A stretch of 64,000 nt of DNA from Saccharomonospora piscinae. GTDB lineage: Bacteria; Actinomycetota; Actinomycetes; Mycobacteriales; Pseudonocardiaceae. The translations under genes were made by a program, and so were the position numbers. Every line of letters begins with the position of its first letter. The first letter of the stretch is position 1. Shown here one piece after another: positions 1 through 64,000 of this stretch. The notes beneath the pieces were generated by a model that was not told the DNA's origin, ran no database searches, and saw nothing but the letters and a program-made list of their open reading frames with translations. Where the stretch lies: positions 620,001-684,000 of the forward strand of contig NZ_VCEK01000001.1 in NCBI RefSeq assembly GCF_005862235.1. The letters run 5' to 3'.

Positions 1-270
1 GGTGTTGTTGACGAGGAAGTCGACGCGCCCGAACGCCCGCCGGGTGCGTTCGATCACCTCGTCCTGGTGCTCGGGGTCGTCGGCCTTGCCGGGCACCCCG
101 AGCGCGACGGCGTCGCCACCGAGTTGCGCCGCGGCCTCGGCCAGCGGCTCGGGCTTGCGGGCGGTGATGGTGACCTTCGCGCCGGCGGCGACGAGGGCCT
201 GCGCCACCCCGAAACCGATGCCCCTGCTGGCCCCTGTCACAATCGCGACACGGTCGGTCAGTGATTCCAC
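1..270 (-). CDS. SDR family oxidoreductase, N-terminal part (cut by window start)
   Basis: The first 90 residues of a short-chain dehydrogenase/reductase are present; the gene runs off the left edge. It starts at GTG 270, preceded by a GGAGAGGAG ribosome site. The Rossmann nucleotide-binding motif TGASRGIG lies at about residues 12-19, and the window ends at the VNN of the structural NNAG motif. The catalytic Tyr and Lys would lie outside the window, so the substrate cannot be guessed. It is divergent from a TetR gene and shares its 44-bp promoter region, which holds a palindrome, so control by that TetR protein is likely. Confidence 0.85.
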   Translation of the reverse strand, partial: MESLTDRVAIVTGASRGIGFGVAQALVAAGAKVTITARKPEPLAEAAAQLGGDAVALGVPGKADDPEHQDEVIERTRRAFGRVDFLVNNT

Positions 271-290
271 GGCCGTTCTCCTCTCCAGGC

Positions 291-304
291 TAAGCGCTCG
301 CTTA
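291..304. promoter_or_regulatory. Palindromic operator TAAGC-GCTC-GCTTA
   Basis: A perfect 5-bp inverted repeat with a 4-bp spacer sits between the divergent SDR and TetR genes, just ahead of the TetR start. It has the form of TetR-family operators. A near copy lies at 1018-1031. Binding is inferred. Confidence 0.55.
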
Positions 305-314
305 CAATTCGGGG

Positions 315-950
315 ATGACGATGTCGCTGTCGGCCGAACTGTGGCCGGATGTCCAACCGGACGCGGCGCGGCGGCTCATGCTCGCCGGTGTCGAGTCCTT
401 CGCCCAGCGCGGCTATCACGCCACCACCACCCGTGACATCGCGACCAACGCGGGCATGAGCCCGGCCGCGCTGTACGTCCACTTCCCGTCGAAGGCGGCG
501 CTGCTGTTCGCCATCAGCCGCAGCGGACACGAACAGGCGCTCGCGCTCGTGCAGAACGCGGCCGAGCAGGCCGACACGCCGATGACGGCGTTGCGCGAGA
601 TCGTGGAACGGTTCGTGGCCTGGCACGCGCGGCGGCACACGGTCGCGCGGGTGGTGCAGTACGAACTGGGCGCGCTGCCCGAGCAGGAGTACCGCGTGGT
701 GGCCGAACTGCGCCGCGGCATCGAGCGCATCGTCCACGACATCGTGGTCCGCGGCGCCGAGGCCGGGCAGTTCACGGTGTCGGACCCGATGACCGCCGCA
801 CGCGCGGTGCTCTCACTGGGCGTGGACGTCGCCCGCTGGTACACCGACCGCTCCCGCACATCGCCCGCCGAGCTGGGACGGCAGTACGGCGAACTCGCCC
901 TGCGCATGCTGGGCGCCGACCCGGCCCGTGCGGCGAGCCCGCGCAACTGA
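315..950 (+). CDS. TetR family transcriptional regulator
   Basis: This 211-residue protein has an N-terminal TetR helix-turn-helix at about residues 17-65, including TTRDIATNAGMSPAALYVHF. The C-terminal helical ligand domain is of ordinary length. ATG 315 was chosen, but ATG 321 is possible. The gene is divergent from an SDR gene and the gap holds a TAAGC/GCTTA palindrome, so it probably represses that gene and itself. TetR proteins next to SDR genes often sense acyl-CoAs or hydrophobic substrates, but nothing in the sequence identifies the ligand. Confidence 0.85.
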   Translation: MTMSLSAELWPDVQPDAARRLMLAGVESFAQRGYHATTTRDIATNAGMSPAALYVHFPSKAALLFAISRSGHEQALALVQNAAEQADTPMTALREIVERFVAWHARRHTVARVVQYELGALPEQEYRVVAELRRGIERIVHDIVVRGAEAGQFTVSDPMTAARAVLSLGVDVARWYTDRSRTSPAELGRQYGELALRMLGADPARAASPRN

Positions 951-1017
951 GCACCGCGCACGCACACCTCCGCTGACGTCGTGGCGCGGGAGCACTCCCG
1001 CCGGACCAGCCACATAC

Positions 1018-1031
1018 TAAGCGGTCGCTCA
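1018..1031. promoter_or_regulatory. Second TAAGC-N4-GCTCA operator-like site
   Basis: TAAGCGGTCGCTCA matches the site at 291-304 in 12 of 14 positions. It lies downstream of the TetR gene, between convergent genes, where no promoter is expected. It may be an auxiliary binding site or chance. Confidence 0.3.
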
Positions 1032-1036
1032 CCACT

Positions 1037-1054
1037 CCCGCCACCCCCGGCGGG
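1037..1054. terminator. Hairpin between convergent genes
   Basis: CCCGCC and GGCGGG form a 6-bp GC stem with a 6-nt loop between the convergent TetR (ends 950) and DeoR (ends 1061) genes. A second short inverted repeat, GCGGGAG/CTCCCGC, lies at 986-1001. Neither has a U-tract, as is common in actinomycetes. Termination is inferred. Confidence 0.35.
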
Positions 1055-1060
1055 TCCCCG

Positions 1061-1846
1061 TCACACGCGCACGACCTCCACCCCGCTGTGCCGGAACTCC
1101 CTCACCAGAGCGCGGTCGGCACCGGTGTCGGTGACCAGCGTGTCCACCGCGTCGATGCCACAGATCGCGGCGAAGGCGGTGCGGCCGAGCTTGCCCGAGT
1201 CGGCCACCACGATCACCCGGTTGGCCCGCTCGACGAACGCGCCGTTGACGGCGGCCTCACCCTCGTGCTGGGCCGCCGCGCCCCTGGTGACGTCGAGCGC
1301 GTCGACCCCGAGGAACAGCACGTCGAGCGAGATGCGTTCCAGGATCGGCGTCGCCAGCGGCCCGGTCAGCTCGTAACTCAGTGCGCGAGCCACTCCCCCG
1401 GTGACCACCACGCGAAGGTGCGGGCGCACGGTCAGCTCGTTCGCGATGTTGACCGCGTTGGTGACGACGACGACCTCGTCACCCGGCGCCGGACCCCGCA
1501 GTTCCGGCCGTAGCGCGATCTCGCGGGCGACCTCCGTGGTCGTCGTGCCGCCGTTGAGGCCCACCACCGCGCGCGGCTCCACCAGAGACGCCGCCTCCCT
1601 GGCGATCCGGGTCTTCTCCTCGGCATGGCGGGTGGTCTTGTACCGCAGCGGCAGATCGGACGAGCCGGGTGCGGTGGTGGCGCCGCCCCGGGTCCGCGTG
1701 ATGAGCTGCTGCTCGGCGAGTTCGTCGAGGTCGCGCCTCGCCGTGGCCGCCGACACCCCGAGTTCCCGCACGAGGTCGTCCACGTGAACGCTCTCCCGCT
1801 CGATGACGAGTTCGAGCAGGCCCGCTAGTCTCTCGTGGCGGTTCAT
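1061..1846 (-). CDS. DeoR family sugar-phosphate-responsive regulator
   Basis: This 261-residue protein has an N-terminal DeoR helix-turn-helix (about residues 6-57, including VRELGVSAATARRDLDEL) and a DeoRC sensor domain with the GGTTTTE phosphosugar loop and a VVADSGKLG segment. ATG 1846 was chosen because AAGGGGG lies at proper spacing and family members start this way; the frame stays open upstream to 1996. It is divergent from the PfkB gene and adjacent to the amino-sugar operon. By analogy with AgaR it probably represses that locus until a galactosamine- or tagatose-phosphate accumulates. The effector is inferred. Confidence 0.85.
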   Translation of the reverse strand: MNRHERLAGLLELVIERESVHVDDLVRELGVSAATARRDLDELAEQQLITRTRGGATTAPGSSDLPLRYKTTRHAEEKTRIAREAASLVEPRAVVGLNGGTTTTEVAREIALRPELRGPAPGDEVVVVTNAVNIANELTVRPHLRVVVTGGVARALSYELTGPLATPILERISLDVLFLGVDALDVTRGAAAQHEGEAAVNGAFVERANRVIVVADSGKLGRTAFAAICGIDAVDTLVTDTGADRALVREFRHSGVEVVRV

Positions 1847-1955
1847 CGGAGACCCCCTTTCCGCTATCGTCCTCATCGTACTGCTCCCGTGACGGATTCT
1901 GACGAGAAGTCCGGGAAAACGAACAGTATCGCTCACGCGCGGAAGCGAGTTCTCG

Positions 1956-2891
1956 ATGATCCTCACCATCACGCCCAACCCCGCCCTGGACGTCACCTAC
2001 CACCTCGCGGACGTGCGGTGGGGTGAGGTCAACCGGGTCACCGAGGTCACCGAGACGGCGGGCGGCAAGGGCGTCAACGTCGCGCGGGTCCTTCACCAGC
2101 TCTCCGAACCGGTCAGCTGCACGGGATTTCTCGGCGGCGACACCGGGGACCGCATGCGGGACATGCTGGCGGGACTCGACCAGCGGTGGGTTCCGGTTCC
2201 GCACACCACACGACGCACCACGGCCGTGGTCACCGGCACGGCAACCACGCTGTTCAACGAACCCGGGGCGCCGGTGGACGAGGGCGCCTGGCACGCGCTC
2301 TCGACGGTGGTGGCCGACGTCGCGGGCCGGGGTGACGTCGTCGTGCTGTCCGGCTCGATGCCGCCCGGCACCACCGAGTCCGCCGTGGGCGAACTGGTCT
2401 CCCACGCCGCGAGGCGGGGCGCCCGCGTCGTGGCCGACACGTCGGGCCCGCTGCTGCGCACCGCCGCGCGCGCGGGCGCGGCGCTGGTGAAGCCGAACCA
2501 GGAGGAGCTGCGCGAGGCCACCGGGGAGGCCGACGTCGTCGCGGGCGCGCAGGTCTTGCTTGCCGACGGCGCCGAAGCCGTGGTCGTGTCGCTCGGCGAG
2601 GACGGAATGCTGGCACTCACCGGCGGTTCTGGCCGTCCACACCGGACTGTCCGTGCCCGGCCCTCGGGCGTGGTTCCGGGCAATCCGACCGGCGCGGGTG
2701 ACGCGGCGGTGGCCGCACTGGCCCGGGCACTGCACGCCGCGGCGGCGACGCCGCTGGAGTCCGTCCTCCACGCGAGTCTGGCCGACGCGGTCGCGCTGTC
2801 CGCCGCCGCCGTGGCGTGTCCCGTGGCGGGCGAGGTCGACCTCGGCCGGTACCAGCGGGAGCGCGCGGCCGTGGCCGCCACCACCGGCTGA
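1956..2891 (+). CDS. PfkB family sugar-phosphate kinase (1-phosphofructokinase / tagatose-6-phosphate kinase type)
   Basis: This 311-residue ribokinase-fold kinase begins MILTITPNPALDVTY, as in the LacC/FruK branch. It has the N-terminal GGKGVNVAR motif (about 37-45) and the C-terminal PTGAGD motif whose Asp is the catalytic base. Known family members phosphorylate fructose-1-phosphate or tagatose-6-phosphate with ATP. With a DeoR gene beside it and an aldolase, SIS isomerase and GH109 enzyme downstream, tagatose-6-phosphate kinase is the more likely role. It precedes the main operon and is separated from it by a repeat array and a promoter. It has no phosphotransferase partner, unlike typical fruK. 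Confidence 0.82.
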   Translation: MILTITPNPALDVTYHLADVRWGEVNRVTEVTETAGGKGVNVARVLHQLSEPVSCTGFLGGDTGDRMRDMLAGLDQRWVPVPHTTRRTTAVVTGTATTLFNEPGAPVDEGAWHALSTVVADVAGRGDVVVLSGSMPPGTTESAVGELVSHAARRGARVVADTSGPLLRTAARAGAALVKPNQEELREATGEADVVAGAQVLLADGAEAVVVSLGEDGMLALTGGSGRPHRTVRARPSGVVPGNPTGAGDAAVAALARALHAAAATPLESVLHASLADAVALSAAAVACPVAGEVDLGRYQRERAAVAATTG

Positions 2892-2930
2892 GGCCCGGCT
2901 GTGTCGTGAAGGGAGGCCGGGCTACGGGAC

Positions 2931-3014
2931 CTGCGGACACGGCTACGTGAAGTGCGAACACGACTACGCCAGCTGCGGACACGGCTACGCAGGCTGCGGA
3001 CACGGTGTCTTGAT
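2931..3014. repeat. Four tandem 21-bp units (TGCGGACACGRCTACG-type)
   Basis: Four units begin at 2931, 2952, 2973 and 2994, with an exact 21-bp period and core CTGCGGACACGRCTACG. The fourth unit decays after GGACACGG. One frame encodes a Cys-Gly-His-Gly-Tyr repeat, but that frame is a tail of a shadow frame over pfkB with no start or ribosome site. The same unit recurs at 57560-57710. No function is known to me. Confidence 0.75.
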
Positions 3015-3027
3015 TGGTTTTGATTGG
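3010..3027. promoter_or_regulatory. Phased direct repeat TTGATTGG x2
   Basis: TTGATTGG occurs at 3010-3017 and 3020-3027, so the two copies are 10 bp apart (one helical turn). They lie in an AT-rich patch ending about 24 bp before a TTGACA element. This is the geometry of an upstream regulator site for the GH109 operon. The binding protein is unknown. Confidence 0.4.
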
Positions 3028-3050
3028 AAATCGCTCAGTTCGATCAGCTC

Positions 3051-3080
3051 TTGACAGCTTGTTGGCGGTCCGGCAAAGAT
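3051..3080 (+). promoter_or_regulatory. Candidate promoter of the GalNAc operon
   Basis: A perfect -35 TTGACA (3051-3056) is followed after 18 bp by AAAGAT (3075-3080), about 37 bp ahead of the GH109 start. It is the only good sigma-70-like promoter before the long rightward operon. Confidence 0.5.
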
Positions 3081-3117
3081 TGCCGCCACGTCAACGCCGA
3101 CGAGGAGTGGGTGAATC

Positions 3118-4530
3118 GTGGACGTCACGCCGAGCCGAAGGTCGTTCCTTTCCAGCATGGGTCTGGCGGCGGGAGCCGTCGCCGCCAGCGGTGCGCTACC
3201 AGCCGGAGCCGTCACCGAGACGGCGCTGGCCCCCGGACGCAAACCGGGCCAGCGTTCGATGATCGGAGTCCCGTTCGAGCGCCACGACGAGGTCCGCATC
3301 GGCCTCATCGGGCTGGGCAACCGGGGCATGGGCATGCTCTCGGGCTGGCTCGCCGTCCCCGGCGCGGTCGTCACCGCCGTGTGCGACACGGTCCCGGAGC
3401 GGGCCGAGCGGGCGGCCGACACCGTCCGGTCGGAGACCGGCAACCGCCCCACTGTCCATACGGGAAGCGACAGCGCGTACGAACAGCTGTGCGCGTCCGA
3501 CGACGTCGATCTGATCTACGTCGCGACGCCGTGGGAGTGGCACTTCCGGCAGGGAATGGCCGCGCTCAAGGGCGGCAAGCACGTCGGTATCGAGCTGCCG
3601 ATCGCCACGGAGCTGCGCGAGCTGTGGCGGCTGGTCGACGCCTCGGAGCGCGCGAACCGCCACTGCTTCCTGATGGAGAACTGCTCGTACGGCCGCAACG
3701 AACTGGCGATCCTGCGCATGGCCCACGACGGGCTGTTCGGCGGTCTCACCCACGGCCACGGCGGCTATCTCCACGATCTGCGGGAGCTGCTGTTCAACGG
3801 CCACTACGAGCCCGAGGACTGGCGGCGGGCCTGGCACGCGAAGCTCGACGCAAGCTTCTACGCCATGCACGGACTCGCCCCCATCGCGGCCTGCATGGAC
3901 GTCAACCGCGGTGACCGCTTCCACTACCTCACGGCCACCAGCTCGGCGGCGCTGGGGCTGGCCGACTACCGCGAGCGCTTCATGCCCGAGGGTCACCCGT
4001 CGTGGAGCGACACCTACGTCAAGGGCGACCGCACCACCAGCATGATCATGACGGCGAAGGGCAGGCTGGTCCGCGCCGAGCACGATGTCAGCTCGCCCCG
4101 GCCGTACAGCCGCATCAACAGCATCGCGGGAGCACGCGGCATCTTCGAGGACTACCCCACCCGCATCTACGTCGAGCCCGACCACAGCGGGCACCAGTGG
4201 GCCGACGCCCAGCCGTACCTCGACCGCTACGACCACTGGCTGTGGCGCAAGGTCGGTGACGACGCCGAGAACAACGGCGGGCACGGCGGCATGGACTACA
4301 TCCTCCAGTGGCGGATCGTCCAGCAGATGCGCGCGGGCCTGGTACCCGACATCGACGTGTACGATTCCGCAGCCTGGTGCGCCTCGGTCCCGCTGTCGGG
4401 TGAGTCGATCCGCAAGGGCAGCCGTCCCGTGGCGGTGCCCGACTTCACGCGCGGCCACTGGGAGGAGCCGAGGCCGGGCCTCGACTCGGAGGAGACCGAC
4501 ATGCCGGCCGTCCGCCGCGGTGGCCGGTGA
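3118..4530 (+). CDS. GH109 family alpha-N-acetylgalactosaminidase (Gfo/Idh/MocA fold), Tat-secreted
   Basis: This 470-residue protein has a Tat signal (SRRSFLSSMGLAAGA, residues 6-20), then an NAD-binding Rossmann fold (IGLIGLGNRG, 61-70). Further motifs are GKHVGIELP (153-161), MENCSYGRNEL (186-195), THGHGGYLHDLR (211-222) and a late GHGGMDYILQWR segment. The combination is typical of GH109, which cleaves alpha-linked GalNAc by an NAD-dependent elimination mechanism with the cofactor bound, rather than a simple dehydrogenase. It starts at GTG 3118 with GAGGAG upstream. It heads the transporter and catabolic operon and would act outside the membrane to release GalNAc. A plain Gfo/Idh/MocA oxidoreductase is the main alternative. 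Confidence 0.85.
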   Translation: MDVTPSRRSFLSSMGLAAGAVAASGALPAGAVTETALAPGRKPGQRSMIGVPFERHDEVRIGLIGLGNRGMGMLSGWLAVPGAVVTAVCDTVPERAERAADTVRSETGNRPTVHTGSDSAYEQLCASDDVDLIYVATPWEWHFRQGMAALKGGKHVGIELPIATELRELWRLVDASERANRHCFLMENCSYGRNELAILRMAHDGLFGGLTHGHGGYLHDLRELLFNGHYEPEDWRRAWHAKLDASFYAMHGLAPIAACMDVNRGDRFHYLTATSSAALGLADYRERFMPEGHPSWSDTYVKGDRTTSMIMTAKGRLVRAEHDVSSPRPYSRINSIAGARGIFEDYPTRIYVEPDHSGHQWADAQPYLDRYDHWLWRKVGDDAENNGGHGGMDYILQWRIVQQMRAGLVPDIDVYDSAAWCASVPLSGESIRKGSRPVAVPDFTRGHWEEPRPGLDSEETDMPAVRRGGR

Positions 4531-4571
4531 GCGACAAGCGACGCAGCCGCGCTGCGACAGGAGGAACGGCC

Positions 4572-5795
4572 GTGAGACGAAGGACGAGGGGCGCCGCGCT
4601 GGTCGCCGTGGCGACGATGGCGCTGACCGCGTGTTCGGGAGGGGATGGCGCCGAGGACGGCAGCGTGGAGCTGACCATGCTCGCCGCCTCCTACTCCGAC
4701 AACACCAAGCAGCTGTGGGAGGGGGTGATCGCGAGTTACGAGGACGCCAACCCCGGGGTCACGGTGAACCTGGAGATGCAGTCGTGGGAGAACATCAACG
4801 ACGTCATCCGCACCCGGGTGCAGTCCAACGAGGCTCCCGACATCCTCAGCATCGACGCCTTCGCGGGCTACGTCGAGGACGACCTGCTGTACTCGGCCGA
4901 GGAGCTGCTGTCGCAGGAGACGATCGACGACTTCGAGGACTCGTTCCGTGAGAACGCCTCCATCGACGGCACCCAGTACGGGTTCCCGCTCATCGCGTCG
5001 GCGCGGGCGCTGTTCGTCAACGACGAGCTGCTGGCCGAGGCCGGCGTCGAAGAACCGCCGACGACGTGGGAGGAGCTGCGCGCCGCCGCCGAGGCGGTCA
5101 CCGAATCCACCGACGCCTACGGCTACGGTCTGCCGCTCGGGTCCGAGGAGGCTCAGGCCGAGGCCGGTATCTGGTTCCTCGGCGCGGGCGGCGGTTACGG
5201 CGACGCCCAGAAGATCACGGTGGACACGCCGCAGAACCGCGAGGCGGCGGCCTTCATGAAGGGCCTCTACGACGACGGCCTCACCCAGCCCGACGCGGGA
5301 GCGACCCAGCGCACGCCGATGCTCGACCAGTTCATCCAGGGCCGGTTCGGCATGGCGATGGGCCTGCCGCCGATCGTCGGCATGATCGAGGAGAAGAACC
5401 CCGAGCTCGACTACTCGATCGTCGACATCCCCACCAAGGACGGCGAGCAGGTGACCCTCGGGGTGGCGGACCACCTCATGTCCTTCCGCAACGACGAGGA
5501 CAAGGCCGAGGAGGTGGGCGCGTTCCTCGACCACTTCTACCAGCCGGAGAACTACGTCGAGTTCGTCGACACCGAGGGGTTCCTGCCGGTGACCAAGTCC
5601 GGCGCCGAGCAGACGACCAACGAGGCCATGGGACCGTTCCTCGACATGCTGCCCTCGGCCGAGTTCTATCCCTCGACGAACCCCGCCTGGGCGACCACGC
5701 AGGCGGCGATGCAGTCGCAGATCGGATTGCTCACCACGGGCACCGCCCCACAAGAGGTCCTGGCCGGTATCCAGGCCGAGGCCGACAACGCCTGA
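4572..5795 (+). CDS. ABC sugar-binding lipoprotein (CUT1 family)
   Basis: This 407-residue protein is a family 1 extracellular solute-binding protein. GTG 4572 gives an Arg-rich n-region and an LTAC lipobox with Cys21, and has AGGAGGA just upstream. The frame could start at 4527, overlapping the GH109 stop, but that would lengthen the signal peptide abnormally. It should bind the imported sugar, probably GalNAc or a GalNAc-containing saccharide given the GH109 gene before it and two permease genes after it. A strong hairpin follows the gene. Confidence 0.85.
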   Translation: MRRRTRGAALVAVATMALTACSGGDGAEDGSVELTMLAASYSDNTKQLWEGVIASYEDANPGVTVNLEMQSWENINDVIRTRVQSNEAPDILSIDAFAGYVEDDLLYSAEELLSQETIDDFEDSFRENASIDGTQYGFPLIASARALFVNDELLAEAGVEEPPTTWEELRAAAEAVTESTDAYGYGLPLGSEEAQAEAGIWFLGAGGGYGDAQKITVDTPQNREAAAFMKGLYDDGLTQPDAGATQRTPMLDQFIQGRFGMAMGLPPIVGMIEEKNPELDYSIVDIPTKDGEQVTLGVADHLMSFRNDEDKAEEVGAFLDHFYQPENYVEFVDTEGFLPVTKSGAEQTTNEAMGPFLDMLPSAEFYPSTNPAWATTQAAMQSQIGLLTTGTAPQEVLAGIQAEADNA

Positions 5796-5805
5796 GGGTG
5801 TCCGG

Positions 5806-5840
5806 ACGCCGGGTGCCGCCTTCGTGGCGGCACCCGGCGT
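5806..5840 (+). terminator. 15-bp hairpin between binding-protein and permease genes
   Basis: ACGCCGGGTGCCGCC (5806-5820) pairs perfectly with 5826-5840 around a TTCGT loop. It lies inside the operon, right after the binding-protein gene, with no U-tract. Such hairpins usually stabilise the upstream mRNA or partly terminate, giving more binding protein than permease. The effect is inferred. Confidence 0.6.
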
Positions 5841-5857
5841 GCGCGAAGGGAACGTCG

Positions 5858-6787
5858 ATGTCACACACTCCGACCGTCGCCGCGAGCGGGCGCCGTCGTC
5901 GCGGCCGTGGCCGCGAGCTGCTGCGGGCACTGCCCTGGATCGGGCCGAGCCTGCTGCTCATCGCCGGGATCGTGTTCTACCCGGCCGTGCTGATGATCAT
6001 CAACTCGACGCGGGAGATCTCCCAGACGGGAGTGGATCGCGGCAGCGCGGGGCTCGACAACTACGACGCGCTGTTCGAGATGCCCGCGCTGCCCGGTGTG
6101 CTGCTGCGCACCGTGCTGTGGGTGTCGGTCGTCGTGGTGGTCACGATCGTGCTGTCGCTCGCGCTGGCCAACCTGCTCAACAAGGCGTTTCCCGGCAGGC
6201 AGTTCGTCCGGCTCGCGGTGATCGTGCCCTGGGCGTCGTCGGTGGTCATGACCACCACGGTCATCTACTACGGCTTAGAGCCGGGCTACGGCATCGTGCA
6301 GCAGTTCCTGTTCGACATCGGGCTGCTGGACTCCCCCGACTTCGGGTTCACGAAGTCGATGCCGTCGGCGTTCCTCATCGCGATCGGGATCGCGATCTTC
6401 GTGTCGCTGCCGTTCACCACCTACACGCTGCTGGCCGGAATGCAGTCGGTGAGCCCCGAACTGCTGGAGGCCGCGCGAATCGACGGCGCCTCCTCCCGCG
6501 TGGCGTACTTCAAGATCGTGCTGCCGCACCTGCGGCCCGCGCTCGCGGTGGCCACGATCATCAACATCATCAACGTCTACAACAACTTCCCGATCCTGTC
6601 CGTCGTCACCGGCGCGCTCCCGGGATACGAGGCCGACACCACCACCACGCTGATGTTCAAGGTGTTGCAGGACCTGCGCGACTCCGGCATGGCCTCGGCG
6701 CTGGCCGTGCTGAACCTCGTCATCGTGATCGCGGTGATCGCGGTGTACGTGCGGATCGCGAAACCACTGAAGGCGGTCGACGAATGA
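5858..6787 (+). CDS. ABC sugar transporter permease 1 (CUT1, MalF-like)
   Basis: This 309-residue polytopic protein has about six membrane helices. The ATPase-docking EAA loop reads EAARIDGASSRVAYFKIVLP near residues 205-225. ATG 5858 was chosen from GAAGGG upstream; the frame is open far upstream through the binding-protein gene, but that part is a shadow. The stop overlaps the next permease start by four bases (ATGA), so the two are coupled and probably form a heterodimeric channel. No ATPase gene is in the operon. Confidence 0.88.
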   Translation: MSHTPTVAASGRRRRGRGRELLRALPWIGPSLLLIAGIVFYPAVLMIINSTREISQTGVDRGSAGLDNYDALFEMPALPGVLLRTVLWVSVVVVVTIVLSLALANLLNKAFPGRQFVRLAVIVPWASSVVMTTTVIYYGLEPGYGIVQQFLFDIGLLDSPDFGFTKSMPSAFLIAIGIAIFVSLPFTTYTLLAGMQSVSPELLEAARIDGASSRVAYFKIVLPHLRPALAVATIINIINVYNNFPILSVVTGALPGYEADTTTTLMFKVLQDLRDSGMASALAVLNLVIVIAVIAVYVRIAKPLKAVDE

Positions 6788-7719
6788 GCACCACAGCCGG
6801 CACCGACGACCGCGCCACCGCCACCGCGCCCGCACCGGCCGACCCGCCGTCCCGGCGACGCCGGTCGCGGCGCCCGCAGCTGGAACCGCCGGGCGCCCGC
6901 GGCTCCCTGCCGCTGCGCGTGGTCGGCGGGATCGTCGTCGCGCTCGTGTTCCTGCTGCCCTACCTGGTCATGTTGGTGGGCTCGTTCAAGTCGCGGCCCG
7001 AGATCCTGCGGGTACCGCCGTCCTACCTGCCCGAGCAGTGGCTGCCGGACAACTACGCCACGATGTGGTCCACGCCGGAGACCCCGCTGCCGGACAACCT
7101 GACGTCCACCCTGGTGATCGCGGGGTGCGCGACCCTGCTGACGCTGGCGGTCGCGACACCGGCGGCGTACTACACCGCGCGGTTCCGCTTCCCCGGGCGG
7201 CTGGCCTTCCTGTTCTGCGTGCTCGTGACTCAGATGCTGCAACCCGCGGTCCTGGTGGCCGGGTTGTTCCGCCAGGCGCTGTCGTGGGGCATCCAGGACA
7301 CCTGGCTCGCCATGATCCTCATCAACGCGGCCTTCAACATGTCGTTCGCCACCTGGATCATGCACTCGTTCTTCGCCGCGATCCCGAAGGAGCTGGACGA
7401 GGCCGCCCAGATCGACGGCGCGGGCCGTTTCACGGTGTTCTTCAAGGTCACGCTGCCGCTGGTGTGGCCGGGCGTCGTCACCGCCGTCATCTTCACGTTC
7501 GTCGCGGCGTGGAACGAGTTCGCGGCGTCACTGGTGATCCTCACGTCGGCCGAGAACCAGCCGTTGTCGGTGGCACTGACCAAGTTCGTCGGCCAGTACG
7601 ACTCCGCGTGGCAGTACGTGTTCGGGGTCTCCGTCGTGGCGATCGTGCCGGTGGTCGTGCTGTTCGCGCTGATCGAGAAGCGGCTCGTGGCCGGGCTCAC
7701 CGCCGGAAGCGTCAAGTAG
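6784..7719 (+). CDS. ABC sugar transporter permease 2 (CUT1, MalG-like)
   Basis: This 311-residue protein has a long Pro/Arg-rich cytoplasmic N-terminus (about 40 residues) followed by six predicted helices. The EAA loop is DEAAQIDGAGRFTVFFKVTL. It overlaps permease 1 by ATGA and is the second half of the channel. The energising ATPase must come from elsewhere. In actinomycetes the shared MsiK ATPase serves many CUT1 sugar systems, so that is the likely partner. Confidence 0.88.
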   Translation: MSTTAGTDDRATATAPAPADPPSRRRRSRRPQLEPPGARGSLPLRVVGGIVVALVFLLPYLVMLVGSFKSRPEILRVPPSYLPEQWLPDNYATMWSTPETPLPDNLTSTLVIAGCATLLTLAVATPAAYYTARFRFPGRLAFLFCVLVTQMLQPAVLVAGLFRQALSWGIQDTWLAMILINAAFNMSFATWIMHSFFAAIPKELDEAAQIDGAGRFTVFFKVTLPLVWPGVVTAVIFTFVAAWNEFAASLVILTSAENQPLSVALTKFVGQYDSAWQYVFGVSVVAIVPVVVLFALIEKRLVAGLTAGSVK

Positions 7720-7725
7720 GCGCCC

Positions 7726-8736
7726 GTGCCGACCTCCGAGGGCTCCGTGCTCCGCCCCGCCGTCGTCGCGCTCGACGTGGGTGGCACGTACGTCAAGTGC
7801 CTGACCGTCGACGAGACCGGTGTGCTGGCCAGTGACTCGGTGCCGACCCGCGCGGCCGACGGCCCCGAGGCCGCGTTCCGGGTCGTGTGCGACGCCGCGA
7901 CGGCCGCCCTGGGCGCGCTGCCGCCGACGCACACGGCGGCCGGGATCGGGCTCGCGGTGCCGGGCACGGTGGACGAGCACCGCGGGGTGTGCGTCCACTC
8001 GGAGAACCTGGGCTGGCGGGAGCTGCCCGTGGTGGAGCGGCTCTCGGCGCACACGGGGCTGCCCGTGGGGTTCGGCCACGACGTCCGCGCCGGCGCGACG
8101 GCGGAACGGCGGCTCGGCGCGGGCCTCGACGCCGGGGCACCCGTGGCCGACCAGCTCTACGTCTCCGTGGGAACCGGGCTCGCGGCGGCACTGGTGCTCG
8201 ACGGCAGGCTGGTGGTTTCGGGAGGCTACGCCGGGGAGATCGGGCACGGCGGTGCGACCACGGGGCTGCCCTGTGTGTGCGGCGGGCACGGCTGCGCGGA
8301 GACCGTCGCCTCGGCCGCCGCGATCGCCCGCCGCTACACCGCCGCCACCGGAACCACCGTCGACGGAGCACGGGACGTCCTCGCCCGTGCCACCGACGGC
8401 GACGCGGTGGCACGGCAGGTGTGGGACGACGCCGTGGCCGTGCTGGGGGCCCTGGTGGCCGACCTGGTGCGGGTCACCGGAGTGGCCCACGTCGTCGTCG
8501 GCGGAGGGCTGATCCACGCGGGCGACGCACTGCTGACGCCGCTGCGACAGGCCGTGGGCGAGTTGCTCACGGTGCATCCCGAACCCCGCGTGGTGCCCGC
8601 CGCGCTGGGCGGAGCCGCCGGGTCCTGGGGCGCGGCGCTGCTCGGCTGGCAGGCCGCCGGAGTGGACCTCGACCCCGTACTCACCGGCTACGCCGAGCTG
8701 CTGCGGCCCGGGGACGGCCCCGCCGGAGCGGGCTGA
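7726..8736 (+). CDS. ROK family sugar kinase (candidate GalNAc kinase)
   Basis: This 336-residue protein has the ATP-binding motif DVGGTYVK (17-24), the active-site Asp in GFGHDVRAGA (Asp119; His replaces the usual Asn before it) and the ROK zinc site EIGHGG followed by CVCGGHGCAE. It starts at GTG 7726, six bases after the permease stop. ROK kinases phosphorylate glucose, GlcNAc, ManNAc or GalNAc at C6. In this operon, phosphorylation of imported GalNAc (AgaK-type role) fits best, but the sugar cannot be read from the sequence. Confidence 0.8.
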   Translation: MPTSEGSVLRPAVVALDVGGTYVKCLTVDETGVLASDSVPTRAADGPEAAFRVVCDAATAALGALPPTHTAAGIGLAVPGTVDEHRGVCVHSENLGWRELPVVERLSAHTGLPVGFGHDVRAGATAERRLGAGLDAGAPVADQLYVSVGTGLAAALVLDGRLVVSGGYAGEIGHGGATTGLPCVCGGHGCAETVASAAAIARRYTAATGTTVDGARDVLARATDGDAVARQVWDDAVAVLGALVADLVRVTGVAHVVVGGGLIHAGDALLTPLRQAVGELLTVHPEPRVVPAALGGAAGSWGAALLGWQAAGVDLDPVLTGYAELLRPGDGPAGAG

Positions 8737-8783
8737 GCAGCGGCAAGGGACCCACAGTCACACCGAGAAGGAGCGCACCAGCG

Positions 8784-9668
8784 ATGACCACCCCACTCGT
8801 GTCCGACGAGATCGCCAGCCAGCCCGACACGTGGCGGCAGGCCGCCGCCCTCGCCGCGACGTCCCCGCTTCCCGAGCACGGACTGCGCGTGGCCGTCGTC
8901 GGGTGCGGCACGAGCTGGTTCGTCGCCCAGGCGTACGCCGCGCGGCGGGAGAGCCTCGGCCACGGGGTCACCGACGCCTTCGCGGCGAGCGAGTACCCCG
9001 AGGGCCGGGACTACGACCTCGTCGTCGCGATCACCCGGTCCGGCACCACCACGGAGGTGCTGGACCTACTGGGTGAGCTGCGGGGACGGGTGCGGACGCT
9101 CGCGATCATCGGGGACCCGGACTCGCCCGGCCGGGATGCCGCCGACGACGTCGTGACGTTGCCGTTCGCCGACGAACGGTCGGTGGTGCAGACCCGCTTC
9201 GCCACGTCGGCGCTGACCCTGCTGCGGGCGGGGCTCGGCGAGGACACCGCCGCGCTGGCCACGGCCGCTGAGGACGTGGTGCGCTGGCCGGTACCGGCGG
9301 AGCTGCTGGCGAAGACGCAGTTCACCTTCCTCGGCCGGGGTTTCAGCGTGGGGCTCGCCCACGAGGCGGCGCTCAAGGGCAGGGAGGCGGCGCTGGCGTG
9401 GACCGAGTCGTACCCCGCCATGGACTATCGCCACGGCCCCAAGTCGATCTCCGACGGCGACTCCGCCGTGATCTTCTTCGGCCCCCGGCCCGAGGGGCTG
9501 GTGGCCGAGGTGGAGGCCACGGGTGCCCTCGTCCACTACTTCGACGAGGACCCCCAGCTCACGCTGGTGCGCTGCCAGCGACTCGCGGTGGCCTACGCGC
9601 TCGCGAAGGGACTCGACCCGGACCGGCCCCGCAACCTCACCCGCTCCATCGTGCTGGCCGGGGAGTGA
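8784..9668 (+). CDS. Double SIS-domain sugar isomerase/deaminase (AgaS-like)
   Basis: This 294-residue protein has two SIS domains. The first carries EIASQPDTW, VGCGTSW and ITRSGTTTEV; the second carries the ALKGREAALAWTESYPAMDY segment shared with AgaS and the GlmS isomerase half. There is no glutaminase domain, so it does not make glucosamine-6-phosphate from glutamine. AgaS-type enzymes turn galactosamine-6-phosphate into tagatose-6-phosphate plus ammonia. It starts at ATG 8784 with AAGGAG upstream, between the ROK kinase and the aldolase genes. GlmS-like deaminases of glucosamine or fructosamine are the alternative. Confidence 0.82.
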   Translation: MTTPLVSDEIASQPDTWRQAAALAATSPLPEHGLRVAVVGCGTSWFVAQAYAARRESLGHGVTDAFAASEYPEGRDYDLVVAITRSGTTTEVLDLLGELRGRVRTLAIIGDPDSPGRDAADDVVTLPFADERSVVQTRFATSALTLLRAGLGEDTAALATAAEDVVRWPVPAELLAKTQFTFLGRGFSVGLAHEAALKGREAALAWTESYPAMDYRHGPKSISDGDSAVIFFGPRPEGLVAEVEATGALVHYFDEDPQLTLVRCQRLAVAYALAKGLDPDRPRNLTRSIVLAGE

Positions 9669-9675
9669 GCGGGCC

Positions 9676-10512
9676 ATGCCTCTCGTGACTCCCCACGACG
9701 CGCTGCGCCGCGCGCGCGATCACCACCGTGGCCTGGCGGCGTTCAACGTCGTCCAGCTCGAACACGCGGAGGCGTACGCGACGGCGGCCGAAGCCACCGG
9801 GCGCACCGTGGTCCTCCAGATCAGCCAGAACGCCGTGCGTTACCACGGCGCGCTGGCGCCGCTGGCCCGCGCGGTGGTGGAGGTGGCTCAGGCGTCCACG
9901 GCGCCGCTGGTGCTCCACCTCGACCACGCCGACGACCGCGCGCTGGTCCGGGAGGCACTGTCCCTCGGCTTCACGTCGGTCATGTTCGACGCCTCCGCGC
10001 TGCCCTACGACGAGAACGTCGCGAGCACCGCCGAGGTCGCCGCCGAGGCGCACGCGCTCGGCGTGGCGGTGGAGGCCGAGCTGGGCGAGGTCGGCGGCAA
10101 GGACGGCGTCCACGCGCCGGGAGTGCGCACCGATCCCGCGGAGGCCACCGAGTTCGTGGCCGCCACCGGGGTCGACTCGCTCGCGGTGGCGGTCGGCTCG
10201 TCCCACGCGATGACCGAGCGCACGGCGGATCTCGACCTGGAGCGCATCGCCGCGCTGCGGGCCGCGCTGGCGGTGCCGCTGGTGCTGCACGGCTCGTCGG
10301 GCGTGCCGGACTCGACCCTCACCGCCGCCGTGCGCGCGGGCATGACGAAGATCAACATCGCCACCCACCTCAATCACGCCCTCACCGACGCGGTGCGGGC
10401 CTACCTCGCCGATCACCCCGGCGTGGTCGATCCGCGCAAGTACCTCGGAGCCGGGCGCGAGGCGGTGACCGACGAGGTGATGCGGTTGCTGACCGTCATC
10501 GACGCCGTGTGA
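9676..10512 (+). CDS. Class II aldolase (tagatose-/fructose-bisphosphate aldolase type)
   Basis: This 278-residue TIM-barrel aldolase has the class II signatures: HLDHADD (Zn-binding His and catalytic Asp), the EAELGEVGG loop, HGSSGV and the phosphate-binding KINIAT. Its length matches KbaY/GatY and short FBP aldolases. It would split tagatose-1,6-bisphosphate, made by the PfkB kinase, into dihydroxyacetone phosphate and glyceraldehyde-3-phosphate, completing the pathway. It is the last gene of the operon; its end overlaps the convergent TetR gene by 17 bp. Fructose specificity cannot be excluded. Confidence 0.85.
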   Translation: MPLVTPHDALRRARDHHRGLAAFNVVQLEHAEAYATAAEATGRTVVLQISQNAVRYHGALAPLARAVVEVAQASTAPLVLHLDHADDRALVREALSLGFTSVMFDASALPYDENVASTAEVAAEAHALGVAVEAELGEVGGKDGVHAPGVRTDPAEATEFVAATGVDSLAVAVGSSHAMTERTADLDLERIAALRAALAVPLVLHGSSGVPDSTLTAAVRAGMTKINIATHLNHALTDAVRAYLADHPGVVDPRKYLGAGREAVTDEVMRLLTVIDAV

Positions 10513-11107
10513 GGCTCTGCCCGACGACGGGTTCGAGCAGCTCCGCCCACTGGCGTACGAGGCGCTCCCGGCGTTTCGAGTCGTCGCTGAGCAGGCTCGC
10601 CAGGCCCAGCCCCCTGGCGAGGTCCAGTGTGGACTGAACGGTCTCGCGTACGCCGGGAGCCGACTCGTCGGCCTCCAGCAATTCCACGGCCACGCGGTGT
10701 GCCTCGCGGCCGACGCGCGCCTCCAGCGGAGCCAGCACCGCCCGCAGCGCCTCGTCCGTGGACGCCGCCACCCACAGGTGCAAAGCGGCGCGGAACATCG
10801 GGCCGGTGTAGAGGTTGAGCAGCATCCGCGCCACCGGCTCGGCGCGTCCCCGCCCCCGGGGCAGGGTCTCCGCGCGGCGGCGCACCTCGGAGATCTGCTG
10901 CTCGGCGAGGTACTCCACGGTGGCCACCACGAGGTCCTCGCGGGTCGGGAAGTGGTGCTGCGCGGCACCGCGCGACACCCCGGCGCGCTCGGCGACGACC
11001 CCGACCGTGGTGCCGGTCCAGCCGCGTTCGGCCAGGCACTCGGCGGCCGCGGTCACCAGCCGCGCCCGCGTCGTGCGGCTGCGTTCCTGCTGCGGCTCAC
11101 GCACCAT
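10496..11107 (-). CDS. TetR family regulator of the acyl-CoA operon
   Basis: This 203-residue protein has the TetR helix-turn-helix at about residues 12-60 (VAERAGVSRGAAQHHFPTRE). It is the last gene of the leftward acyl-CoA operon and overlaps the SDR gene by 11 bp, so it is co-transcribed. Its position matches AtuR/LiuR-type repressors, which respond to acyl-CoA intermediates. A candidate operator lies in the divergent promoter at 20446-20463. Target and ligand are inferred from context. Confidence 0.82.
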   Translation of the reverse strand: MVREPQQERSRTTRARLVTAAAECLAERGWTGTTVGVVAERAGVSRGAAQHHFPTREDLVVATVEYLAEQQISEVRRRAETLPRGRGRAEPVARMLLNLYTGPMFRAALHLWVAASTDEALRAVLAPLEARVGREAHRVAVELLEADESAPGVRETVQSTLDLARGLGLASLLSDDSKRRERLVRQWAELLEPVVGQSLTRRR

Positions 11108-11939
11108 CGGCCGGGTCGACCCAGAAGTCGAGCTGGAGATCCTCCTCGCGCTCGGCGAGGCGGTAGCGCGAGAGATCGGTGATCCCGGCGGCGGCGAGCA
11201 CCTCGTCGTCGATGAGGAACCGCCCCGTGCGCTCGCGGCTCGGCGTGCTGAGCACGGCGTGCGCGGCGTCGGCCATGATCTCGGGCGTGCGCGAGCGGCT
11301 GGCGAGCTCCGATCCGACCACGTTGCGGATCGCCGCCGTGTCGATGGTGGTGCGTGGCCACAGCGAGTTCACCGCCACGCCGTCGGCCCGCAGTTCCGCG
11401 GCCAGCCCGACCGTCACCAGGCTCATCGAGTACTTCGCGATGCTGTACGCGAGGTGCCCGCCGGTGAACCACTTCTCCTCGAGCCGGATCGGCGGCGACA
11501 GCGTCAGCACGTGCGGGTTCGCCGACCGGCGCAGGTGCGGGATCGCGGTGCGCGAGAGCAGGAAGGAGCCCCGGGCGTTGATGTCCTGCATCAGGTCGTA
11601 GCGCTTCATCGGGATGTGCTCGGTCGGCGACAGGTCGATGGCGCTGGCGTTGTTCACCACGATGTCGATGCCGCCGAACTGCTCCACGGTCCGCTCGACG
11701 GCCGCCGTCACGGCGTCGTCGTCGCGCACGTCACCCACGATCGGCAGGGCGTGCCCGCCCGCGTCCTCGACGGCCTGGGCCGCCGTGTAGATGGTGCCCG
11801 GCAGCTTCGGGTGCGGTTCGCCCGTTTTCGCGAGCAGCGCCACGTTGGCGCCGTCCCGGGCAGCGCGGACGGCGATGGCCTCGCCGATGCCCCGGCTCCC
11901 GCCGGACATGATGATGGTCTTTCCTGCCAGTGTGGTCAC
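11097..11939 (-). CDS. SDR family oxidoreductase (HSDL2-like)
   Basis: This is a 280-residue short-chain dehydrogenase. The cofactor motif is SGGSRGIG, with Ser replacing the first Thr of the usual TGxxxGIG. NNAS, the catalytic Ser in LTLSPPI and the Tyr-x-x-x-Lys in AYSIAKY are present. The HPKLPGTIYTAA segment is shared with the HSDL2 group, which acts on fatty or branched acyl substrates. GTG 11939 was chosen for RBS spacing; GTG 11945 is also possible. It probably performs a 3-hydroxyacyl or related oxidation in the acyl-CoA pathway of this operon. Confidence 0.8.
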   Translation of the reverse strand: MTTLAGKTIIMSGGSRGIGEAIAVRAARDGANVALLAKTGEPHPKLPGTIYTAAQAVEDAGGHALPIVGDVRDDDAVTAAVERTVEQFGGIDIVVNNASAIDLSPTEHIPMKRYDLMQDINARGSFLLSRTAIPHLRRSANPHVLTLSPPIRLEEKWFTGGHLAYSIAKYSMSLVTVGLAAELRADGVAVNSLWPRTTIDTAAIRNVVGSELASRSRTPEIMADAAHAVLSTPSRERTGRFLIDDEVLAAAGITDLSRYRLAEREEDLQLDFWVDPADGA

Positions 11940-11974
11940 GAACACCCTTTCCGTCTCGTCTCGGCGATCTGTGC

Positions 11975-13132
11975 TCAGTACGACTTCGGCAGCCCGAGGC
12001 TGTGCTGGGCCACGAAGTTGAGGATCATCTCCCGGCTCACGGGGGCGATCCGGCCGACGCGCACGGCGGCCAGCATCGTGCCAAGACCGTACTCGGAGGC
12101 GAGGCCGTTGCCGCCGTGGACCTGCACCGCCTGGTCGACCGCACGCACGGCGACCTCGGCACCGGCGTACTTCGCCATGTTCGCGGCCTCCCCCGCAGCC
12201 CCGTCGTCGCCCGCGTCGTAGAGCGCGGCGGCCTTCTGGGTCATGAGCCGCGCGAGCTCCAGTTCGATCTTCACTTCAGCCAGCGGGTGTGCCAGGCCCT
12301 GATGCGTGCCGATGGGCGCGCCGAACACGCTGCGCTCGTTGGCGTAGCCGACCGCCTTGTCGAGCGCGTAGCGGGCGATGCCGGTGGAGAACGCCGCGCC
12401 GAGGATGCGCTCGGGGTTCAGGCCCGCGAACAGCTGCGCGAGGGCGGCGTCCTCGGAACCGACGAGCGCGTCGCCCGGCAGCCGCACGTCGTCGAGCACC
12501 AGCTCGAACTGCTGGTCGGCCGACACCAGGTCCATGGGAATCGCCCGGTACTCCAGGCCGGGCGTGCCGGTAGGCACCACGAACAGCGCGGGCTTGAGCC
12601 TGCCGGTGCGCGCGTCCGCCGTGCGGCCCACCACCAGCACCGCGTCGGCCTCGTCCACGCCGGAGATGTACACCTTCCGCCCGGTCAGCACCCAGTCGCC
12701 GCCGTCGCGGCGGGCCGTGGTGGTGAGTCGGTGGGAGTTCGACCCGGCGTCCGGCTCGGTGATCGCGAACGACATGCGCACCGCGCCGGTGGCGAATCCG
12801 GGCAGCCAGCGCGACTTCTGCTCGTCGGTGCCGTAACGGGCGATCACGGTGGCGCAGATCGCCGGGGACACCACCATGAGCAGCATGGGCGTGCCCGCCG
12901 CGCAGAACTCCTCGCACACCGCCGCGAGGTCGCCGATGCCCGCGCCCCCGCCACCGTAGGTCTCGGGCACGGCCACACCGAGGTAGCCGAGATCGCCCGC
13001 CTCGGCCCACAACTCGCTCGTTCGCCCGCCGGTGCGGGCCTTGCCGAGGTAGTACTCGTGCCCGTACTTCGCGGCGAGGCGGGCCACGGCCTCCCGCAGT
13101 GCCAGCCGCTCCGGTGTTTCGGTGTAGTTCAC
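11975..13132 (-). CDS. Acyl-CoA dehydrogenase (first of two)
   Basis: This 385-residue flavoprotein has the ACAD signature FAITEPDAGSNS in the middle domain and a C-terminal QVHGGNGL segment. It starts at GTG 13132, overlapping the carboxylase stop by GTGA. It catalyses FAD-dependent alpha,beta-desaturation of an acyl-CoA and passes electrons to ETF. Placed after the carboxylase pair it could act on citronellyl-CoA-like or branched-chain acyl-CoAs, but the chain specificity is not visible. Confidence 0.85.
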   Translation of the reverse strand: MNYTETPERLALREAVARLAAKYGHEYYLGKARTGGRTSELWAEAGDLGYLGVAVPETYGGGGAGIGDLAAVCEEFCAAGTPMLLMVVSPAICATVIARYGTDEQKSRWLPGFATGAVRMSFAITEPDAGSNSHRLTTTARRDGGDWVLTGRKVYISGVDEADAVLVVGRTADARTGRLKPALFVVPTGTPGLEYRAIPMDLVSADQQFELVLDDVRLPGDALVGSEDAALAQLFAGLNPERILGAAFSTGIARYALDKAVGYANERSVFGAPIGTHQGLAHPLAEVKIELELARLMTQKAAALYDAGDDGAAGEAANMAKYAGAEVAVRAVDQAVQVHGGNGLASEYGLGTMLAAVRVGRIAPVSREMILNFVAQHSLGLPKSY

Positions 13133-15132
13133 GCGGGCTCCTTCGCTGTCGTGACGTCGTCGGCCTCGTCGGCGCCGTCGGGTGCCACGACGGCCAGCAC
13201 CGAGCCCTGGTCGACCTGGCAGCCGGGCGTGGCGGTCAGCTCGCGGACCACGCCGTCGGCGGGGGCGGCCACCCGGTGCTCCATCTTCATGGCCTCCAGC
13301 CACAGCAGTGGCTGCCCGGCCCGCACCCGGTCCCCCACCGTCACCGCCACCCGCACGACGGTGCCCGGCATGGGCGCCGTCAGCGATCCCTCCGCGAGCG
13401 CGGCGGCCGGGTCGGGCAGGCGCGGCACCGGAACCAGCGACACGCTCCCGAGTGGGGAGTCCACCGCCGTGCTCCCGGGATACCGGGCCACGTCGAAGGC
13501 GTGGCGCACTCCGGCGATCTCCAGCACGACCCGGTCGGGCGCGCTCGACACGACCGTGACACCGGTGTCCTCGTCGTCGGCCGGAACGAGGCCCGCCCGC
13601 GTGGCGGTGTAGTGGATCGCGTGTTCCGTCCCGTCGTGGCGATACACCTTCGTGTGCGGCGCCGAGACGACGTTGCGCCACCCTGCCGGCAGCTCCGCCA
13701 GCACCCGGGCGTGGGCCCTGCGGTGCCGCGCGTCCGCCAGCGCGGCGGCCAGCGCCGACCACCGCACCACCGATTCGGAGGGCGCGGCGAGCACGGTCGC
13801 GGCGTGGTGGCGGGTGAGAAACCCCGTGTCGGTCTCGCCCGCCAGGAAGTCCGGGTGCCGCAGCACCGCCACCAGCAGATCGCGGTTGGTGACGGGGCCG
13901 TGAATCCGGGCGGACGCGAGCGTACTCGCGAGCCGCCGCGCCGCGGCGCGGCGGCCGGGTGCCCAGGCGATCACCTTCGCGAGCAACGGGTCGTAGTGGA
14001 CGCTGATCTCGCATCCGTCGGTGACACCGCTGTCGAGGCGGATGCCGTGCCGGTCGGGCACACCGAACTCGGTGCCCACCTCGCCCACCGCGAACCGGTG
14101 CAGGGTGCCGCTGCCGGGCCGCCAGCCCGCGGCGGGGTCCTCCGCGTAGAGGCGGGCCTCGATCGCGTGGCCGCGTACCGGCGGCGGCGAGCCGGTGAGC
14201 CGCTCGCCTTCGGCGATCCGCAACTGCCAGGCCACCAGGTCGAGGCCGGTGACGCACTCGGTGACCGGATGCTCCACCTGCAGGCGCGTGTTCATCTCCA
14301 GGAAGAAGAACTCCCCGGACTCGGTGACGAGGAACTCCACGGTGCCGGCGCCGACGTAGTCCACCGTCTCGGCCACGGCCCGCGCCGCGTCGAACAGCCG
14401 CTCCCGCAGCCGGTCGTCCACGGCGGGAGACGGAGTCTCCTCCAGCACCTTCTGGTGCCTGCGCTGGATCGAGCACTCGCGCTCCCCCACCGCCCAGACC
14501 GTGCCGTGGGTGTCGGCCAGCACCTGCACCTCGATGTGCCTGCCGCGTTCGACGTAGCGCTCGCAGAACACGGTGCCGTCGCCGAACGCCGAGGCGGCCT
14601 CGGTCCGGGCGCCCCGCACCTCGCCGGGCAGTTCGGCCCGCTCGCGCACGATCCGCATGCCGCGTCCGCCGCCCCCCGCCGACGCCTTCACCAGCACGGG
14701 GAACTCGGCGTCGGTGACCGCGTCCGGATCGAGTTCGGCGAGCACGGGCACCCCGGCGGCGGCCACGACCCGCTTGGACTCGACCTTGGAGCCCATCAGC
14801 GCCATGCTCTCCGGCGAGGGGCCCACCCACGTCAGCCCGGCTGCCAGCACGGCGCGCGCGAACGCGGCGTTCTCCGACAGGAAGCCGTACCCGGGGTGTA
14901 CCGCGTCGGCTCCGGCGGCGAGTGCGGCGTCGACCAGCGCGTCCGCGCGCAGGTAGGTCTCGGCGGGCGTCACGCCGGGCAGGCGCACGGCGGCGTCGGC
15001 GGCGGCGACGTGCGCCTGCCCCGCGTCGGCGTCCGAGTGGACCGCCACCGTGCCGATGCCCGACTCGCGACAGGAGCGCACCACCCGCAGCGCGATCTCG
15101 CCGCGGTTGGCGACCAGCAGGTTCGTGATCAC
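13129..15132 (-). CDS. Acyl-CoA carboxylase alpha subunit (biotin carboxylase + BCCP)
   Basis: This 667-residue protein combines a biotin carboxylase N-terminal half (LVANRGEIALRV, ATP-grasp KASAGGGGRGMR at about 150-161, EMNTRLQVEHPVTE) with a C-terminal biotinyl domain carrying EAMKMEH. It starts at GTG 15132, seven bases past the beta-subunit stop. The domain order is that of propionyl-, methylcrotonyl- and geranyl-CoA carboxylase alpha subunits. Neighbouring AtuA-like and acyl-CoA dehydrogenase genes favour a methylcrotonyl/geranyl type over propionyl. Confidence 0.88.
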   Translation of the reverse strand: MITNLLVANRGEIALRVVRSCRESGIGTVAVHSDADAGQAHVAAADAAVRLPGVTPAETYLRADALVDAALAAGADAVHPGYGFLSENAAFARAVLAAGLTWVGPSPESMALMGSKVESKRVVAAAGVPVLAELDPDAVTDAEFPVLVKASAGGGGRGMRIVRERAELPGEVRGARTEAASAFGDGTVFCERYVERGRHIEVQVLADTHGTVWAVGERECSIQRRHQKVLEETPSPAVDDRLRERLFDAARAVAETVDYVGAGTVEFLVTESGEFFFLEMNTRLQVEHPVTECVTGLDLVAWQLRIAEGERLTGSPPPVRGHAIEARLYAEDPAAGWRPGSGTLHRFAVGEVGTEFGVPDRHGIRLDSGVTDGCEISVHYDPLLAKVIAWAPGRRAAARRLASTLASARIHGPVTNRDLLVAVLRHPDFLAGETDTGFLTRHHAATVLAAPSESVVRWSALAAALADARHRRAHARVLAELPAGWRNVVSAPHTKVYRHDGTEHAIHYTATRAGLVPADDEDTGVTVVSSAPDRVVLEIAGVRHAFDVARYPGSTAVDSPLGSVSLVPVPRLPDPAAALAEGSLTAPMPGTVVRVAVTVGDRVRAGQPLLWLEAMKMEHRVAAPADGVVRELTATPGCQVDQGSVLAVVAPDGADEADDVTTAKEPA

Positions 15133-15139
15133 GGCAACC

Positions 15140-16747
15140 TCACATCCGGAAGACGCCGAAACCGGTGCCGTCGTAGCGGGCTCCGGCGACGGTCTGGGAA
15201 TGCACGGCCGACAGGCACAGGCCGAGCACCGTGCGCGTGTCCCTCGGGTCGATCACCCCGTCGTCGTAGAGGCGGCCGGAGAGGAACATCGGCAGGGACT
15301 CGGCCTCCACCTGGGCCTCCACGGCGGAGCGCAGTGCGGCGTCGCCGTCCTCGTCGTAGGGCTGGCCTCGGGCCTGGGCCGCGTTGCGGGCGACGATGGA
15401 CAGCACCCCGGCGAGCTGCTGCGGTCCCATCACGGCCGACTTCGCGCTGGGCCACGTGAACAGGAACCGGGGATCGTAGGCGCGACCGCACATGCCGTAG
15501 TGCCCCGCACCGTACGAGGCTCCCATGAGGACGGACAGGTGCGGAACCCTGCTGTTGGACACGGCGTTGATCATCATGGCGCCGTGCTTGATGATGCCGC
15601 CCTGCTCGTAGTCCGCGCCCACCATGTAACCCGTGGTGTTGTGCAGGAACACCAGTGGGGTGTCGCTCTGGTTGGCGAGCTGGATGAACTGCGCGGCCTT
15701 CTGCGACTCCTCGCTGAACAGCACCCCGCGCGCGTTGGCGAGCACGCCGACGGGATAGCCGTGAATCCGGGCCCAGGCGGTCACCAGACTCGGCCCGTAC
15801 AGCGGTTTGAACTCGTCCACATCGGAGTCGTCGACCACCCTGGCGAGCACGTCCCTCGGGTCGAACGGCACCTTGAGATCGCCGGGCACGATCCCGAGCA
15901 GTTCCTCGGGGTCGTGCCGCGGAGGCAGCGACCGTTCCGGCGCGGGACCGCGTTTGCGCCAGTTCAGCCGCCGCACGATGCCCCGGCCGAGGCGCAGCGC
16001 GTCGACCTCGTCGCGGGCCAGGTGGTCGGCCAGCCCCGAGGTCCGCGCGTGCATGTCCGCACCGCCGAGCGACTCGTCGTCGGACTCCTCCCCGGTGGCC
16101 ATCTTCACCAGCGGCGGGCCGCCGAGGAAGACCTTCGAGCGGTTCTCCACCATCACGACGTGGTCGGACAGGCCCGGCACGTACGCGCCGCCCGCCGTGG
16201 AGTTGCCGAACACGAGCGCGATGGTGGGGATGCCAGCGGCCGACAACCGGGTCAGGTCGCGGAACAGCCTTCCGCCGGGCACGAAGATCTCCTTCTGGCT
16301 CGGCAGGTCGGCGCCACCGGACTCGACGAGGTTGATGACGGGCAGCCGGTTCTCCAGCGCGATGTCGCAGGCGCGAAAGATCTTGCGCACGGTCCAGGGG
16401 TTGCTCGCCCCGCCGCGCACGGTGGGATCGTTGCCCACGATCAGGCACTCGACGCCCTCCACCACGCCGATGCCCGTCACGACGCTGGCCCCCACCGGGT
16501 AGTCGCTGCCCCACCCGGCCAGCGGTGACAGTTCCAGAAACGGCGAGTCCGGGTCGAGCAGCAGTTCGATGCGCTCGCGCACGAGCAGTTTGCCCCGGTC
16601 GCGGTGCCGCCGGACGTACTTCTCGCCGCCGCCCGCCACGGCCTTGGCGTGTTCGGCGTCGAGTTCGGCGAGCTTGCCCAGCATCGCGTCGTGATTGGCC
16701 GCGTAGTCCTCCGAGTTGGTGTCGACCACCGAGTTCAGGATCGTCAT
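15140..16747 (-). CDS. Acyl-CoA carboxylase beta subunit (carboxyltransferase; methylcrotonyl/geranyl type)
   Basis: This 535-residue carboxyltransferase has two crotonase-like halves. GNSTAGGAYVPGLSDH and MGASYGAGHYGMCGRAY are typical of the MccB/AtuC branch, with the oxyanion-hole Gly-Ala pairs in place. It starts at ATG 16747, overlapping the upstream acyl-CoA dehydrogenase stop (ATGA). With the alpha subunit it should carboxylate a 3-methyl-enoyl-CoA at the gamma carbon. Whether the substrate is methylcrotonyl-CoA (leucine) or geranyl-CoA (terpenes) cannot be settled here. Confidence 0.86.
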   Translation of the reverse strand: MTILNSVVDTNSEDYAANHDAMLGKLAELDAEHAKAVAGGGEKYVRRHRDRGKLLVRERIELLLDPDSPFLELSPLAGWGSDYPVGASVVTGIGVVEGVECLIVGNDPTVRGGASNPWTVRKIFRACDIALENRLPVINLVESGGADLPSQKEIFVPGGRLFRDLTRLSAAGIPTIALVFGNSTAGGAYVPGLSDHVVMVENRSKVFLGGPPLVKMATGEESDDESLGGADMHARTSGLADHLARDEVDALRLGRGIVRRLNWRKRGPAPERSLPPRHDPEELLGIVPGDLKVPFDPRDVLARVVDDSDVDEFKPLYGPSLVTAWARIHGYPVGVLANARGVLFSEESQKAAQFIQLANQSDTPLVFLHNTTGYMVGADYEQGGIIKHGAMMINAVSNSRVPHLSVLMGASYGAGHYGMCGRAYDPRFLFTWPSAKSAVMGPQQLAGVLSIVARNAAQARGQPYDEDGDAALRSAVEAQVEAESLPMFLSGRLYDDGVIDPRDTRTVLGLCLSAVHSQTVAGARYDGTGFGVFRM

Positions 16748-17892
16748 GCGGTGAACCCCAGTCGCTTGGCCGCCAGCTCTGTCATGATCTCGGTGGTTCC
16801 GCCTCCGATGCCCAGAATGCGGAGATCGCGGTAGTGGCGTTCCACCTCGGACTCGCGGGAGTATCCCAGCCCGCCGTGCAACTGCACCGCCTGGTCCACC
16901 ACCCAGCTTCCCGCCTCCACCGCCGTGTTCTTGGCGAAGCAGGTCGGCGCGATCACGTCCTCGCCCGCGACGGACCGCAGCGCGACCTGCCGGACGTAGG
17001 TTCGGGCGATCTCCACCCGGCGGGCCATCTCCACGAGCGTGTGCCGCACCGTCTGCCGGGACAGCAGCGGGCGGCCGAAGGTCTCCCGCAGGCGGCACCA
17101 CCGCACGGTGAGGTCGAGTGCGCGCTGCGCGGTGGAGTACGCCTGGGCGGCCAGCGTCAGCCGTTCGGCCACGAACTGCGTGGCGATCTGGGCGAAGGCG
17201 CCGTTCTCGGGCCCGACCCGGTGAGAGACCGGCACGCGGACGTTGTGCAACGCCAGCTCGGCGGTGTCGGAGCAGTGCCAGCCCATCTTCTCCAGCCTGC
17301 GGCTGACGGCGAAGCCCGGCGTGCCCTTCTCGATCACCAGCAGCGACAGCCCGTGCGCTCCCGGCTCGCCGGTGCGCACGGCCGTGGTGACGAAGTCGGC
17401 GCGGCAACCGGAGGTGACGAACGTCTTCGCCCCGTTGACGACGTAGTGCTCGCCGTCGCGCACCGCCGTGGTGCGCAGCGACGCGACGTCCGAGCCGCCG
17501 CCGGGTTCGGTGATGGCCAGCGCACCGATCAGTCGCCCCGCCAGCGTGGGGCGCACCCAGCGGTCGAGCTGCCACTCCCGCCCCTGCGCCACCAGGTGCG
17601 GCACGGCGATCCCGGCGGTGAACAGCGACGCGACCAGACCACCGGAGCCGCCGGCCTCGTGGATCGCCTCGGTGACGGTGAGCGCGTCGACGAGGTCGCC
17701 GCCGGAGCCGCCCGCGCTCTCGGGGAACGAGATCCCCAGCAGACCCAGCTCGGCGGCTCTGGCGTGCAGCGCCCGGGGCAGTTCCCCGGCGCGCTCCCAG
17801 TCGTCGAGGTGCGGCGTGATCTCCCCGGCCACGAACCGGGTGACGGTCTCGCGCAGCGCCCTGCGTTCGGGGGTGGCGAACGGGTCGCTCAC
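16744..17892 (-). CDS. Acyl-CoA dehydrogenase (second)
   Basis: This 382-residue acyl-CoA dehydrogenase carries ALAITEPGGGSDVASL as the flavin/substrate signature and QLHGGLGYSRESEVERHYRD near the end. The catalytic-base region GIGGGTTEI follows. It starts at GTG 17892, overlapping the AtuA-like gene by GTGA. It is clearly a different subfamily from the gene at 11975-13132, so two successive or alternative desaturations are likely in the pathway. Confidence 0.86.
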   Translation of the reverse strand: MSDPFATPERRALRETVTRFVAGEITPHLDDWERAGELPRALHARAAELGLLGISFPESAGGSGGDLVDALTVTEAIHEAGGSGGLVASLFTAGIAVPHLVAQGREWQLDRWVRPTLAGRLIGALAITEPGGGSDVASLRTTAVRDGEHYVVNGAKTFVTSGCRADFVTTAVRTGEPGAHGLSLLVIEKGTPGFAVSRRLEKMGWHCSDTAELALHNVRVPVSHRVGPENGAFAQIATQFVAERLTLAAQAYSTAQRALDLTVRWCRLRETFGRPLLSRQTVRHTLVEMARRVEIARTYVRQVALRSVAGEDVIAPTCFAKNTAVEAGSWVVDQAVQLHGGLGYSRESEVERHYRDLRILGIGGGTTEIMTELAAKRLGFTA

Positions 17893-19586
17893 AACAGCAC
17901 CTCCGGCACGTCGACCTCCCGGGCCCGCAGCCACTCCCCGAGTGCCTTCGCCTGCGGGTCGAACCGCGCGCGTGACGCGACACCCTCGCCGAGCAGACCC
18001 TCGATCACGAAGTTCACGGCCCACAGGTTCGGCAGCGCGTACCGGCGCACGGGCAGGTCCGCCACCTCGGGCAGCAGGGCGCGCACCGCATCGGTGGTGA
18101 GGGCGTGGGCGAGCCAGCGCCACGCCCGTTCGGAGCGCACCCACACCCCGAGGTTGGCGCTGCCGCCCTTGTCCCCGCTGCGGGCGCCGATCACGGTGCC
18201 GAGCGGGACCCGCCGCGTCGGCCCCGGCGGCGGTGGCTCGGGCAGCGGCGGCTCCGCGACGTCGGCGAGCGGCAGTGTGCCGCCGGGCGCGGGGATCTCG
18301 ACGCGCTCGCCCGAAGGCAGCACGGCGGTGTGCGGGACGGCCCAGGCTCGCACGAACGCGTCGGTGAAAGCGCCGTAGGGATCGGCCCTGCCCGGCGGGG
18401 CGGTGAGGTGGAACCCGGGATAGCTGGACAGGCCCAGTTCCACGGCCGCGCCGCTGAAGGCCCGGCCCACGACGTCCGGGTCGGGGTCGGTCACCGCGCA
18501 GTGCAGCAACGCACTCGCGGTCTCCTCCGTCGCGGCGTCGGCGTGGTCCGTGCGGGCCAGTGTCCAGCGCGTCGACGCGGGAGGGCGGCTTGCCAGCGCG
18601 GTGTCCAGCTGCTCGCGCACCAGCGCGGCCTTCGCGTCGATGTCGAGGCCGGTGAGCACGAAGGTCACCTCGTTGCGGTGCCCGGCGAGGCGCGTACACC
18701 CCACCTTCAGCTCGGGCGGCGGTGGCTCACCGCGCACACCGCTGATCCGCACGCGGTCGGCTCCGGCCTGCTCCAGGAGCACGGTGTCGAAGCGGGTCGT
18801 CACGTCCGGCCCGGCGTAGCGCGGGCCCGCGATCTCGTACAGCAGCTGGGCGGTGACGGTTCCGGTCGTCACGGCTCCGCCGGTGCCGTCGTGCTTGGTG
18901 ATGACGCTGGACCCGTCGGCGGCGAGTTCCGCGATCGGGAACCCGGGAAGGCCGGCACCGCGGTGCTCGGTGAAGAACGCGTAGTTCCCGCCGGTGGCGT
19001 GCGCGCCGCACTCCAGCACGTGGCCCGCCACGACGGCTCCCGCGAGCGGGTCGTGGTCGGCCGGGGTCCAGCCGAAGTGCGCGGCGGCGGGGCCGACGAC
19101 GAGCGAGGCGTCGGTGACCCGGCCGGTGACCACCACGTCGGCCCCGGCCCGCAGGCACTCCGCGATGCCGAACGCACCGAGGTAGGCGTTGGCGGTCACG
19201 GGCGGGGCGGCCGGGTCGAGGCCCAGCTCGGCCTCCCTGCCACGCAGGTCGTCGCCCTCCACGTGGGCCACGGAGACGTCGAGGCCGAGGCGGTCGACAA
19301 GCTGCCGCAGCGCCGCCGCGAGCCCGGCGGGGTTGAGCCCGCCCGCGTTGCTGACCACGCGCACGCCCCGTTCGGCGGCCAGGCCGAGCGCGTCCTCCAG
19401 CTGCCGCAGAAAGGTCCTGGCATAGCCGCGCGCCGGATCGGCGAGCTGGTCCCTGCCGAGGATCAGCATGGTCAGCTCGGCGAGGTAGTCGCCGGTCAGC
19501 ACGTCGAGTTCACCGCCGGTCAGCATCTCGCGGACGGCGGCGAAGCGGTCGCCGTAGAAGCCGGAGGCGTTGCCGATCCTGATCAC
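17889..19586 (-). CDS. AtuA/DUF1446 family protein
   Basis: This 565-residue protein starts IRIGNASGFYGDR and contains VSNAGGLNP, VTGRVTDASL, ECGAHATGGNY and a C-terminal ARSGDKGGSANLGVW domain, all hallmarks of the acyclic terpene utilisation AtuA family. It has the fused long form with the additional C-terminal domain. The biochemical role of AtuA is not established to my knowledge, but the gene is required in Pseudomonas citronellol/geraniol clusters. It starts at GTG 19586 and overlaps its upstream neighbour. Its presence is the best pointer to isoprenoid-type acyl-CoA catabolism here. Confidence 0.85.
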   Translation of the reverse strand: MIRIGNASGFYGDRFAAVREMLTGGELDVLTGDYLAELTMLILGRDQLADPARGYARTFLRQLEDALGLAAERGVRVVSNAGGLNPAGLAAALRQLVDRLGLDVSVAHVEGDDLRGREAELGLDPAAPPVTANAYLGAFGIAECLRAGADVVVTGRVTDASLVVGPAAAHFGWTPADHDPLAGAVVAGHVLECGAHATGGNYAFFTEHRGAGLPGFPIAELAADGSSVITKHDGTGGAVTTGTVTAQLLYEIAGPRYAGPDVTTRFDTVLLEQAGADRVRISGVRGEPPPPELKVGCTRLAGHRNEVTFVLTGLDIDAKAALVREQLDTALASRPPASTRWTLARTDHADAATEETASALLHCAVTDPDPDVVGRAFSGAAVELGLSSYPGFHLTAPPGRADPYGAFTDAFVRAWAVPHTAVLPSGERVEIPAPGGTLPLADVAEPPLPEPPPPGPTRRVPLGTVIGARSGDKGGSANLGVWVRSERAWRWLAHALTTDAVRALLPEVADLPVRRYALPNLWAVNFVIEGLLGEGVASRARFDPQAKALGEWLRAREVDVPEVLL

Positions 19587-20383
19587 GACGTCCGCCCCGA
19601 GGGTTCCCGGCCGGGGCCGGGCATGCCCGCGAACGCCTGCGCGAGGGTCAGCCAGTGTGCGGCGTCGTCGCCGGTGGCGGTGAGATCGGTGTCCGCCCGG
19701 TGTACGCGCTGGGTGACGAGCAGGCAGAAGTCGTGCGCCGCGCCGGTGACGCGCTGGGCGGCGTCCTCAGGGCCGAACGCCCAGGTGCCGCCGCAGGGTG
19801 CGGCGAGTTCGATCCGGAACTCCCCCTCGGGTGCGGCGAGACCGTGGACGGCGAAGGCGAAGTCGCGGGTGCGCACCCCGAGCCGCGCGACGTGCCACAG
19901 TCTGCCGGTGGGAACGCGGACCACACCGAGCGCGTCGGCGACGTCCTGACCGTGTGCCCAGGTCTCCATGAGCCGCGCGGAGGCCATCGAGGCCACGCTC
20001 ATCGGCGGTCCGTACCACGGCAGCCGGGCCCCGGCCGGGGCGTCGGCCAGTGCCGCGCCCAGCTCCGCGCGCCGCCGCCGCCAGGTGTCCAGCACCTCGG
20101 CCGGGGGCAGCGCCGCGCCGTCGGCGGCACCGTCGTCGACATGGGCCCCGCCGCGTTCGAGCGCGGTGGTGATCTCGTCGGGGAACCGCTCCGGGGTCCG
20201 CACGGCCAGCAGCGCCTTGCCGTCGGTCCAGCTCAGGTGGGCGATCTGGTGCGCGATCGTCCATCCCTCCGCGGGCGTGGGCCGGGCCCACTCCCCGGAG
20301 TCGAGATCGGCCACCAGGGCATCGACGTCCTGGCTTTCGGCGTCCAGGTCCCGCAGGACCGTGCTGACGTCCGCCACCGCCAC
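19583..20383 (-). CDS. TIGR03084-type protein with DinB/mycothiol-dependent metal-binding domain
   Basis: This 266-residue protein has an N-terminal DinB-like four-helix bundle containing GWTIAHQIAHLSWTD (His residues of the metal site) and a C-terminal domain ending in an LAQAFAGMPG segment. GTG 20383 was chosen from GGAGG seven bases upstream. The family is related to maleylpyruvate isomerase N-terminal domains that use mycothiol. It is the first gene of the leftward acyl-CoA operon and recurs next to AtuA-like genes in actinomycetes as far as I recall. Its reaction is unknown. Confidence 0.75.
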   Translation of the reverse strand: MAVADVSTVLRDLDAESQDVDALVADLDSGEWARPTPAEGWTIAHQIAHLSWTDGKALLAVRTPERFPDEITTALERGGAHVDDGAADGAALPPAEVLDTWRRRRAELGAALADAPAGARLPWYGPPMSVASMASARLMETWAHGQDVADALGVVRVPTGRLWHVARLGVRTRDFAFAVHGLAAPEGEFRIELAAPCGGTWAFGPEDAAQRVTGAAHDFCLLVTQRVHRADTDLTATGDDAAHWLTLAQAFAGMPGPGREPSGRTS

Positions 20384-20445
20384 GCTGCCACCTCCCCTGC
20401 CACGGCACCGTTGCCGGAGTCCAGCGTGACACCCCACCACCAAAG

Positions 20446-20463
20446 AATCAAGCACGCATGATT
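20446..20463. promoter_or_regulatory. Palindromic operator AATCA-N8-TGATT
   Basis: An 18-bp imperfect palindrome (AATCAAGCACGCATGATT) lies in the 138-bp divergent promoter between the leftward acyl-CoA operon and the enoyl-CoA hydratase gene. It is the best candidate site for the TetR protein encoded at 10496-11107. Confidence 0.5.
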
Positions 20464-20521
20464 GTTTCGCGTGTGGTGCAATGGCAGCGAGAGCGCTGGC
20501 CCAGCAGCAGGGAGACCCACC

Positions 20522-21388
20522 GTGGCCGACCGCGAGTACACCCAGCTCACGTACGAGGCCGCCGACCGGATCGCCGTCGTCACCCTCGATCGACCCGAGG
20601 CCCGCAACGCCTACACCGTGACCCTCGCCGACGAACTCACCGCCGCGCTCGACCGTGCCGACCGCGACCCCGCCGTGCGCGCGATCGTGCTCACCGGCGC
20701 GGGACGGGACTTCTGCGTCGGTGCCGACCTCTCCGACGGCGGGTTCGACTTCGATGCCGCGACCGGACCCGACCCGGCGTGGCAGGAACCCGCGGGGCGG
20801 GTGTCGTCCCGCATCTTCGCGTCGAACACCCCGGTGATCGCCGCGCTGAACGGCGCCGCGGTCGGGGGCGGGCTCACCATCACCCTCGCCGCCGACTACC
20901 GGCTCGCGGCCACCGACTCCCGGTTCGGCTTCGTCTTCACCCGGCGCGGCATCTACTCGGAGGGAGCCTCCGCGTGGTTCCTGCCCCGGCTGGTCGGCAT
21001 GGGCCGCGCGCTGGACTGGATGGTCAGCGGGCGGGTGTTCGGCGCCGAGGAGGCGCTCGCGGCCGGGCTGGTACAGCGGGTGCACGAGCCGGAGGCGCTG
21101 CACGACGCCGCTCGCGCGCTGGCCGCCGAACTGGCCGCCACCACCGCGCCCGTGTCGGTGGCCGTGACCCGCAGACTGCTGTACGAGATGTCCGGTGTGG
21201 ACTCCCCCGGGCCCGTCCACGCACTGGACTCCCGGCTCATCGCGAGCATCCCGCACAACCCGGACGCGGTGGAGGGCGTGCTGTCGTTCCTCGGCAAGCG
21301 CGCACCGGAGTTCACCCTCCGCGTTCCCGGCGACCTGCCCGACTTCCTGCCCTGGCACCGGGCGCGACGTGAGGAGGACGAGACGTGA
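20522..21388 (+). CDS. Enoyl-CoA hydratase/isomerase family protein
   Basis: This 288-residue crotonase has the oxyanion-hole loops DFCVGADLS and NGAAVGGGL. GTG 20522 was chosen; GGGAG lies upstream and the longer frame to 20462 has no ribosome site. In the usual GxxPExG region this protein reads GIYSEGASAW, so one catalytic Glu appears to be retained. It is divergent from the acyl-CoA operon and should hydrate an enoyl-CoA of the same pathway (AtuE/LiuC-like position). It overlaps the next gene by GTGA. Confidence 0.84.
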   Translation: MADREYTQLTYEAADRIAVVTLDRPEARNAYTVTLADELTAALDRADRDPAVRAIVLTGAGRDFCVGADLSDGGFDFDAATGPDPAWQEPAGRVSSRIFASNTPVIAALNGAAVGGGLTITLAADYRLAATDSRFGFVFTRRGIYSEGASAWFLPRLVGMGRALDWMVSGRVFGAEEALAAGLVQRVHEPEALHDAARALAAELAATTAPVSVAVTRRLLYEMSGVDSPGPVHALDSRLIASIPHNPDAVEGVLSFLGKRAPEFTLRVPGDLPDFLPWHRARREEDET

Positions 21389-22005
21389 CCGAGTACCCGG
21401 CGCAACCGTGGCGGCTGGCCGGCGAAGCCTGCGTGTCGGTGTGGATAATCCCCCGCAGCGCGCTGCCGAACCTCAGCGACGCGGTCACCCCGCTGACGGC
21501 GGGTGGCAGGGCCGTGGTGGTCACCGCCTGGATCGACTACACACCGCCGGGTCAGCTGCGCTACCACGAACTGCTCGCCACCGTCGCCGTGCGGCACGGC
21601 CTCGCGCCGGCGGGCAGCATCACCGAGATCTGGGTCGACAGCGCCACCTCACTCGCGGGCGGCCGGGCGCTGTGGAACATTCCGAAGGAGGCGGCCAACC
21701 TGGAGTTCGACCACTCCGTCGGCTTCACCGGTGCGGCCTCCACCGACACCGACTGGATCGCCACGGCCGCGTTCACGCCGCGTGGCCCGGCGGCACCCCG
21801 GACGGGTGCCCGGTTCTCGATCGTTCAGCCCGCCGAAGGCCAGCCGAAGGTCACTCCCGTGCGGGCATGGGCGCGGTTCCGGTCGGCGGCGAGCACCTGG
21901 ACGGTGAATCCCGACGGCCCGCTCGGCTACCTCGCCGGACGCCGCCCGCTCGCCAGCGCCCACGTGTCCGACGCACGCCTGCTGTTCGGCACCGCCGAAC
22001 GGTGA
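21385..22005 (+). CDS. Acetoacetate decarboxylase-like protein
   Basis: This 206-residue protein resembles the acetoacetate decarboxylase superfamily. It has an N-terminal Pro/Trp-rich start, a YHELLATVAV strand and a WNIPKEAANLEF segment matching the family WGFPK region. Lys in IPKE may or may not be the Schiff-base lysine, which I cannot confirm. It is translationally coupled (GTGA) to the enoyl-CoA hydratase gene. The product may dispose of acetoacetate from a 3-methylglutaconyl-type pathway, but many superfamily members have other activities. Confidence 0.6.
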   Translation: MTEYPAQPWRLAGEACVSVWIIPRSALPNLSDAVTPLTAGGRAVVVTAWIDYTPPGQLRYHELLATVAVRHGLAPAGSITEIWVDSATSLAGGRALWNIPKEAANLEFDHSVGFTGAASTDTDWIATAAFTPRGPAAPRTGARFSIVQPAEGQPKVTPVRAWARFRSAASTWTVNPDGPLGYLAGRRPLASAHVSDARLLFGTAER

Positions 22006-22055
22006 CCCGTCCGCCACGCCCGGCCACCGTGAGGCCGCCCTCCGAGCTGGGCCGA

Positions 22056-22061
22056 TACACT
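22056..22061 (+). promoter_or_regulatory. -10 element of a leaderless lysS transcript
   Basis: TACACT ends seven bases before the GTG start of lysS, placing transcription start at or next to the start codon. There is no Shine-Dalgarno sequence. This is the standard actinobacterial leaderless arrangement. Confidence 0.5.
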
Positions 22062-22068
22062 CGTCGCC

Positions 22069-23568
22069 GTGAGTGACGCGCTGGACGACTTCCACGAGGA
22101 CCTGCCCGAGCAGATGCGCATCCGGCGAGCGAAGCTGGAGCGGCTGCGCGAGTCGGGCGTCGAGCCCTACCCGGTCGGGTATCCCCGGACGAGTTCCATC
22201 GGTGACGTGCGCGAACGGCACATCGGCCTGGAGCCCGACCACCACACGGGCGAGCGCGTCGCGATCACCGGCCGGGTCATGCTGTACCGCACGGGCGGCA
22301 AGCTCTGCTTCGCCACGATCCGTGACGACTCGGGCCAGGTGCAGGTCATGCTGTCGCTAGCCCAGGTGGGCGCCGAGTCACTCGACTCGTGGAAGAGCGA
22401 CGTGGACCTCGGCGACCACGTCGGCATCACCGGCGAGGTCATCACCTCCAAGCGGGGCGAGCTCTCCGTTCTCGCGGACGAGTGGACGCTGACGTCGAAG
22501 TCGCTGCGGCCCCTGCCCGAGAAGCACAAGGGCCTCACCGACCCCGAGGCGCGGGTGCGCCAGCGTTACGTCGACCTGATCGTCAACCCGGAGTCGCGCC
22601 AGCTCGTCCGCCAACGCGCCGCCGCCGTGCAGGCCCTGCGTACCGGCCTGCTCGAACGCGACTTCCTCGAAGTCGAGACCCCGATGCTGCACCAGGTCCA
22701 CGGCGGCGCCACCGCCCGCCCGTTCACCACCCACATCAACGCCTACGATCTCGACCTGTACCTGCGCATCGCACCCGAGTTGTTCCTCAAGCGGCTCGTC
22801 GTCGGCGGCATCGAGAAGGTCTTCGAGATCAACCGCTCGTTCCGCAATGAGGGCGCCGACTCGACGCACAATCCCGAGTTCACGATGCTGGAGTGGTACC
22901 AGGCCTACGGCGACTACCGCGACGGCATGGGCGTCACCCAGGACCTCGTCCGCAGGGCGGCGGAAGCCGTCTTCGGCGACCAGGTGGTGCGCAGTCCCCG
23001 CCACGGCGAGATCGACCTGTCCGGCGACTGGCCCGCCATCACCCTGTACGGGTCGGTCTCGGAGGCACTCGACGCGGACATCACCCCGCGCACCCCGCTC
23101 GACGTGCTGCGCAAGCACGCCGACGCCCGCGACATCACCTGGGACCCGGCGTGGGGCCCCGGCAAGTTCGTCGAGCACCTCTTCGAGGAGCTGGTCGAGC
23201 ACACCCTGATCCAGCCGACCTTCGTGTGCGACTACCCCGTGGAGACCAGCCCGCTCACCCGGCAGCACCGCGACGATCCGCTGCTGACCGAGAAGTGGGA
23301 CCTCATCGGTTTCGGCATGGAACTGGGCACGTGTTTCTCCGAGCTCGTCGACCCGGTGGAGCAGCGCAGGCGGCTCACCGAGCAGTCGCTGCTCGCCTCG
23401 GGCGGCGACCCCGAGGCGATGCAGCTCGACGAGGACTTCCTGCGCGCGCTGGAGTACGGCATGCCCCCGACGGTCGGCGCGGGCATGGGCATCGACCGGC
23501 TGCTCATGGCGTTCACCGGCAAGGGCATCCGCGACACCATCCTGTTCCCGATGGTCAAGCCCGTCTGA
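22069..23568 (+). CDS. lysS: Lysyl-tRNA synthetase, class II
   Basis: This 499-residue protein has an N-terminal OB anticodon-binding domain (about 60-160) and a class II catalytic core: RQRYVDLIVN before motif 1, motif 2 FRNEGADSTHNPEFTMLEWYQ and motif 3 GMGIDRLLM. It charges tRNA-Lys. It lacks the N-terminal membrane domain of mycobacterial LysX. In the lysine-pocket strand it reads FSELVDP, where most LysRS have Asn or Ser in place of Val. It is not in the pan/clpC neighbourhood usual for actinobacterial lysS, so a second copy elsewhere is possible. Confidence 0.88.
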   Translation: MSDALDDFHEDLPEQMRIRRAKLERLRESGVEPYPVGYPRTSSIGDVRERHIGLEPDHHTGERVAITGRVMLYRTGGKLCFATIRDDSGQVQVMLSLAQVGAESLDSWKSDVDLGDHVGITGEVITSKRGELSVLADEWTLTSKSLRPLPEKHKGLTDPEARVRQRYVDLIVNPESRQLVRQRAAAVQALRTGLLERDFLEVETPMLHQVHGGATARPFTTHINAYDLDLYLRIAPELFLKRLVVGGIEKVFEINRSFRNEGADSTHNPEFTMLEWYQAYGDYRDGMGVTQDLVRRAAEAVFGDQVVRSPRHGEIDLSGDWPAITLYGSVSEALDADITPRTPLDVLRKHADARDITWDPAWGPGKFVEHLFEELVEHTLIQPTFVCDYPVETSPLTRQHRDDPLLTEKWDLIGFGMELGTCFSELVDPVEQRRRLTEQSLLASGGDPEAMQLDEDFLRALEYGMPPTVGAGMGIDRLLMAFTGKGIRDTILFPMVKPV

Positions 23569-23719
23569 CGGTGATGTCGCCGCGCGAGCGCGGGTACCGG
23601 CCCGGTGTCAGACGGACCAGTCCCGTCACTCTGTCGTGCTCTCCGGCCACGCGGGGACCGGTGTTCCACTGGCCACACGCGACACCCATTCTTGACGGCC
23701 GCAGAATCCGCTGTCGCTA

Positions 23720-24748
23720 CTACCGGGTTTCTTGTCCCGTAGGCGGGTGTGCGGGGAGACGCCGCCCCGTCTTCGGCGGCGGGGTGGACGGGTGCTTCGC
23801 GGAAGCGAACTGCCTCGTGGCGATCAGGACCACGACGACCGCGAGCGGCACGATCCAGCCGCTCCAGCCGAGGATCGTCGCCTGTGTGGTGTCGACGTGC
23901 TCTCCCGCCTCGGCGAAAAGGAGGTAGGTCCCGCCCGCCCCGTTGAACGCGGCATGTGCCAGGGCTGCGGGCCACACGGATCCCGATCGGAGCCTCAGCC
24001 AGCCGAAGACCGCGCCCACCAGAACGCACATGCCGACCATCGCGGTCAAGCCGAGCCAGCCCGGTGCATCGGGGTAGTTGTACCCGAGGAGGATGAGCGG
24101 GGCGTGCCAAAGGCCCCAGATCACGCCGGAGACCAGGAGGGCTGGGAGTGTGCCGAGCGGCATCAGTTTCGGGAGCAGCCACCCTCGCCACCCGAGTTCC
24201 TCGCCCAGCGCCGGGATGAGGTTGAGCAACGCCGACAAGGGGAGTACGGCGATCTGGATGGCGATGAGCGCGCCGATTGGTAGCGGGATTTCGGCCGCTC
24301 CCGCGGTGCCCGCCTGCTCGTCGAGGGTCTGCTGGAACGCGGAGAAGTTCGTGAAGTCGGCCGGATAGACCCCCAGCAGCGCGCCGACCGGGAGCGCCAC
24401 CACGACCAGCGCGATGGACACGAAGATTCCCAGCGCCGAGTAGACGAGAAATCTGCGAACCGGTCTGAGCGGCCACAGTCCGAGCGGCCACGCCTTCCGC
24501 TGCGGCCGCTCCATGAAGAACACGACGACGAGGGCGGCGATCGCGGGGGTCATCATCGTGGCGGTGGCCACGACGGTGAACCACGGGCTGGCGAGTCCGT
24601 CACCGAACCAGAGCGGGAGCGCGAAGAGCCAGGCGAGCGCGAACGCCATAGTGGTGAATACGCCGATGGTTCGCAGATCTCGGCCGCTCATGCGGGGTCC
24701 GCCACGGGGCGTGGTCGTCTTCGATTCGCCCGGAGATTCGATGGTCAC
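23720..24748 (-). CDS. CPBP family intramembrane metalloprotease
   Basis: This 342-residue protein has about eight membrane helices and the CPBP (Abi/Rce1-like) motifs: GEELGWRGWLLP (Glu-Glu-x-x-x-Arg), WGLWHAP and HAAFN, which supply the catalytic metal ligands. GTG 24748 overlaps the upstream HTH gene stop by GTGA; an internal ATG at 24691 would shorten it by 19 residues. The family includes prenyl-protein endopeptidases and bacteriocin self-immunity proteins. The substrate is unknown. Its partner regulator suggests a signal-controlled membrane protease unit. Confidence 0.82.
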   Translation of the reverse strand: MTIESPGESKTTTPRGGPRMSGRDLRTIGVFTTMAFALAWLFALPLWFGDGLASPWFTVVATATMMTPAIAALVVVFFMERPQRKAWPLGLWPLRPVRRFLVYSALGIFVSIALVVVALPVGALLGVYPADFTNFSAFQQTLDEQAGTAGAAEIPLPIGALIAIQIAVLPLSALLNLIPALGEELGWRGWLLPKLMPLGTLPALLVSGVIWGLWHAPLILLGYNYPDAPGWLGLTAMVGMCVLVGAVFGWLRLRSGSVWPAALAHAAFNGAGGTYLLFAEAGEHVDTTQATILGWSGWIVPLAVVVVLIATRQFASAKHPSTPPPKTGRRLPAHPPTGQETR

Positions 24749-25353
24749 GACATCCGCCCTTCGAGGAGGTGCAGACCGGCGATGGTGCGGTCGTCGCGGA
24801 ACGTGATCCGCGCCGTGTAGTCGCCCGCCTCGAACGAGAGTGGCGTGTTCGTGATGGTCACGTCGCCGGCGCGGGTGGCCTCCGGCTCTCCACGCCCCTC
24901 GAAGGCTCCTGCCAGGCCGACGATCTGTGCCCACGCGGCCGCGAGCGCGTCCTCCGACAGGCCATCGCGCATGGTCGGATCGAACTGCTCGGTGACCCGC
25001 GTCCATTGCCCGGAAGCGAGGTCCTCGATCGTCGAGGAGGCCAGTTCGGCAACGCCGGAGAGTGGCGTGGTGTTCATGGGTTCTCCTGTTCTGGGATCGA
25101 TCGGCTTGCCATAGCGCTGAAACGCCGCTTGCCTGCTCACGCCGAGCGCGTCACCGATGACCTGCCACGTAGCGCCGTTCTGGCGCGCCTGCTGCACGAC
25201 GGCACGCACGACGTCATCGGCGGCCGCCTGCATGCTCACGGCACGCCCTATCGAGTCGGCCCAGTCGTCGTCCTTCGTCAGGACACGTGCCGCGAGGAAC
25301 GCCTCCATGCGCGCTTTCAAGGACCGCAGCGCATCCGTCAACTTTTCTTGCAC
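24745..25353 (-). CDS. HTH-DUF3887 protein, partner of CPBP protease
   Basis: This 202-residue protein has an N-terminal helical region with a helix-turn-helix at about residues 61-80 (ATWQVIGDALGVSRQAAF). A C-terminal DUF3887-like domain ends with ITNTPLSFEAGDYTARITF. It starts at GTG 25353, probably leaderless, with an inverted repeat across its promoter. It is translationally coupled to the protease gene. A DNA-binding head with a DUF3887 sensor-like tail suggests it controls its own operon, but I know of no characterised member. Confidence 0.7.
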   Translation of the reverse strand: MQEKLTDALRSLKARMEAFLAARVLTKDDDWADSIGRAVSMQAAADDVVRAVVQQARQNGATWQVIGDALGVSRQAAFQRYGKPIDPRTGEPMNTTPLSGVAELASSTIEDLASGQWTRVTEQFDPTMRDGLSEDALAAAWAQIVGLAGAFEGRGEPEATRAGDVTITNTPLSFEAGDYTARITFRDDRTIAGLHLLEGRMS

Positions 25354-25354
25354 T

Positions 25355-25373
25355 TGTGAAGGATAGCTTTACA
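25355..25373 (-). promoter_or_regulatory. Leaderless promoter with TGTGAA-N7-TTTACA repeat
   Basis: On the minus strand a -10-like TATCCT (25361-25366) ends seven bases before the GTG start at 25353. It lies inside an inverted repeat TGTGAA-N7-TTTACA. The arrangement fits autoregulation by the HTH-DUF3887 protein. Inferred from sequence only. Confidence 0.4.
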
Positions 25374-25516
25374 GCCGCACGGTGTGCCAGGAGGGTGCGC
25401 AACAATGCGCGACGCTGCCCCACCGGGTGCGTCCGCCCACGTCCGCCGCGCCGCCTCGCGGGACCGTCGCGCGGCGTGACCGCCGCCCACGACACGAGCG
25501 ACCCGAGGTAACGACT

Positions 25517-25532
25517 CGCCTATATCTTGGGT
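25517..25532. promoter_or_regulatory. NrdR box 1
   Basis: CGCCTATATCTTGGGT matches most of the NrdR consensus (core CTATATCTTG). It lies 32 bp, about three helical turns, before box 2, which is the standard tandem NrdR arrangement ahead of ribonucleotide reductase genes. Confidence 0.7.
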
Positions 25533-25548
25533 GCTTCGCGTTCTCGAA

Positions 25549-25564
25549 CCCCTACATGTAGGCT
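25549..25564. promoter_or_regulatory. NrdR box 2
   Basis: CCCCTACATGTAGGCT contains the perfect palindrome CCTACATGTAGG, close to the NrdR core. Together with box 1 it should allow ATP/dATP-dependent repression of nrdAB. Confidence 0.7.
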
Positions 25565-25604
25565 CCGATCACCGAGACCTGAGTACAACCGAACATCGGC
25601 CGAA

Positions 25605-25627
25605 CTCGCGGGCGCTGCGCCCGCGAG
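25605..25627 (+). other. Perfect 10-bp hairpin in nrdA leader
   Basis: CTCGCGGGCG and CGCCCGCGAG form a 10-bp stem closed by a CTG loop, 32 bases before the nrdA start. It is very stable and not followed by U residues. It may affect mRNA stability or translation. No B12 riboswitch boxes are seen in the leader. Confidence 0.5.
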
Positions 25628-25658
25628 GCGGTCGAGCACACCCTTGGGGAGTCGTCGA

Positions 25659-28109
25659 ATGTCAGTGGAAACCGTCCCGTCCCGCCCCGGCACAGCTCGC
25701 CCGGTCCCGTGGGACCGGGTGGAGCGGGTCGTCCGGGAGGCCGTCGCGGGAGTGCCGGACACCTCGGCCGAGGCCGTTCTCGCGGAACTCAAGCGCGACG
25801 TCTACGACGGCATCGGCGCCGCCGACCTCGCGCTCGCGCAGGTCATGGCCGCGCGCACCCTCGTCGAGCGGGAGCCCGGCTACTCCTTCGTGGCCGCCCG
25901 GCTCCTGCTCGACGCGCTACGGGCCGAGGCGGTCGGCTACCTCGCGGGCGAGCACCGGCAACCCGACCACCCGGAGATGGCGGCCTCGTACGGCGACTAC
26001 TTCCGGGACTACCTGCGGCGCGGCATCGAACTGCGCCTGCTCTCCGACGAGCTCGCGGACTTCGACCTCGACACGCTCACCTCGGCCCTGCGGCCGGAGC
26101 GCGACCTCGACTTCGGCCTGCTCGGGCTCCAGACGCTGTACGACCGGTACCTGCTGCGCGACCCGCACGCCGGCATCCCGTTCGAGCTGCCGCAGGCGTT
26201 CTTCCTCCGCGTCGCGATGGGCCTCGCGCTGCACGAGCCCGACCGCGACGCGCGGGCCGTCGAGTTCTACGAGCTGCTGTCCACGCAGCGGTTCATGGCC
26301 TCGACCCCCACGCTGTTCAACTCCGGCACGCGCAGACCGCAGCTGTCGTCGTGCTTTCTCACCACCGTCTCCGACGACCTCGCCGACATCTTCGCGAGCT
26401 ACCGCAACAACGCCCTGCTCGCGAAGTACTCCGGCGGGCTCGGCAACGACTGGACACCGGTACGGGGGCTCGGCGCGCACATCCGGGGCACCGGCGGCTC
26501 GTCCCAGGGTGTCGTGCCGTTTCTCAAGATCGCCAACGACACGACGGTGGCGGTGAACCAGGGCGGCAAGCGCAAGGGTGCGGCCTGCGCCTACCTGGAG
26601 ACCTGGCACATCGACGTCGAGGAGTTCCTCGACCTGCGCAAGAACACCGGGGACGACCGCAGGCGCACCCACGACATGAACACGGCGAACTGGGTGCCCG
26701 ACGAGTTCCTGCGGCGGGTGGAGGCCGACGCGGAGTGGACCCTGTTCTCCCCTGACGAGGTCCCCGACCTGCACGACCTCTACGGCACCGCGTTCGCCGA
26801 GCGGTACCGGGCCTACGAGCGCGCCGCCGACGCGGGCGAGATCCGGGTCTTCCGCCGGGTCGGCGCGACACAGTTGTGGCGGCGGATGCTGACGATGCTG
26901 TTCGAGACCGGGCATCCGTGGATCACGTTCAAGGACCCGGCCAATCTGCGCTCGCCGCAGCAGCACGCGGGTGTCGTGCATTCGTCGAACCTGTGTACGG
27001 AGATCACGCTGAACACCGGCCCCGACGAGGTGGCGGTCTGCAACCTGGGCTCGGTGAACCTCGCCCGGCACGTCACCGCCGAGGGGCTCGACGGCGAGCA
27101 GCTGCGCCGGACCGTCACGACGGCGGTCCGCATGCTCGACAACGTGATCGACATCAACTACTACACGGTTCCCGAAGCGCGGCGCTCGAACCTGCGCCAC
27201 CGTCCCGTGGGCCTCGGCCTCATGGGCTTCTCCGACGCACTCGCCGAGCTGGGGCTGCCCCAGGCTTCGGACGAGGCCGTGGAGTTCGCCGACCGCAGTG
27301 CCGAGGCTCTGAGCTATCACGCGATCGCCGCGTCGGCCGACCTCGCCGCCGAGCGCGGCGCCTACCCGTCGTTCGAAGGGTCGCTGTGGAGCCGGGGTGT
27401 CCTGCCGATCGACTCCCTGCGCCTGCTCGCCGAGGCGCGCGGTGCCGGCGAGCTGGACGTCGACACGTCCACCACGCTCGACTGGGACGGCCTGCGGGAG
27501 CACGTGCGCACGAGCGGAATGCGCAACTCCAACGTGCTCGCCATCGCCCCCACGGCCACGATCTCCAACATCTGCGGCGTGGGGCAGTCCATCGAACCGC
27601 TGTTCTCCAACCTGTTCGTCAAGTCCAACATGTCCGGCGAGTTCACCGTCGTGAATCCGCACCTCGTGCGCGACCTCAAGCGGCGCGGGCTGTGGGACGA
27701 GGACATGGTGGCGCAGCTCAAGCTGCACGACGGCGTCCTCGGGCCGATCGCGGACGTCCCCGACGACCTCAAGGCGCGCTACGCGACCGCGTTCGAGATC
27801 GACAGCCGCTGGCTGATCGACGCCGCGTCCCGGCGGCAGAAATGGCTCGATCAGGCCCAGTCACTGAACCTCTACCTCGCCGAGCCCAGCGGGCGCGCGC
27901 TCGACGCGCTCTACCGGCACGCGTGGCGCAGCGGACTCAAGACCACGTACTACCTGCGCTCCCGGGCCGCGACCCAGGTGGAGAAGAGCACGCTGTCCGG
28001 CACCGACGGCAGGCTCAACGCGGTTTCGGCCGCGGTACCCGCCACCGTCGCCGAACCCGAGCCCGCCGCGTGCCGGATCGACGAGCCGGACTGCGAAGCC
28101 TGCCAGTGA
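25659..28109 (+). CDS. nrdA: Ribonucleoside-diphosphate reductase alpha subunit (class I)
   Basis: This 816-residue protein carries the class I NrdA active-site motifs: LSSCFL (substrate-proximal Cys), NLCTEI (Asn, thiyl Cys, Glu), VCNLGSVNL (redox partner Cys), the radical-relay Tyr-Tyr in TTYYLRS, and a C-terminal CEAC shuttle pair. It reduces ribonucleoside diphosphates to dNDPs with NrdB. The N-terminus has no convincing ATP-cone motif, so overall activity control by dATP may be missing or weak. It starts at ATG 25659 with GGGGAG upstream and forms an operon with nrdB behind two NrdR boxes. Confidence 0.93.
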
Positions 28110-28150
28110 CCGGCCCCGGAACCGAGACGAACTTACGAGAAAGGACACCG

Positions 28151-29200
28151 TTGAGCCAGGACCTCATTCTGGACTTCGGCGCCGCGCGCGTCGACGTGGA
28201 CGACAAGGCGATGATCAACGCTCGCGCCGACGTCAACCAGCTGCTGCCCATGAAATACGGCTGGGCGTGGGAGAAGTACCTCGCGGGCTGCGACAACCAC
28301 TGGATGCCCACCGAGGTGCCCATGCAGGCCGACATCGCGCTGTGGAAGTCCGCCGACGGCCTCAGCGAGGACGAGCGCGTGCTGCTCAAGCGCAACCTGG
28401 GATTCTTCGCCACGGCCGAGTCGCTGGTGGCGAACAACCTCGTGCTCGCCGTGTACCGGCACCTCACCAATCCCGAATGCCGCCAGTACCTGCTGCGGCA
28501 GGCGTTCGAGGAGGCCGTCCACACGCACACGTTCCAGTACGTGTGCGAGAGCCTCGGGCTCGACGAGGGTGAGTTGTTCAACGCCTACCGCGAGGTGCCC
28601 TCCATCGCGGCGAAGGACGCCTGGGCACTGCACTACACGCGCAATCTGGAGAACCCCGGGTTCACCACCGGCACGACCGAGGCGGACCAGGCGTTCCTGC
28701 GCGACCTCGTGGCGTTCTACGTCGTGTTCGAGGGCATGTGGTTCTACACCGGGTTCGTGCAGGTGTTGTCGCTGGGCAGGCGTAACAAGATGGTGGGGAT
28801 CGCCGAGCAGTACCAGTACATCCTGCGCGACGAGTCGATCCACCTGAACTTCGGCATCGACTGCATCAACCAGATCAAGGCGGAGAACCCGCGGCTGTGG
28901 ACGCCGGAGTTCGCCGCGCAGATCCGGGAGATGCTCGTCGAAGCGTGCGAACTGGAGGTGGCCTACGCCAGGGACACGATGCCCCGGCCGATGCTGGGCC
29001 TGTCGGCGGAGCTGTGCGAGCAGTACCTGCGGTTCATCACCGACCGCAGGGCGGCCCAGCTCGGCCTCGATCCGGTCTTCGGCCGCACGGACAACCCCTT
29101 CCCGTGGATGTCGGAGGCCATGGACCTGCGCAAGGAGAAGAACTTCTTCGAGACCAGGGTGACCGACTACCGCAGCGGGGCGGCGCTCGCCTGGGACTGA
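28151..29200 (+). CDS. nrdB: Ribonucleotide reductase beta subunit, subclass Ic (Phe at radical site)
   Basis: This 349-residue R2 protein has predicted metal ligands Glu90, Glu121, His124, Glu194, Glu228 and His231. The residue four after His124, which is the radical Tyr in ordinary R2, is Phe128 (codon 28532-28534, TTC). Glu90 replaces the usual Asp. All seven positions equal the Chlamydia trachomatis R2c residues plus one, as I recall that sequence, and long stretches such as EEAVHTHTF and [11 protein letters not shown]-type segments agree. A Mn/Fe cofactor instead of a tyrosyl radical is therefore expected. The start is TTG 28151 with AGAAAGG upstream. Confidence 0.9.
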
Positions 29201-29234
29201 GAGCCACGCCCGCGCCGTTCGGGTTGCGACGTCT

Positions 29235-29285
29235 CCGCTGGTCGGTAGGCTGCACAGCCGAGCCGTGGCTGCCGCCGACCAGCGG
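29235..29285 (+). terminator. Terminator-like structure after nrdB
   Basis: CCGCTGGTCGG (29235-29245) pairs perfectly with CCGACCAGCGG (29275-29285). The 29-nt interior holds further small stems such as GGCTG/CAGCC. It lies 34 bases past nrdB and has no U-tract. Rho-independent-like termination of nrdAB is likely. Confidence 0.45.
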
Positions 29286-29452
29286 ACACGCAGAGTAGTA
29301 CGAACTCTGCCCGAGCGTGGGACTAAACCACCCTTTGGGGCGGTAGACATGATGCGTGTTGCATGATGCGGTTGCATGGTTCCGGACCGAGGTCCGGAAC
29401 CGACTCGTTCGAGATGCCCCGACCAGCTCGTCGACAGAGTGCGAGGTGAAGC

Positions 29453-31336
29453 GTGCCGGAACCTGGTGCCGAACCAGGCCCAGCTGACATCGCGCGCCGC
29501 TGGGCCGCGCGCCTGGCCGGACTCGACGGAATCGCGCTGCCCGCGCACGAACTGGAGACCCACCTGCTCGACCTCGCCCTGGAGGCGCGGGCCGAACTCG
29601 ACTCGGCCCGCGCGGCACGCGACGACGCCGCCCGGCGCTTCATCGATCTCTACGCCGCCGCACCGGTCGGGGTCGCGCTCGGCGACGCCGACGGTCTCAT
29701 CCGCGACGTCAACCCGGCACTGGTCCAGCTGCTCGAACACTCCCGCTCGCAGCTCGTCGGCACACCGCTGACCGATCTCGCCGCCACGGGAGCGGACGCG
29801 GAGGCGCTGGCCGCCGCGCTCGACACGGCGGCTCTGCCCGGCAGGCGCCCCCGCCGGGAACGGCTCAGCGTGTCGCACGCCAAGGACGGCCCGCTTCGGG
29901 CCAGGGTCACCGTGGCCACCCTCACCGGCGACACCGACGGTCTGCCGCACCCGGTCGTGATGGTGGAGGACGTCAACGACCTCGACCTGCTCGGTGAGCA
30001 GTTGCGCAGGCAGAACGTGGTGGACCCGCTCACCGGACTGCCGAACTCGTACCACTTCGAGAACGCGCTCGACACCGCGCTCGCCACCACACCGAGCGAC
30101 GACGGCGAGCGCATCGGGCTGCTGTACTTCGACGTCGACGGCTTCAAGGTCATCAACGACGGTCTCGGGCCTGGCGCGGGCGACGAGGTGTTGCGGCAGG
30201 TCGCCCGGAAGCTGCGGACCCAGTTCACCGACCACGAGCCGGTGGTGGCCCGGCTCTCCGGCGACGGCTTCGCGGTGCTGCTGCGGGGCGTACTCGACAA
30301 CGCCGAGGTCGTGTCGCTCGTCGAGGACACGATGCGCGAGCTGGCCGAACCGATCTATCTGGAGGGCAAGGGCATCGGCGTCAACGTCAGTGTCGGCATC
30401 GTGCTCACCGACACGGCGGGACAGACGCGCGAGGAGCTGCACCGCGCGGCCGAGATCACTCTGCACCGCGCCAAGGAGAACGGCAAGGCGCAGTGGATGC
30501 TGTTCGAGCGGGAACTGCACGACCGCGACCGCCGCCGGTACGGCATCGGCGCCGCGATCGGTGGCGGTCTGGAGAACGGCCAGTTCGGCGTCGACTACGA
30601 GCCCACGGTCACGCTGGACGACCGGCACCGCATCGCCGTGGTGAACGCCGTGCTGCGCTGGAACCACCCGGAACACGGCGTGCTCCGTGGCCGGGAATTC
30701 TTCCCCCTCGCCGACACCACCGGCATGACCCCGGCGCTGGGCGAGTTGCTGCTCACCCAGTCGATGGCCGACGCCGCGGCGTGGCAGCAGGAGTTCGACG
30801 GCGCTCCCGATCTCTGTGTGCGGCTGCCGACCCGGTTCGCGATCGACCCCAACCTGGTGCGCATCGTGCGCACCGAACTCGCGCGTACCGGACTCCCGCC
30901 GAACCGGCTGCGGCTCTGCACCGACAGTGCCGCGCTCACCGATCCGCGGGGCGAGGTTCTGGAGACCCTGTCGGTGCTGGCCGACCTCGACGTCAAGATC
31001 ACGCTCGCGGTCTCCGGCGCCGCGGACCTGGAACTGATCCACCAGTACCGGCTGCCCGTCGGTTTCGTCATCATCTCCGGCTCGCTCGTGGACGCCCTCG
31101 CCGACGAAGGGCAGAGCGCCGAAGGCGCCCGGCAGCACCTGGCGACCCTGCTCGGCCGCGCCCGTGAGCTGGGTATCTCCCGCATCGGCGCGGACGGGGT
31201 GCGCAGCACCGAACACGCGCACCGGCTCGCCGAACTCGGCGTCGTCGCGGGACGGGGCAAGGTGTTCGGCGAGGAGGTCGGGGCCGGGACCATTCGATCA
31301 ATGCTCGCGGAGCCGCCGGGCCGCGTGCGACCATGA
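29453..31336 (+). CDS. PAS-GGDEF-EAL protein with degenerate catalytic motifs
   Basis: The 627-residue protein has an N-terminal helical region, a PAS domain (about 65-165), a GGDEF-like domain (about 190-350) and an EAL-like domain (about 370-615). GGDEF reads SGDGF; EAL reads NAV in front of LRWNHP; the VNxS, ExTES and DDFG metal motifs are replaced. Cyclase and phosphodiesterase activity are therefore unlikely, and a c-di-GMP- or ligand-binding scaffold role is inferred. It starts at GTG 29453 with GAGG upstream. The stop overlaps the peroxiredoxin start by four bases. Confidence 0.8.
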   Translation: MPEPGAEPGPADIARRWAARLAGLDGIALPAHELETHLLDLALEARAELDSARAARDDAARRFIDLYAAAPVGVALGDADGLIRDVNPALVQLLEHSRSQLVGTPLTDLAATGADAEALAAALDTAALPGRRPRRERLSVSHAKDGPLRARVTVATLTGDTDGLPHPVVMVEDVNDLDLLGEQLRRQNVVDPLTGLPNSYHFENALDTALATTPSDDGERIGLLYFDVDGFKVINDGLGPGAGDEVLRQVARKLRTQFTDHEPVVARLSGDGFAVLLRGVLDNAEVVSLVEDTMRELAEPIYLEGKGIGVNVSVGIVLTDTAGQTREELHRAAEITLHRAKENGKAQWMLFERELHDRDRRRYGIGAAIGGGLENGQFGVDYEPTVTLDDRHRIAVVNAVLRWNHPEHGVLRGREFFPLADTTGMTPALGELLLTQSMADAAAWQQEFDGAPDLCVRLPTRFAIDPNLVRIVRTELARTGLPPNRLRLCTDSAALTDPRGEVLETLSVLADLDVKITLAVSGAADLELIHQYRLPVGFVIISGSLVDALADEGQSAEGARQHLATLLGRARELGISRIGADGVRSTEHAHRLAELGVVAGRGKVFGEEVGAGTIRSMLAEPPGRVRP

Positions 31337-31800
31337 GTGCCATGAAGCAGGGAGAGCTCGCGCCGGACTTCACACTGCCCGACAGTGACGGCGCACCACG
31401 GCGGTTGTCCGCGTTGCTGGCGACCGGGCCCGTGGTCCTGTTCTTCTACCCCGCGGCCATGACAGCCGGCTGTACCGCCGAGACGTGTCACTTCCGCGAC
31501 CTGGCCGCCGAGTTCGCCGAGCTGAGTGCGCAGCCGGTGGGGGTGAGCGGCGATCCGGTGGACACCCAGCGCCGGTTCACCGAGGCCCACGAGTTCGGCT
31601 TTCCGCTGCTGTCCGACACCGACGGCGAGGTCGCCACGCGGTTCGGAGTGAAACGCAGCCTCGGTCCTCTGCGGACCAAACGCCAGACCTTCGTCATCGA
31701 CACCGATCGCACGGTGCTCGCCGTGATCCGCAGTGAGTTCCGGATGTCCGTCCACGCCGACAAGGCCCTCGACGTCCTGCGGGCCCACCGGCGGGCGTGA
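31333..31800 (+). CDS. bcp: Peroxiredoxin, PrxQ/Bcp type
   Basis: This 155-residue thiol peroxidase has a peroxidatic Cys47 and resolving Cys52 in TAGCTAETCHFRD, the PrxQ pattern, with Ala in place of the usual Pro in TPGC. It reduces hydroperoxides with thioredoxin-like donors. It starts at ATG 31333, coupled to the PAS-GGDEF-EAL gene; ATG 31342 is an alternative. The pairing suggests a shared redox or signalling theme, which is inferred only. Confidence 0.87.
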   Translation: MSAMKQGELAPDFTLPDSDGAPRRLSALLATGPVVLFFYPAAMTAGCTAETCHFRDLAAEFAELSAQPVGVSGDPVDTQRRFTEAHEFGFPLLSDTDGEVATRFGVKRSLGPLRTKRQTFVIDTDRTVLAVIRSEFRMSVHADKALDVLRAHRRA

Positions 31801-31819
31801 GGCGCGGCGGGGGTACCCG

Positions 31820-34699
31820 GTGACCGAGATCCGCTTTCGCCTCCTCGGTCCGCTCACCGTCGACATCGACGGCCACGACGTCGCACTCGGAGGCCCCAAA
31901 CCGCGGCTGCTGCTGGCCGCGCTGCTGCTGGAGGCCAACACCCCGGTCTCGACCGACACGCTCATCGACGTGGTGTGGCCCGCCGAGGCACCCCGTTCGG
32001 CCGCCGCGAACCTGCGCACCTACATCCACTCGCTGCGCCGGGCACTGGCGCAGGACCGGCTCGAACGCGGGCCGTCGGGCTACCGGGTCAGAGTCGCGCG
32101 GCACGAGCTGGACAGTACGGTGTTCGCCGACCACGTGACGGCGGCCCGCGACGCGATGGCCCGCGACGACCCGGCCACCGCACTGGACGAACTGGCGGCG
32201 GCCGAATCGCAGTGGCGGGGAGATCCGCTGCCCGACCTGCCCCACCACCACACGTGGGAACCCGCGCTGACCCGGCTGGTCGAACTGCGCCTGTCGGCGC
32301 GCGAACTGCGGGTCCGCGCCCGCTTCTCGCTCGGCGAACACCGCGCCGCGATCCCCGAACTGCGCGAGCTCGTGGCCGGGCACCCGCTGCGCGAGGAGCT
32401 GTGGGCACAACTCGTCGTCGCGCTCGACCGCTGCGGCAGGCGCGCGGAGGCACTGGACGCCTACCACGAGGCCGAACGGGTGCTCCGCGAGGAACTCGAC
32501 GCCGCACCGGGGCGCACCCTGAACGCCGCGGGCGCGGCCCTGGCCTCGCCCGCCGCCCCGCCGCCACCACGCCGTGCCCCGGCAGGCGGCCGGTCCCTGT
32601 GCCAGCTCCCCCTCGACCTGCCCGATCTCACCGGGCGCGAGGCCGAGATCGCCGAACTCACCGCCCTCGCGCGGCGGCGCAGGTCCGCGAACGCGCCCAC
32701 CGTCGTCGTCCTGTCCGGACAGCCCGGGGTGGGCAAGTCCAGCCTCGCCGTCCACGTCGCACACCAGCTGCGCGGCGACTTCCCCGACGGGCACCTGCAC
32801 GTGGACCTCGCGGGAACGTCGACCGAGCCGCGCTCACCGCACGACGTGCTGGCGGAGTTGCTGCGATCACTCGGCACCCCGGAGTCCGCGTTGCCACCCA
32901 CCGAGGCGGAACGCGCGGCGGCACTGCGCTCGGCCTTGTCCGCGGTGTCGTTGTGCCTCGTCTTCGACGACGCGGCGAGTGCCGCGCAGGTGCGCCCACT
33001 GCTGCCCGGCGCAGGCACCTCCGCCGTCATCGTGACCACCCGCGCGCGCCTTCCCGACCTCACGGGAGTACACCACCTCGGCCTCGACGTGCTCGGCCCG
33101 GATGCCGCGCGACAGTTCTTCACGCGCCTCGTCGGCGCTCGGCGCGTCGCGGGCGAACCGGACGCCGCCGACGAGATCGTGCGACGCTGCGGGCGGCTGC
33201 CGCTCGCGTTGCGGGTGGCGGGTGCGCGGCTGGCCCACCGCAGGCACCTGTCACTGGCACTGTTCGCGGAGCGGGTGGCCGACGAACGCCGCAGGCTCGA
33301 CGAGTTGCGCGTCGGCGAACTCGCGGTGCGAGCCTGTGTCGAGCTGAGCTACGCCCGGCTCCGCCCCGCCACCGCGGCCGTGTTCCGCCGGCTGGGCACT
33401 CTCGGGCCCGTCAGCTTTCCCTCGTGGGCGGCGGACGCGGTGCTCGGCACCGACGGGGACGAGGCACTCGACGAACTCGTCGACGCCCACCTCGTGGATC
33501 TGGTGGGCACCGACGCCACCGGTTCGGCCCGTTACCGGATGCATGACCTGCTGCGGTGCTACGCCACCGACCGTGCCGACGAGGCCGATCACGACAGTGT
33601 GCGCCGCATGGTCGAGGGCTACTACACGATCGCCGCCACCGCCGCCGCGCGCATGCCCGTCCGGTTCTTCGGTGTCACCCCGACTCCGGTGCCGGACGGG
33701 TACTGGCAGCCTCCCGGGCTCGACCGGCTGGTGCGCGACCCGGTGGCGTGGTTCGACGCGGAGCACGCCACGGCGGCGGCTCTGGTCGAATGGGGCACCC
33801 GGCAGGATGCCGACGGCCCGGCCTGGCGACTCACCACGGCACTCACGCCCTACTACGACCTGCGCAACCGCTGGGAGGACTGGCTTCGCACGGGGCAGCT
33901 CGCCCTCGAGGCCACCCGCCGCGCCGACGACCCGCACGGCGAGGCGATCGTGCTGCGGGACCTCGGGCAGGTTCACGTGTACCAGGACCGCTACCGCGAG
34001 GCGGTCGAGCTGTTCGAGCGAGCGGTCCGGCTGTTCCGGACCACCGGCGACCCACAGGGTGAGGCCGTGGCCCTCGCGGGACTCGGCACGGTGGCCCGGA
34101 TTCGCGGCGAGCGCCACCACGCACTCCGCCACAGCCGCAGAGCGCTGGCGCTGTTCACCACCGCAGGCGATCTCTACGGTGAGGCCGTGGCCCGTATCGC
34201 CGTCGGCACCGTGCAGCTGGCGGAGGGCAGGCTCGACGAGGCCGAGGCCACCTTCGCCGAGTCGTACGCCCTCGCCTCGGCCATCGGTGACCGGCACCGC
34301 GCGGCGCACGTCCTGCAGCGGCAGGCCCTGCTGTACCGCGAGCGGGGCAGGCTCGGCGCCGCGCGCCAGCGGCTCGACCAGGCGATCGCGGTCTTCGACG
34401 ACCTCGGGGACGACCACTGCGCGGGCTACGCACAGCAGAGCCTCGGCGAACTGTGCCTGAGCAGCGGTGACCTGGCCCATGCGCAACTGCTGCTGGGCAA
34501 CTCGCTGGCGGTACACCGCGGTTCGGGTGACCGGCGCTCGGAGGCGGTGGTGTCCCAGCGCCTCGGCGAGCTGCACGAGTCGCTGGGACACCACGCCGCC
34601 TCCCGCGAGTACTACGAGCAGGCGCTGGCCCTCTGGCGGGAACTGGCGGCCTCTCCCCAGCAGTCGGTCGTCGAACAGCGCCTCGCGCGCGACGCCTGA
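31820..34699 (+). CDS. SARP/AfsR-type regulator with NB-ARC and TPR domains
   Basis: This 959-residue protein has an OmpR-like winged helix (about 1-95, RFRLLGPLTV), a bacterial transcriptional activation domain (about 95-245), and an NB-ARC ATPase with Walker A GQPGVGKS near residue 300 and VFDDA as Walker B. A C-terminal TPR array follows from about 680. Such proteins activate secondary-metabolite or developmental genes in actinomycetes. It starts at GTG 31820. No biosynthetic cluster is next to it, so a global (AfsR-like) role is more likely than a pathway-specific one. Confidence 0.85.
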   Translation: MTEIRFRLLGPLTVDIDGHDVALGGPKPRLLLAALLLEANTPVSTDTLIDVVWPAEAPRSAAANLRTYIHSLRRALAQDRLERGPSGYRVRVARHELDSTVFADHVTAARDAMARDDPATALDELAAAESQWRGDPLPDLPHHHTWEPALTRLVELRLSARELRVRARFSLGEHRAAIPELRELVAGHPLREELWAQLVVALDRCGRRAEALDAYHEAERVLREELDAAPGRTLNAAGAALASPAAPPPPRRAPAGGRSLCQLPLDLPDLTGREAEIAELTALARRRRSANAPTVVVLSGQPGVGKSSLAVHVAHQLRGDFPDGHLHVDLAGTSTEPRSPHDVLAELLRSLGTPESALPPTEAERAAALRSALSAVSLCLVFDDAASAAQVRPLLPGAGTSAVIVTTRARLPDLTGVHHLGLDVLGPDAARQFFTRLVGARRVAGEPDAADEIVRRCGRLPLALRVAGARLAHRRHLSLALFAERVADERRRLDELRVGELAVRACVELSYARLRPATAAVFRRLGTLGPVSFPSWAADAVLGTDGDEALDELVDAHLVDLVGTDATGSARYRMHDLLRCYATDRADEADHDSVRRMVEGYYTIAATAAARMPVRFFGVTPTPVPDGYWQPPGLDRLVRDPVAWFDAEHATAAALVEWGTRQDADGPAWRLTTALTPYYDLRNRWEDWLRTGQLALEATRRADDPHGEAIVLRDLGQVHVYQDRYREAVELFERAVRLFRTTGDPQGEAVALAGLGTVARIRGERHHALRHSRRALALFTTAGDLYGEAVARIAVGTVQLAEGRLDEAEATFAESYALASAIGDRHRAAHVLQRQALLYRERGRLGAARQRLDQAIAVFDDLGDDHCAGYAQQSLGELCLSSGDLAHAQLLLGNSLAVHRGSGDRRSEAVVSQRLGELHESLGHHAASREYYEQALALWRELAASPQQSVVEQRLARDA

Positions 34700-34720
34700 C
34701 ACCCGGGCCTCCCACCGGGC

Positions 34721-35890
34721 TCACTCCATGACGACGTCCTCGGGAACGGGGGTGTCGCTGCGCAGCGCCTCGAACAGTGCCTCCGACTTGCCCGGGTCCC
34801 ACTGTTCGGCCGACGCCGACGTCACCGGGACGGTGGTGGTGACCACACCGCCGTCACCGATGCCGCGCATGGCCCAGCCCAGCGCGACCAGGTGATGCAG
34901 GTGGTCGTCCGTGTCCAGGGTGAGCGCGTCGGGCACCGTGCCCAGCAGTGGCACCACGTCGAACGGGTTCAGCAGGGTCGCCGGACTGGCGATCTCCCCC
35001 GCGAGCGCGCCGATGAAGAGGCGCTGGTTGGCGACCCGGTCCAGGTCGGAACGGGGCGTGGACTCGCTGTAGCGCATGCGCACGAACCCGAGGGCTTGCG
35101 CCCCGTCGAGCGTCTGCCTGCCCTCCGGGATCACCACACCGGTCTTGCTGTCGCGCATCTCGGCCGGGATGTCGATCTCGACCCCGCCGATGGCGTCCAC
35201 CACCTCGGCGAAGCCGCCGAAACCGATCTCGGCGTAGTGGTCGATGCGCAGCCCGGTGGCCTGCTCCACGGTCTGTGTCAGCAGCGGCGCGCCGCCGAAG
35301 GCGAACGCGGCGTTGATCTTGTTCGTCCCGTGGCCGGGAATCGGGACCTGCGAGTCGCGGGGCAGGCTCAGCAGCGTGGGTGCCGTGTCGTTGTCCGGGA
35401 TGTGCGCGATCATGATCGTGTCGGTGCGCCTGCCGCCGGTGTCGCCGGTGGACAGCTCGGCCATGCGGTCCTCGTCGAGCCCTTCGCGCGAGTCGGACCC
35501 GACCAGCAGCCAGTTGGTGCCCTCCGCCGCGGCCGGCCTGCCCTCGTAGTCGCCGGGCAGCGCGTCGATGCGGTTGATGGAGAACTCCAGGTACAGCCAC
35601 ACCGCGCCGAGCAGCATCACGAACACCAGCAGCAGGCTCAGCAGCACTTTGCCGAAGGAGGGGCGCCTGCGCCGGGGCGAACGGCTGGGCGCGGGCGGGC
35701 GCCGGTCGGGCGGAGGCGGGGGCGGCTGCTGTCCCGGACGCGGCGCCACCCGGGTGGACTGCGGTGGGCGACCACCACCCCCACCCGGCACGGGCATCAT
35801 CCCCGCCTGCTGATGCTGCCGGGGACCACGCGGGGGCCTGCGGCCCGGAGGCGGAGGCCGGTACCCGCCCTGGTTCCCGCCGTAGGTCAT
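34721..35890 (-). CDS. LytR-CpsA-Psr (LCP) family cell-wall glycopolymer transferase
   Basis: This 389-residue protein has a cytoplasmic Pro/Gly/Arg-rich N-terminus (about 1-75), one membrane helix (about 78-98) and an extracellular LCP domain. The domain carries LLVGSDSRE, RRTDTIMIAHI, SLPRDSQVPIPG, KINAAF and VRMRYS, which include the conserved Arg and Asp residues. LCP proteins attach arabinogalactan or teichoic-type polymers to peptidoglycan from lipid-linked donors. ATG 35890 is favoured over GTG 35896 because GGAG is correctly spaced for it. It is convergent with the SARP gene. Confidence 0.88.
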   Translation of the reverse strand: MTYGGNQGGYRPPPPGRRPPRGPRQHQQAGMMPVPGGGGGRPPQSTRVAPRPGQQPPPPPPDRRPPAPSRSPRRRRPSFGKVLLSLLLVFVMLLGAVWLYLEFSINRIDALPGDYEGRPAAAEGTNWLLVGSDSREGLDEDRMAELSTGDTGGRRTDTIMIAHIPDNDTAPTLLSLPRDSQVPIPGHGTNKINAAFAFGGAPLLTQTVEQATGLRIDHYAEIGFGGFAEVVDAIGGVEIDIPAEMRDSKTGVVIPEGRQTLDGAQALGFVRMRYSESTPRSDLDRVANQRLFIGALAGEIASPATLLNPFDVVPLLGTVPDALTLDTDDHLHHLVALGWAMRGIGDGGVVTTTVPVTSASAEQWDPGKSEALFEALRSDTPVPEDVVME

Positions 35891-36002
35891 GGCCACTCCG
35901 TTCGATCGCGCCTGACTGGTGCACGCCTACCTAAGCGCATGCCACACAGACAGGACGCGCCATCCCCCCGATCGGTTGTGCCGACCATATGATCCATACC
36001 AC

Positions 36003-36180
36003 TTGACGTCCTCCCCCGCCTGAAGGCGGGGGATTCCTCCTGCCGCGTGTGCGGCTCCGGTGGGTTCCTGTTTCAACGAGACGTGCTCCCCGCTAGGCGG
36101 AGAGGCTGACCGTCTCTCCGCAGGCGTTTAACCTCTCCGCCCGTCCGGCGGCGAGGATGTTCTTCGCGGCGTTCAAATCC
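36003..36180 (-). ncRNA. Predicted omega/reRNA scaffold of TnpB
   Basis: In TnpB systems the guide RNA scaffold spans the 3' end of tnpB and the right end, and its guide is the flanking DNA. Here the stretch after the tnpB stop (36092 down to about 36003) ends in the 8-bp hairpin followed by GACGTCAA. The guide would start at about 36002 and read leftward. The left limit inside tnpB is a guess. Confidence 0.4.
36013..36032. repeat. Right-end hairpin of the IS element
   Basis: CCCCCGCC and GGCGGGGG form a perfect 8-bp stem around TGAA, typical of the subterminal hairpins recognised in IS200/IS605 ends. Confidence 0.7.
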
Positions 36181-37238
36181 CGGTCGTGCGTTGTTCCGCA
36201 GGGGCACGTCCATTCCCGGACATCGAGCGGCTTCTTGCTGTCTACCCGCCCGCACTCGGAGCAGGTTTGCGACGACGGGAACCACCGGTCGATGCGGTGC
36301 ACGACGCGCCCGTACCGGACCGCTTTGCCGTCCAACATGCGCAGGAACGTTCCCCACGCGGCGTCGTGCACGGATTTCGCGAGTTTCGTGCGGGCCAGGC
36401 CGGACACGGCAAGGTCTTCGACGTAGATCGCTTGGTTGTCGCGGATCAACGCCGTGGTGTTCTTGTGTGCCCAGTCGGTGCGCGAGTCGCGAACCTTGGC
36501 GTGCGCCTTGGACACCCGCAGGCGGGCCTTGGCGCGGTTGTTGCTGCCCCGCTGCTTGCGAGACAGGTTCTGTTGCGCTTTGCGGAGCTTGCGCTCGGCG
36601 CGGCGCAGAAACTTCGGAGACTCGATCGTCTTGCCGTTGGACAGCACCGCGAACGTGGCCAGGCCGAGGTCGATACCAACCTCGGAGTCTGTCTCCGGTA
36701 ATGGTTCGGGGCCGACGTTGACCACGAACGACGCGAAGTACCGCCCGGCTGCGTCCTTGATCAGTGTGACCGACGACGGCGCCGACGGCAGGTCCCGCGA
36801 CCAGCGCACATCCAGGTCCCCGATCTTCGCCGCGTACAGCCGTCCGTTCGGTCGCAGTGAGAATCCGTTGCGAGTGAGCCGGATGGCTTGCCGGTTGTCC
36901 TTGCGGGACCGGAACCGAGGGCGCCCAACACGGCGGCCTCGGCGTTTGCCGGACATCGAGTCGAACCAGTTGCGGTACGCCGCGCGGGCGTCCTGGCACG
37001 CCTGCACCAACGCCACGCTGGCAACCTCGGACAGCCAGGCGCGGACCTCGGTTTTCTTCGCTTCGGTGACGACGCGACGTTGCACATCGGTGTCTGACAG
37101 GCGCTCGCCCGCTTCGTAGGCGTCCTGTCTGACGCGGAGCGCGTCGTTGTACACCACCCGCGCGCACCCGAACGCCTTGGCCAGCGCGATGCGCTGACCG
37201 GGCGTCGGGTAGACGCGGAAGTTGTACCGAAGCTGCAT
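36093..37238 (-). CDS. tnpB: TnpB, RNA-guided nuclease of IS200/IS605 family
   Basis: This 381-residue protein has an N-terminal HTH/wedge region (MQLRYNFRVYPTPGQR), a split RuvC core with Asp in GIDLGLATF, Glu in YVEDLAVSGL and Asp in HDRDLNAAKN, and a zinc finger with CSEC and CPC pairs. All catalytic residues are intact, so it should be an active RNA-guided DNA endonuclease that helps retain the element. It starts at ATG 37238 within a palindrome shared with the divergent small gene. There is no Shine-Dalgarno, so translation may be leaderless. Confidence 0.92.
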   Translation of the reverse strand: MQLRYNFRVYPTPGQRIALAKAFGCARVVYNDALRVRQDAYEAGERLSDTDVQRRVVTEAKKTEVRAWLSEVASVALVQACQDARAAYRNWFDSMSGKRRGRRVGRPRFRSRKDNRQAIRLTRNGFSLRPNGRLYAAKIGDLDVRWSRDLPSAPSSVTLIKDAAGRYFASFVVNVGPEPLPETDSEVGIDLGLATFAVLSNGKTIESPKFLRRAERKLRKAQQNLSRKQRGSNNRAKARLRVSKAHAKVRDSRTDWAHKNTTALIRDNQAIYVEDLAVSGLARTKLAKSVHDAAWGTFLRMLDGKAVRYGRVVHRIDRWFPSSQTCSECGRVDSKKPLDVREWTCPCGTTHDRDLNAAKNILAAGRAERLNACGETVSLSA

Positions 37239-37258
37239 GGTGCCATGATAGCACCATG
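37236..37258. promoter_or_regulatory. Palindrome covering both divergent start codons
   Basis: CATGGTGC (37236-37243) and GCACCATG (37251-37258) form an 8-bp inverted repeat with a 7-bp spacer. The left arm holds the tnpB start codon and the right arm the start codon of the small RHH gene. The ATGATA spacer can serve as a -10 in both directions. A dimeric RHH repressor bound here would block both genes. Confidence 0.55.
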
Positions 37259-37423
37259 ATTCGACTTGGCTTACGCCTACCCGATGACCTGCACCGCGAA
37301 CTCACCAAGGCCGCCGAAACAGAAGGCCGGTCGCTGAACGCGCACCTGGTGTACCTACTCACCGCCGCGAATGCGGCTCCAGTGGAGGAGGTGCACCGCT
37401 GGGCACGCGAGGCCCGGAATTGA
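37256..37423 (+). CDS. Small ribbon-helix-helix (Arc-like) protein inside the IS element
   Basis: This 55-residue ORF begins MIRLGLRLPDDLHRELTKAA, an Arc/MetJ-type beta-strand plus helix, followed by EGRSLNAHLVYLLTAAN as the second helix. It starts at ATG 37256 and ends at TGA 37421-37423. TTGTAC at 37222 and CATGAT at 37244 give a promoter that would make the mRNA leaderless. It is divergent from tnpB by 17 bp with a palindrome across both starts, so it probably represses tnpB and itself. Similar short Arc-like genes beside tnpB are seen in actinomycetes as far as I recall, but I know of no functional study. Confidence 0.7.
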   Translation: MIRLGLRLPDDLHRELTKAAETEGRSLNAHLVYLLTAANAAPVEEVHRWAREARN

Positions 37424-37424
37424 T

Positions 37425-37458
37425 GCGCAAGCCCCGCCCTGAAGGACGGGGCTTGCGC
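37425..37458. repeat. Left-end hairpin of the IS element
   Basis: Arms 37425-37439 and 37444-37458 pair in 14 of 15 positions around TGAA. The hairpin lies directly after the RHH stop codon, so it can also end that transcript, and it shares its loop with the right-end hairpin. Confidence 0.7.
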
Positions 37459-37492
37459 GCTACGTTTCCCGGTCACGGCACCACAAGGCAGG

Positions 37493-38200
37493 TCAGAGCG
37501 GCAATTCGTACCGTTCCGGCGCCGCGCGGCCGAAGGCACCGGCCAGCAGGCCGTGTTCCGGCAGCAGGCCTGCGGTCTGGACCGCGAACTCCGCCGCCAG
37601 CCGGTTCCACACCGACCGGCGGCGCAGCAGCGCATGACTCTCCGCGGTGACGTCGAAGCGGGCGAGCCCGGCCGCGCGGGCGTCGGCGCGCCGGGCGTAA
37701 CGGTAGGAGTCCACCGGGCGGGTCACGCGGTCGAGCACGCCGTGGGCGAGCAGCACCCGCCGCCCGGTGACCGGCTCCACGGGCTCGCCCTCCGGCGTCC
37801 ACGGCGCGAACGCGCACACCCCGGTCACCGCCGGGTCGTCACACACGCGCAGGGCCACGCGACCGCCCATCGAATGCCCCACGAGCACCACCGGCAGCCC
37901 GGGGCGCTCATCGCGGATCCGCCGCAGTGCCCACCGGGCGTCCTCGACCGGGTGCCGGTCGGGCTCGTTCCAGCCGCGCACGCGGTTGCGCAGCATCCGA
38001 ACCTCGAGCCCGTGTGCGGCGCCCGCCGCCCACACCGCCCGGGCGATCGGCACCATCCGCAGGTACGCGGGCCGCCACGGGCGCACCGCGTCGACGCCGT
38101 ACTGCGCACCGCCGTGCAGCACCAGTGCCACGGCGGCGGGGCGGGTCCGGGCACGCCATCCGGACAGCGACGGGTCGCGCGCGGGCTCGCCGGGGCTCAC
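37493..38200 (-). CDS. Alpha/beta hydrolase
   Basis: This 235-residue protein has the alpha/beta hydrolase features: LHGG oxyanion loop (28-31), nucleophile Ser110 in GHSMGG, a late Asp in HGVLDRVTRP and His in ESHALL. It starts at GTG 38200, overlapping the ABC transporter stop by GTGA. The substrate is unknown. It is the second gene of a two-gene operon, and the IS element is inserted between it and the LCP gene. Confidence 0.82.
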   Translation of the reverse strand: MSPGEPARDPSLSGWRARTRPAAVALVLHGGAQYGVDAVRPWRPAYLRMVPIARAVWAAGAAHGLEVRMLRNRVRGWNEPDRHPVEDARWALRRIRDERPGLPVVLVGHSMGGRVALRVCDDPAVTGVCAFAPWTPEGEPVEPVTGRRVLLAHGVLDRVTRPVDSYRYARRADARAAGLARFDVTAESHALLRRRSVWNRLAAEFAVQTAGLLPEHGLLAGAFGRAAPERYELPL

Positions 38201-40065
38201 GCGGCCGACCGTTCCGTGACGGTGAACTGCGTGCGGTGCAGTTCCGCGTACCGGCCCTCCGCCGCGAGCAGTTCCGGATGCGTGCCCCGTTCGACGATGC
38301 GTCCCTGCTCGACGACCAGGATCTGGTCGGCCGCGCGCACCGTGGACAGCCGGTGGGCGATGACGAGCGCGGTGCGGCCGTGCAGCGCGTCGGCCAGCGC
38401 CTCGCCGACGGCGGCCTCGGACTCCGAGTCGAGATGGGCGGTGGCCTCGTCGAGCACGACGACCCGGGGGCGGGCCAGCAGCAGGCGCGCGATGGTCAAC
38501 CGCTGCCGTTCCCCGCCGGAGAGCCGGTAGCCCCGCTCCCCCACCACCGTGTCCAGGCGGTCGGGCAGCGAGTCCACCAGCTCGGCCAGCCGCGCCCGGC
38601 GCAGGGCGTCCCAGATCTCGTCGTCGGTCGCCTCGGGCCGGACGTAGGCCAGGTTCGCCCGGATGGTGTCGTGGAACAGGTGCCCGTCCTGCGTCACGAC
38701 CCCCACCGTGCCCCGCAGGTCCTCGAAGGAGACATCCCGGACGTCGACACCGGACAACCGCACCGCGCCGGAGTCGGGATCGTAGAGTCTCGCCACGAGC
38801 GAGGCGATGGTCGACTTGCCCGCGCCCGACGGCCCGACCAGCGCCACCATCTGTCCTGGTTCGGCACGCAGGCTCACGCCGTGCAGCACCTCCTCGCCGC
38901 CTCGGGTGTCCAGCGTGGACACCTCTTCCAGCGAGGCGAGCGAGTAGCCGTCGGCCGAGGGGTAGGCGAACCGCACGTCGTCGAACTCCACGGAGACGTC
39001 GCCACCGGGCAGCGATACCGGATCGGGTCGCTCGGTGATCATCGGTTTGAGGTCCAGCACCTCGAAGACCCGCTCGAACGACACCAGCGCCGTCATGACG
39101 TCGACCCGGACGTTCGCCAGCGCCGTCAACGGGGTGTAGAGCCGGGTGAGCAGCAGCGCCAGCGCCACGACCGTGCCCGCGTCCAGCGTCCCGGTGAGCG
39201 CGAGCCACCCGCCCAGCCCGTAGACGAGCGCCTGCGCCAGCGCCGAGACCAGCGTGAGGCTGGTCATGAACCAGCGGGTCAGCATGGCGGTGCGCACGCC
39301 GATGTCGCGCACCCGGCTGGCGCGAGCGCCGAACTCGTCGGCCTCGGCGCGGGGCCTGCCGAACAGCTTCACCAGTGTGGCGCCGGGGGCGGAGAACCGT
39401 TCGGTCATCTGGGTGGTCATCGCGGCGTTGAGTTCGGCCGACTCGTGCTGGAGGTCGGCCATCCGCCTCCCGATCCGCCTCGCGGGAAGCACGAACGCGG
39501 GCAGCAGCAGCAACGCCAGGAGTGTGACCTGCCAGGACAGCGTCATCATCACCACGAGCGAGAGGGCCAGCTGGATGACGTTGGTGACGAGGCCCGACAG
39601 GGTGGCGGTGAAGGTGCGCTGCGCGCCGATCACGTCGTTGTTCAGCCTGCTCACGAGCGCGCCCGTGCGGCTGCGCATGAAGAACGCGATGGGCATGCGC
39701 TGTACGTGCTCGAACACCGCGCGACGCAGGTCGAGGATGAGGCCCTCACCGATGTGCGCGGACTGCCACCGCTCGGCCAGCCCCAGAACGGCGTCCACGA
39801 CCGCGATCAGGGCGATGGCCACGGCAAGCCACACGACCGTGGCGGCGGCCTGCCCCCCGACGATGGCGTCGACGACCCGTCCCGCCAGCAGCGGTGTGCT
39901 CACGGCGAGCACGGCCGAGATCACCGTGAGCAGCAGAAACACCAGCAGGCGTCGCCAGTGCGGCCGGGCGAACCGGGCCACCCTGGCGACGGTGCCCCGG
40001 CGCAGGCCGCGAGGAGCGTCGGCGGAATTCATCGCCCCGCGCATCAACGACCACGTGTTGTCCAC
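38197..40065 (-). CDS. ABC transporter, fused permease and ATPase (exporter type)
   Basis: This 622-residue half-transporter has six membrane helices (about 30-330) and a C-terminal ATPase: Walker A GPSGAGKST, signature LSGGERQRLTIARLL, Walker B VVVLDEAT and the H-loop AHRLST. GTG 40065 was chosen from GAAAGGGG upstream; the frame runs open to 40239 without a ribosome site. It should homodimerise and export lipids, drugs or peptides. A roughly 20-residue insert (YSLASLEEVSTLDTRGG) precedes the Walker A strand and is unusual. Confidence 0.87.
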   Translation of the reverse strand: MDNTWSLMRGAMNSADAPRGLRRGTVARVARFARPHWRRLLVFLLLTVISAVLAVSTPLLAGRVVDAIVGGQAAATVVWLAVAIALIAVVDAVLGLAERWQSAHIGEGLILDLRRAVFEHVQRMPIAFFMRSRTGALVSRLNNDVIGAQRTFTATLSGLVTNVIQLALSLVVMMTLSWQVTLLALLLLPAFVLPARRIGRRMADLQHESAELNAAMTTQMTERFSAPGATLVKLFGRPRAEADEFGARASRVRDIGVRTAMLTRWFMTSLTLVSALAQALVYGLGGWLALTGTLDAGTVVALALLLTRLYTPLTALANVRVDVMTALVSFERVFEVLDLKPMITERPDPVSLPGGDVSVEFDDVRFAYPSADGYSLASLEEVSTLDTRGGEEVLHGVSLRAEPGQMVALVGPSGAGKSTIASLVARLYDPDSGAVRLSGVDVRDVSFEDLRGTVGVVTQDGHLFHDTIRANLAYVRPEATDDEIWDALRRARLAELVDSLPDRLDTVVGERGYRLSGGERQRLTIARLLLARPRVVVLDEATAHLDSESEAAVGEALADALHGRTALVIAHRLSTVRAADQILVVEQGRIVERGTHPELLAAEGRYAELHRTQFTVTERSAA

Positions 40066-40201
40066 CGACCGACACCCCTTTCGCGACACGCCGTGTTCGG
40101 CACAACGGCGCGGACACCGGCACTCTTCCCGAGACCGTGTTCCGGACCAATTCTGCCCGCCGCCCCCGACAGCGCGGGACGCCTCGGTACTGTCGTGCGC
40201 C

Positions 40202-41572
40202 ATGGGGACACGGGAGGGCGAGGCGACCGGGACGGTCACCGGGAGGCCGGCGACCGCGCTCGGGAGGATGCGGGCGGTGCTGGGACGGCGTCCGCTGGCC
40301 GTCGACGCCGTACTGTATTTCGGGTGCGCCTGCTACGCACTCGTGCTGGCGCTCACCGACAAGCATCTCGGCTACCGCGTCTGGGGCGCGTTCGCGGTCG
40401 CGGGCTACTCGCTGGCGCTCACCCACACCTGCTGGCTGGCGTTCAGCGCCCGCCGCCGCGCCGCCGACTCCCTCGTCCGGTCACGCTGGACACCAGTGGC
40501 GATCGTGGGTCTCGTCGGCATGCTCGCTCCCCTGGCGACGCTGGTGACACGGCGTGCGGTGGCCGGTGGCGACTGGACATCCGACCCGGGGCAGTGGCAC
40601 GCCCAGCCCGAGGTGTGGGTCATCGAGCGTTCCGCGGACACCCTGCTCGCCACCGGCACGCCCTACCTCGATCTCGCCTCGCTGGGCCACGCCCCCGGCG
40701 TCTACGACTACGCGCCGTACGGTCCGGTCATGGCGGTCTTCGGGCTGCCCCGCGCCCTGTTCGGCGGTCATCCGGTCACCGACGCGCTGACGGACGCGCG
40801 GCTCGTGTTCGCCGCCGTCGCGGTCGGGTGCGTGCTGGCCGCGCTGCGGCTGTGGCGTCCCACCGCGATCCCGGTCGGCGCCGCCCAGCTCGCGGCCGTG
40901 TTCCCCCTGACAGCGCTGACCTGGGCGACAGCGGGCCCGGATCTCGCGATCGTCGCTCTGGTGGTGCTCGCCCTCGCCCTGGCCGCCACCGGCAGGCCCG
41001 TCTCCGCCGCGCTGGTGTGCGGTCTGGTGACGCACGCGAAGCTCATCGCGGCGCCCGCTGTGGTCGTGATCGGCGTTCTCGTCGCCGTCCGGCTCGGCGG
41101 TCGCGCGCTGGCCCGGTACATCGCGGGCTTCGCGGGGGCGACCGTGGTGCTGGTGGTGCCGGTCCTGCTCGTGAATCCCGGCGCGTTCACGGAACACGTG
41201 CTGCTGTTTCCCGCCGGGCTTGCGGCGGTGACCTCACCGGCGGCGAGTCCTTTCCCAGGGCACCTGCTCGCCGGCACCGGCCCCGTCGGCACGGTGCTCG
41301 CGTTCGTCCTGCTTGCCGGTGCGGGCGTGGCCGTACTCGCGTGGCTGGTACGCACGCCACCACGCACGGCGGCCGACGCGGCGTTACGCATCGCGGTGGC
41401 ACTCGCCGCCTTCACCCTGCTGGCGACGGCCACCCGATTCGGCTACCTGGTGTATGTCTCCGTGCTACTCGGGGCAGTGATGGTGTTCCGAAGCCGGGCC
41501 GAGGTCCCCCTCGGCACCGTCGAGCCCGGCTCCGGCTCCACGGGTGATCGTGCCCCTCCTACTTCTTCTTGA
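40202..41572 (+). CDS. Polytopic membrane protein (possible GT87/DUF2029-like)
   Basis: This 456-residue protein has about ten to eleven hydrophobic helices. After the third helix comes an extracellular-looking loop with YDYAPYGPVMAVFG, reminiscent of the YPP/YGP loop of polyprenyl-phosphate-dependent mannosyltransferases (GT-C fold). I do not see a clear catalytic Asp pair, so the assignment is tentative. It starts at ATG 40202 without a good ribosome site and is divergent from the ABC exporter gene. Its 3' end overlaps the convergent small HTH gene by 14 bp. Confidence 0.55.
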   Translation: MGTREGEATGTVTGRPATALGRMRAVLGRRPLAVDAVLYFGCACYALVLALTDKHLGYRVWGAFAVAGYSLALTHTCWLAFSARRRAADSLVRSRWTPVAIVGLVGMLAPLATLVTRRAVAGGDWTSDPGQWHAQPEVWVIERSADTLLATGTPYLDLASLGHAPGVYDYAPYGPVMAVFGLPRALFGGHPVTDALTDARLVFAAVAVGCVLAALRLWRPTAIPVGAAQLAAVFPLTALTWATAGPDLAIVALVVLALALAATGRPVSAALVCGLVTHAKLIAAPAVVVIGVLVAVRLGGRALARYIAGFAGATVVLVVPVLLVNPGAFTEHVLLFPAGLAAVTSPAASPFPGHLLAGTGPVGTVLAFVLLAGAGVAVLAWLVRTPPRTAADAALRIAVALAAFTLLATATRFGYLVYVSVLLGAVMVFRSRAEVPLGTVEPGSGSTGDRAPPTSS

Positions 41573-41768
41573 CGCGCGTCGCTCCCCCGCGACCCCGAAG
41601 CTGGACCCCGGACTCCGACAGGACCCGGTGCACGAAGCCGTACGAGCGGCCCGTCGACTCGGCCAGAGCGCGGATGCTCGCCCCCTTCTCGTACTTCTTC
41701 TTCAGGTCAGCGGCAAGCTTGTCGCGCGTGTTTCCGGTGATGCGCGCACCCTTCTTCAGGTCTGCCAC
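41559..41768 (-). CDS. Small helix-turn-helix protein (69 aa; possible nucleoid-associated)
   Basis: The 69-residue protein is basic and reads VADLKKGARITGNTRDKL at the start, then KKKYEKGASIRALAESTG and SYGFVHRVLSESGV, a helix-turn-helix, and ends in a Lys/Arg-rich tail. GTG 41768 is preceded by GGAAGGTGG, an excellent ribosome site, although the frame is open much further upstream. Near-identical small proteins are highly conserved in Streptomyces and relatives; one there (Gbn) is reported as nucleoid-associated, and this may be its orthologue, from memory only. Confidence 0.72.
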   Translation of the reverse strand: MADLKKGARITGNTRDKLAADLKKKYEKGASIRALAESTGRSYGFVHRVLSESGVQLRGRGGATRVKKK

Positions 41769-42137
41769 GTCAATCCACCTTCCGCCCGTTTGATGTTTCG
41801 GGCCACATTCAGCCCCTGCCGTCGCAATGATCGAACACGACGGCGCCGAATGCCAGACGACAACGGAAAAACCTGCTCGAATGGCGGTGAAAACGTCCGA
41901 TACGGTACTTGCTGTAGAGCGAACAATGACGCAACGCGCATCAGCGGCGGCGTTGTGTCCGCAGTGGCGCGCCACACTCCACCCGGAGCTCCCGGTGGGC
42001 CGACGCTGGGCGAACCTCGCCAACGCCACTGGTCAGCCACCCGTACGTGACCTCTCGGTCACCCCGGGCGCAGACCGGACCCGATCTTGGTCGGACGAGC
42101 ACCACCGGTACGGACCAATTTCCCGAGAAACACCCGA
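41769..42137. other. Intergenic stretch upstream of the small HTH gene
   Basis: This 369-bp gap lies between the 5' end of the small HTH gene and the 3' end of the ABC-F gene. Base composition is less GC-rich around 41860-41930. A 111-codon frame crosses it on the plus strand, but it has no ribosome site and atypical content. It probably holds the HTH gene promoter; I see no convincing hairpin or RNA gene. Confidence 0.4.
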
Positions 42138-43766
<1,629 letters not shown>

Positions 43767-43909
43767 TGAGGAACTCCGTGGAAGGGGTTGGTCGGAAGGG
43801 ACGTGCGGGGGCACACGGGAACACGGAGCCCGCGCCTACTCCAGCCGAACGACCACGGCACCCAGTGTAGGGCCCGGTGTCCAGTCGATTTCTCCGATGG
43901 TGGCCCGGC

Positions 43910-44578
43910 TCACCGCACCACGACCTCCACCGCGCGCGCCCTGGCCGCCGCGGCGTCGAGCACAGCGCGGCGCGGTTCGGCCACGTCGAGCACCCTGGGC
44001 TCGGCCTTGGCGAACACCGGGGCCAGCCGCGCGTCGTCCCGGAGCGTGTCGAGCGCCGCCCGGTCGCCACCCAGCACGACGGCGTCGAGGTCGGCCGCCC
44101 GTGCGGCGAGCACGTCGGCCGCGTCGTCGGCCGCGGCGCGCAGCGACTGCCGTGCCTGCCCCTGCCTGCGCCGGGCGAACCGTTGCTGCGACCAGCCCCC
44201 GGCCGCGCTGCGCCCGTGAACCAGGTGGCGGTCGGTGCGGGACGCGGTGACCCGGCCGCCCTCGGCCACACCGACGCTGTGGGCACCGAGGCGGACCAGC
44301 AGCAACCCGAGCGTGCGCGGGCGGGTCACGTGAGCGACCAGCTCGTCGACGGCCAGCCCGTCGCGGTGGGTGCCCGGTTCGACGGGCAGCGGATCGAACG
44401 GGACGGCCACCGTCGCCGTGACGCCGTTGCCGCCGTACACGCGCACCGTCGCGGGAGCCAGCTCGGTGCGCGTCACCCCGTCGTTGCGTTCGGCGAAGCG
44501 GTCGAACCAGCGGGCCAGCCGCTCCGGCTCCACCTCCACGACGGTGCCGCCGCCCGGTGCCTGCCGTGTCCGCGCCAT
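43910..44578 (-). CDS. acVLRF1-family peptidyl-tRNA hydrolase (Vms1-like release factor)
   Basis: The 222-residue protein has the eRF1 domain 2-like fold and the loop GRSAAGGWSQQRFARRR, which corresponds to the catalytic Gly/Gln loop of Vms1/ANKZF1 proteins. The actinobacterial branch is called acVLRF1. It should release stalled nascent chains from 50S-peptidyl-tRNA complexes in ribosome quality control. It starts at ATG 44578, 25 bp after the dGTPase gene, with the ABC-F ribosome factor following, so the three may form one operon. Confidence 0.8.
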   Translation of the reverse strand: MARTRQAPGGGTVVEVEPERLARWFDRFAERNDGVTRTELAPATVRVYGGNGVTATVAVPFDPLPVEPGTHRDGLAVDELVAHVTRPRTLGLLLVRLGAHSVGVAEGGRVTASRTDRHLVHGRSAAGGWSQQRFARRRQGQARQSLRAAADDAADVLAARAADLDAVVLGGDRAALDTLRDDARLAPVFAKAEPRVLDVAEPRRAVLDAAAARARAVEVVVR

Positions 44579-44603
44579 CGCCCCGCTCCCTCGCCCGAGC
44601 CGT

Positions 44604-46184
44604 TCACAGCACCGACGGTTCGGACCACGGCTGCGCGGAGCGCCCCGAGATCGCGTCGAGCATGGCCGCCGCCTGCTTGTCGGTCAGCGAGGCCACGAAG
44701 TCGATCACAGCCCTGCCCCGGGCCAGCGAACGGACGGCGTCGGCTCCGCGCACCGGTTCCCCCGTCGCCCCGACCAGCAGTTCCGGATCGGCCGCCGCGA
44801 GCCCCCGGTACTCGGCGTGAGCGAGTTCCACGAGGTCGTGCAGCCTGCGGGGCAGGCGCGCCGCCTCGTCGCGATCGGTCAGCCACGCGTCGAGCGCGTC
44901 GACCAGGGTGGCGAGCAGGCTGGCCTGACCGCGCTGGTGCAGGGCGAGGTCGGGCCGCAGCAGCACGAACCGCCGGTGGACGAACTTCAGCACCTGCACC
45001 TCGTGCCACTGCGCAGGCAGCAGCGTGACGTGTCCCGTCCGGGGTGAGGGCGCGGCGGTGACCACCACGCCGCCGACGAGCCGGGCGGTCCAGCGCGCGG
45101 AGAAGGTCGCGGTGGCCTGCTCGGCCTCCACCGAGCCGTCGAACGGGATGCCCAGCAGTTCGTCCACGAGCTCGGCCCGCACCCGCGCGACCGCGTCGGC
45201 GAAGGCGTCGTCGCTGGTGATCCACGAGTCCTTCGCGTGCAGCCTGCGCCGCAGGTGCTCCAGCGACCGGCCCGGCCTGCGGTGCTGGTCCTCCAGCCGC
45301 TCGTCCGGCAGCTCCGCCAGTTCCCCGCGCCGGGCGAGCCACTGCCCCAGCTCCGTGGCCACCTCCGCGTGCTGCAGCACGCCGATGCGGTGGAAGTCCT
45401 GGAGATCGTGAATCGCGTAGGCGATGTCGTCGGCGAGATCCATCACCGATGCCTCGACGGTCTGCTGCCAGTACTCGACCTTGTCGGCGAACGGGGCGCG
45501 AGAGGCGGCCAGCTCGTCCAGCTCGGTGGAGTAGGCGGAGAACTTCGCCGACCCCGTGCCCGGTGCCTGCGCCGGTTCGGCCGCACCGCGCGGAACGACC
45601 GCCAGCTCCGACGGATGCGGCCGGGGCCGGTGCAGCCGGGCCCACGGGTACTTCAGCAGCGACGCGCGCACGGCGGCGGTGAGATTCAGCCCGCGCGGGG
45701 TCGGGCCGCCCACCTCGGTGGTGGTGACGATGCGGAACGTCTGGGCGTTGCCCTCGAAGCCGTCGGCCAGCCCGTACCGGTGGCGGGCGATGCGGTCGAG
45801 CACCTGTTCCCCGAGGTGGCCGAACGGCGGGTGACCGAGATCGTGCCCGAGCGCGGCGGCCTCGGCCACGTCGGGATCGCAGCCACCGAGCTTGCCGACG
45901 AGCTCGGCGGTGTCCGTGTGGCCACCGTGGGGATCACCCGTGGCGATCCGCTCGGCGATGGAGCGGGCCACCTGCGCGACCTTGAGGCTGTGCGTCAGCC
46001 GGTTGTGCAGCAGGGCGGACCCGCCCGCGCTCACGACCTGGGTCACGCCGCCGAGGCGCGCGAAGAACGGGGAGGCGACCAGGCGGTCGCGGTCGGCGCG
46101 GAACGGGCTGGACGACAGTTCGGCGAAGCCTCCGGACTCCGCGGCCTCGTCCCGGCGCCGGGCACGGGGATCTGGCTGGTTCAC
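44604..46184 (-). CDS. dgt: dGTPase (deoxyguanosinetriphosphate triphosphohydrolase)
   Basis: This 526-residue HD-domain protein has HNRLTHSLKV and GHDLGHPPFGH (metal-binding His-Asp pair) and a downstream DLADDIAYAIHDLQDF segment, matching type dGTPases that split dGTP into deoxyguanosine and triphosphate. GTG 46184 is favoured over GTG 46193 because a TACGGT -10 lies seven bases upstream, implying a leaderless mRNA. It helps balance dNTP pools, complementary to the nrdAB operon in this window. Confidence 0.87.
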   Translation of the reverse strand: MNQPDPRARRRDEAAESGGFAELSSSPFRADRDRLVASPFFARLGGVTQVVSAGGSALLHNRLTHSLKVAQVARSIAERIATGDPHGGHTDTAELVGKLGGCDPDVAEAAALGHDLGHPPFGHLGEQVLDRIARHRYGLADGFEGNAQTFRIVTTTEVGGPTPRGLNLTAAVRASLLKYPWARLHRPRPHPSELAVVPRGAAEPAQAPGTGSAKFSAYSTELDELAASRAPFADKVEYWQQTVEASVMDLADDIAYAIHDLQDFHRIGVLQHAEVATELGQWLARRGELAELPDERLEDQHRRPGRSLEHLRRRLHAKDSWITSDDAFADAVARVRAELVDELLGIPFDGSVEAEQATATFSARWTARLVGGVVVTAAPSPRTGHVTLLPAQWHEVQVLKFVHRRFVLLRPDLALHQRGQASLLATLVDALDAWLTDRDEAARLPRRLHDLVELAHAEYRGLAAADPELLVGATGEPVRGADAVRSLARGRAVIDFVASLTDKQAAAMLDAISGRSAQPWSEPSVL

Positions 46185-46191
46185 GACCCAC

Positions 46192-46197
46192 ACCGTA
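46192..46197 (-). promoter_or_regulatory. -10 element of leaderless dgt transcript
   Basis: TACGGT on the minus strand ends seven bases before GTG 46184. No Shine-Dalgarno is present. This supports the chosen start. Confidence 0.4.
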
Positions 46198-46237
46198 CTT
46201 GACGCCGCCGCGCACGGGGCCGCCCGCGCGGCGGGGC

Positions 46238-46894
46238 TCAGCCGTCGCCGGGCACGACGAACCCGGACTCGAACGCCGCGATGACGGCCTGGGTCCGGTC
46301 CCGCGCTCCGAGCTTGGTCAGCACACCGCCGACATAGGTCTTGACCGTCTCGACACCCAGGTGCAGCACGGCCGCGATCTCGGCGTTCGACAGGCCCTGG
46401 GCGAGGTGGCGCAGCACCTGCCGCTCGCGCTCCGTCAGCTCCGCCTCCCGCAGCGCGGTGCCGCGCCCGGCGTGGCGGGCCGCCATCCTCCGGATCGCGG
46501 AGGGAAACAGCAGCGAGTCGCCCGCGCACACCGTGCGGACCGCCGAGACGAGTTCCTCGGGGCGCGCGCGTTTGAGCACGAACCCGCTGGCCCCGGCTCG
46601 CAGCGCCGAGTACACGAAGTCGTCGTTGTCGAACGTCGTGACCACGATGATCTTCGGGGGCCGCTCGGTCGTGGCCAGCACGTGCTCGGTGGCCGCGATG
46701 CCGTCGACCGACGGCATCCGCACGTCCATCAGGACCACGTCGGGCCGGGTGCTCCGGACCAGGCCGGGCACGTCGGCACCGTCGCCGGCCTCGGCCACCA
46801 CCGTGAGGTCGTCCTCGGACTCCAGGATCGCCCGAAGCCCGGACCGCACGAGCGGCTCGTCGTCGGCGAGCAGCACCCCGATCCGGCCGGTCAC
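46238..46894 (-). CDS. NarL/FixJ family response regulator
   Basis: This 218-residue protein has a receiver domain (Asp-Asp at LLADDE, phosphoacceptor Asp in VVLMDVRMP, Lys in FVLKRARPEEL) and a C-terminal LuxR-type HTH with LTERERQVLRHLAQGLSNAEIA. GTG 46894 overlaps the kinase stop by GTGA. It is controlled by the cotranscribed sensor kinase. Target genes are unknown; nothing adjacent is an obvious regulon. Confidence 0.88.
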   Translation of the reverse strand: MTGRIGVLLADDEPLVRSGLRAILESEDDLTVVAEAGDGADVPGLVRSTRPDVVLMDVRMPSVDGIAATEHVLATTERPPKIIVVTTFDNDDFVYSALRAGASGFVLKRARPEELVSAVRTVCAGDSLLFPSAIRRMAARHAGRGTALREAELTERERQVLRHLAQGLSNAEIAAVLHLGVETVKTYVGGVLTKLGARDRTQAVIAAFESGFVVPGDG

Positions 46895-48126
46895 GGTGTC
46901 GCCCGTCCGGTGGGCAGGGTGGCCGCGACCACCCACCGCTCGCCGTCGCGGCCCGCGCGCAGGGTTCCGCCCAGCAGGTCCACCCGTTCCCGCATCCCCC
47001 GCAGTCCTCTCCCGCCTCGCCCGGTGCCGCCCGCCCCGGTCGCCGGGTTGCCCACGGTGATCTCCAGTGTGGTTTGGGTGACGACGACGCGCACCGTCAC
47101 CGGCACCTTACCCGCGTGCCGCACCGCGTTGGTGAGGCTCTCCTGCACGAGCCGGTACGCCTCCCGCGACACCACCGGCGCGACGGCCGCCAGGTCACCC
47201 TGAATGTCGGCCGACACGCCCACGCCCGCCAGCCGGGTCGCCGACAGCAGCGACGGCAGCTCCGGCAGGCCCGCCCTCGGCGGCGTGGTGCCCGCCGCCC
47301 CGTCCTCCCGCAGCAGTCCGAGCACGTGGTCGAGGTCGTCGAGCGCCGCCCGAGCCGCGTCCTGCACGGCCGCCATCGAGCCGTCGGCGGCTGCGGGATC
47401 ACGGCTCAGCAACCGCCGCGCCGCACCCGCCTGGATCGACACGACACTCAACGCGTGCCCCACGGAGTCGTGCAGCTCCCTCGCCAGCCGGGCCCGTTCG
47501 AGCAGCCGCTCCGTCTGCCGTTCCAGCCGGGCGATCCGGTCGGCCGCCCGCAGGCCCAGCAGCACCGTCGCGAGCCGCCGGAAGGCGCCGCCGAGTCCGG
47601 CGACCACCGGCACCAGCGCGAGGAGGGCCGAGACACCGGCAGCGGGCAACCACGCGCTCGCCCAGCCCGTCGGCACCGTGATCCGGTTCTGTTCCCCCAG
47701 GGTGAACCCGCCCGTGAACGGCACCGACACGGCGACGGCGAACGCGATGGGCAGCAGCAGGCTTACGACGGACACCACGCCGCCCACCAGCACGTGCGCG
47801 GTGAACAGCGCGGCGGCGCGCACCCTGGCCCGCCCGCTCGCCGCCCCCGCCGCGTCGGGAACGGGGTCGTCGAGCAGCTCACGCACCGCCGCGAACTCCA
47901 GCGCGCGCACCGCCGGGAGGAACGCCGTGCCGACGAGCGCGAGCACCATGCACGCGCCGCCGATCGCGACCGCGCCCGGCAGGGTCGAGGCCGCGGGCAC
48001 CACCGAGGGCACCAGGATCGCCCCGAACAGCACGTAGGGCGACGCCAGCGCACCCCCGAGCACGAAGTAGGCCCAGCGGCGATAGGTCGACGGCCGGGCG
48101 AAAGCCCCGAGCACCCACCGTGTCAT
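46891..48126 (-). CDS. Sensor histidine kinase (NarL-type, HisKA_3)
   Basis: This 411-residue protein has about six membrane helices in the N-terminal half, then HisKA_3 (ARELHDSVGHALSVV, His phosphoacceptor) and an ATPase domain with GRGLRGMRERVDLLGG. There is no periplasmic domain, so it probably senses a membrane-borne cue. ATG 48126 is preceded by AGGA; the frame is open to 48204 without support. It forms a pair with the response regulator. Confidence 0.86.
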   Translation of the reverse strand: MTRWVLGAFARPSTYRRWAYFVLGGALASPYVLFGAILVPSVVPAASTLPGAVAIGGACMVLALVGTAFLPAVRALEFAAVRELLDDPVPDAAGAASGRARVRAAALFTAHVLVGGVVSVVSLLLPIAFAVAVSVPFTGGFTLGEQNRITVPTGWASAWLPAAGVSALLALVPVVAGLGGAFRRLATVLLGLRAADRIARLERQTERLLERARLARELHDSVGHALSVVSIQAGAARRLLSRDPAAADGSMAAVQDAARAALDDLDHVLGLLREDGAAGTTPPRAGLPELPSLLSATRLAGVGVSADIQGDLAAVAPVVSREAYRLVQESLTNAVRHAGKVPVTVRVVVTQTTLEITVGNPATGAGGTGRGGRGLRGMRERVDLLGGTLRAGRDGERWVVAATLPTGRATP

Positions 48127-48207
48127 GCACCGATCCTGCCAGAGTGCGGCGCGGCGAGGCAGAGGTATGACCAGGGGCCAGTCTGACTGAACAGTCGACC
48201 ACACGTG

Positions 48208-48267
48208 ATCGCAAGTACGCGCTGTGCCAGGGAGAAACGGGTCACGTTACGAACCGATGCTTGCGAT
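48208..48267. promoter_or_regulatory. Inverted ATCGCAAG repeats before the XRE-TetR gene
   Basis: ATCGCAAG (48208-48215) and CTTGCGAT (48260-48267) are perfect inverted copies 44 bp apart. The second overlaps a GATAAT -10-like element (48265-48270), 26 bp before the regulator start. They may be operators for the XRE-TetR protein. Spacing is long for one dimer, so two separate sites or DNA looping are possible. Confidence 0.35.
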
Positions 48268-48296
48268 AATCGAAACGCGACACTACGGTCCCTCCC

Positions 48297-49160
48297 GTGA
48301 GTGAGCACGAGGAACTACGCAACCGGGTCCGCGGTCTCATTCACCCGAAGCCGGGAGCGCAACGCGAGTTCGCCGCCGCGATCGGGCTGGCGGAGTCGAA
48401 GCTGTCCAAATCGCTCAGTGGAACCCGGCGGTTCGCACCACACGAACTGGTCCGTATCGCCGAGTACTCCGGCGTGACGGTCAACTGGCTGCTCAACGGG
48501 AGAGACGACGCGGACACGGTCACCGCTGTGCCCGCGCCGACGGCCCGCTCCCGCAGCGCGCCCGTGACGGGCCCCCAGTCGGCGATGCGGCGGCGCATCC
48601 TGGAGACGGCGTGGCAGCTCATCGCCGAGCGCGGCTACCACCGCGTGCGCATCGCCGACATCGCCAGGGAGTGCGGCACCAGCGCGGCCACCATCCACTA
48701 CTACTTCCCCACCAAGGACGACGTCCTGATCGAGTCGCTGCGGCGCAACGTCAAACTCGCGTTCGACCGGCAGGTCGCGGAGTTGTCCACTGTGGATGAC
48801 GCGCGGGAACGGCTGGTGCGGCTGGTCGAGCTGCAACTACCCGCTCCCGGGCTGCTACACGACGAGTGGTCGGTGTGGTTGCAGGTGTGGACCGAGAGCA
48901 CGCTCAACCCCGCGATCCGCGAGTTGTACAGCGACTCCTACAACCGCTGGTACGACACCATCGCCATGACCATCCGGACCGGACAGCAGCAGGGAGTGTT
49001 CCGGCGGCAGGACCCCGACGACCTCACGACCCAGCTGAGCGCGTTGATCGACGGCCTCGGCATCCAGGTGCTGACCGGCAAGCCGGGAAGCTCGGTGGCG
49101 CACATGCGCAGGCATCTGCACGACTTCATCGACCGCAACATCGTCGAAGGGCAGGCATGA
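48297..49160 (+). CDS. XRE-TetR fusion transcriptional regulator
   Basis: This 287-residue protein has an N-terminal lambda-repressor-like HTH (about 15-67, [18 protein letters not shown]), a linker of about 30 residues, and a complete TetR regulator from about 98 with [19 protein letters not shown]. It therefore has two DNA-binding heads. It starts at GTG 48297 with GAG-poor upstream sequence. Its stop overlaps the BKACE start (ATGA), so it is the first gene of the carnitine-type operon and probably controls it. Such fusions recur in actinobacterial catabolic operons. Confidence 0.82.
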
Positions 49161-50044
49161 ACGACGAAGTGATCATCACGTGCGCGCTGACCGGCGCGGG
49201 CGACACGGTGGGCAAGAGCGAGCACGTCCCGGTGACACCGGAGCAGATCGCTGCCTCCGCGGTGGAGGCCGCGAACGCGGGCGCGGCCGTGGTCCACGTG
49301 CACGTGCGCGACGTGGAGACCGGCCAGGGCTCCCGCGACGTCGCGCTGTACCGGGAGGTGGTACGCCGCGTCCGGGAGTCCGGAGTGGACGTCGTGCTCA
49401 ACCTGACGGCGGGCATGGGCGGCGACCTGGTGCTCGACGCGGAGGATCCGTTGAAGCCGGTCGACGGCACCGACCTCGTGAGCGCGCTCGACCGGCTGCC
49501 GCACGTGGAGGAGCTGCTGCCCGACATCTGCACGCTCGACTGCGGCTCGCTCAACTTCGGAGAGGGACACCAGCTCTATGTGTCCACCCCGGACATGCTG
49601 CGGGTGGGAGCACGGCGCGTGCAGGAACTCGGGGTGAAACCCGAGCTGGAGATCTTCGACACCGGCAACCTGTGGTTCGCGAGCACGCTGGTCGCCGAGG
49701 GGCTCATCGACGCCCCGCCGCTGTTCCAGCTGTGCATGGGCATCCCCTACGGCGCTCCCGCCGATCCGCGGGTGTTGCAGGCGATGGTCGACATGCTGCC
49801 GGAGGGCGCCCAGTGGGCCTCGTTCGCCATCGGCCGCAACCAGCTCCCCTGGGTCGCGGAGTCGGTGCTGCGTGGTGGGCACGTGCGGGTCGGGCTGGAG
49901 GACAACCTCTACCTGTCGAAGGGCGTCAAGGCCACGAACGGGCAACTCGTCGAGCGCGCGGTGGACATCGTGGAAGGACTCGGCGCGCGCGTGGCCGGGC
50001 CGGGCGCCGCCCGGCGCATCCTCGGACTGGAGCGGGGCCGGTGA
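49157..50044 (+). CDS. BKACE family beta-keto acid cleavage enzyme (3-dehydrocarnitine type)
   Basis: The 295-residue TIM-barrel (DUF849) enzyme has the metal His pair in VHVHVRD (His46, His48 region), LTAGMGG and a late [11 protein letters not shown] loop. BKACE enzymes condense a beta-keto acid with acetyl-CoA to give acetoacetate plus a new CoA ester. With carnitine dehydrogenase and a thioesterase directly downstream, cleavage of 3-dehydrocarnitine to betainyl-CoA and acetoacetate is the likely role. It starts at ATG 49157, coupled to the regulator gene. Confidence 0.85.
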
Positions 50045-51030
50045 GCGGGCCGGTGGGCACACCCGGGGACGTGACCACGGTCGCCTGTGTCGGCGCGGGC
50101 GTCATCGGCGGCGGCTGGGCGGCGCACTTCCTCGCCAGGGGGTACGCGGTACGGGCGTGGGATCCCGGCGACGGCGCGGCGGAACGGCTCTCCCGGCTGG
50201 TCGAGGCCGCGTGGCCCGCGCTCACCGAGCTCGGGCTCGCCGACGGCGCCTCGCCGGAACGGCTCACGGCGACACCGACGCTGGCCGAGGCCGTCGAGGG
50301 TGCCGGGTTCGTGCAGGAGAGCGCACCCGAGTCGTTGCCGCTCAAGCGCACGCTGCTGGCCGACATCGACGCCGCCACTCCGCAGGGCGTGGTGATCGCC
50401 TCCTCCACGTCGGGTTTTCCGATGACCGACATGCAGACCGAGGCCGACACGCCCGGGCGGCTCGTGGTGGGACACCCGTTCAACCCGCCGTACCTGATTC
50501 CGCTGGTCGAGGTGGTGGGCGGGCAGCGCACCGAGCCGTGGGCCGTGGAGTGGGCGAGCGAGTTCTACCGCCGCGTCGGCAAGTCCGTGATCACGATGGA
50601 TCGCGAGCTGCCCGGCTTCATCGCGAACCGGCTGCAGGAGGCGCTGTGGCGGGAGGCGCTGCACATGGTCGCCAACGGTGAGGCGACGGTGGAGCAGATC
50701 GACACCGCCATCACCGACGGCCCCGGCCTGCGCTGGCCGGTCCACGGACCCTGCCTGACGTTCCACCTCGCGGGCGGCGAGGGCGGCATGGCGCACATGC
50801 TGGACCACTTCGGTCCGTCGTTGCAGGCGCCGTGGACCCGGCTCGAAGCCCCGGAGCTGACCCGCGCCCTGCGCGACGACATGGTCGCCGGCTGCGCGAG
50901 CGAGGCGGCGGGCCGGACGTTCGCCGAGCTGGTCGCCGAACGCGATCGCGGCGTCATCGCCGTGCAGCGGGCACTGCGGCCACCGGCGGGCGACGAGGAC
51001 GCGGGAACGGCCGGTGAGCACGGTGCCTGA
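50041..51030 (+). CDS. L-carnitine dehydrogenase (3-hydroxyacyl-CoA dehydrogenase family)
   Basis: This 329-residue protein has the NAD motif [15 protein letters not shown] and [17 protein letters not shown], and the C-terminal block [11 protein letters not shown] followed by [20 protein letters not shown]. The last block is distinctive of carnitine 3-dehydrogenase rather than fatty-acid HADs. It oxidises L-carnitine to 3-dehydrocarnitine with NAD. GTG 50041 overlaps the BKACE stop; its own end overlaps the thioesterase by 17 bp. Confidence 0.85.
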
Positions 51031-51457
51031 GCCGCTCACCTATCACGACACCGTCCGCGACGAGTGGATCGACTACAACGGTCACCTCAGCGAGGCGTAC
51101 TACGTGCTCGTGTTCGGCTTCGCCACCGACCACCTCATGGCCTCCGTCGGCCTGGACGAGCGCTACCGCGCCGAGAACGGCGCGTCGCTGTACACGGTGG
51201 AGGCCCACGTCCGCTACCTGCGTGAGGTCGGGCCGCGCAGCGAGGTGACCGTGACGACGGGCGTGCTGTCCGTGGGGGCCAGGAAGGTGCGCCTCTGCCA
51301 CGAGATGACGGTCGGCGGCGTCCTCGTCGCCACCGAGGAACTGCTCGCGCTGCACGTGGCCGGAGCCAGGGCGGCGCCGTTTCCCGACGACGTCGCCCAG
51401 CGCCTGCTCCACCACCGGCGAGCCGTTCCCGACTACGCGGGACGGGCCATCTCCTGA
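51014..51457 (+). CDS. Thioesterase, 4HBT hotdog fold (betainyl-CoA thioesterase type)
   Basis: This 147-residue hotdog protein carries EWIDYNGHLSEAYYVLVFG, the 4HBT motif with the catalytic Asp in the 'D-Y-N-G-H' loop. In carnitine operons a thioesterase of this type releases glycine betaine from betainyl-CoA. GTG 51014 lies inside the dehydrogenase gene, giving tight coupling; a slightly later start is possible. In some bacteria it is fused to the dehydrogenase; here it is separate. Confidence 0.78.
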   Translation: MSTVPEPLTYHDTVRDEWIDYNGHLSEAYYVLVFGFATDHLMASVGLDERYRAENGASLYTVEAHVRYLREVGPRSEVTVTTGVLSVGARKVRLCHEMTVGGVLVATEELLALHVAGARAAPFPDDVAQRLLHHRRAVPDYAGRAIS

Positions 51458-51489
51458 TCCGTCCCCACCCCAGACCGGAAGTAACCCTG

Positions 51490-53046
51490 ATGTCGTTCGA
51501 CACCCCTGTACGCAGACGAGCTTTGTTGTCCGGCGGCGCGGCCGTGGCCGCGGTACCGCTGCTGTCCGCCTGCGGCGCCACCTCCCGCGCCGCGGGCACC
51601 GAACCCACCGGACCGCCCCGCCGGGGCGGCAGGCTGCGGGTCGGCGTCACCGGAGGCGGCGCCTCCGACACGCTCGACCCGCACATTCCCGCCACCAACC
51701 CGGACATCGCCCGGGTGCGCAACCTCTACGAGCCCCTGCTGTACCGCGACCACGAGTACAAGCTGGAGATGCTGGTCGCCGAGTCGCTGACGTCGTCGGA
51801 CGACGCGACGCGCTGGACGGCCCGGCTGCGCGAGGGGGTGCGGTTCAGCGACGGCAGGCCGGTCACGCCGGCCGACGTCATCGCGACGTTCCGGCGGATC
51901 ATGGACCCGGACGATCCCAAGAGCGGCGCCGCGAGCCTGACCATGCTCGACGAGGTCGTGGCCACCGGCGATTCCACAGTGGAGTTCCGGCTCACCGAGC
52001 CCTCCAGCGTGTTCGACGACTACCTGGCGCAGTACTCGCTCGGGATCGTGCCCGAGGACTTCTCGCTCGACCACCCGGTCGGCACCGGACCCTTCCGGCT
52101 GCGCTCGTTCACTCCCGGGCTGCAGAGCGTGTTCGTGGGCAACGAGCACTACTGGCGGCCCGGTCAGCCCCACCTCGACGAGCTGGTGCTGCTCAACTTC
52201 GGCGAGGACGACGCGAGGCTCAACGCGCTGCTGTCGTCACAGGTCGACGCCATCGACCAGGTACCGATGGCGCTGGTGGAGGTCCTGCGCAGCGACGAAC
52301 GGCTGCGCGTGCTCAGCTCCGAGACCGGCACCTGGCTGCCGTTCACCATGCGAGTGGACCGCCCGCCGTTCGACGACGTGCGGGTGCGGCAGGCGTTGCG
52401 GCTGGTCGTGGACCGCGAGCAGATGATCAATCAGGTGCTCAGCGGGCAGGGACGCCCCGGCAACGACCTGTACGCGCCGTTCGACCCGGCGTACGCGGCC
52501 GATCTGCCGCAACGGCGCCGGAACCTCCGGGAGGCACGCAGACTGCTGCGCGAGGCGGGGCGGCAGAACCTCGACGTCGAACTGGTGACCGCGCCGATCC
52601 AGGCCGGGGCCGTCGAAGCCGCGCAGGTGTTCCAGCAGCAGGCCAGAGCGGCCGGGATCACCGTGCGGCTGCGGCGGCTCGACACCACCACGTTCTTCGG
52701 TGAGAACTATCTGAGCTGGGACTTCGCGCAGTCGTTCTGGTACACGCGCAACTACCTGCCGCAGGTGGCGTCCGGGGCGCTGCCCGACGCGCCCTACAAC
52801 GAGACGCACTGGGACGACGCCGAGTTCCAGGACCTCGTCGGCCGCGCGCGCCGCACCCTCGACGCGGACGAGCGCACCGCGCTGCTGCACGAGGCACAGC
52901 GCATCGAGTACGACCGGGGCGGCAACATCATCTGGGGTTTCGTCAACCAGGTCGACGCCTACCAGGTGTACGTGGGCGGGTTCGTCCCCGACCGCACCGG
53001 CCTGCCGCTGTCCGGCTACTCGTTCCGCGAGATCTGGATCGGATGA
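51490..53046 (+). CDS. ABC transporter substrate-binding lipoprotein (SBP_bac_5, peptide/opine type)
   Basis: This 518-residue family 5 binding protein has an N-terminus with RRRALLSGG (Tat-like Arg pair) and an LSAC lipobox, so it is exported and lipidated. It then follows the DppA/OppA layout (TLDPH, EPLLYRD, VGTGPFRL). It starts at ATG 51490 with GGAAGTAA upstream. Family members bind peptides, nickel or quaternary amines. In a carnitine operon, a carnitine, acyl-carnitine or related substrate is suspected. Confidence 0.85.
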   Translation: MSFDTPVRRRALLSGGAAVAAVPLLSACGATSRAAGTEPTGPPRRGGRLRVGVTGGGASDTLDPHIPATNPDIARVRNLYEPLLYRDHEYKLEMLVAESLTSSDDATRWTARLREGVRFSDGRPVTPADVIATFRRIMDPDDPKSGAASLTMLDEVVATGDSTVEFRLTEPSSVFDDYLAQYSLGIVPEDFSLDHPVGTGPFRLRSFTPGLQSVFVGNEHYWRPGQPHLDELVLLNFGEDDARLNALLSSQVDAIDQVPMALVEVLRSDERLRVLSSETGTWLPFTMRVDRPPFDDVRVRQALRLVVDREQMINQVLSGQGRPGNDLYAPFDPAYAADLPQRRRNLREARRLLREAGRQNLDVELVTAPIQAGAVEAAQVFQQQARAAGITVRLRRLDTTTFFGENYLSWDFAQSFWYTRNYLPQVASGALPDAPYNETHWDDAEFQDLVGRARRTLDADERTALLHEAQRIEYDRGGNIIWGFVNQVDAYQVYVGGFVPDRTGLPLSGYSFREIWIG

Positions 53047-53056
53047 GGAGGCCGAC

Positions 53057-54013
53057 GTGACCCGACTGATCCTGCGCCGCCTCGCGTCCAGTGTGGCCGT
53101 GCTGTGGCTGGTGACCCTGCTGGTGTTCGTGGCGACGCTGTTGCTACCCGGCGACCCCGCCAGGGCGATCCTCGGCCAGCAGGCCACGCCCGAACGCATC
53201 GCCGCGCTGACCGAGCAACTCGGGCTCGACCAGCCCGTCTGGCAGCGCTACCTCGACTGGCTCGGCGGCGTGCTGACCGGAGACCTCGGCACCTCGACCG
53301 CCACGCAGGGCGCCGTGGGCGAGCTGCTCGCCGACCGCATCCCCGCGTCGCTGGTCCTGCTCGTCGCGGCCGCCGTGCTCAGCACCGCGGCCGGGCTGCT
53401 GCTCGGCACCTGGAGCGCGCTGCGGCGCGGCAGGGCCGCCGACCACGCCGTGTCGTGGCTGAGCCTCGTGGTGGCCGCGCTGCCCGAGTTCGTCATCGGT
53501 GTGACGCTCGTGGTGGTGCTGTCCACCACGGTGTTCCCGGTGCTGCCGTCGGTGACGCTGACCCGGCCCGGCGAGCCCGTGTGGACCGACGCGACGCAAC
53601 TCGTGCTGCCGATACTCACCCTCAGTCTCGTCGTCACCCCGTACATCACGCGCATGATGCGCGCCACGATGAGCGAGGTGCTCGACAGCGGCTACGTCGA
53701 GATGGCCCGGCTCAAGGGCCTGCCGGAACGAATCGTGCTCACCCGGCACGCGCTGCCCCACGCGATCGGACCGGTCGCCCAGGTCGTCGCGCTGCAACTC
53801 GCGTGGCTGGCCGGTGGCGTCGTGGTGGTGGAGTTCCTGTTCCGCTACCCCGGCATCGGGCAGGCACTCATCGACGCCGTCAACAACCGGGACGTCGAGG
53901 TGGTGCAGGCCATCACGCTGCTCATCGCGGGCGTCTACGTCGTGGTGAACCTCGTGGCGGACGTCGTCGGCATCCTGGTCGACCCCAAACAACGGACCGA
54001 GGTGGCCTCATGA
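53057..54013 (+). CDS. ABC transporter permease, DppB type
   Basis: This 318-residue protein has six helices and the DppB features LLLPGDPARAILGQ after helix 1 and the loop GYVEMARLKGLPERIVLTRHALPHA in its EAA region. GTG 53057 is preceded by AGGAGG at six bases. It overlaps the next permease by ATGA. Confidence 0.87.
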   Translation: MTRLILRRLASSVAVLWLVTLLVFVATLLLPGDPARAILGQQATPERIAALTEQLGLDQPVWQRYLDWLGGVLTGDLGTSTATQGAVGELLADRIPASLVLLVAAAVLSTAAGLLLGTWSALRRGRAADHAVSWLSLVVAALPEFVIGVTLVVVLSTTVFPVLPSVTLTRPGEPVWTDATQLVLPILTLSLVVTPYITRMMRATMSEVLDSGYVEMARLKGLPERIVLTRHALPHAIGPVAQVVALQLAWLAGGVVVVEFLFRYPGIGQALIDAVNNRDVEVVQAITLLIAGVYVVVNLVADVVGILVDPKQRTEVAS

Positions 54014-54846
54014 GCCTGTTCCGCCGCGCGCTGTCCCAGCCACAGGCCCGTCTGGGACTCGTCCTCACCGGAGCCGTCCTGCTCGTCACGGTCGCGGGCC
54101 CCTGGCTGGGCCCGCTGCTCACCGGGCACGAGACCGGGGAGTTCACCGGCAAGCCGTTCACCGACACCGGGGCGCTGGGCACCGACGACCTCGGCCGGGA
54201 CGTGCTCACCCGCTTCCTCGCGGGTGGCGGCACCCTGCTGCTCTACGCGGTGCTCGCCACCGCGCTCGGCGTGGTGCTCGGCACGGCCCTCGGCATGATC
54301 GCGGGCTACCGGGGCGGCGCGCTCGACACCGTGATCATGCGGGGCAACGACGTGCTGCTGTCGTTCCCTCAGCTCGTGTTCGCGCTGCTCGCCATCGCGA
54401 TGCTCGGACCGCAGGGCTGGCTGCTGGTGATCGTCATCGGCATCACCCACGCACCGAGGGTGGCCCGCGTGGCCCGGCAGGCCACCGCCGCCGTGGCGGG
54501 CAGCGACTTCGTGCGGGCCGCCGAGCTGTACGCCGTGCCCCGGGGCAGGGTGCTGCTGCGCGAGATCCTGCCCAACATCACCGGTCCGCTCATGGTCGAG
54601 CTCGGCCTGCGGCTGACGTACTCCATCGGCTACGTCGCCTCACTGTCGTTTCTCGGGCTCGGCATCCAGCCGCCCACCGCCGACTGGGGGCTGATGATCA
54701 ACGAGAACCGCATCGCCCTCGTCGTCCAACCGTGGGGAGTCCTGCTGCCCGTGCTCGCGATCGCCGTCCTGACCGTCGGGACCAACCTCATCACCGATTC
54801 ACTGGCGGCCGCTGCCGCCCGCCGCGACAGGAAGGTGACGTCATGA
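54010..54846 (+). CDS. ABC transporter permease, DppC type
   Basis: This 278-residue protein has about five to six helices. LGTDDLGRDVLTRFLAGG and the SDFVRAAELYAVPRGRVLLREILPN EAA loop are typical of DppC. It forms the channel with the DppB-type protein and overlaps the ATPase gene by ATGA. Confidence 0.87.
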   Translation: MSLFRRALSQPQARLGLVLTGAVLLVTVAGPWLGPLLTGHETGEFTGKPFTDTGALGTDDLGRDVLTRFLAGGGTLLLYAVLATALGVVLGTALGMIAGYRGGALDTVIMRGNDVLLSFPQLVFALLAIAMLGPQGWLLVIVIGITHAPRVARVARQATAAVAGSDFVRAAELYAVPRGRVLLREILPNITGPLMVELGLRLTYSIGYVASLSFLGLGIQPPTADWGLMINENRIALVVQPWGVLLPVLAIAVLTVGTNLITDSLAAAAARRDRKVTS

Positions 54847-56450
54847 CCCGGGTCGGCGTCCGGGACGCGCTCGTGGTGGCTGACCTGCGGGTCTCCACCC
54901 TCACCGGCGACGAGGTGCTGCGGGGCGTCTCCTACGACATCGCACCGGGCGAGGTCCTCGCCCTCGTCGGCGAATCCGGCTCGGGCAAGACCACCGCGGG
55001 ACTGGCCGCGCTCGGCCACGTCCGGCGCGGCCTGCGCCACGACGGCGGCAGCGTCCGCGTGCGGGACTCCGCCGGGCAGGCCACCGACCTGCTGGCGCTA
55101 CCGCATGCGGCCCGCCGTGACCTGCGCGGCTCGGCCGTGTCCTACGTGCCACAGGACCCCGCGTCCTCGCTGAATCCCGCGCTGCGCGTGGGCGTTCAGA
55201 TCCGCGAGGTCCTCGACGCCCACGGCTACGGCGATACCGGCGACCCTTCAGCCGACCGCGCCGCCCGAGTGGCCGAGGTCCTCACCGAGGTCGGTCTGCC
55301 CGGCGACGAGACCTACCAGCGCCGCTACCCGCACCAGCTCTCCGGAGGGCAGCAGCAGCGCGTGGGCATCGCGATGGCGTTCGCCTGCAGGCCGGGTGTT
55401 GTCGTGCTCGACGAGCCCACGACCGGGCTTGACGTGATGACCCAGACGCTGGTGCTCGACACGGTCGCCCGGCTCACGGCGCACCACGACGCGGCGGCGC
55501 TGTACATCACTCACGACCTCGCCGTCGTGGCCACCGTGGCCGACCGGGTCGCCGTGATGTACCGCGGCGAGATCGTGGAGACCGGCACCCCCGCCGAGGT
55601 GCTGCGCGCTCCGTCGCACGCCTACACCCGCACCCTCGTCGACGCCGTCCCGCACCTCGACGCCGACACCGCGCTGCCGGACGTTGCCGAGGCGGACGCG
55701 GCGCTGACGGTGTCGGGGCTCTCGGTGTCCTACGGCGACCATGCCGTCCTGCGCGGGGTCGACGCACACGTGCGGCCCGGAGAATGCCTCCTGCTGCTCG
55801 GCGAATCCGGCTCGGGAAAGACGACCCTGTCGCAGTGCGTGGCCGGCCTCACCGATCACTACGACGGCACCGTGTCGCTGGGCGACGAGATCCTGCCCGC
55901 GTCGGTGCGGCAACGCTCGGCCGAGGCGCTGCGGGCGGTGCAGTACGTGTTCCAGAGCCCGTTCGCCTCGCTGAACCCGCGCCGCACTGTCGCGCAGTCG
56001 GTGGCGGTGCCGCTGGAGATGCTGACCGACCTCGACCGCGCCGCCCGGCACGAGCGCGTCGCGGAGACCCTGGAGCGAGTGCGGCTCGCCCCCGGGCTGG
56101 CCGACCGGCTGCCCGACCAGCTCAGCGGCGGTGAACGCCAGCGCGCGGCCATCGCGCGAGCGCTGGTGACCACCCCGCGGGTGTTGCTGTGCGACGAGGT
56201 GACGTCGGCGCTCGACGTCTCCGTGCAGGCGACCATCATCGACCTGCTGTGCGCGCTGCGCGAGGAACTGGGCACGGCGATGCTGTTCGTCACGCACAAC
56301 ATCGCGCTCGCCCGCCACGTGGCCGACCGCGTGGCCGTGCTCCGTGAGGGCCGGATCGTGGAGACCGGCACCGTCGACGCGGTCCTCGGCGACCCGCAGC
56401 ACCCGTACACGCGCGACCTGCTGGCCAACACCCCGAGGATGGTGTCATGA
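54843..56450 (+). CDS. ABC transporter ATPase, fused DppD-DppF type
   Basis: This 535-residue protein has two ABC domains in one chain, replacing separate DppD and DppF. Walker A motifs are GESGSGKTT at both sites, with signatures LSGGQQQRVGIAMA and LSGGERQRAAIARAL, and Walker B VVVLDEP and VLLCDEV. The first domain reads an unusual insertion-free linker near residue 280. It powers the two permeases above. It ends with ATGA overlap into the serine hydrolase gene. Confidence 0.88.
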   Translation: MTRVGVRDALVVADLRVSTLTGDEVLRGVSYDIAPGEVLALVGESGSGKTTAGLAALGHVRRGLRHDGGSVRVRDSAGQATDLLALPHAARRDLRGSAVSYVPQDPASSLNPALRVGVQIREVLDAHGYGDTGDPSADRAARVAEVLTEVGLPGDETYQRRYPHQLSGGQQQRVGIAMAFACRPGVVVLDEPTTGLDVMTQTLVLDTVARLTAHHDAAALYITHDLAVVATVADRVAVMYRGEIVETGTPAEVLRAPSHAYTRTLVDAVPHLDADTALPDVAEADAALTVSGLSVSYGDHAVLRGVDAHVRPGECLLLLGESGSGKTTLSQCVAGLTDHYDGTVSLGDEILPASVRQRSAEALRAVQYVFQSPFASLNPRRTVAQSVAVPLEMLTDLDRAARHERVAETLERVRLAPGLADRLPDQLSGGERQRAAIARALVTTPRVLLCDEVTSALDVSVQATIIDLLCALREELGTAMLFVTHNIALARHVADRVAVLREGRIVETGTVDAVLGDPQHPYTRDLLANTPRMVS

Positions 56451-57544
56451 GCACCGGAGTCGAAGGGCACACCGCGACGGGCTTCGAGGCCGTACGGGAG
56501 GTGTTCGCCGACGTCGTGGCCCACGGCGGGGCGGGAGCGGCGTTCTCGGTGGCCCGCCGTGGCGAGGTGCTCGTGGACCTGTGGGGCGGGCTCGCCGAGG
56601 AGGCCACCGGCACGCCGTGGTCGGCCGACACCGCGTGCGTGCTGTTCTCCGGGACCAAGGGGCTCACGGCGGCGGTCGCCGCCGACCTGGCGGCCGAGCT
56701 CGACCCCGACGCCCCCGTCCGGAGGTACTGGCCGGAATTCCGCGCCGACGCGACCGTGGCACACGTCCTGTCGCACACCGCGGGTCTGCCCTACGTCGAC
56801 GGCGACCACGACGTCACCGACTCCGCGGCGGCGGCGCGCATCCTCGCGGGCCAGGAGCCACTGTGGACTCCCGGCACGCGCGTGGCCTACCACGCCATGA
56901 CCTACGGCTACCTGCTCAGCGAACTGGTGCGGCGCGCGGGCGGGCGTTCGATCGGCGCCCACGTCCGGGAGGTGTTCGCCCGTCCACACGGGCTGGACCT
57001 GCACCTCGGCACTCCGCCCGAAGTGGACTCCCGACTGGCGCGGCTCGTCCGGGCCCCGGGCTACCGGGTGAGCACCTTCCTGCACGACGAGCGTCGCCGC
57101 GCGATCGTCAATCGCATGTACGCCGCCCTGCTCGACTCGGACGATCTGATCAACTCAACGCGCTACCGGCGCGCCGAGTTGTCGGCGGGCAGTGGTGTCG
57201 GAACGGCGCGGGCGATGGCGCGGTTCTACGATCTGCTGAGCGCGGGTGGGCTGGTGCCGCGGACCGCGCTGGACCGGGCGACGCGGACGTGGTCGCGGGG
57301 CACCGACGCCATCAACGACCGGCCGGTCCACTTCGGACTGGGCTTCGAGCTGCCCGACCCGATCGGCACCTACGGGCCCGCCACGACGGCGTTCGGGCAC
57401 TCGGGAGCGGGCGGTGGCAGGCACGGGGCGTGGCCGGAGGCCGAGGTCGGCTTCTCCTTCGTCACCAACGAGTTGCGCGCGGAGAACGACGACGACCGAG
57501 CCCACCGCCTGCTGGCGGCCCTGTACGACTCGCTGTCCCGCTGA
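56447..57544 (+). CDS. Serine hydrolase, class C beta-lactamase/EstB-like
   Basis: This 365-residue protein has the class C-like nucleophile motif SGTK (Ser68, Lys71), Tyr in the YHAMTYG block near residue 150 and HSGAGGG late, as in EstB-type esterases. No signal peptide is present, so it is cytoplasmic. It is the last gene of the carnitine-type operon and co-translated with the ATPase. Hydrolysis of an imported acyl-carnitine or peptide ester to release carnitine would fit the operon, but is inferred. Confidence 0.8.
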   Translation: MSTGVEGHTATGFEAVREVFADVVAHGGAGAAFSVARRGEVLVDLWGGLAEEATGTPWSADTACVLFSGTKGLTAAVAADLAAELDPDAPVRRYWPEFRADATVAHVLSHTAGLPYVDGDHDVTDSAAAARILAGQEPLWTPGTRVAYHAMTYGYLLSELVRRAGGRSIGAHVREVFARPHGLDLHLGTPPEVDSRLARLVRAPGYRVSTFLHDERRRAIVNRMYAALLDSDDLINSTRYRRAELSAGSGVGTARAMARFYDLLSAGGLVPRTALDRATRTWSRGTDAINDRPVHFGLGFELPDPIGTYGPATTAFGHSGAGGGRHGAWPEAEVGFSFVTNELRAENDDDRAHRLLAALYDSLSR

Positions 57545-57559
57545 CGGGAACCCCGCAAC

Positions 57560-57710
57560 CTGCGGACACGACTACCGAACTTGCGGACACGACTACCTGA
57601 ACTGCGGACACGCCGGGCGGGGCAAGCCCACCCCGGCGTGTCCGCAGGTTGCGTAGCCGTGTCCGCAGGTGGCGTAGCTCAGTTCGCAGCTAGCGTAGCT
57701 CAGACTTGGC
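57560..57710. repeat. Inverted array of 21-bp units, bidirectional terminator
   Basis: Three forward units start at 57560, 57581 and 57602; after a 14-nt loop (57618-57631) come reverse-complement units ending at 57647, 57668 and 57689, and a decayed one to 57710. The 57602-57617 and 57632-57647 arms pair perfectly over 16 bp. The array sits between the convergent carnitine operon and sufT, so it can end transcripts from both sides. The unit is the same as at 2931-3014. Confidence 0.75.
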
Positions 57711-58115
57711 TCAGACGGTGAAGCCGAGCGCGCGCAGCTGCTCGCGACCGTCCTCGGTGATCTTCTCGGGACCCCACGGCGGCATCCAGACCCAGTTGAT
57801 CCGGAAGTCCTTGACCAGGCCCGCGCCGCCGGTGAGCACCGACGCCGTCTGGTCCTCGATCACGTCCGTCAGCGGGCACGCCGCCGACGTCAACGTCATG
57901 TCGATGGTCGCCGTGTTCTCCTCGTCCACCCGGATGTCGTAGACGAGCCCCAGGTCGACGACGTTGATCCCCAGCTCGGGGTCCACGACGTCGCGCATGG
58001 CCTCCTCGAGGTCCTCGAGCTTCGCCACGTCGGCGCCCGCGCCGGGCTGAGCCTGCTCGGGCAGATCCTGCGCCGTCCTGCCCTCGCGGTGCTCGGGCGT
58101 CTCGGTCTCGGTCAT
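57711..58115 (-). CDS. sufT: SufT-like DUF59 Fe-S assembly protein
   Basis: This 134-residue protein has a MIP18/DUF59 domain with VVDPELGINVVDLGLVYDI and TSAACPL (conserved Cys), preceded by a disordered acidic stretch of about 30 residues. SufT aids cluster maturation or transfer to apo-proteins. It is the last gene of the suf operon, with its start overlapping the sufU stop (ATGA). Confidence 0.88.
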   Translation of the reverse strand: MTETETPEHREGRTAQDLPEQAQPGAGADVAKLEDLEEAMRDVVDPELGINVVDLGLVYDIRVDEENTATIDMTLTSAACPLTDVIEDQTASVLTGGAGLVKDFRINWVWMPPWGPEKITEDGREQLRALGFTV

Positions 58116-58563
58116 GGTGTGCTCACCTCACTGGTCGACGTCCTGCCCACAGCGTCCTTGAATGCCATCCAGCCGAGCAAGGCGCACTTCACCCGCGCGG
58201 GGTACTTCGCCACGCCTGCGAAGGCGACGCCGTCCTCCAGCACGTCCTCGTCGGGCTCGGCCTCGCCCCGGCTCTGCATCAGCGCGGAGAAGGCCTCCAG
58301 CTTCTCCATCGCCTCCGGCAGCGGCCGTCCGATCACGAGATCGGTGAGTACCGAGGTGGACGCCTGGCTGATCGAGCAGCCCTGGCCGTCGTAGGACACG
58401 TCGGCGACCGTGTCCCCGTCGAGCCGCACGCGCAACGTGACCTCGTCGCCACAGGTGGGGTTCACCTGGAACGACTCGGCGTCGTACGGCTCCCGCAGGC
58501 CACGGGCGTGCGGGTTCTTGTAGTGGTCCAGGATGATCTCCTGGTACATCGACTCCAGATTCA

Positions 58564-58564
<1 letters not shown>
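58112..58564 (-). CDS. sufU: SufU, zinc-dependent sulfurtransferase
   Basis: This 150-residue IscU-fold protein has three Cys in NPTCGD, GQGCSIS and VKCALLGW, the SufU pattern for zinc binding. In Gram-positive bacteria SufU receives persulfide sulfur from SufS and passes it on to SufBCD. It starts at ATG 58564, one base overlapping the sufS stop. Confidence 0.9.
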
Positions 58565-60658
<2,094 letters not shown>

Positions 60659-60717
60659 GCCTTCTCTTCGATCTTTCCGTGAGTCTTCGTGAGCGTGGAC
60701 TGCTTCGGTAGTGCGGC

Positions 60718-61890
60718 TCAGACGCCGATGGCCTGGAGCTCCTCCTCGATCGCGGCCTCGAGACGCTCGCGCACCTCGGGGATGTCGATCTTCATGAGGA
60801 TCTCGTGGAAGAACCCGCGCACGACCAGCCTGCGCGCCTGCTCCTCCGCGATGCCCCGCGACTGCAGGTAGAACAACTGCTCGTCGTCGAACCTTCCCGT
60901 GGCGCTGGCGTGGCCCGCGCCCTCGATCTCCCCGGTCTCGATCTCCAGGTTCGGCACCGAGTCGGCGCGCGCTCCCTGCGTGAGCACGAGGTTGCGGTTC
61001 AGCTCGAACGTCTCGGTGCCCTCGGCGGCGGCCCGGATGAGCACGTCGCCGATCCACACCGAGTGCGCGCCGTCGCCCTGCAGCGCGCCCTTGTAGAGCA
61101 CGTTGGACTTGCAGTGCGGCACCGCGTGGTCGACGAACAGCCGGTGCTCCTGGTGCTGCCCCGCGTCGGCGAAGTGCAGGCCCAGCATCTCGACGTCGCC
61201 GCCGGGACCGGCGAACGTGGCCGTCGGGCTGACCCGCACCACGTCACCGCCCAGCGTGACGACGATGTGCCGCAGCCTCGCGTCGCGGCCGAGCCGGAGG
61301 TGCTGCTCGGAGACGTGCACGGCGTCGTCGGCCCAGTCCTGCACGCTGACCACGGTCAGGATCGCGCCGTCGCCGATGACGAACTCGATGTTGTCGGCGT
61401 AGGTACCCGAACCGACGTGGTCGAGCACGATCGCGGCCTCGGCGAAGCGCTCCGCGCGGATCTGCACGTGCCCGTAGGCGGTCTCGCCCTCGCCGGGACC
61501 GGTCAGCCGCACCAGCGTCCGGTTGGACGCCTTGGTCTCGGCGGGCACGGTGACCAGCGTGGCCTTCTCGAACGACGAGTACGCCTGCGCCGCGATGCGG
61601 TCGCTGGGCACACCCGCCTCGCCGAGCCGCGCGTCGTCACGGGCGACCGTCTCCACGGTCACCTCCGGGGCGGCCTCGGCGTCGACGGTGATCGTGCCGG
61701 TGGCGGGAGCGGAGCCGTCGTGCAGGCCGCGCAGCCGCTTCATGGGCGTGAACCGCCAGTTCTCCTCGCGACCGCCGGGCACCTCGAACGCCTGAACGTC
61801 GTACGAGGTGAACCGCTCGCCGCGGGAGGCCGCGGGCACGGTGGCCTCCGCCGCGGCGGCGGTGTTGGTGGTGTTCTCGGCGACCGTCAT
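60718..61890 (-). CDS. sufD: SufD, Fe-S scaffold subunit
   Basis: This 390-residue beta-helix protein ends with the SufB/SufD C-terminal domain ([30 protein letters not shown]). It forms SufBC2D with its neighbours and supports iron entry. Start ATG 61890 lies one base after the sufB stop, so translation is coupled. Confidence 0.92.
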
Positions 61891-61891
61891 G

Positions 61892-63340
61892 TCAGCCGAC
61901 GGCTCCTTCCATCTGCAGTTCGATCAGGCGGTTCAGTTCGAGCGCGTACTCCATGGGCAGCTCGCGCGCGATGGGCTCGACGAACCCGCGCACCACCATG
62001 GCCATGGCCTCTTCCTCGGTGAGGCCGCGCGACATCAGGTAGAACAGCTGGTCCTCGCTGACCTTCGACACGGTGGCCTCGTGCCCCATCGACACGTCGT
62101 CGTTGCGGATGTCGACGTAGGGGTAGGTGTCCGACCGCGAGATCGTGTCCACCAGCAGCGCGTCACACACCACGCTGGACTTGGAGTTGTACGCCCGCTT
62201 CGCGACCTTCACCAGGCCCCGGTACGAGGTACGGCCACCGCCGCGCGCCACCGACTTCGACACGATGGTCGAGGACGTGTGCGGCGCGAGGTGCTCCATC
62301 TTGGCGCCCGCGTCCTGGTGCTGGCCCTCACCCGCGAACGCCACGGACAGAACCTCGCCCTTGGCGTGCTCGCCCATGAGGAACACCGACGGGTACTTCA
62401 TCGTCACCTTGGAGCCGATGTTGCCGTCGATCCACTCCATGGTCGCGCCCTCTTCGGCCTTGGCGCGCTTGGTGACCAGGTTGTAGACGTTGTTCGACCA
62501 GTTCTGGATCGTCGTGTAGCGGCAACGGCCGCCCTTCTTCACGATGATCTCGACCACGGCCGAGTGCAGCGAGTCCGACTGGTAGATCGGCGCGGTGCAG
62601 CCCTCGACGTAGTGGACGTAGGCGTCCTCGTCGACGATGATCAGCGTCCGCTCGAACTGGCCCATGTTCTCCGTGTTGATCCGGAAGTAGGCCTGGAGCG
62701 GGATGTCGACGTGGACGCCCGGCGGCACGTAGATGAACGACCCGCCCGACCACACGGCCGTGTTCAGCGCGGAGAACTTGTTGTCACCGGCCGGGATGAC
62801 CGAACCGAAGTACTCCTTGAACAGCTCGGGGTGCTCGCGCAGCGCCGTGTCGGTGTCGAGGAACAGGACTCCCTGTGCCTCCAGGTCCTCGCGGATCTGG
62901 TGGTAGACGACCTCCGACTCGTACTGCGCGGCGACACCCGCGATGAGGCGCTGCTTCTCCGCCTCCGGGATCCCGAGCTTGTCGTAGGTGTTCTTGATGT
63001 CCGGCGGCAGGTCCTCCCAGCTGGTGGCCTGCTTCTCCGTGGACCGCACGAAGTACTTGATGTTCTCGAAGTCGATGCCCGAGAGGTCGGCGCCCCAGTT
63101 CGGCATCGGCTTGCGGTCGAACAGCTTGAGCGCCTTCAGGCGCGCCTCGCGCATCCACTCCGGCTCGGACTTCTTCGCGGAGATGTCGGTGACGACATCC
63201 TCGTTGAGCCCGCGACGGGCGCTGGCGCCCGCGGTGTCCGGGTCGGCCCAGCCGAACGCGTACTTACCCAGGGAGTCGATGGTCTCTTCCTGGCTGAGTG
63301 GCGCGGTGGTGGGATTGCGCTGCTCGGCAGCGGCAGTCAT
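61892..63340 (-). CDS. sufB: SufB, Fe-S cluster scaffold
   Basis: This 482-residue protein includes [32 protein letters not shown] (cluster-site Cys), and the SufB-specific C-terminal [16 protein letters not shown]. It is full length without an intein, unlike some actinobacterial SufB. It is the main site of cluster assembly. ATG 63340 overlaps the sufR stop (ATGA). Confidence 0.93.
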
Positions 63341-64000
63341 GCGGTAGTCCCTCCGTTCGGAGTTGCGCTGTCGGTGTCCGTCACGGTGGCGTCCTCGCGC
63401 TCCGCGAGCGGACGGTGCCGACGTCTCCCTTCACTACCCACCGGCTCGGCGGGCACGTGTGTGGTACACGCGGCGTCACCGCGTGCGATCGTCGCCAGTC
63501 GCTGCACGTGGGTTCCGAGCAGCTCGGCGAAGGCCTCGGTCTCCGCCTCGCACAGCTGCGGGAACTCAGCTGCCACGTGCGCGACCGGGCAGTGGTGCTG
63601 GCACAGTTGCGCTCCTGGCGCGACCGGGCCCGCCCCCGCTGCGTCGACCTCGCGGGTCGACGCAGCGTAACCCTCACGGGTGAGAACGTTGGCGAGTGCC
63701 TCCGCTCGCGACGCCGCCCCGGCCTGCCGGGTCACCGCCTCGCGATAGGGATCCACGAGCGCGGCCATGCGGTGCTGGGCGAACGCCTTCACGGCCGGTT
63801 CCCCCGCGTGCTCGGCGAGAAACCGCAGCGCCGACACCGCGAGGTCGTCGTAGGCGTGCCCGAACCGGGCCCTACCCTGCTCGGTGAGCAGGAACAGCTT
63901 GGCCGGCCTGCCCCGGCCGCGGCGGCCACGGCGGGGGGCCTCGCGGGTCTGCGCCTCGTTGTCGGCCACCAGCACGTCGAGGTGGCGGCGCACCGCGGTG
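63337..64000 (-). CDS. sufR: SufR, Fe-S-sensing repressor, N-terminus cut by window end
   Basis: The C-terminal 220 residues of an ArsR/DtxR-like winged-helix repressor are present, starting inside the recognition helix (AVRRHLDVL, which in full proteins follows LGxSP). The Fe-S ligands appear as [18 protein letters not shown] and a later Cys. SufR represses the suf operon when clusters are abundant. The wing Arg-Gly-rich segment ([12 protein letters not shown]) is typical. It is the first gene of the operon. Confidence 0.88.

What the first reader, a model, noticed from the sequence alone, without database searches (positions are those of the whole stretch)
37236..37423. TnpB element with a divergent RHH repressor and a palindrome over both start codons
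A 55-codon Arc-like gene, too short for usual gene finding, faces tnpB across 17 bp. An 8-bp inverted repeat places each start codon inside one arm, and ATGATA can serve as -10 for both leaderless transcripts. This is a compact autoregulated switch that could limit TnpB nuclease expression, with the element lacking TnpA. I do not know of a described RHH-TnpB control system.
Basis: partly seen in the sequence, partly recalled or inferred. Interest (0 to 1): 0.75.

Follow-up and report, generated by a model that had tools for sequence, protein, structure and literature searches.

The report
Self-repressing RNA-guided nuclease transposon
A small mobile element carries an RNA-guided DNA-cutting gene and, where relatives carry their transposase, a tiny repressor gene whose likely binding site overlaps both start codons, so the element probably limits its own nuclease; the same pairing recurs in many actinomycetes.

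Summary
A 55-codon RHH gene (37256-37423 +) faces tnpB (36093-37238 -) across 17 bp, with a palindrome (37236-37258) over both start codons. Both lie inside one 1,473-bp element (36003-37475); an 87% identical copy sits elsewhere in the genome. The arrangement recurs: 48 of 59 loci found with an RHH profile have an opposite-strand TnpB hit. In 36 loci with 17- or 28-bp gaps, an xAxxxT hexamer ends exactly 6 nt before the ATG (rhh 35/36, tnpB 33/36), as for leaderless promoters. Arms are symmetric there (3.89/6) but not in 13 tnpA-tnpB divergons (1.38/6). Half-sites change together with the three residues predicted to touch DNA. The exact operator occurs once in the 4.9-Mb genome. Best reading: an Arc/Mnt-type repressor in the tnpA slot shuts off itself and tnpB. 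Against: binding, repression and transcription are inferred; it is a minority module (1 of 30 window-like TnpB loci, the window itself); the nearest sampled relative lacks it; arms do not covary within the 17-bp class alone; 19 of 63 RHH-side TnpBs are short. I found no description in the library searched.

The parts
36003..37475 (-). Whole mobile element (LE at 37475, RE ...GTCAA at 36003), IS200/IS605-type, no tnpA
   Evidence: Second copy in the genome aligns over exactly 1,473 bp, 87% identity, no gaps, and the alignment stops on both sides
36093..37238 (-). tnpB, RNA-guided nuclease, 381 aa, active-site D/E/D and four zinc-finger Cys kept
   Evidence: NF040570 337 bits; PDB ISDra2 TnpB 8bf8 E 2.4e-67; residues tabulated
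37256..37423 (+). rhh, 55-aa Arc/Mnt-type ribbon-helix-helix protein, in the slot where relatives carry tnpA
   Evidence: Pfam HicB/Arc; Mnt best PDB hit of the family profile; model with Arc, AmrZ, CopG and RHH antitoxins as top Foldseek ranks, best E 0.03; dN/dS 0.11
37236..37258 (.). Palindromic operator CATGGTGCCAT G ATAGCACCATG spanning both start codons
   Evidence: single exact match of its core in the genome; arms symmetric in the RHH-tnpB set, not in tnpA-tnpB divergons
37245..37250 (-). Putative -10 of tnpB (TATCAT), 6 nt before ATG; leaderless
   Evidence: xAxxxT at this exact spacing in 33 of 36 loci
37244..37249 (+). Putative -10 of rhh (CATGAT), 6 nt before ATG; leaderless
   Evidence: xAxxxT at this exact spacing in 35 of 36 loci
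37425..37458 (.). Left-end hairpin just after the rhh stop codon (16-nt arms, 94%)
   Evidence: inside the conserved element alignment
36003..36130 (-). Probable omega-RNA scaffold at the 3' end of tnpB, ending in hairpin 36012-36033 and ...GTCAA; the guide would start at 36002
   Evidence: Fold z-score -3.2; only sub-threshold Rfam matches, e.g. RAGATH-18 27.5 bits, gathering 44.9

Best explanation
The element is a non-autonomous IS200/IS605-type transposon in which the place of the divergently transcribed tnpA is taken by a small Arc/Mnt-type ribbon-helix-helix repressor. rhh and tnpB share overlapping, leaderless promoters (-10 boxes 6 nt before each ATG); two RHH dimers bind the two half-sites (GGTGC) beside the start codons and block RNA polymerase in both directions. 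Because TnpB is known to cut its guide RNA out of its own mRNA, one operator would control nuclease and guide together. Shown here: gene pair, element boundaries, recurrence, promoter spacing, symmetric operator, co-variation of operator with predicted contact residues, rarity of the operator in the genome. Inferred: DNA binding, repression, leaderless transcription, and the benefit (low standing nuclease with a possible burst on entry into a naive cell).
For: 48 of 59 RHH loci have a TnpB hit on the opposite strand. -10 spacing 35/36 (rhh) and 33/36 (tnpB); 33/34 and 31/34 after merging identical gaps; other spacings 0-3, except 13 at rhh spacer 1 and 13 at tnpB spacer 11, in the rhh case TAGCAT-like words made of box and half-site letters. 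Arm symmetry 3.88/6 in 34 distinct RHH gaps versus 1.38/6 in 13 distinct tnpA-tnpB gaps, Mann-Whitney p 7e-6. Arms match within loci more than across loci: 31 distinct pairs p 0.0002, 28-bp class p 0.0024. rhh-side half-site identity 4.83/6 for the same contact triplet versus 3.18/6 for different ones, tnpB side 4.63 versus 3.15, 0 of 2,000 permutations each; partial correlation 0.58 after removing identity of the other residues compared. L118, L103 and L096 have TnpBs 81-85% identical, but triplets KTR/HSR/QTR and rhh-side half-sites GCCGCC/GGGTTC/GACACC. Contact positions are those of AmrZ Lys18/Val20/Arg22 (passages of PMC3325190; profile alignment to AmrZ). rhh dN/dS 0.11. Exact operator core once in the genome. 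The 18-bp distance between the two A of the ATGs equals the commonest TSS distance of bidirectional promoters in E. coli (passage in PMC12825309). TnpB makes its guide RNA from its own mRNA (abstract and passages of PMC10278001).
Against: No expression or binding data. Within the 17-bp class, to which the window belongs, the arms do not covary (p 0.29-0.30); L103, L096, L099, L093 and others are only partly symmetric. The 36 loci were chosen for gaps of 17 or 28 bp out of 76 entries. rhh is absent from the nearest sampled relative without it (L160, TnpB 71%) and from 29 of 30 window-like TnpB loci, and seven other-clade TnpB loci (L190-L192, L194, L201-L203) have no RHH hit, so it is dispensable. 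19 of 63 RHH-positive loci gave TnpB pieces under 330 aa, and two longer ones (L070, L083) lack the zinc finger. Loci share ancestry, so permutations overstate independence. Part of the leaderless layout is also seen without RHH. No sigma-70-type promoter was found. Foldseek gave no match at E<=0.001.
Confidence: 0.8

Rival explanations
1. The RHH-TnpB pair is a toxin-antitoxin-like addiction module: RHH represses the pair and also binds and blocks the TnpB protein or ribonucleoprotein, as RHH antitoxins do with their toxins.
For: RHH scores as HicB-like above cut-off and weakly as FitA- and RelB-like; the two RHH relatives inspected on cyanobacterial plasmids (of nine listed) sit beside PIN toxins; one TnpB element carries a Phd/YefM antitoxin-type gene in the same slot (L164).
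Against: The window protein ends 15 residues after the second RHH helix (the model puts one more short helix there), and tails of relatives vary strongly in length and sequence, which does not suggest a conserved TnpB-binding tail; RHH-less TnpB loci are common.
Confidence: 0.1
2. The RHH is a passenger whose operator controls only itself; the tnpB promoter overlap is a by-product of the compact tnpA-tnpB-like layout and has no effect on TnpB.
For: Leaderless divergent layout is partly present in tnpA-tnpB elements without RHH: -10 at 6 nt in 6 of 13 (tnpB) and 8 of 13 (tnpA).
Against: The palindrome is centred between both genes, one arm touches the tnpB start codon in both spacing classes, and tnpB-side half-sites track the contact residues about as well as rhh-side ones.
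Confidence: 0.06
3. In this genome the module is a decaying relic: the association is real elsewhere but rhh/tnpB here are no longer expressed or useful.
For: Two copies only 87% identical, so old; no tnpA in the element; many related elements have short TnpB remains.
Against: Both genes are intact with dN/dS 0.11 and 0.24; catalytic residues kept; operator kept in both copies.
Confidence: 0.1

Closest known systems
IS200/IS605 elements with TnpB (ISDra2; IS1341-like TnpB-only elements)
   Same: TnpB of the ISDra2 kind (E 2.4e-67 to 8bf8), hairpins at both element ends, structured 3' end of tnpB ending GTCAA
   Different: An RHH gene and operator where tnpA would be. In the passages I saw, Nety et al. 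(PMC10278001) name post-transcriptional control of TnpA and an inhibitory stretch of TnpB mRNA, no protein repressor
AmrZ and the Arc/Mnt repressors of phage P22
   Same: Fold, beta-strand contact positions, small size; AmrZ binds two GGC half-sites and represses its own gene (PMC3325190, passages)
   Different: Partner is an RNA-guided nuclease gene in a transposon. How arc/mnt are arranged in P22 is recalled, not looked up
RHH antitoxins of type II toxin-antitoxin systems (HicB, FitA, RelB, ParD)
   Same: Sequence class; autorepression would be expected (recalled)
   Different: No gene of a known toxin family in the element; the neighbour is TnpB, divergent rather than in one operon
TldR (nuclease-dead TnpB acting as RNA-guided transcription factor)
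   Same: TnpB-derived locus with gene regulation
   Different: Here TnpB keeps its catalytic residues and the regulator is a separate protein (TldR recalled; only the reference was seen)
Bidirectional promoters with symmetric -10 (Warman et al.)
   Same: Overlapping -10 boxes and 18 bp between starts
   Different: Here both transcripts appear leaderless and a repressor operator is superposed

Membership tests
IS200/IS605 TnpB element | TnpB with RuvC triad and zinc finger | tested here: met
   D/E/D and CCCC in window and copy; ISDra2 D191/E278 from passages of PMC8612924; D361 is recalled and falls on the second Asp of DRD by counting
IS200/IS605 TnpB element | Defined ends, more than one copy at different sites | tested here: met
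IS200/IS605 TnpB element | Y1 transposase TnpA in the element | tested here: not met
   No TnpA hit in window 34001-40000; non-autonomous (IS1341-like) elements lack it too
IS200/IS605 TnpB element | omega-RNA at the 3' end and guided cleavage | tested here: inconclusive
   Structured RNA z -3.2, only sub-threshold Rfam hits; cleavage not testable
Arc/Mnt-type RHH repressor | Ribbon-helix-helix fold and Arc-like sequence | tested here: met
   (the monomer model shows the helices, no strand; strands pair only in a dimer, recalled)
Arc/Mnt-type RHH repressor | Operator made of symmetric half-sites | tested here: met
Arc/Mnt-type RHH repressor | Half-site read by three beta-strand residues | tested here: inconclusive
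   Co-variation supports it; physical binding not testable
Arc/Mnt-type RHH repressor | Represses own and neighbouring promoter | not testable with these tools
   Needs reporter or RNA data
Type II toxin-antitoxin system | Adjacent gene of a known toxin family | tested here: not met
   The other gene of the element is tnpB
Type II toxin-antitoxin system | Partner protein neutralised by the RHH protein | not testable with these tools
   Needs protein work
TldR | Inactivated RuvC site | tested here: not met

The most novel reading that the evidence does not exclude
The tnpA slot of TnpB transposons is a swappable 'repressor socket': antitoxin-like DNA-binding proteins (mostly RHH, once Phd/YefM) replace the transposase, turning the element into a self-limiting RNA-guided selfish cassette; repressor-operator pairs diverge by contact residues into immunity groups, so that an incoming element of another group fires its nuclease in a burst while one of the same group is silenced at once.
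Probability: 0.25. Interest if true: 0.85.

Novelty: new variant of a known kind. Interest (0 to 1): 0.7.

Why it matters
TnpB nucleases are relatives of the Cas12 ancestors and can break DNA at chosen sites, yet how elements keep them in check at the level of transcription is little known. A dedicated, self-encoded repressor with a readable operator code gives a direct handle: it predicts which elements cross-silence each other, offers a natural off-switch for TnpB tools, and suggests that transposase genes can be traded for antitoxin-like regulators.

Tried and rejected
A single-protein scan of the species genomes with the window RHH (seeded by exact 8-residue words) found no relative; the 8-row profile A1 was too variable for that tool, the 4-row A2 worked. 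Phage records: no match with the L070-type RHH at E 0.001. A generic sigma-70 scan found no promoter in the element. I first read the RuvC-III change (DRD to PRD, SRD or NAD) in other TnpB clades as loss of catalysis (table 'DEP/DES/DEN'), then rejected it: the ISDra2 catalytic Asp is the second one (numbered through; D361 itself is recalled), and it is kept in the 42 of 44 long RHH-positive TnpBs that have the zinc finger; L070 and L083 lack the finger. Two cyanobacterial plasmid relatives sit by PIN toxins, not tnpB, a Sulfitobacter one by neither. Search with the Phd/YefM gene of L164 (198 genomes of the phylum): four weak matches besides itself, neighbours of L216-L219 not inspected. Loci not used to build the tests: TnpB beside RHH in 6 of 10 (5 divergent, of which L209, L220 and L221 are one type; L224 co-directional), none in L222, L223, L225, L226. 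L211 fits box spacing and GAYRY arms; L210 keeps the arms but has lost the -10 boxes; L223 (triplet RTR) carries GACACTACAGTGGTGTC before its ATG, identical to L100 of the same triplet.

Rows dropped: of 76 oriented entries (59, 15, window and copy) 36 entered the spacing and operator tests; L080, L092 and L124, printed, were left out for a lost start codon or another gap; the rest were truncated, without TnpB, or spaced otherwise. In the tnpA control only TnpA hits over 50 bits were used, 4 loci gave no start pair, L009, L161 and L178 were left out as repeats, and L180 proved to repeat L140, so the 14 rows are 13. The TnpB tree used 70 of 96 proteins (330 aa or longer); 15 loci were skipped before that count because another id holds the same place.

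Full report
WHAT IS THERE. The window holds a complete transposon copy at 36003-37475. Its borders follow from the second copy in the same genome (L006), which aligns over exactly 1,473 bp without a gap at 87% identity and then stops on both sides. Inside are tnpB (36093-37238, minus) and rhh (37256-37423, plus). TnpB matches guided_TnpB NF040570 at 337 bits and ISDra2 TnpB structures at 2.4e-67, with the D/E/D residues and four cysteines kept. The RHH matches Pfam HicB above its cut-off and Arc just below it; a profile of eight tnpB-linked RHHs finds Mnt repressor first (1.5e-8), then AmrZ and Arc. An AlphaFold model (pLDDT 88.6) has the two helices plus a short third one, and Foldseek ranks Arc, AmrZ, CopG and RHH antitoxins high, though with E of 0.03 or worse. 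Between the two copies rhh shows 15 synonymous and 6 non-synonymous changes (dN/dS 0.11), tnpB 0.24, so both look maintained.

RECURRENCE. A first class-wide search with the window protein (394 genomes) gave 30 loci; apart from the window itself, eight have TnpB in the locus (L011, L012, L016, L018, L024, L025, L026, L033). With the family profile (394 genomes), the 14 loci fetched for matches with E of 4.7e-11 or better all hold TnpB sequence; weaker matches mostly do not (of L054-L069 only L055). A scan of GTDB species genomes with profile A2 gave 59 loci; 48 have a TnpB hit on the opposite strand at or upstream of the RHH, one of them (L114) degenerate; of the 11 without, two lie at contig ends. 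Hosts with a TnpB hit include Streptomyces, Kitasatospora, Actinomadura, Nonomuraea, Thermomonospora, Planomonospora and Nocardiopsis. The TnpBs form at least three groups, the others about 24-34% identical to the window-like one; on a tree of 70 TnpBs the RHH label needs 7 changes (6 forced by well supported branches; shuffled mean 21). So rhh was probably gained or lost several times. Many of these elements are worn: of 63 RHH-positive TnpB loci, 19 gave pieces under 330 aa, some cut by contig ends.

HOW COMMON. In samples not chosen by RHH: 0 of 30 TnpB loci from the PF07282 search (with a loose threshold L143 gave one 19-residue match of 15 bits), 1 of 30 window-like TnpB loci, namely the window itself (the second copy was not among the loci), and 8 of 20 loci of the L024-like clade, the query's own locus included. 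It is a minority module. The nearest sampled relative without it (L160, TnpB 71% identical) has only about 60 bp between its left-end hairpin and tnpB.

THE SLOT. In 19 of the 30 window-like loci a TnpA hit, sometimes a fragment, lies upstream of tnpB on the opposite strand, and the window's genome has one TnpB element with tnpA (L005). rhh therefore sits where tnpA sits in autonomous relatives. One locus, L164, has a Phd/YefM-type gene there instead (PF02604, 34 bits).

PROMOTERS. I took the 36 loci whose start codons are 17 or 28 bp apart (19 and 17 loci; the 11-bp difference is about one helical turn). An xAxxxT hexamer ends exactly 6 nt before the ATG in 35 of 36 for rhh and 33 of 36 for tnpB; at other spacings from 0 to 11 counts are 0-3, except 13 at rhh spacer 1 and 13 at tnpB spacer 11. 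The rhh ones are TAGCAT-like words made of box and half-site letters. This is the layout of leaderless actinobacterial promoters (recalled). In the 17-bp class the tnpB box is TAxxxT in 17 of 19, the rhh box TAxxxT in 1 and CAxxxT in 17 of 19, which suggests a stronger tnpB promoter; that is inference. In 13 distinct tnpA-tnpB divergons the box is at 6 nt in 6 (tnpB) and 8 (tnpA), so part of the layout predates rhh. In the 17-bp class the starts would be 18 bp apart, the distance that Warman et al. report as commonest for bidirectional promoters in E. coli (PMC12825309: abstract, outline and passages).

OPERATOR. Between start codon and -10 lie the half-sites. They are symmetric in the RHH loci (mean 3.88 of 6 identical in 34 distinct gaps) but not in the 13 tnpA-tnpB gaps (1.38 of 6, chance about 1.5), p 7e-6 (start codons of the control set were picked by nearness, those of the RHH set by spacing). 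Arms of one locus match each other better than arms of different loci (31 distinct pairs, p 0.0002; 28-bp class p 0.0024), but not within the 17-bp class alone (p 0.29-0.30), where 12 of 19 loci have GRYGY on both sides, so there is little to covary. In RHH proteins three strand residues read the half-site; in AmrZ these are Lys18, Val20, Arg22 (PMC3325190 passages), equivalent to residues 3, 5, 7 here by the profile alignment. Grouped by these residues the rhh-side half-sites fall into classes: RGR with GGTGC (window and copy), RSR and RAR mostly with GAYGY, KTR with GCCGYC (8 of 8), NNR with GTAGCC/GCAGCC or GGCTGC (partly direct repeats at 11 bp), HNR with GGGACC, HSR with GGGTTC, QTR and RTR with GACACC. 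Same-triplet loci agree at 4.83 of 6 positions, others at 3.18 (0 of 2,000 permutations), and a partial correlation of 0.58 remains after removing the identity of the other residues compared. KTR with GCCGYC occurs with two different TnpB groups (L104 and L118 versus L082, L085, L094 and others), so the operator follows the repressor, not the nuclease. In this genome the exact operator core occurs once; the other element copy is one of three one-mismatch hits; the 33 hits up to two mismatches are close to background (29). The repressor looks dedicated to the element.

MECHANISM. Most likely the RHH binds as two dimers to the two half-sites, covering both -10 boxes and both start points, and so represses rhh and tnpB together. 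Since TnpB cuts its guide RNA from its own mRNA (PMC10278001: abstract and passages), one operator would set both nuclease and guide. The biological gain is inferred: low standing nuclease, perhaps a burst when the element enters a cell without repressor.

NOVELTY. Library searches for TnpB with ribbon-helix-helix, RHH, CopG, autoregulat plus IS605, leaderless, and divergently / transcriptional repressor / IS200 gave a few papers each; I read passages of four and saw the others as listings only. A stricter search returned nothing. None of what I saw describes an RHH-TnpB module; most subscription papers and preprints are not in the library. RefSeq names the gene 'Arc family DNA-binding protein' next to 'transposase' in two plasmids, so the gene is known to annotation but I found the pairing undescribed. 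The parts are known kinds; the combination is a new variant.

Noticed in passing
L107, L112, L113, L117, L119 around 2485-2730: Five Streptomyces contigs carry an rhh of this family with no convincing tnpB in the 2.5 kb upstream (best tblastn E 0.005), directly upstream of a gene that in L113 is an NAD(+) synthase; the rhh stop overlaps its GTG start, and a palindrome GATGCCAC-C-GTGGCATC lies upstream. Possible domestication; pN/pS of rhh 0.53 pooled over pairs (nadE 0.07) is weak evidence of constraint.
   Followed up: partly
L164 / L215: A Phd/YefM antitoxin-type gene occupies the same divergent slot next to a window-like tnpB: a second, unrelated repressor class, seen once.
   Followed up: partly
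L224 242-1572: In a viral-collection contig an rhh and a tnpB lie in the same direction, adjoining or overlapping, with a TATGAT box 6 nt before an ATG of rhh and a CACCC/GGGTG inverted repeat just upstream.
   Followed up: no
L024-like and L033-like TnpBs: RHH-bearing TnpBs of two clades lack the first Asp of the DRD motif (SPRDKNSAR, CNADLNAS) but keep the second; perhaps the RIII-r rearrangement type named in PMC10278001.
   Followed up: partly
L212, L213: RHH relatives on a Synechocystis and a Picosynechococcus plasmid pair with PIN-family toxins, hinting at an antitoxin origin of the repressor.
   Followed up: no
L190-L192, L194, L201-L203: L024-like TnpB loci with no RHH or TnpA hit; some keep left-end sequence like that of RHH-bearing relatives, as if rhh had been deleted.
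   Followed up: partly
L223 around 2430-2501: Viral-collection contig with an rhh of the RTR class and its perfect GACACTAC-A-GTGGTGTC palindrome but no TnpB hit; the divergent neighbour starting at 2463 is an unidentified 231-aa protein.
   Followed up: no
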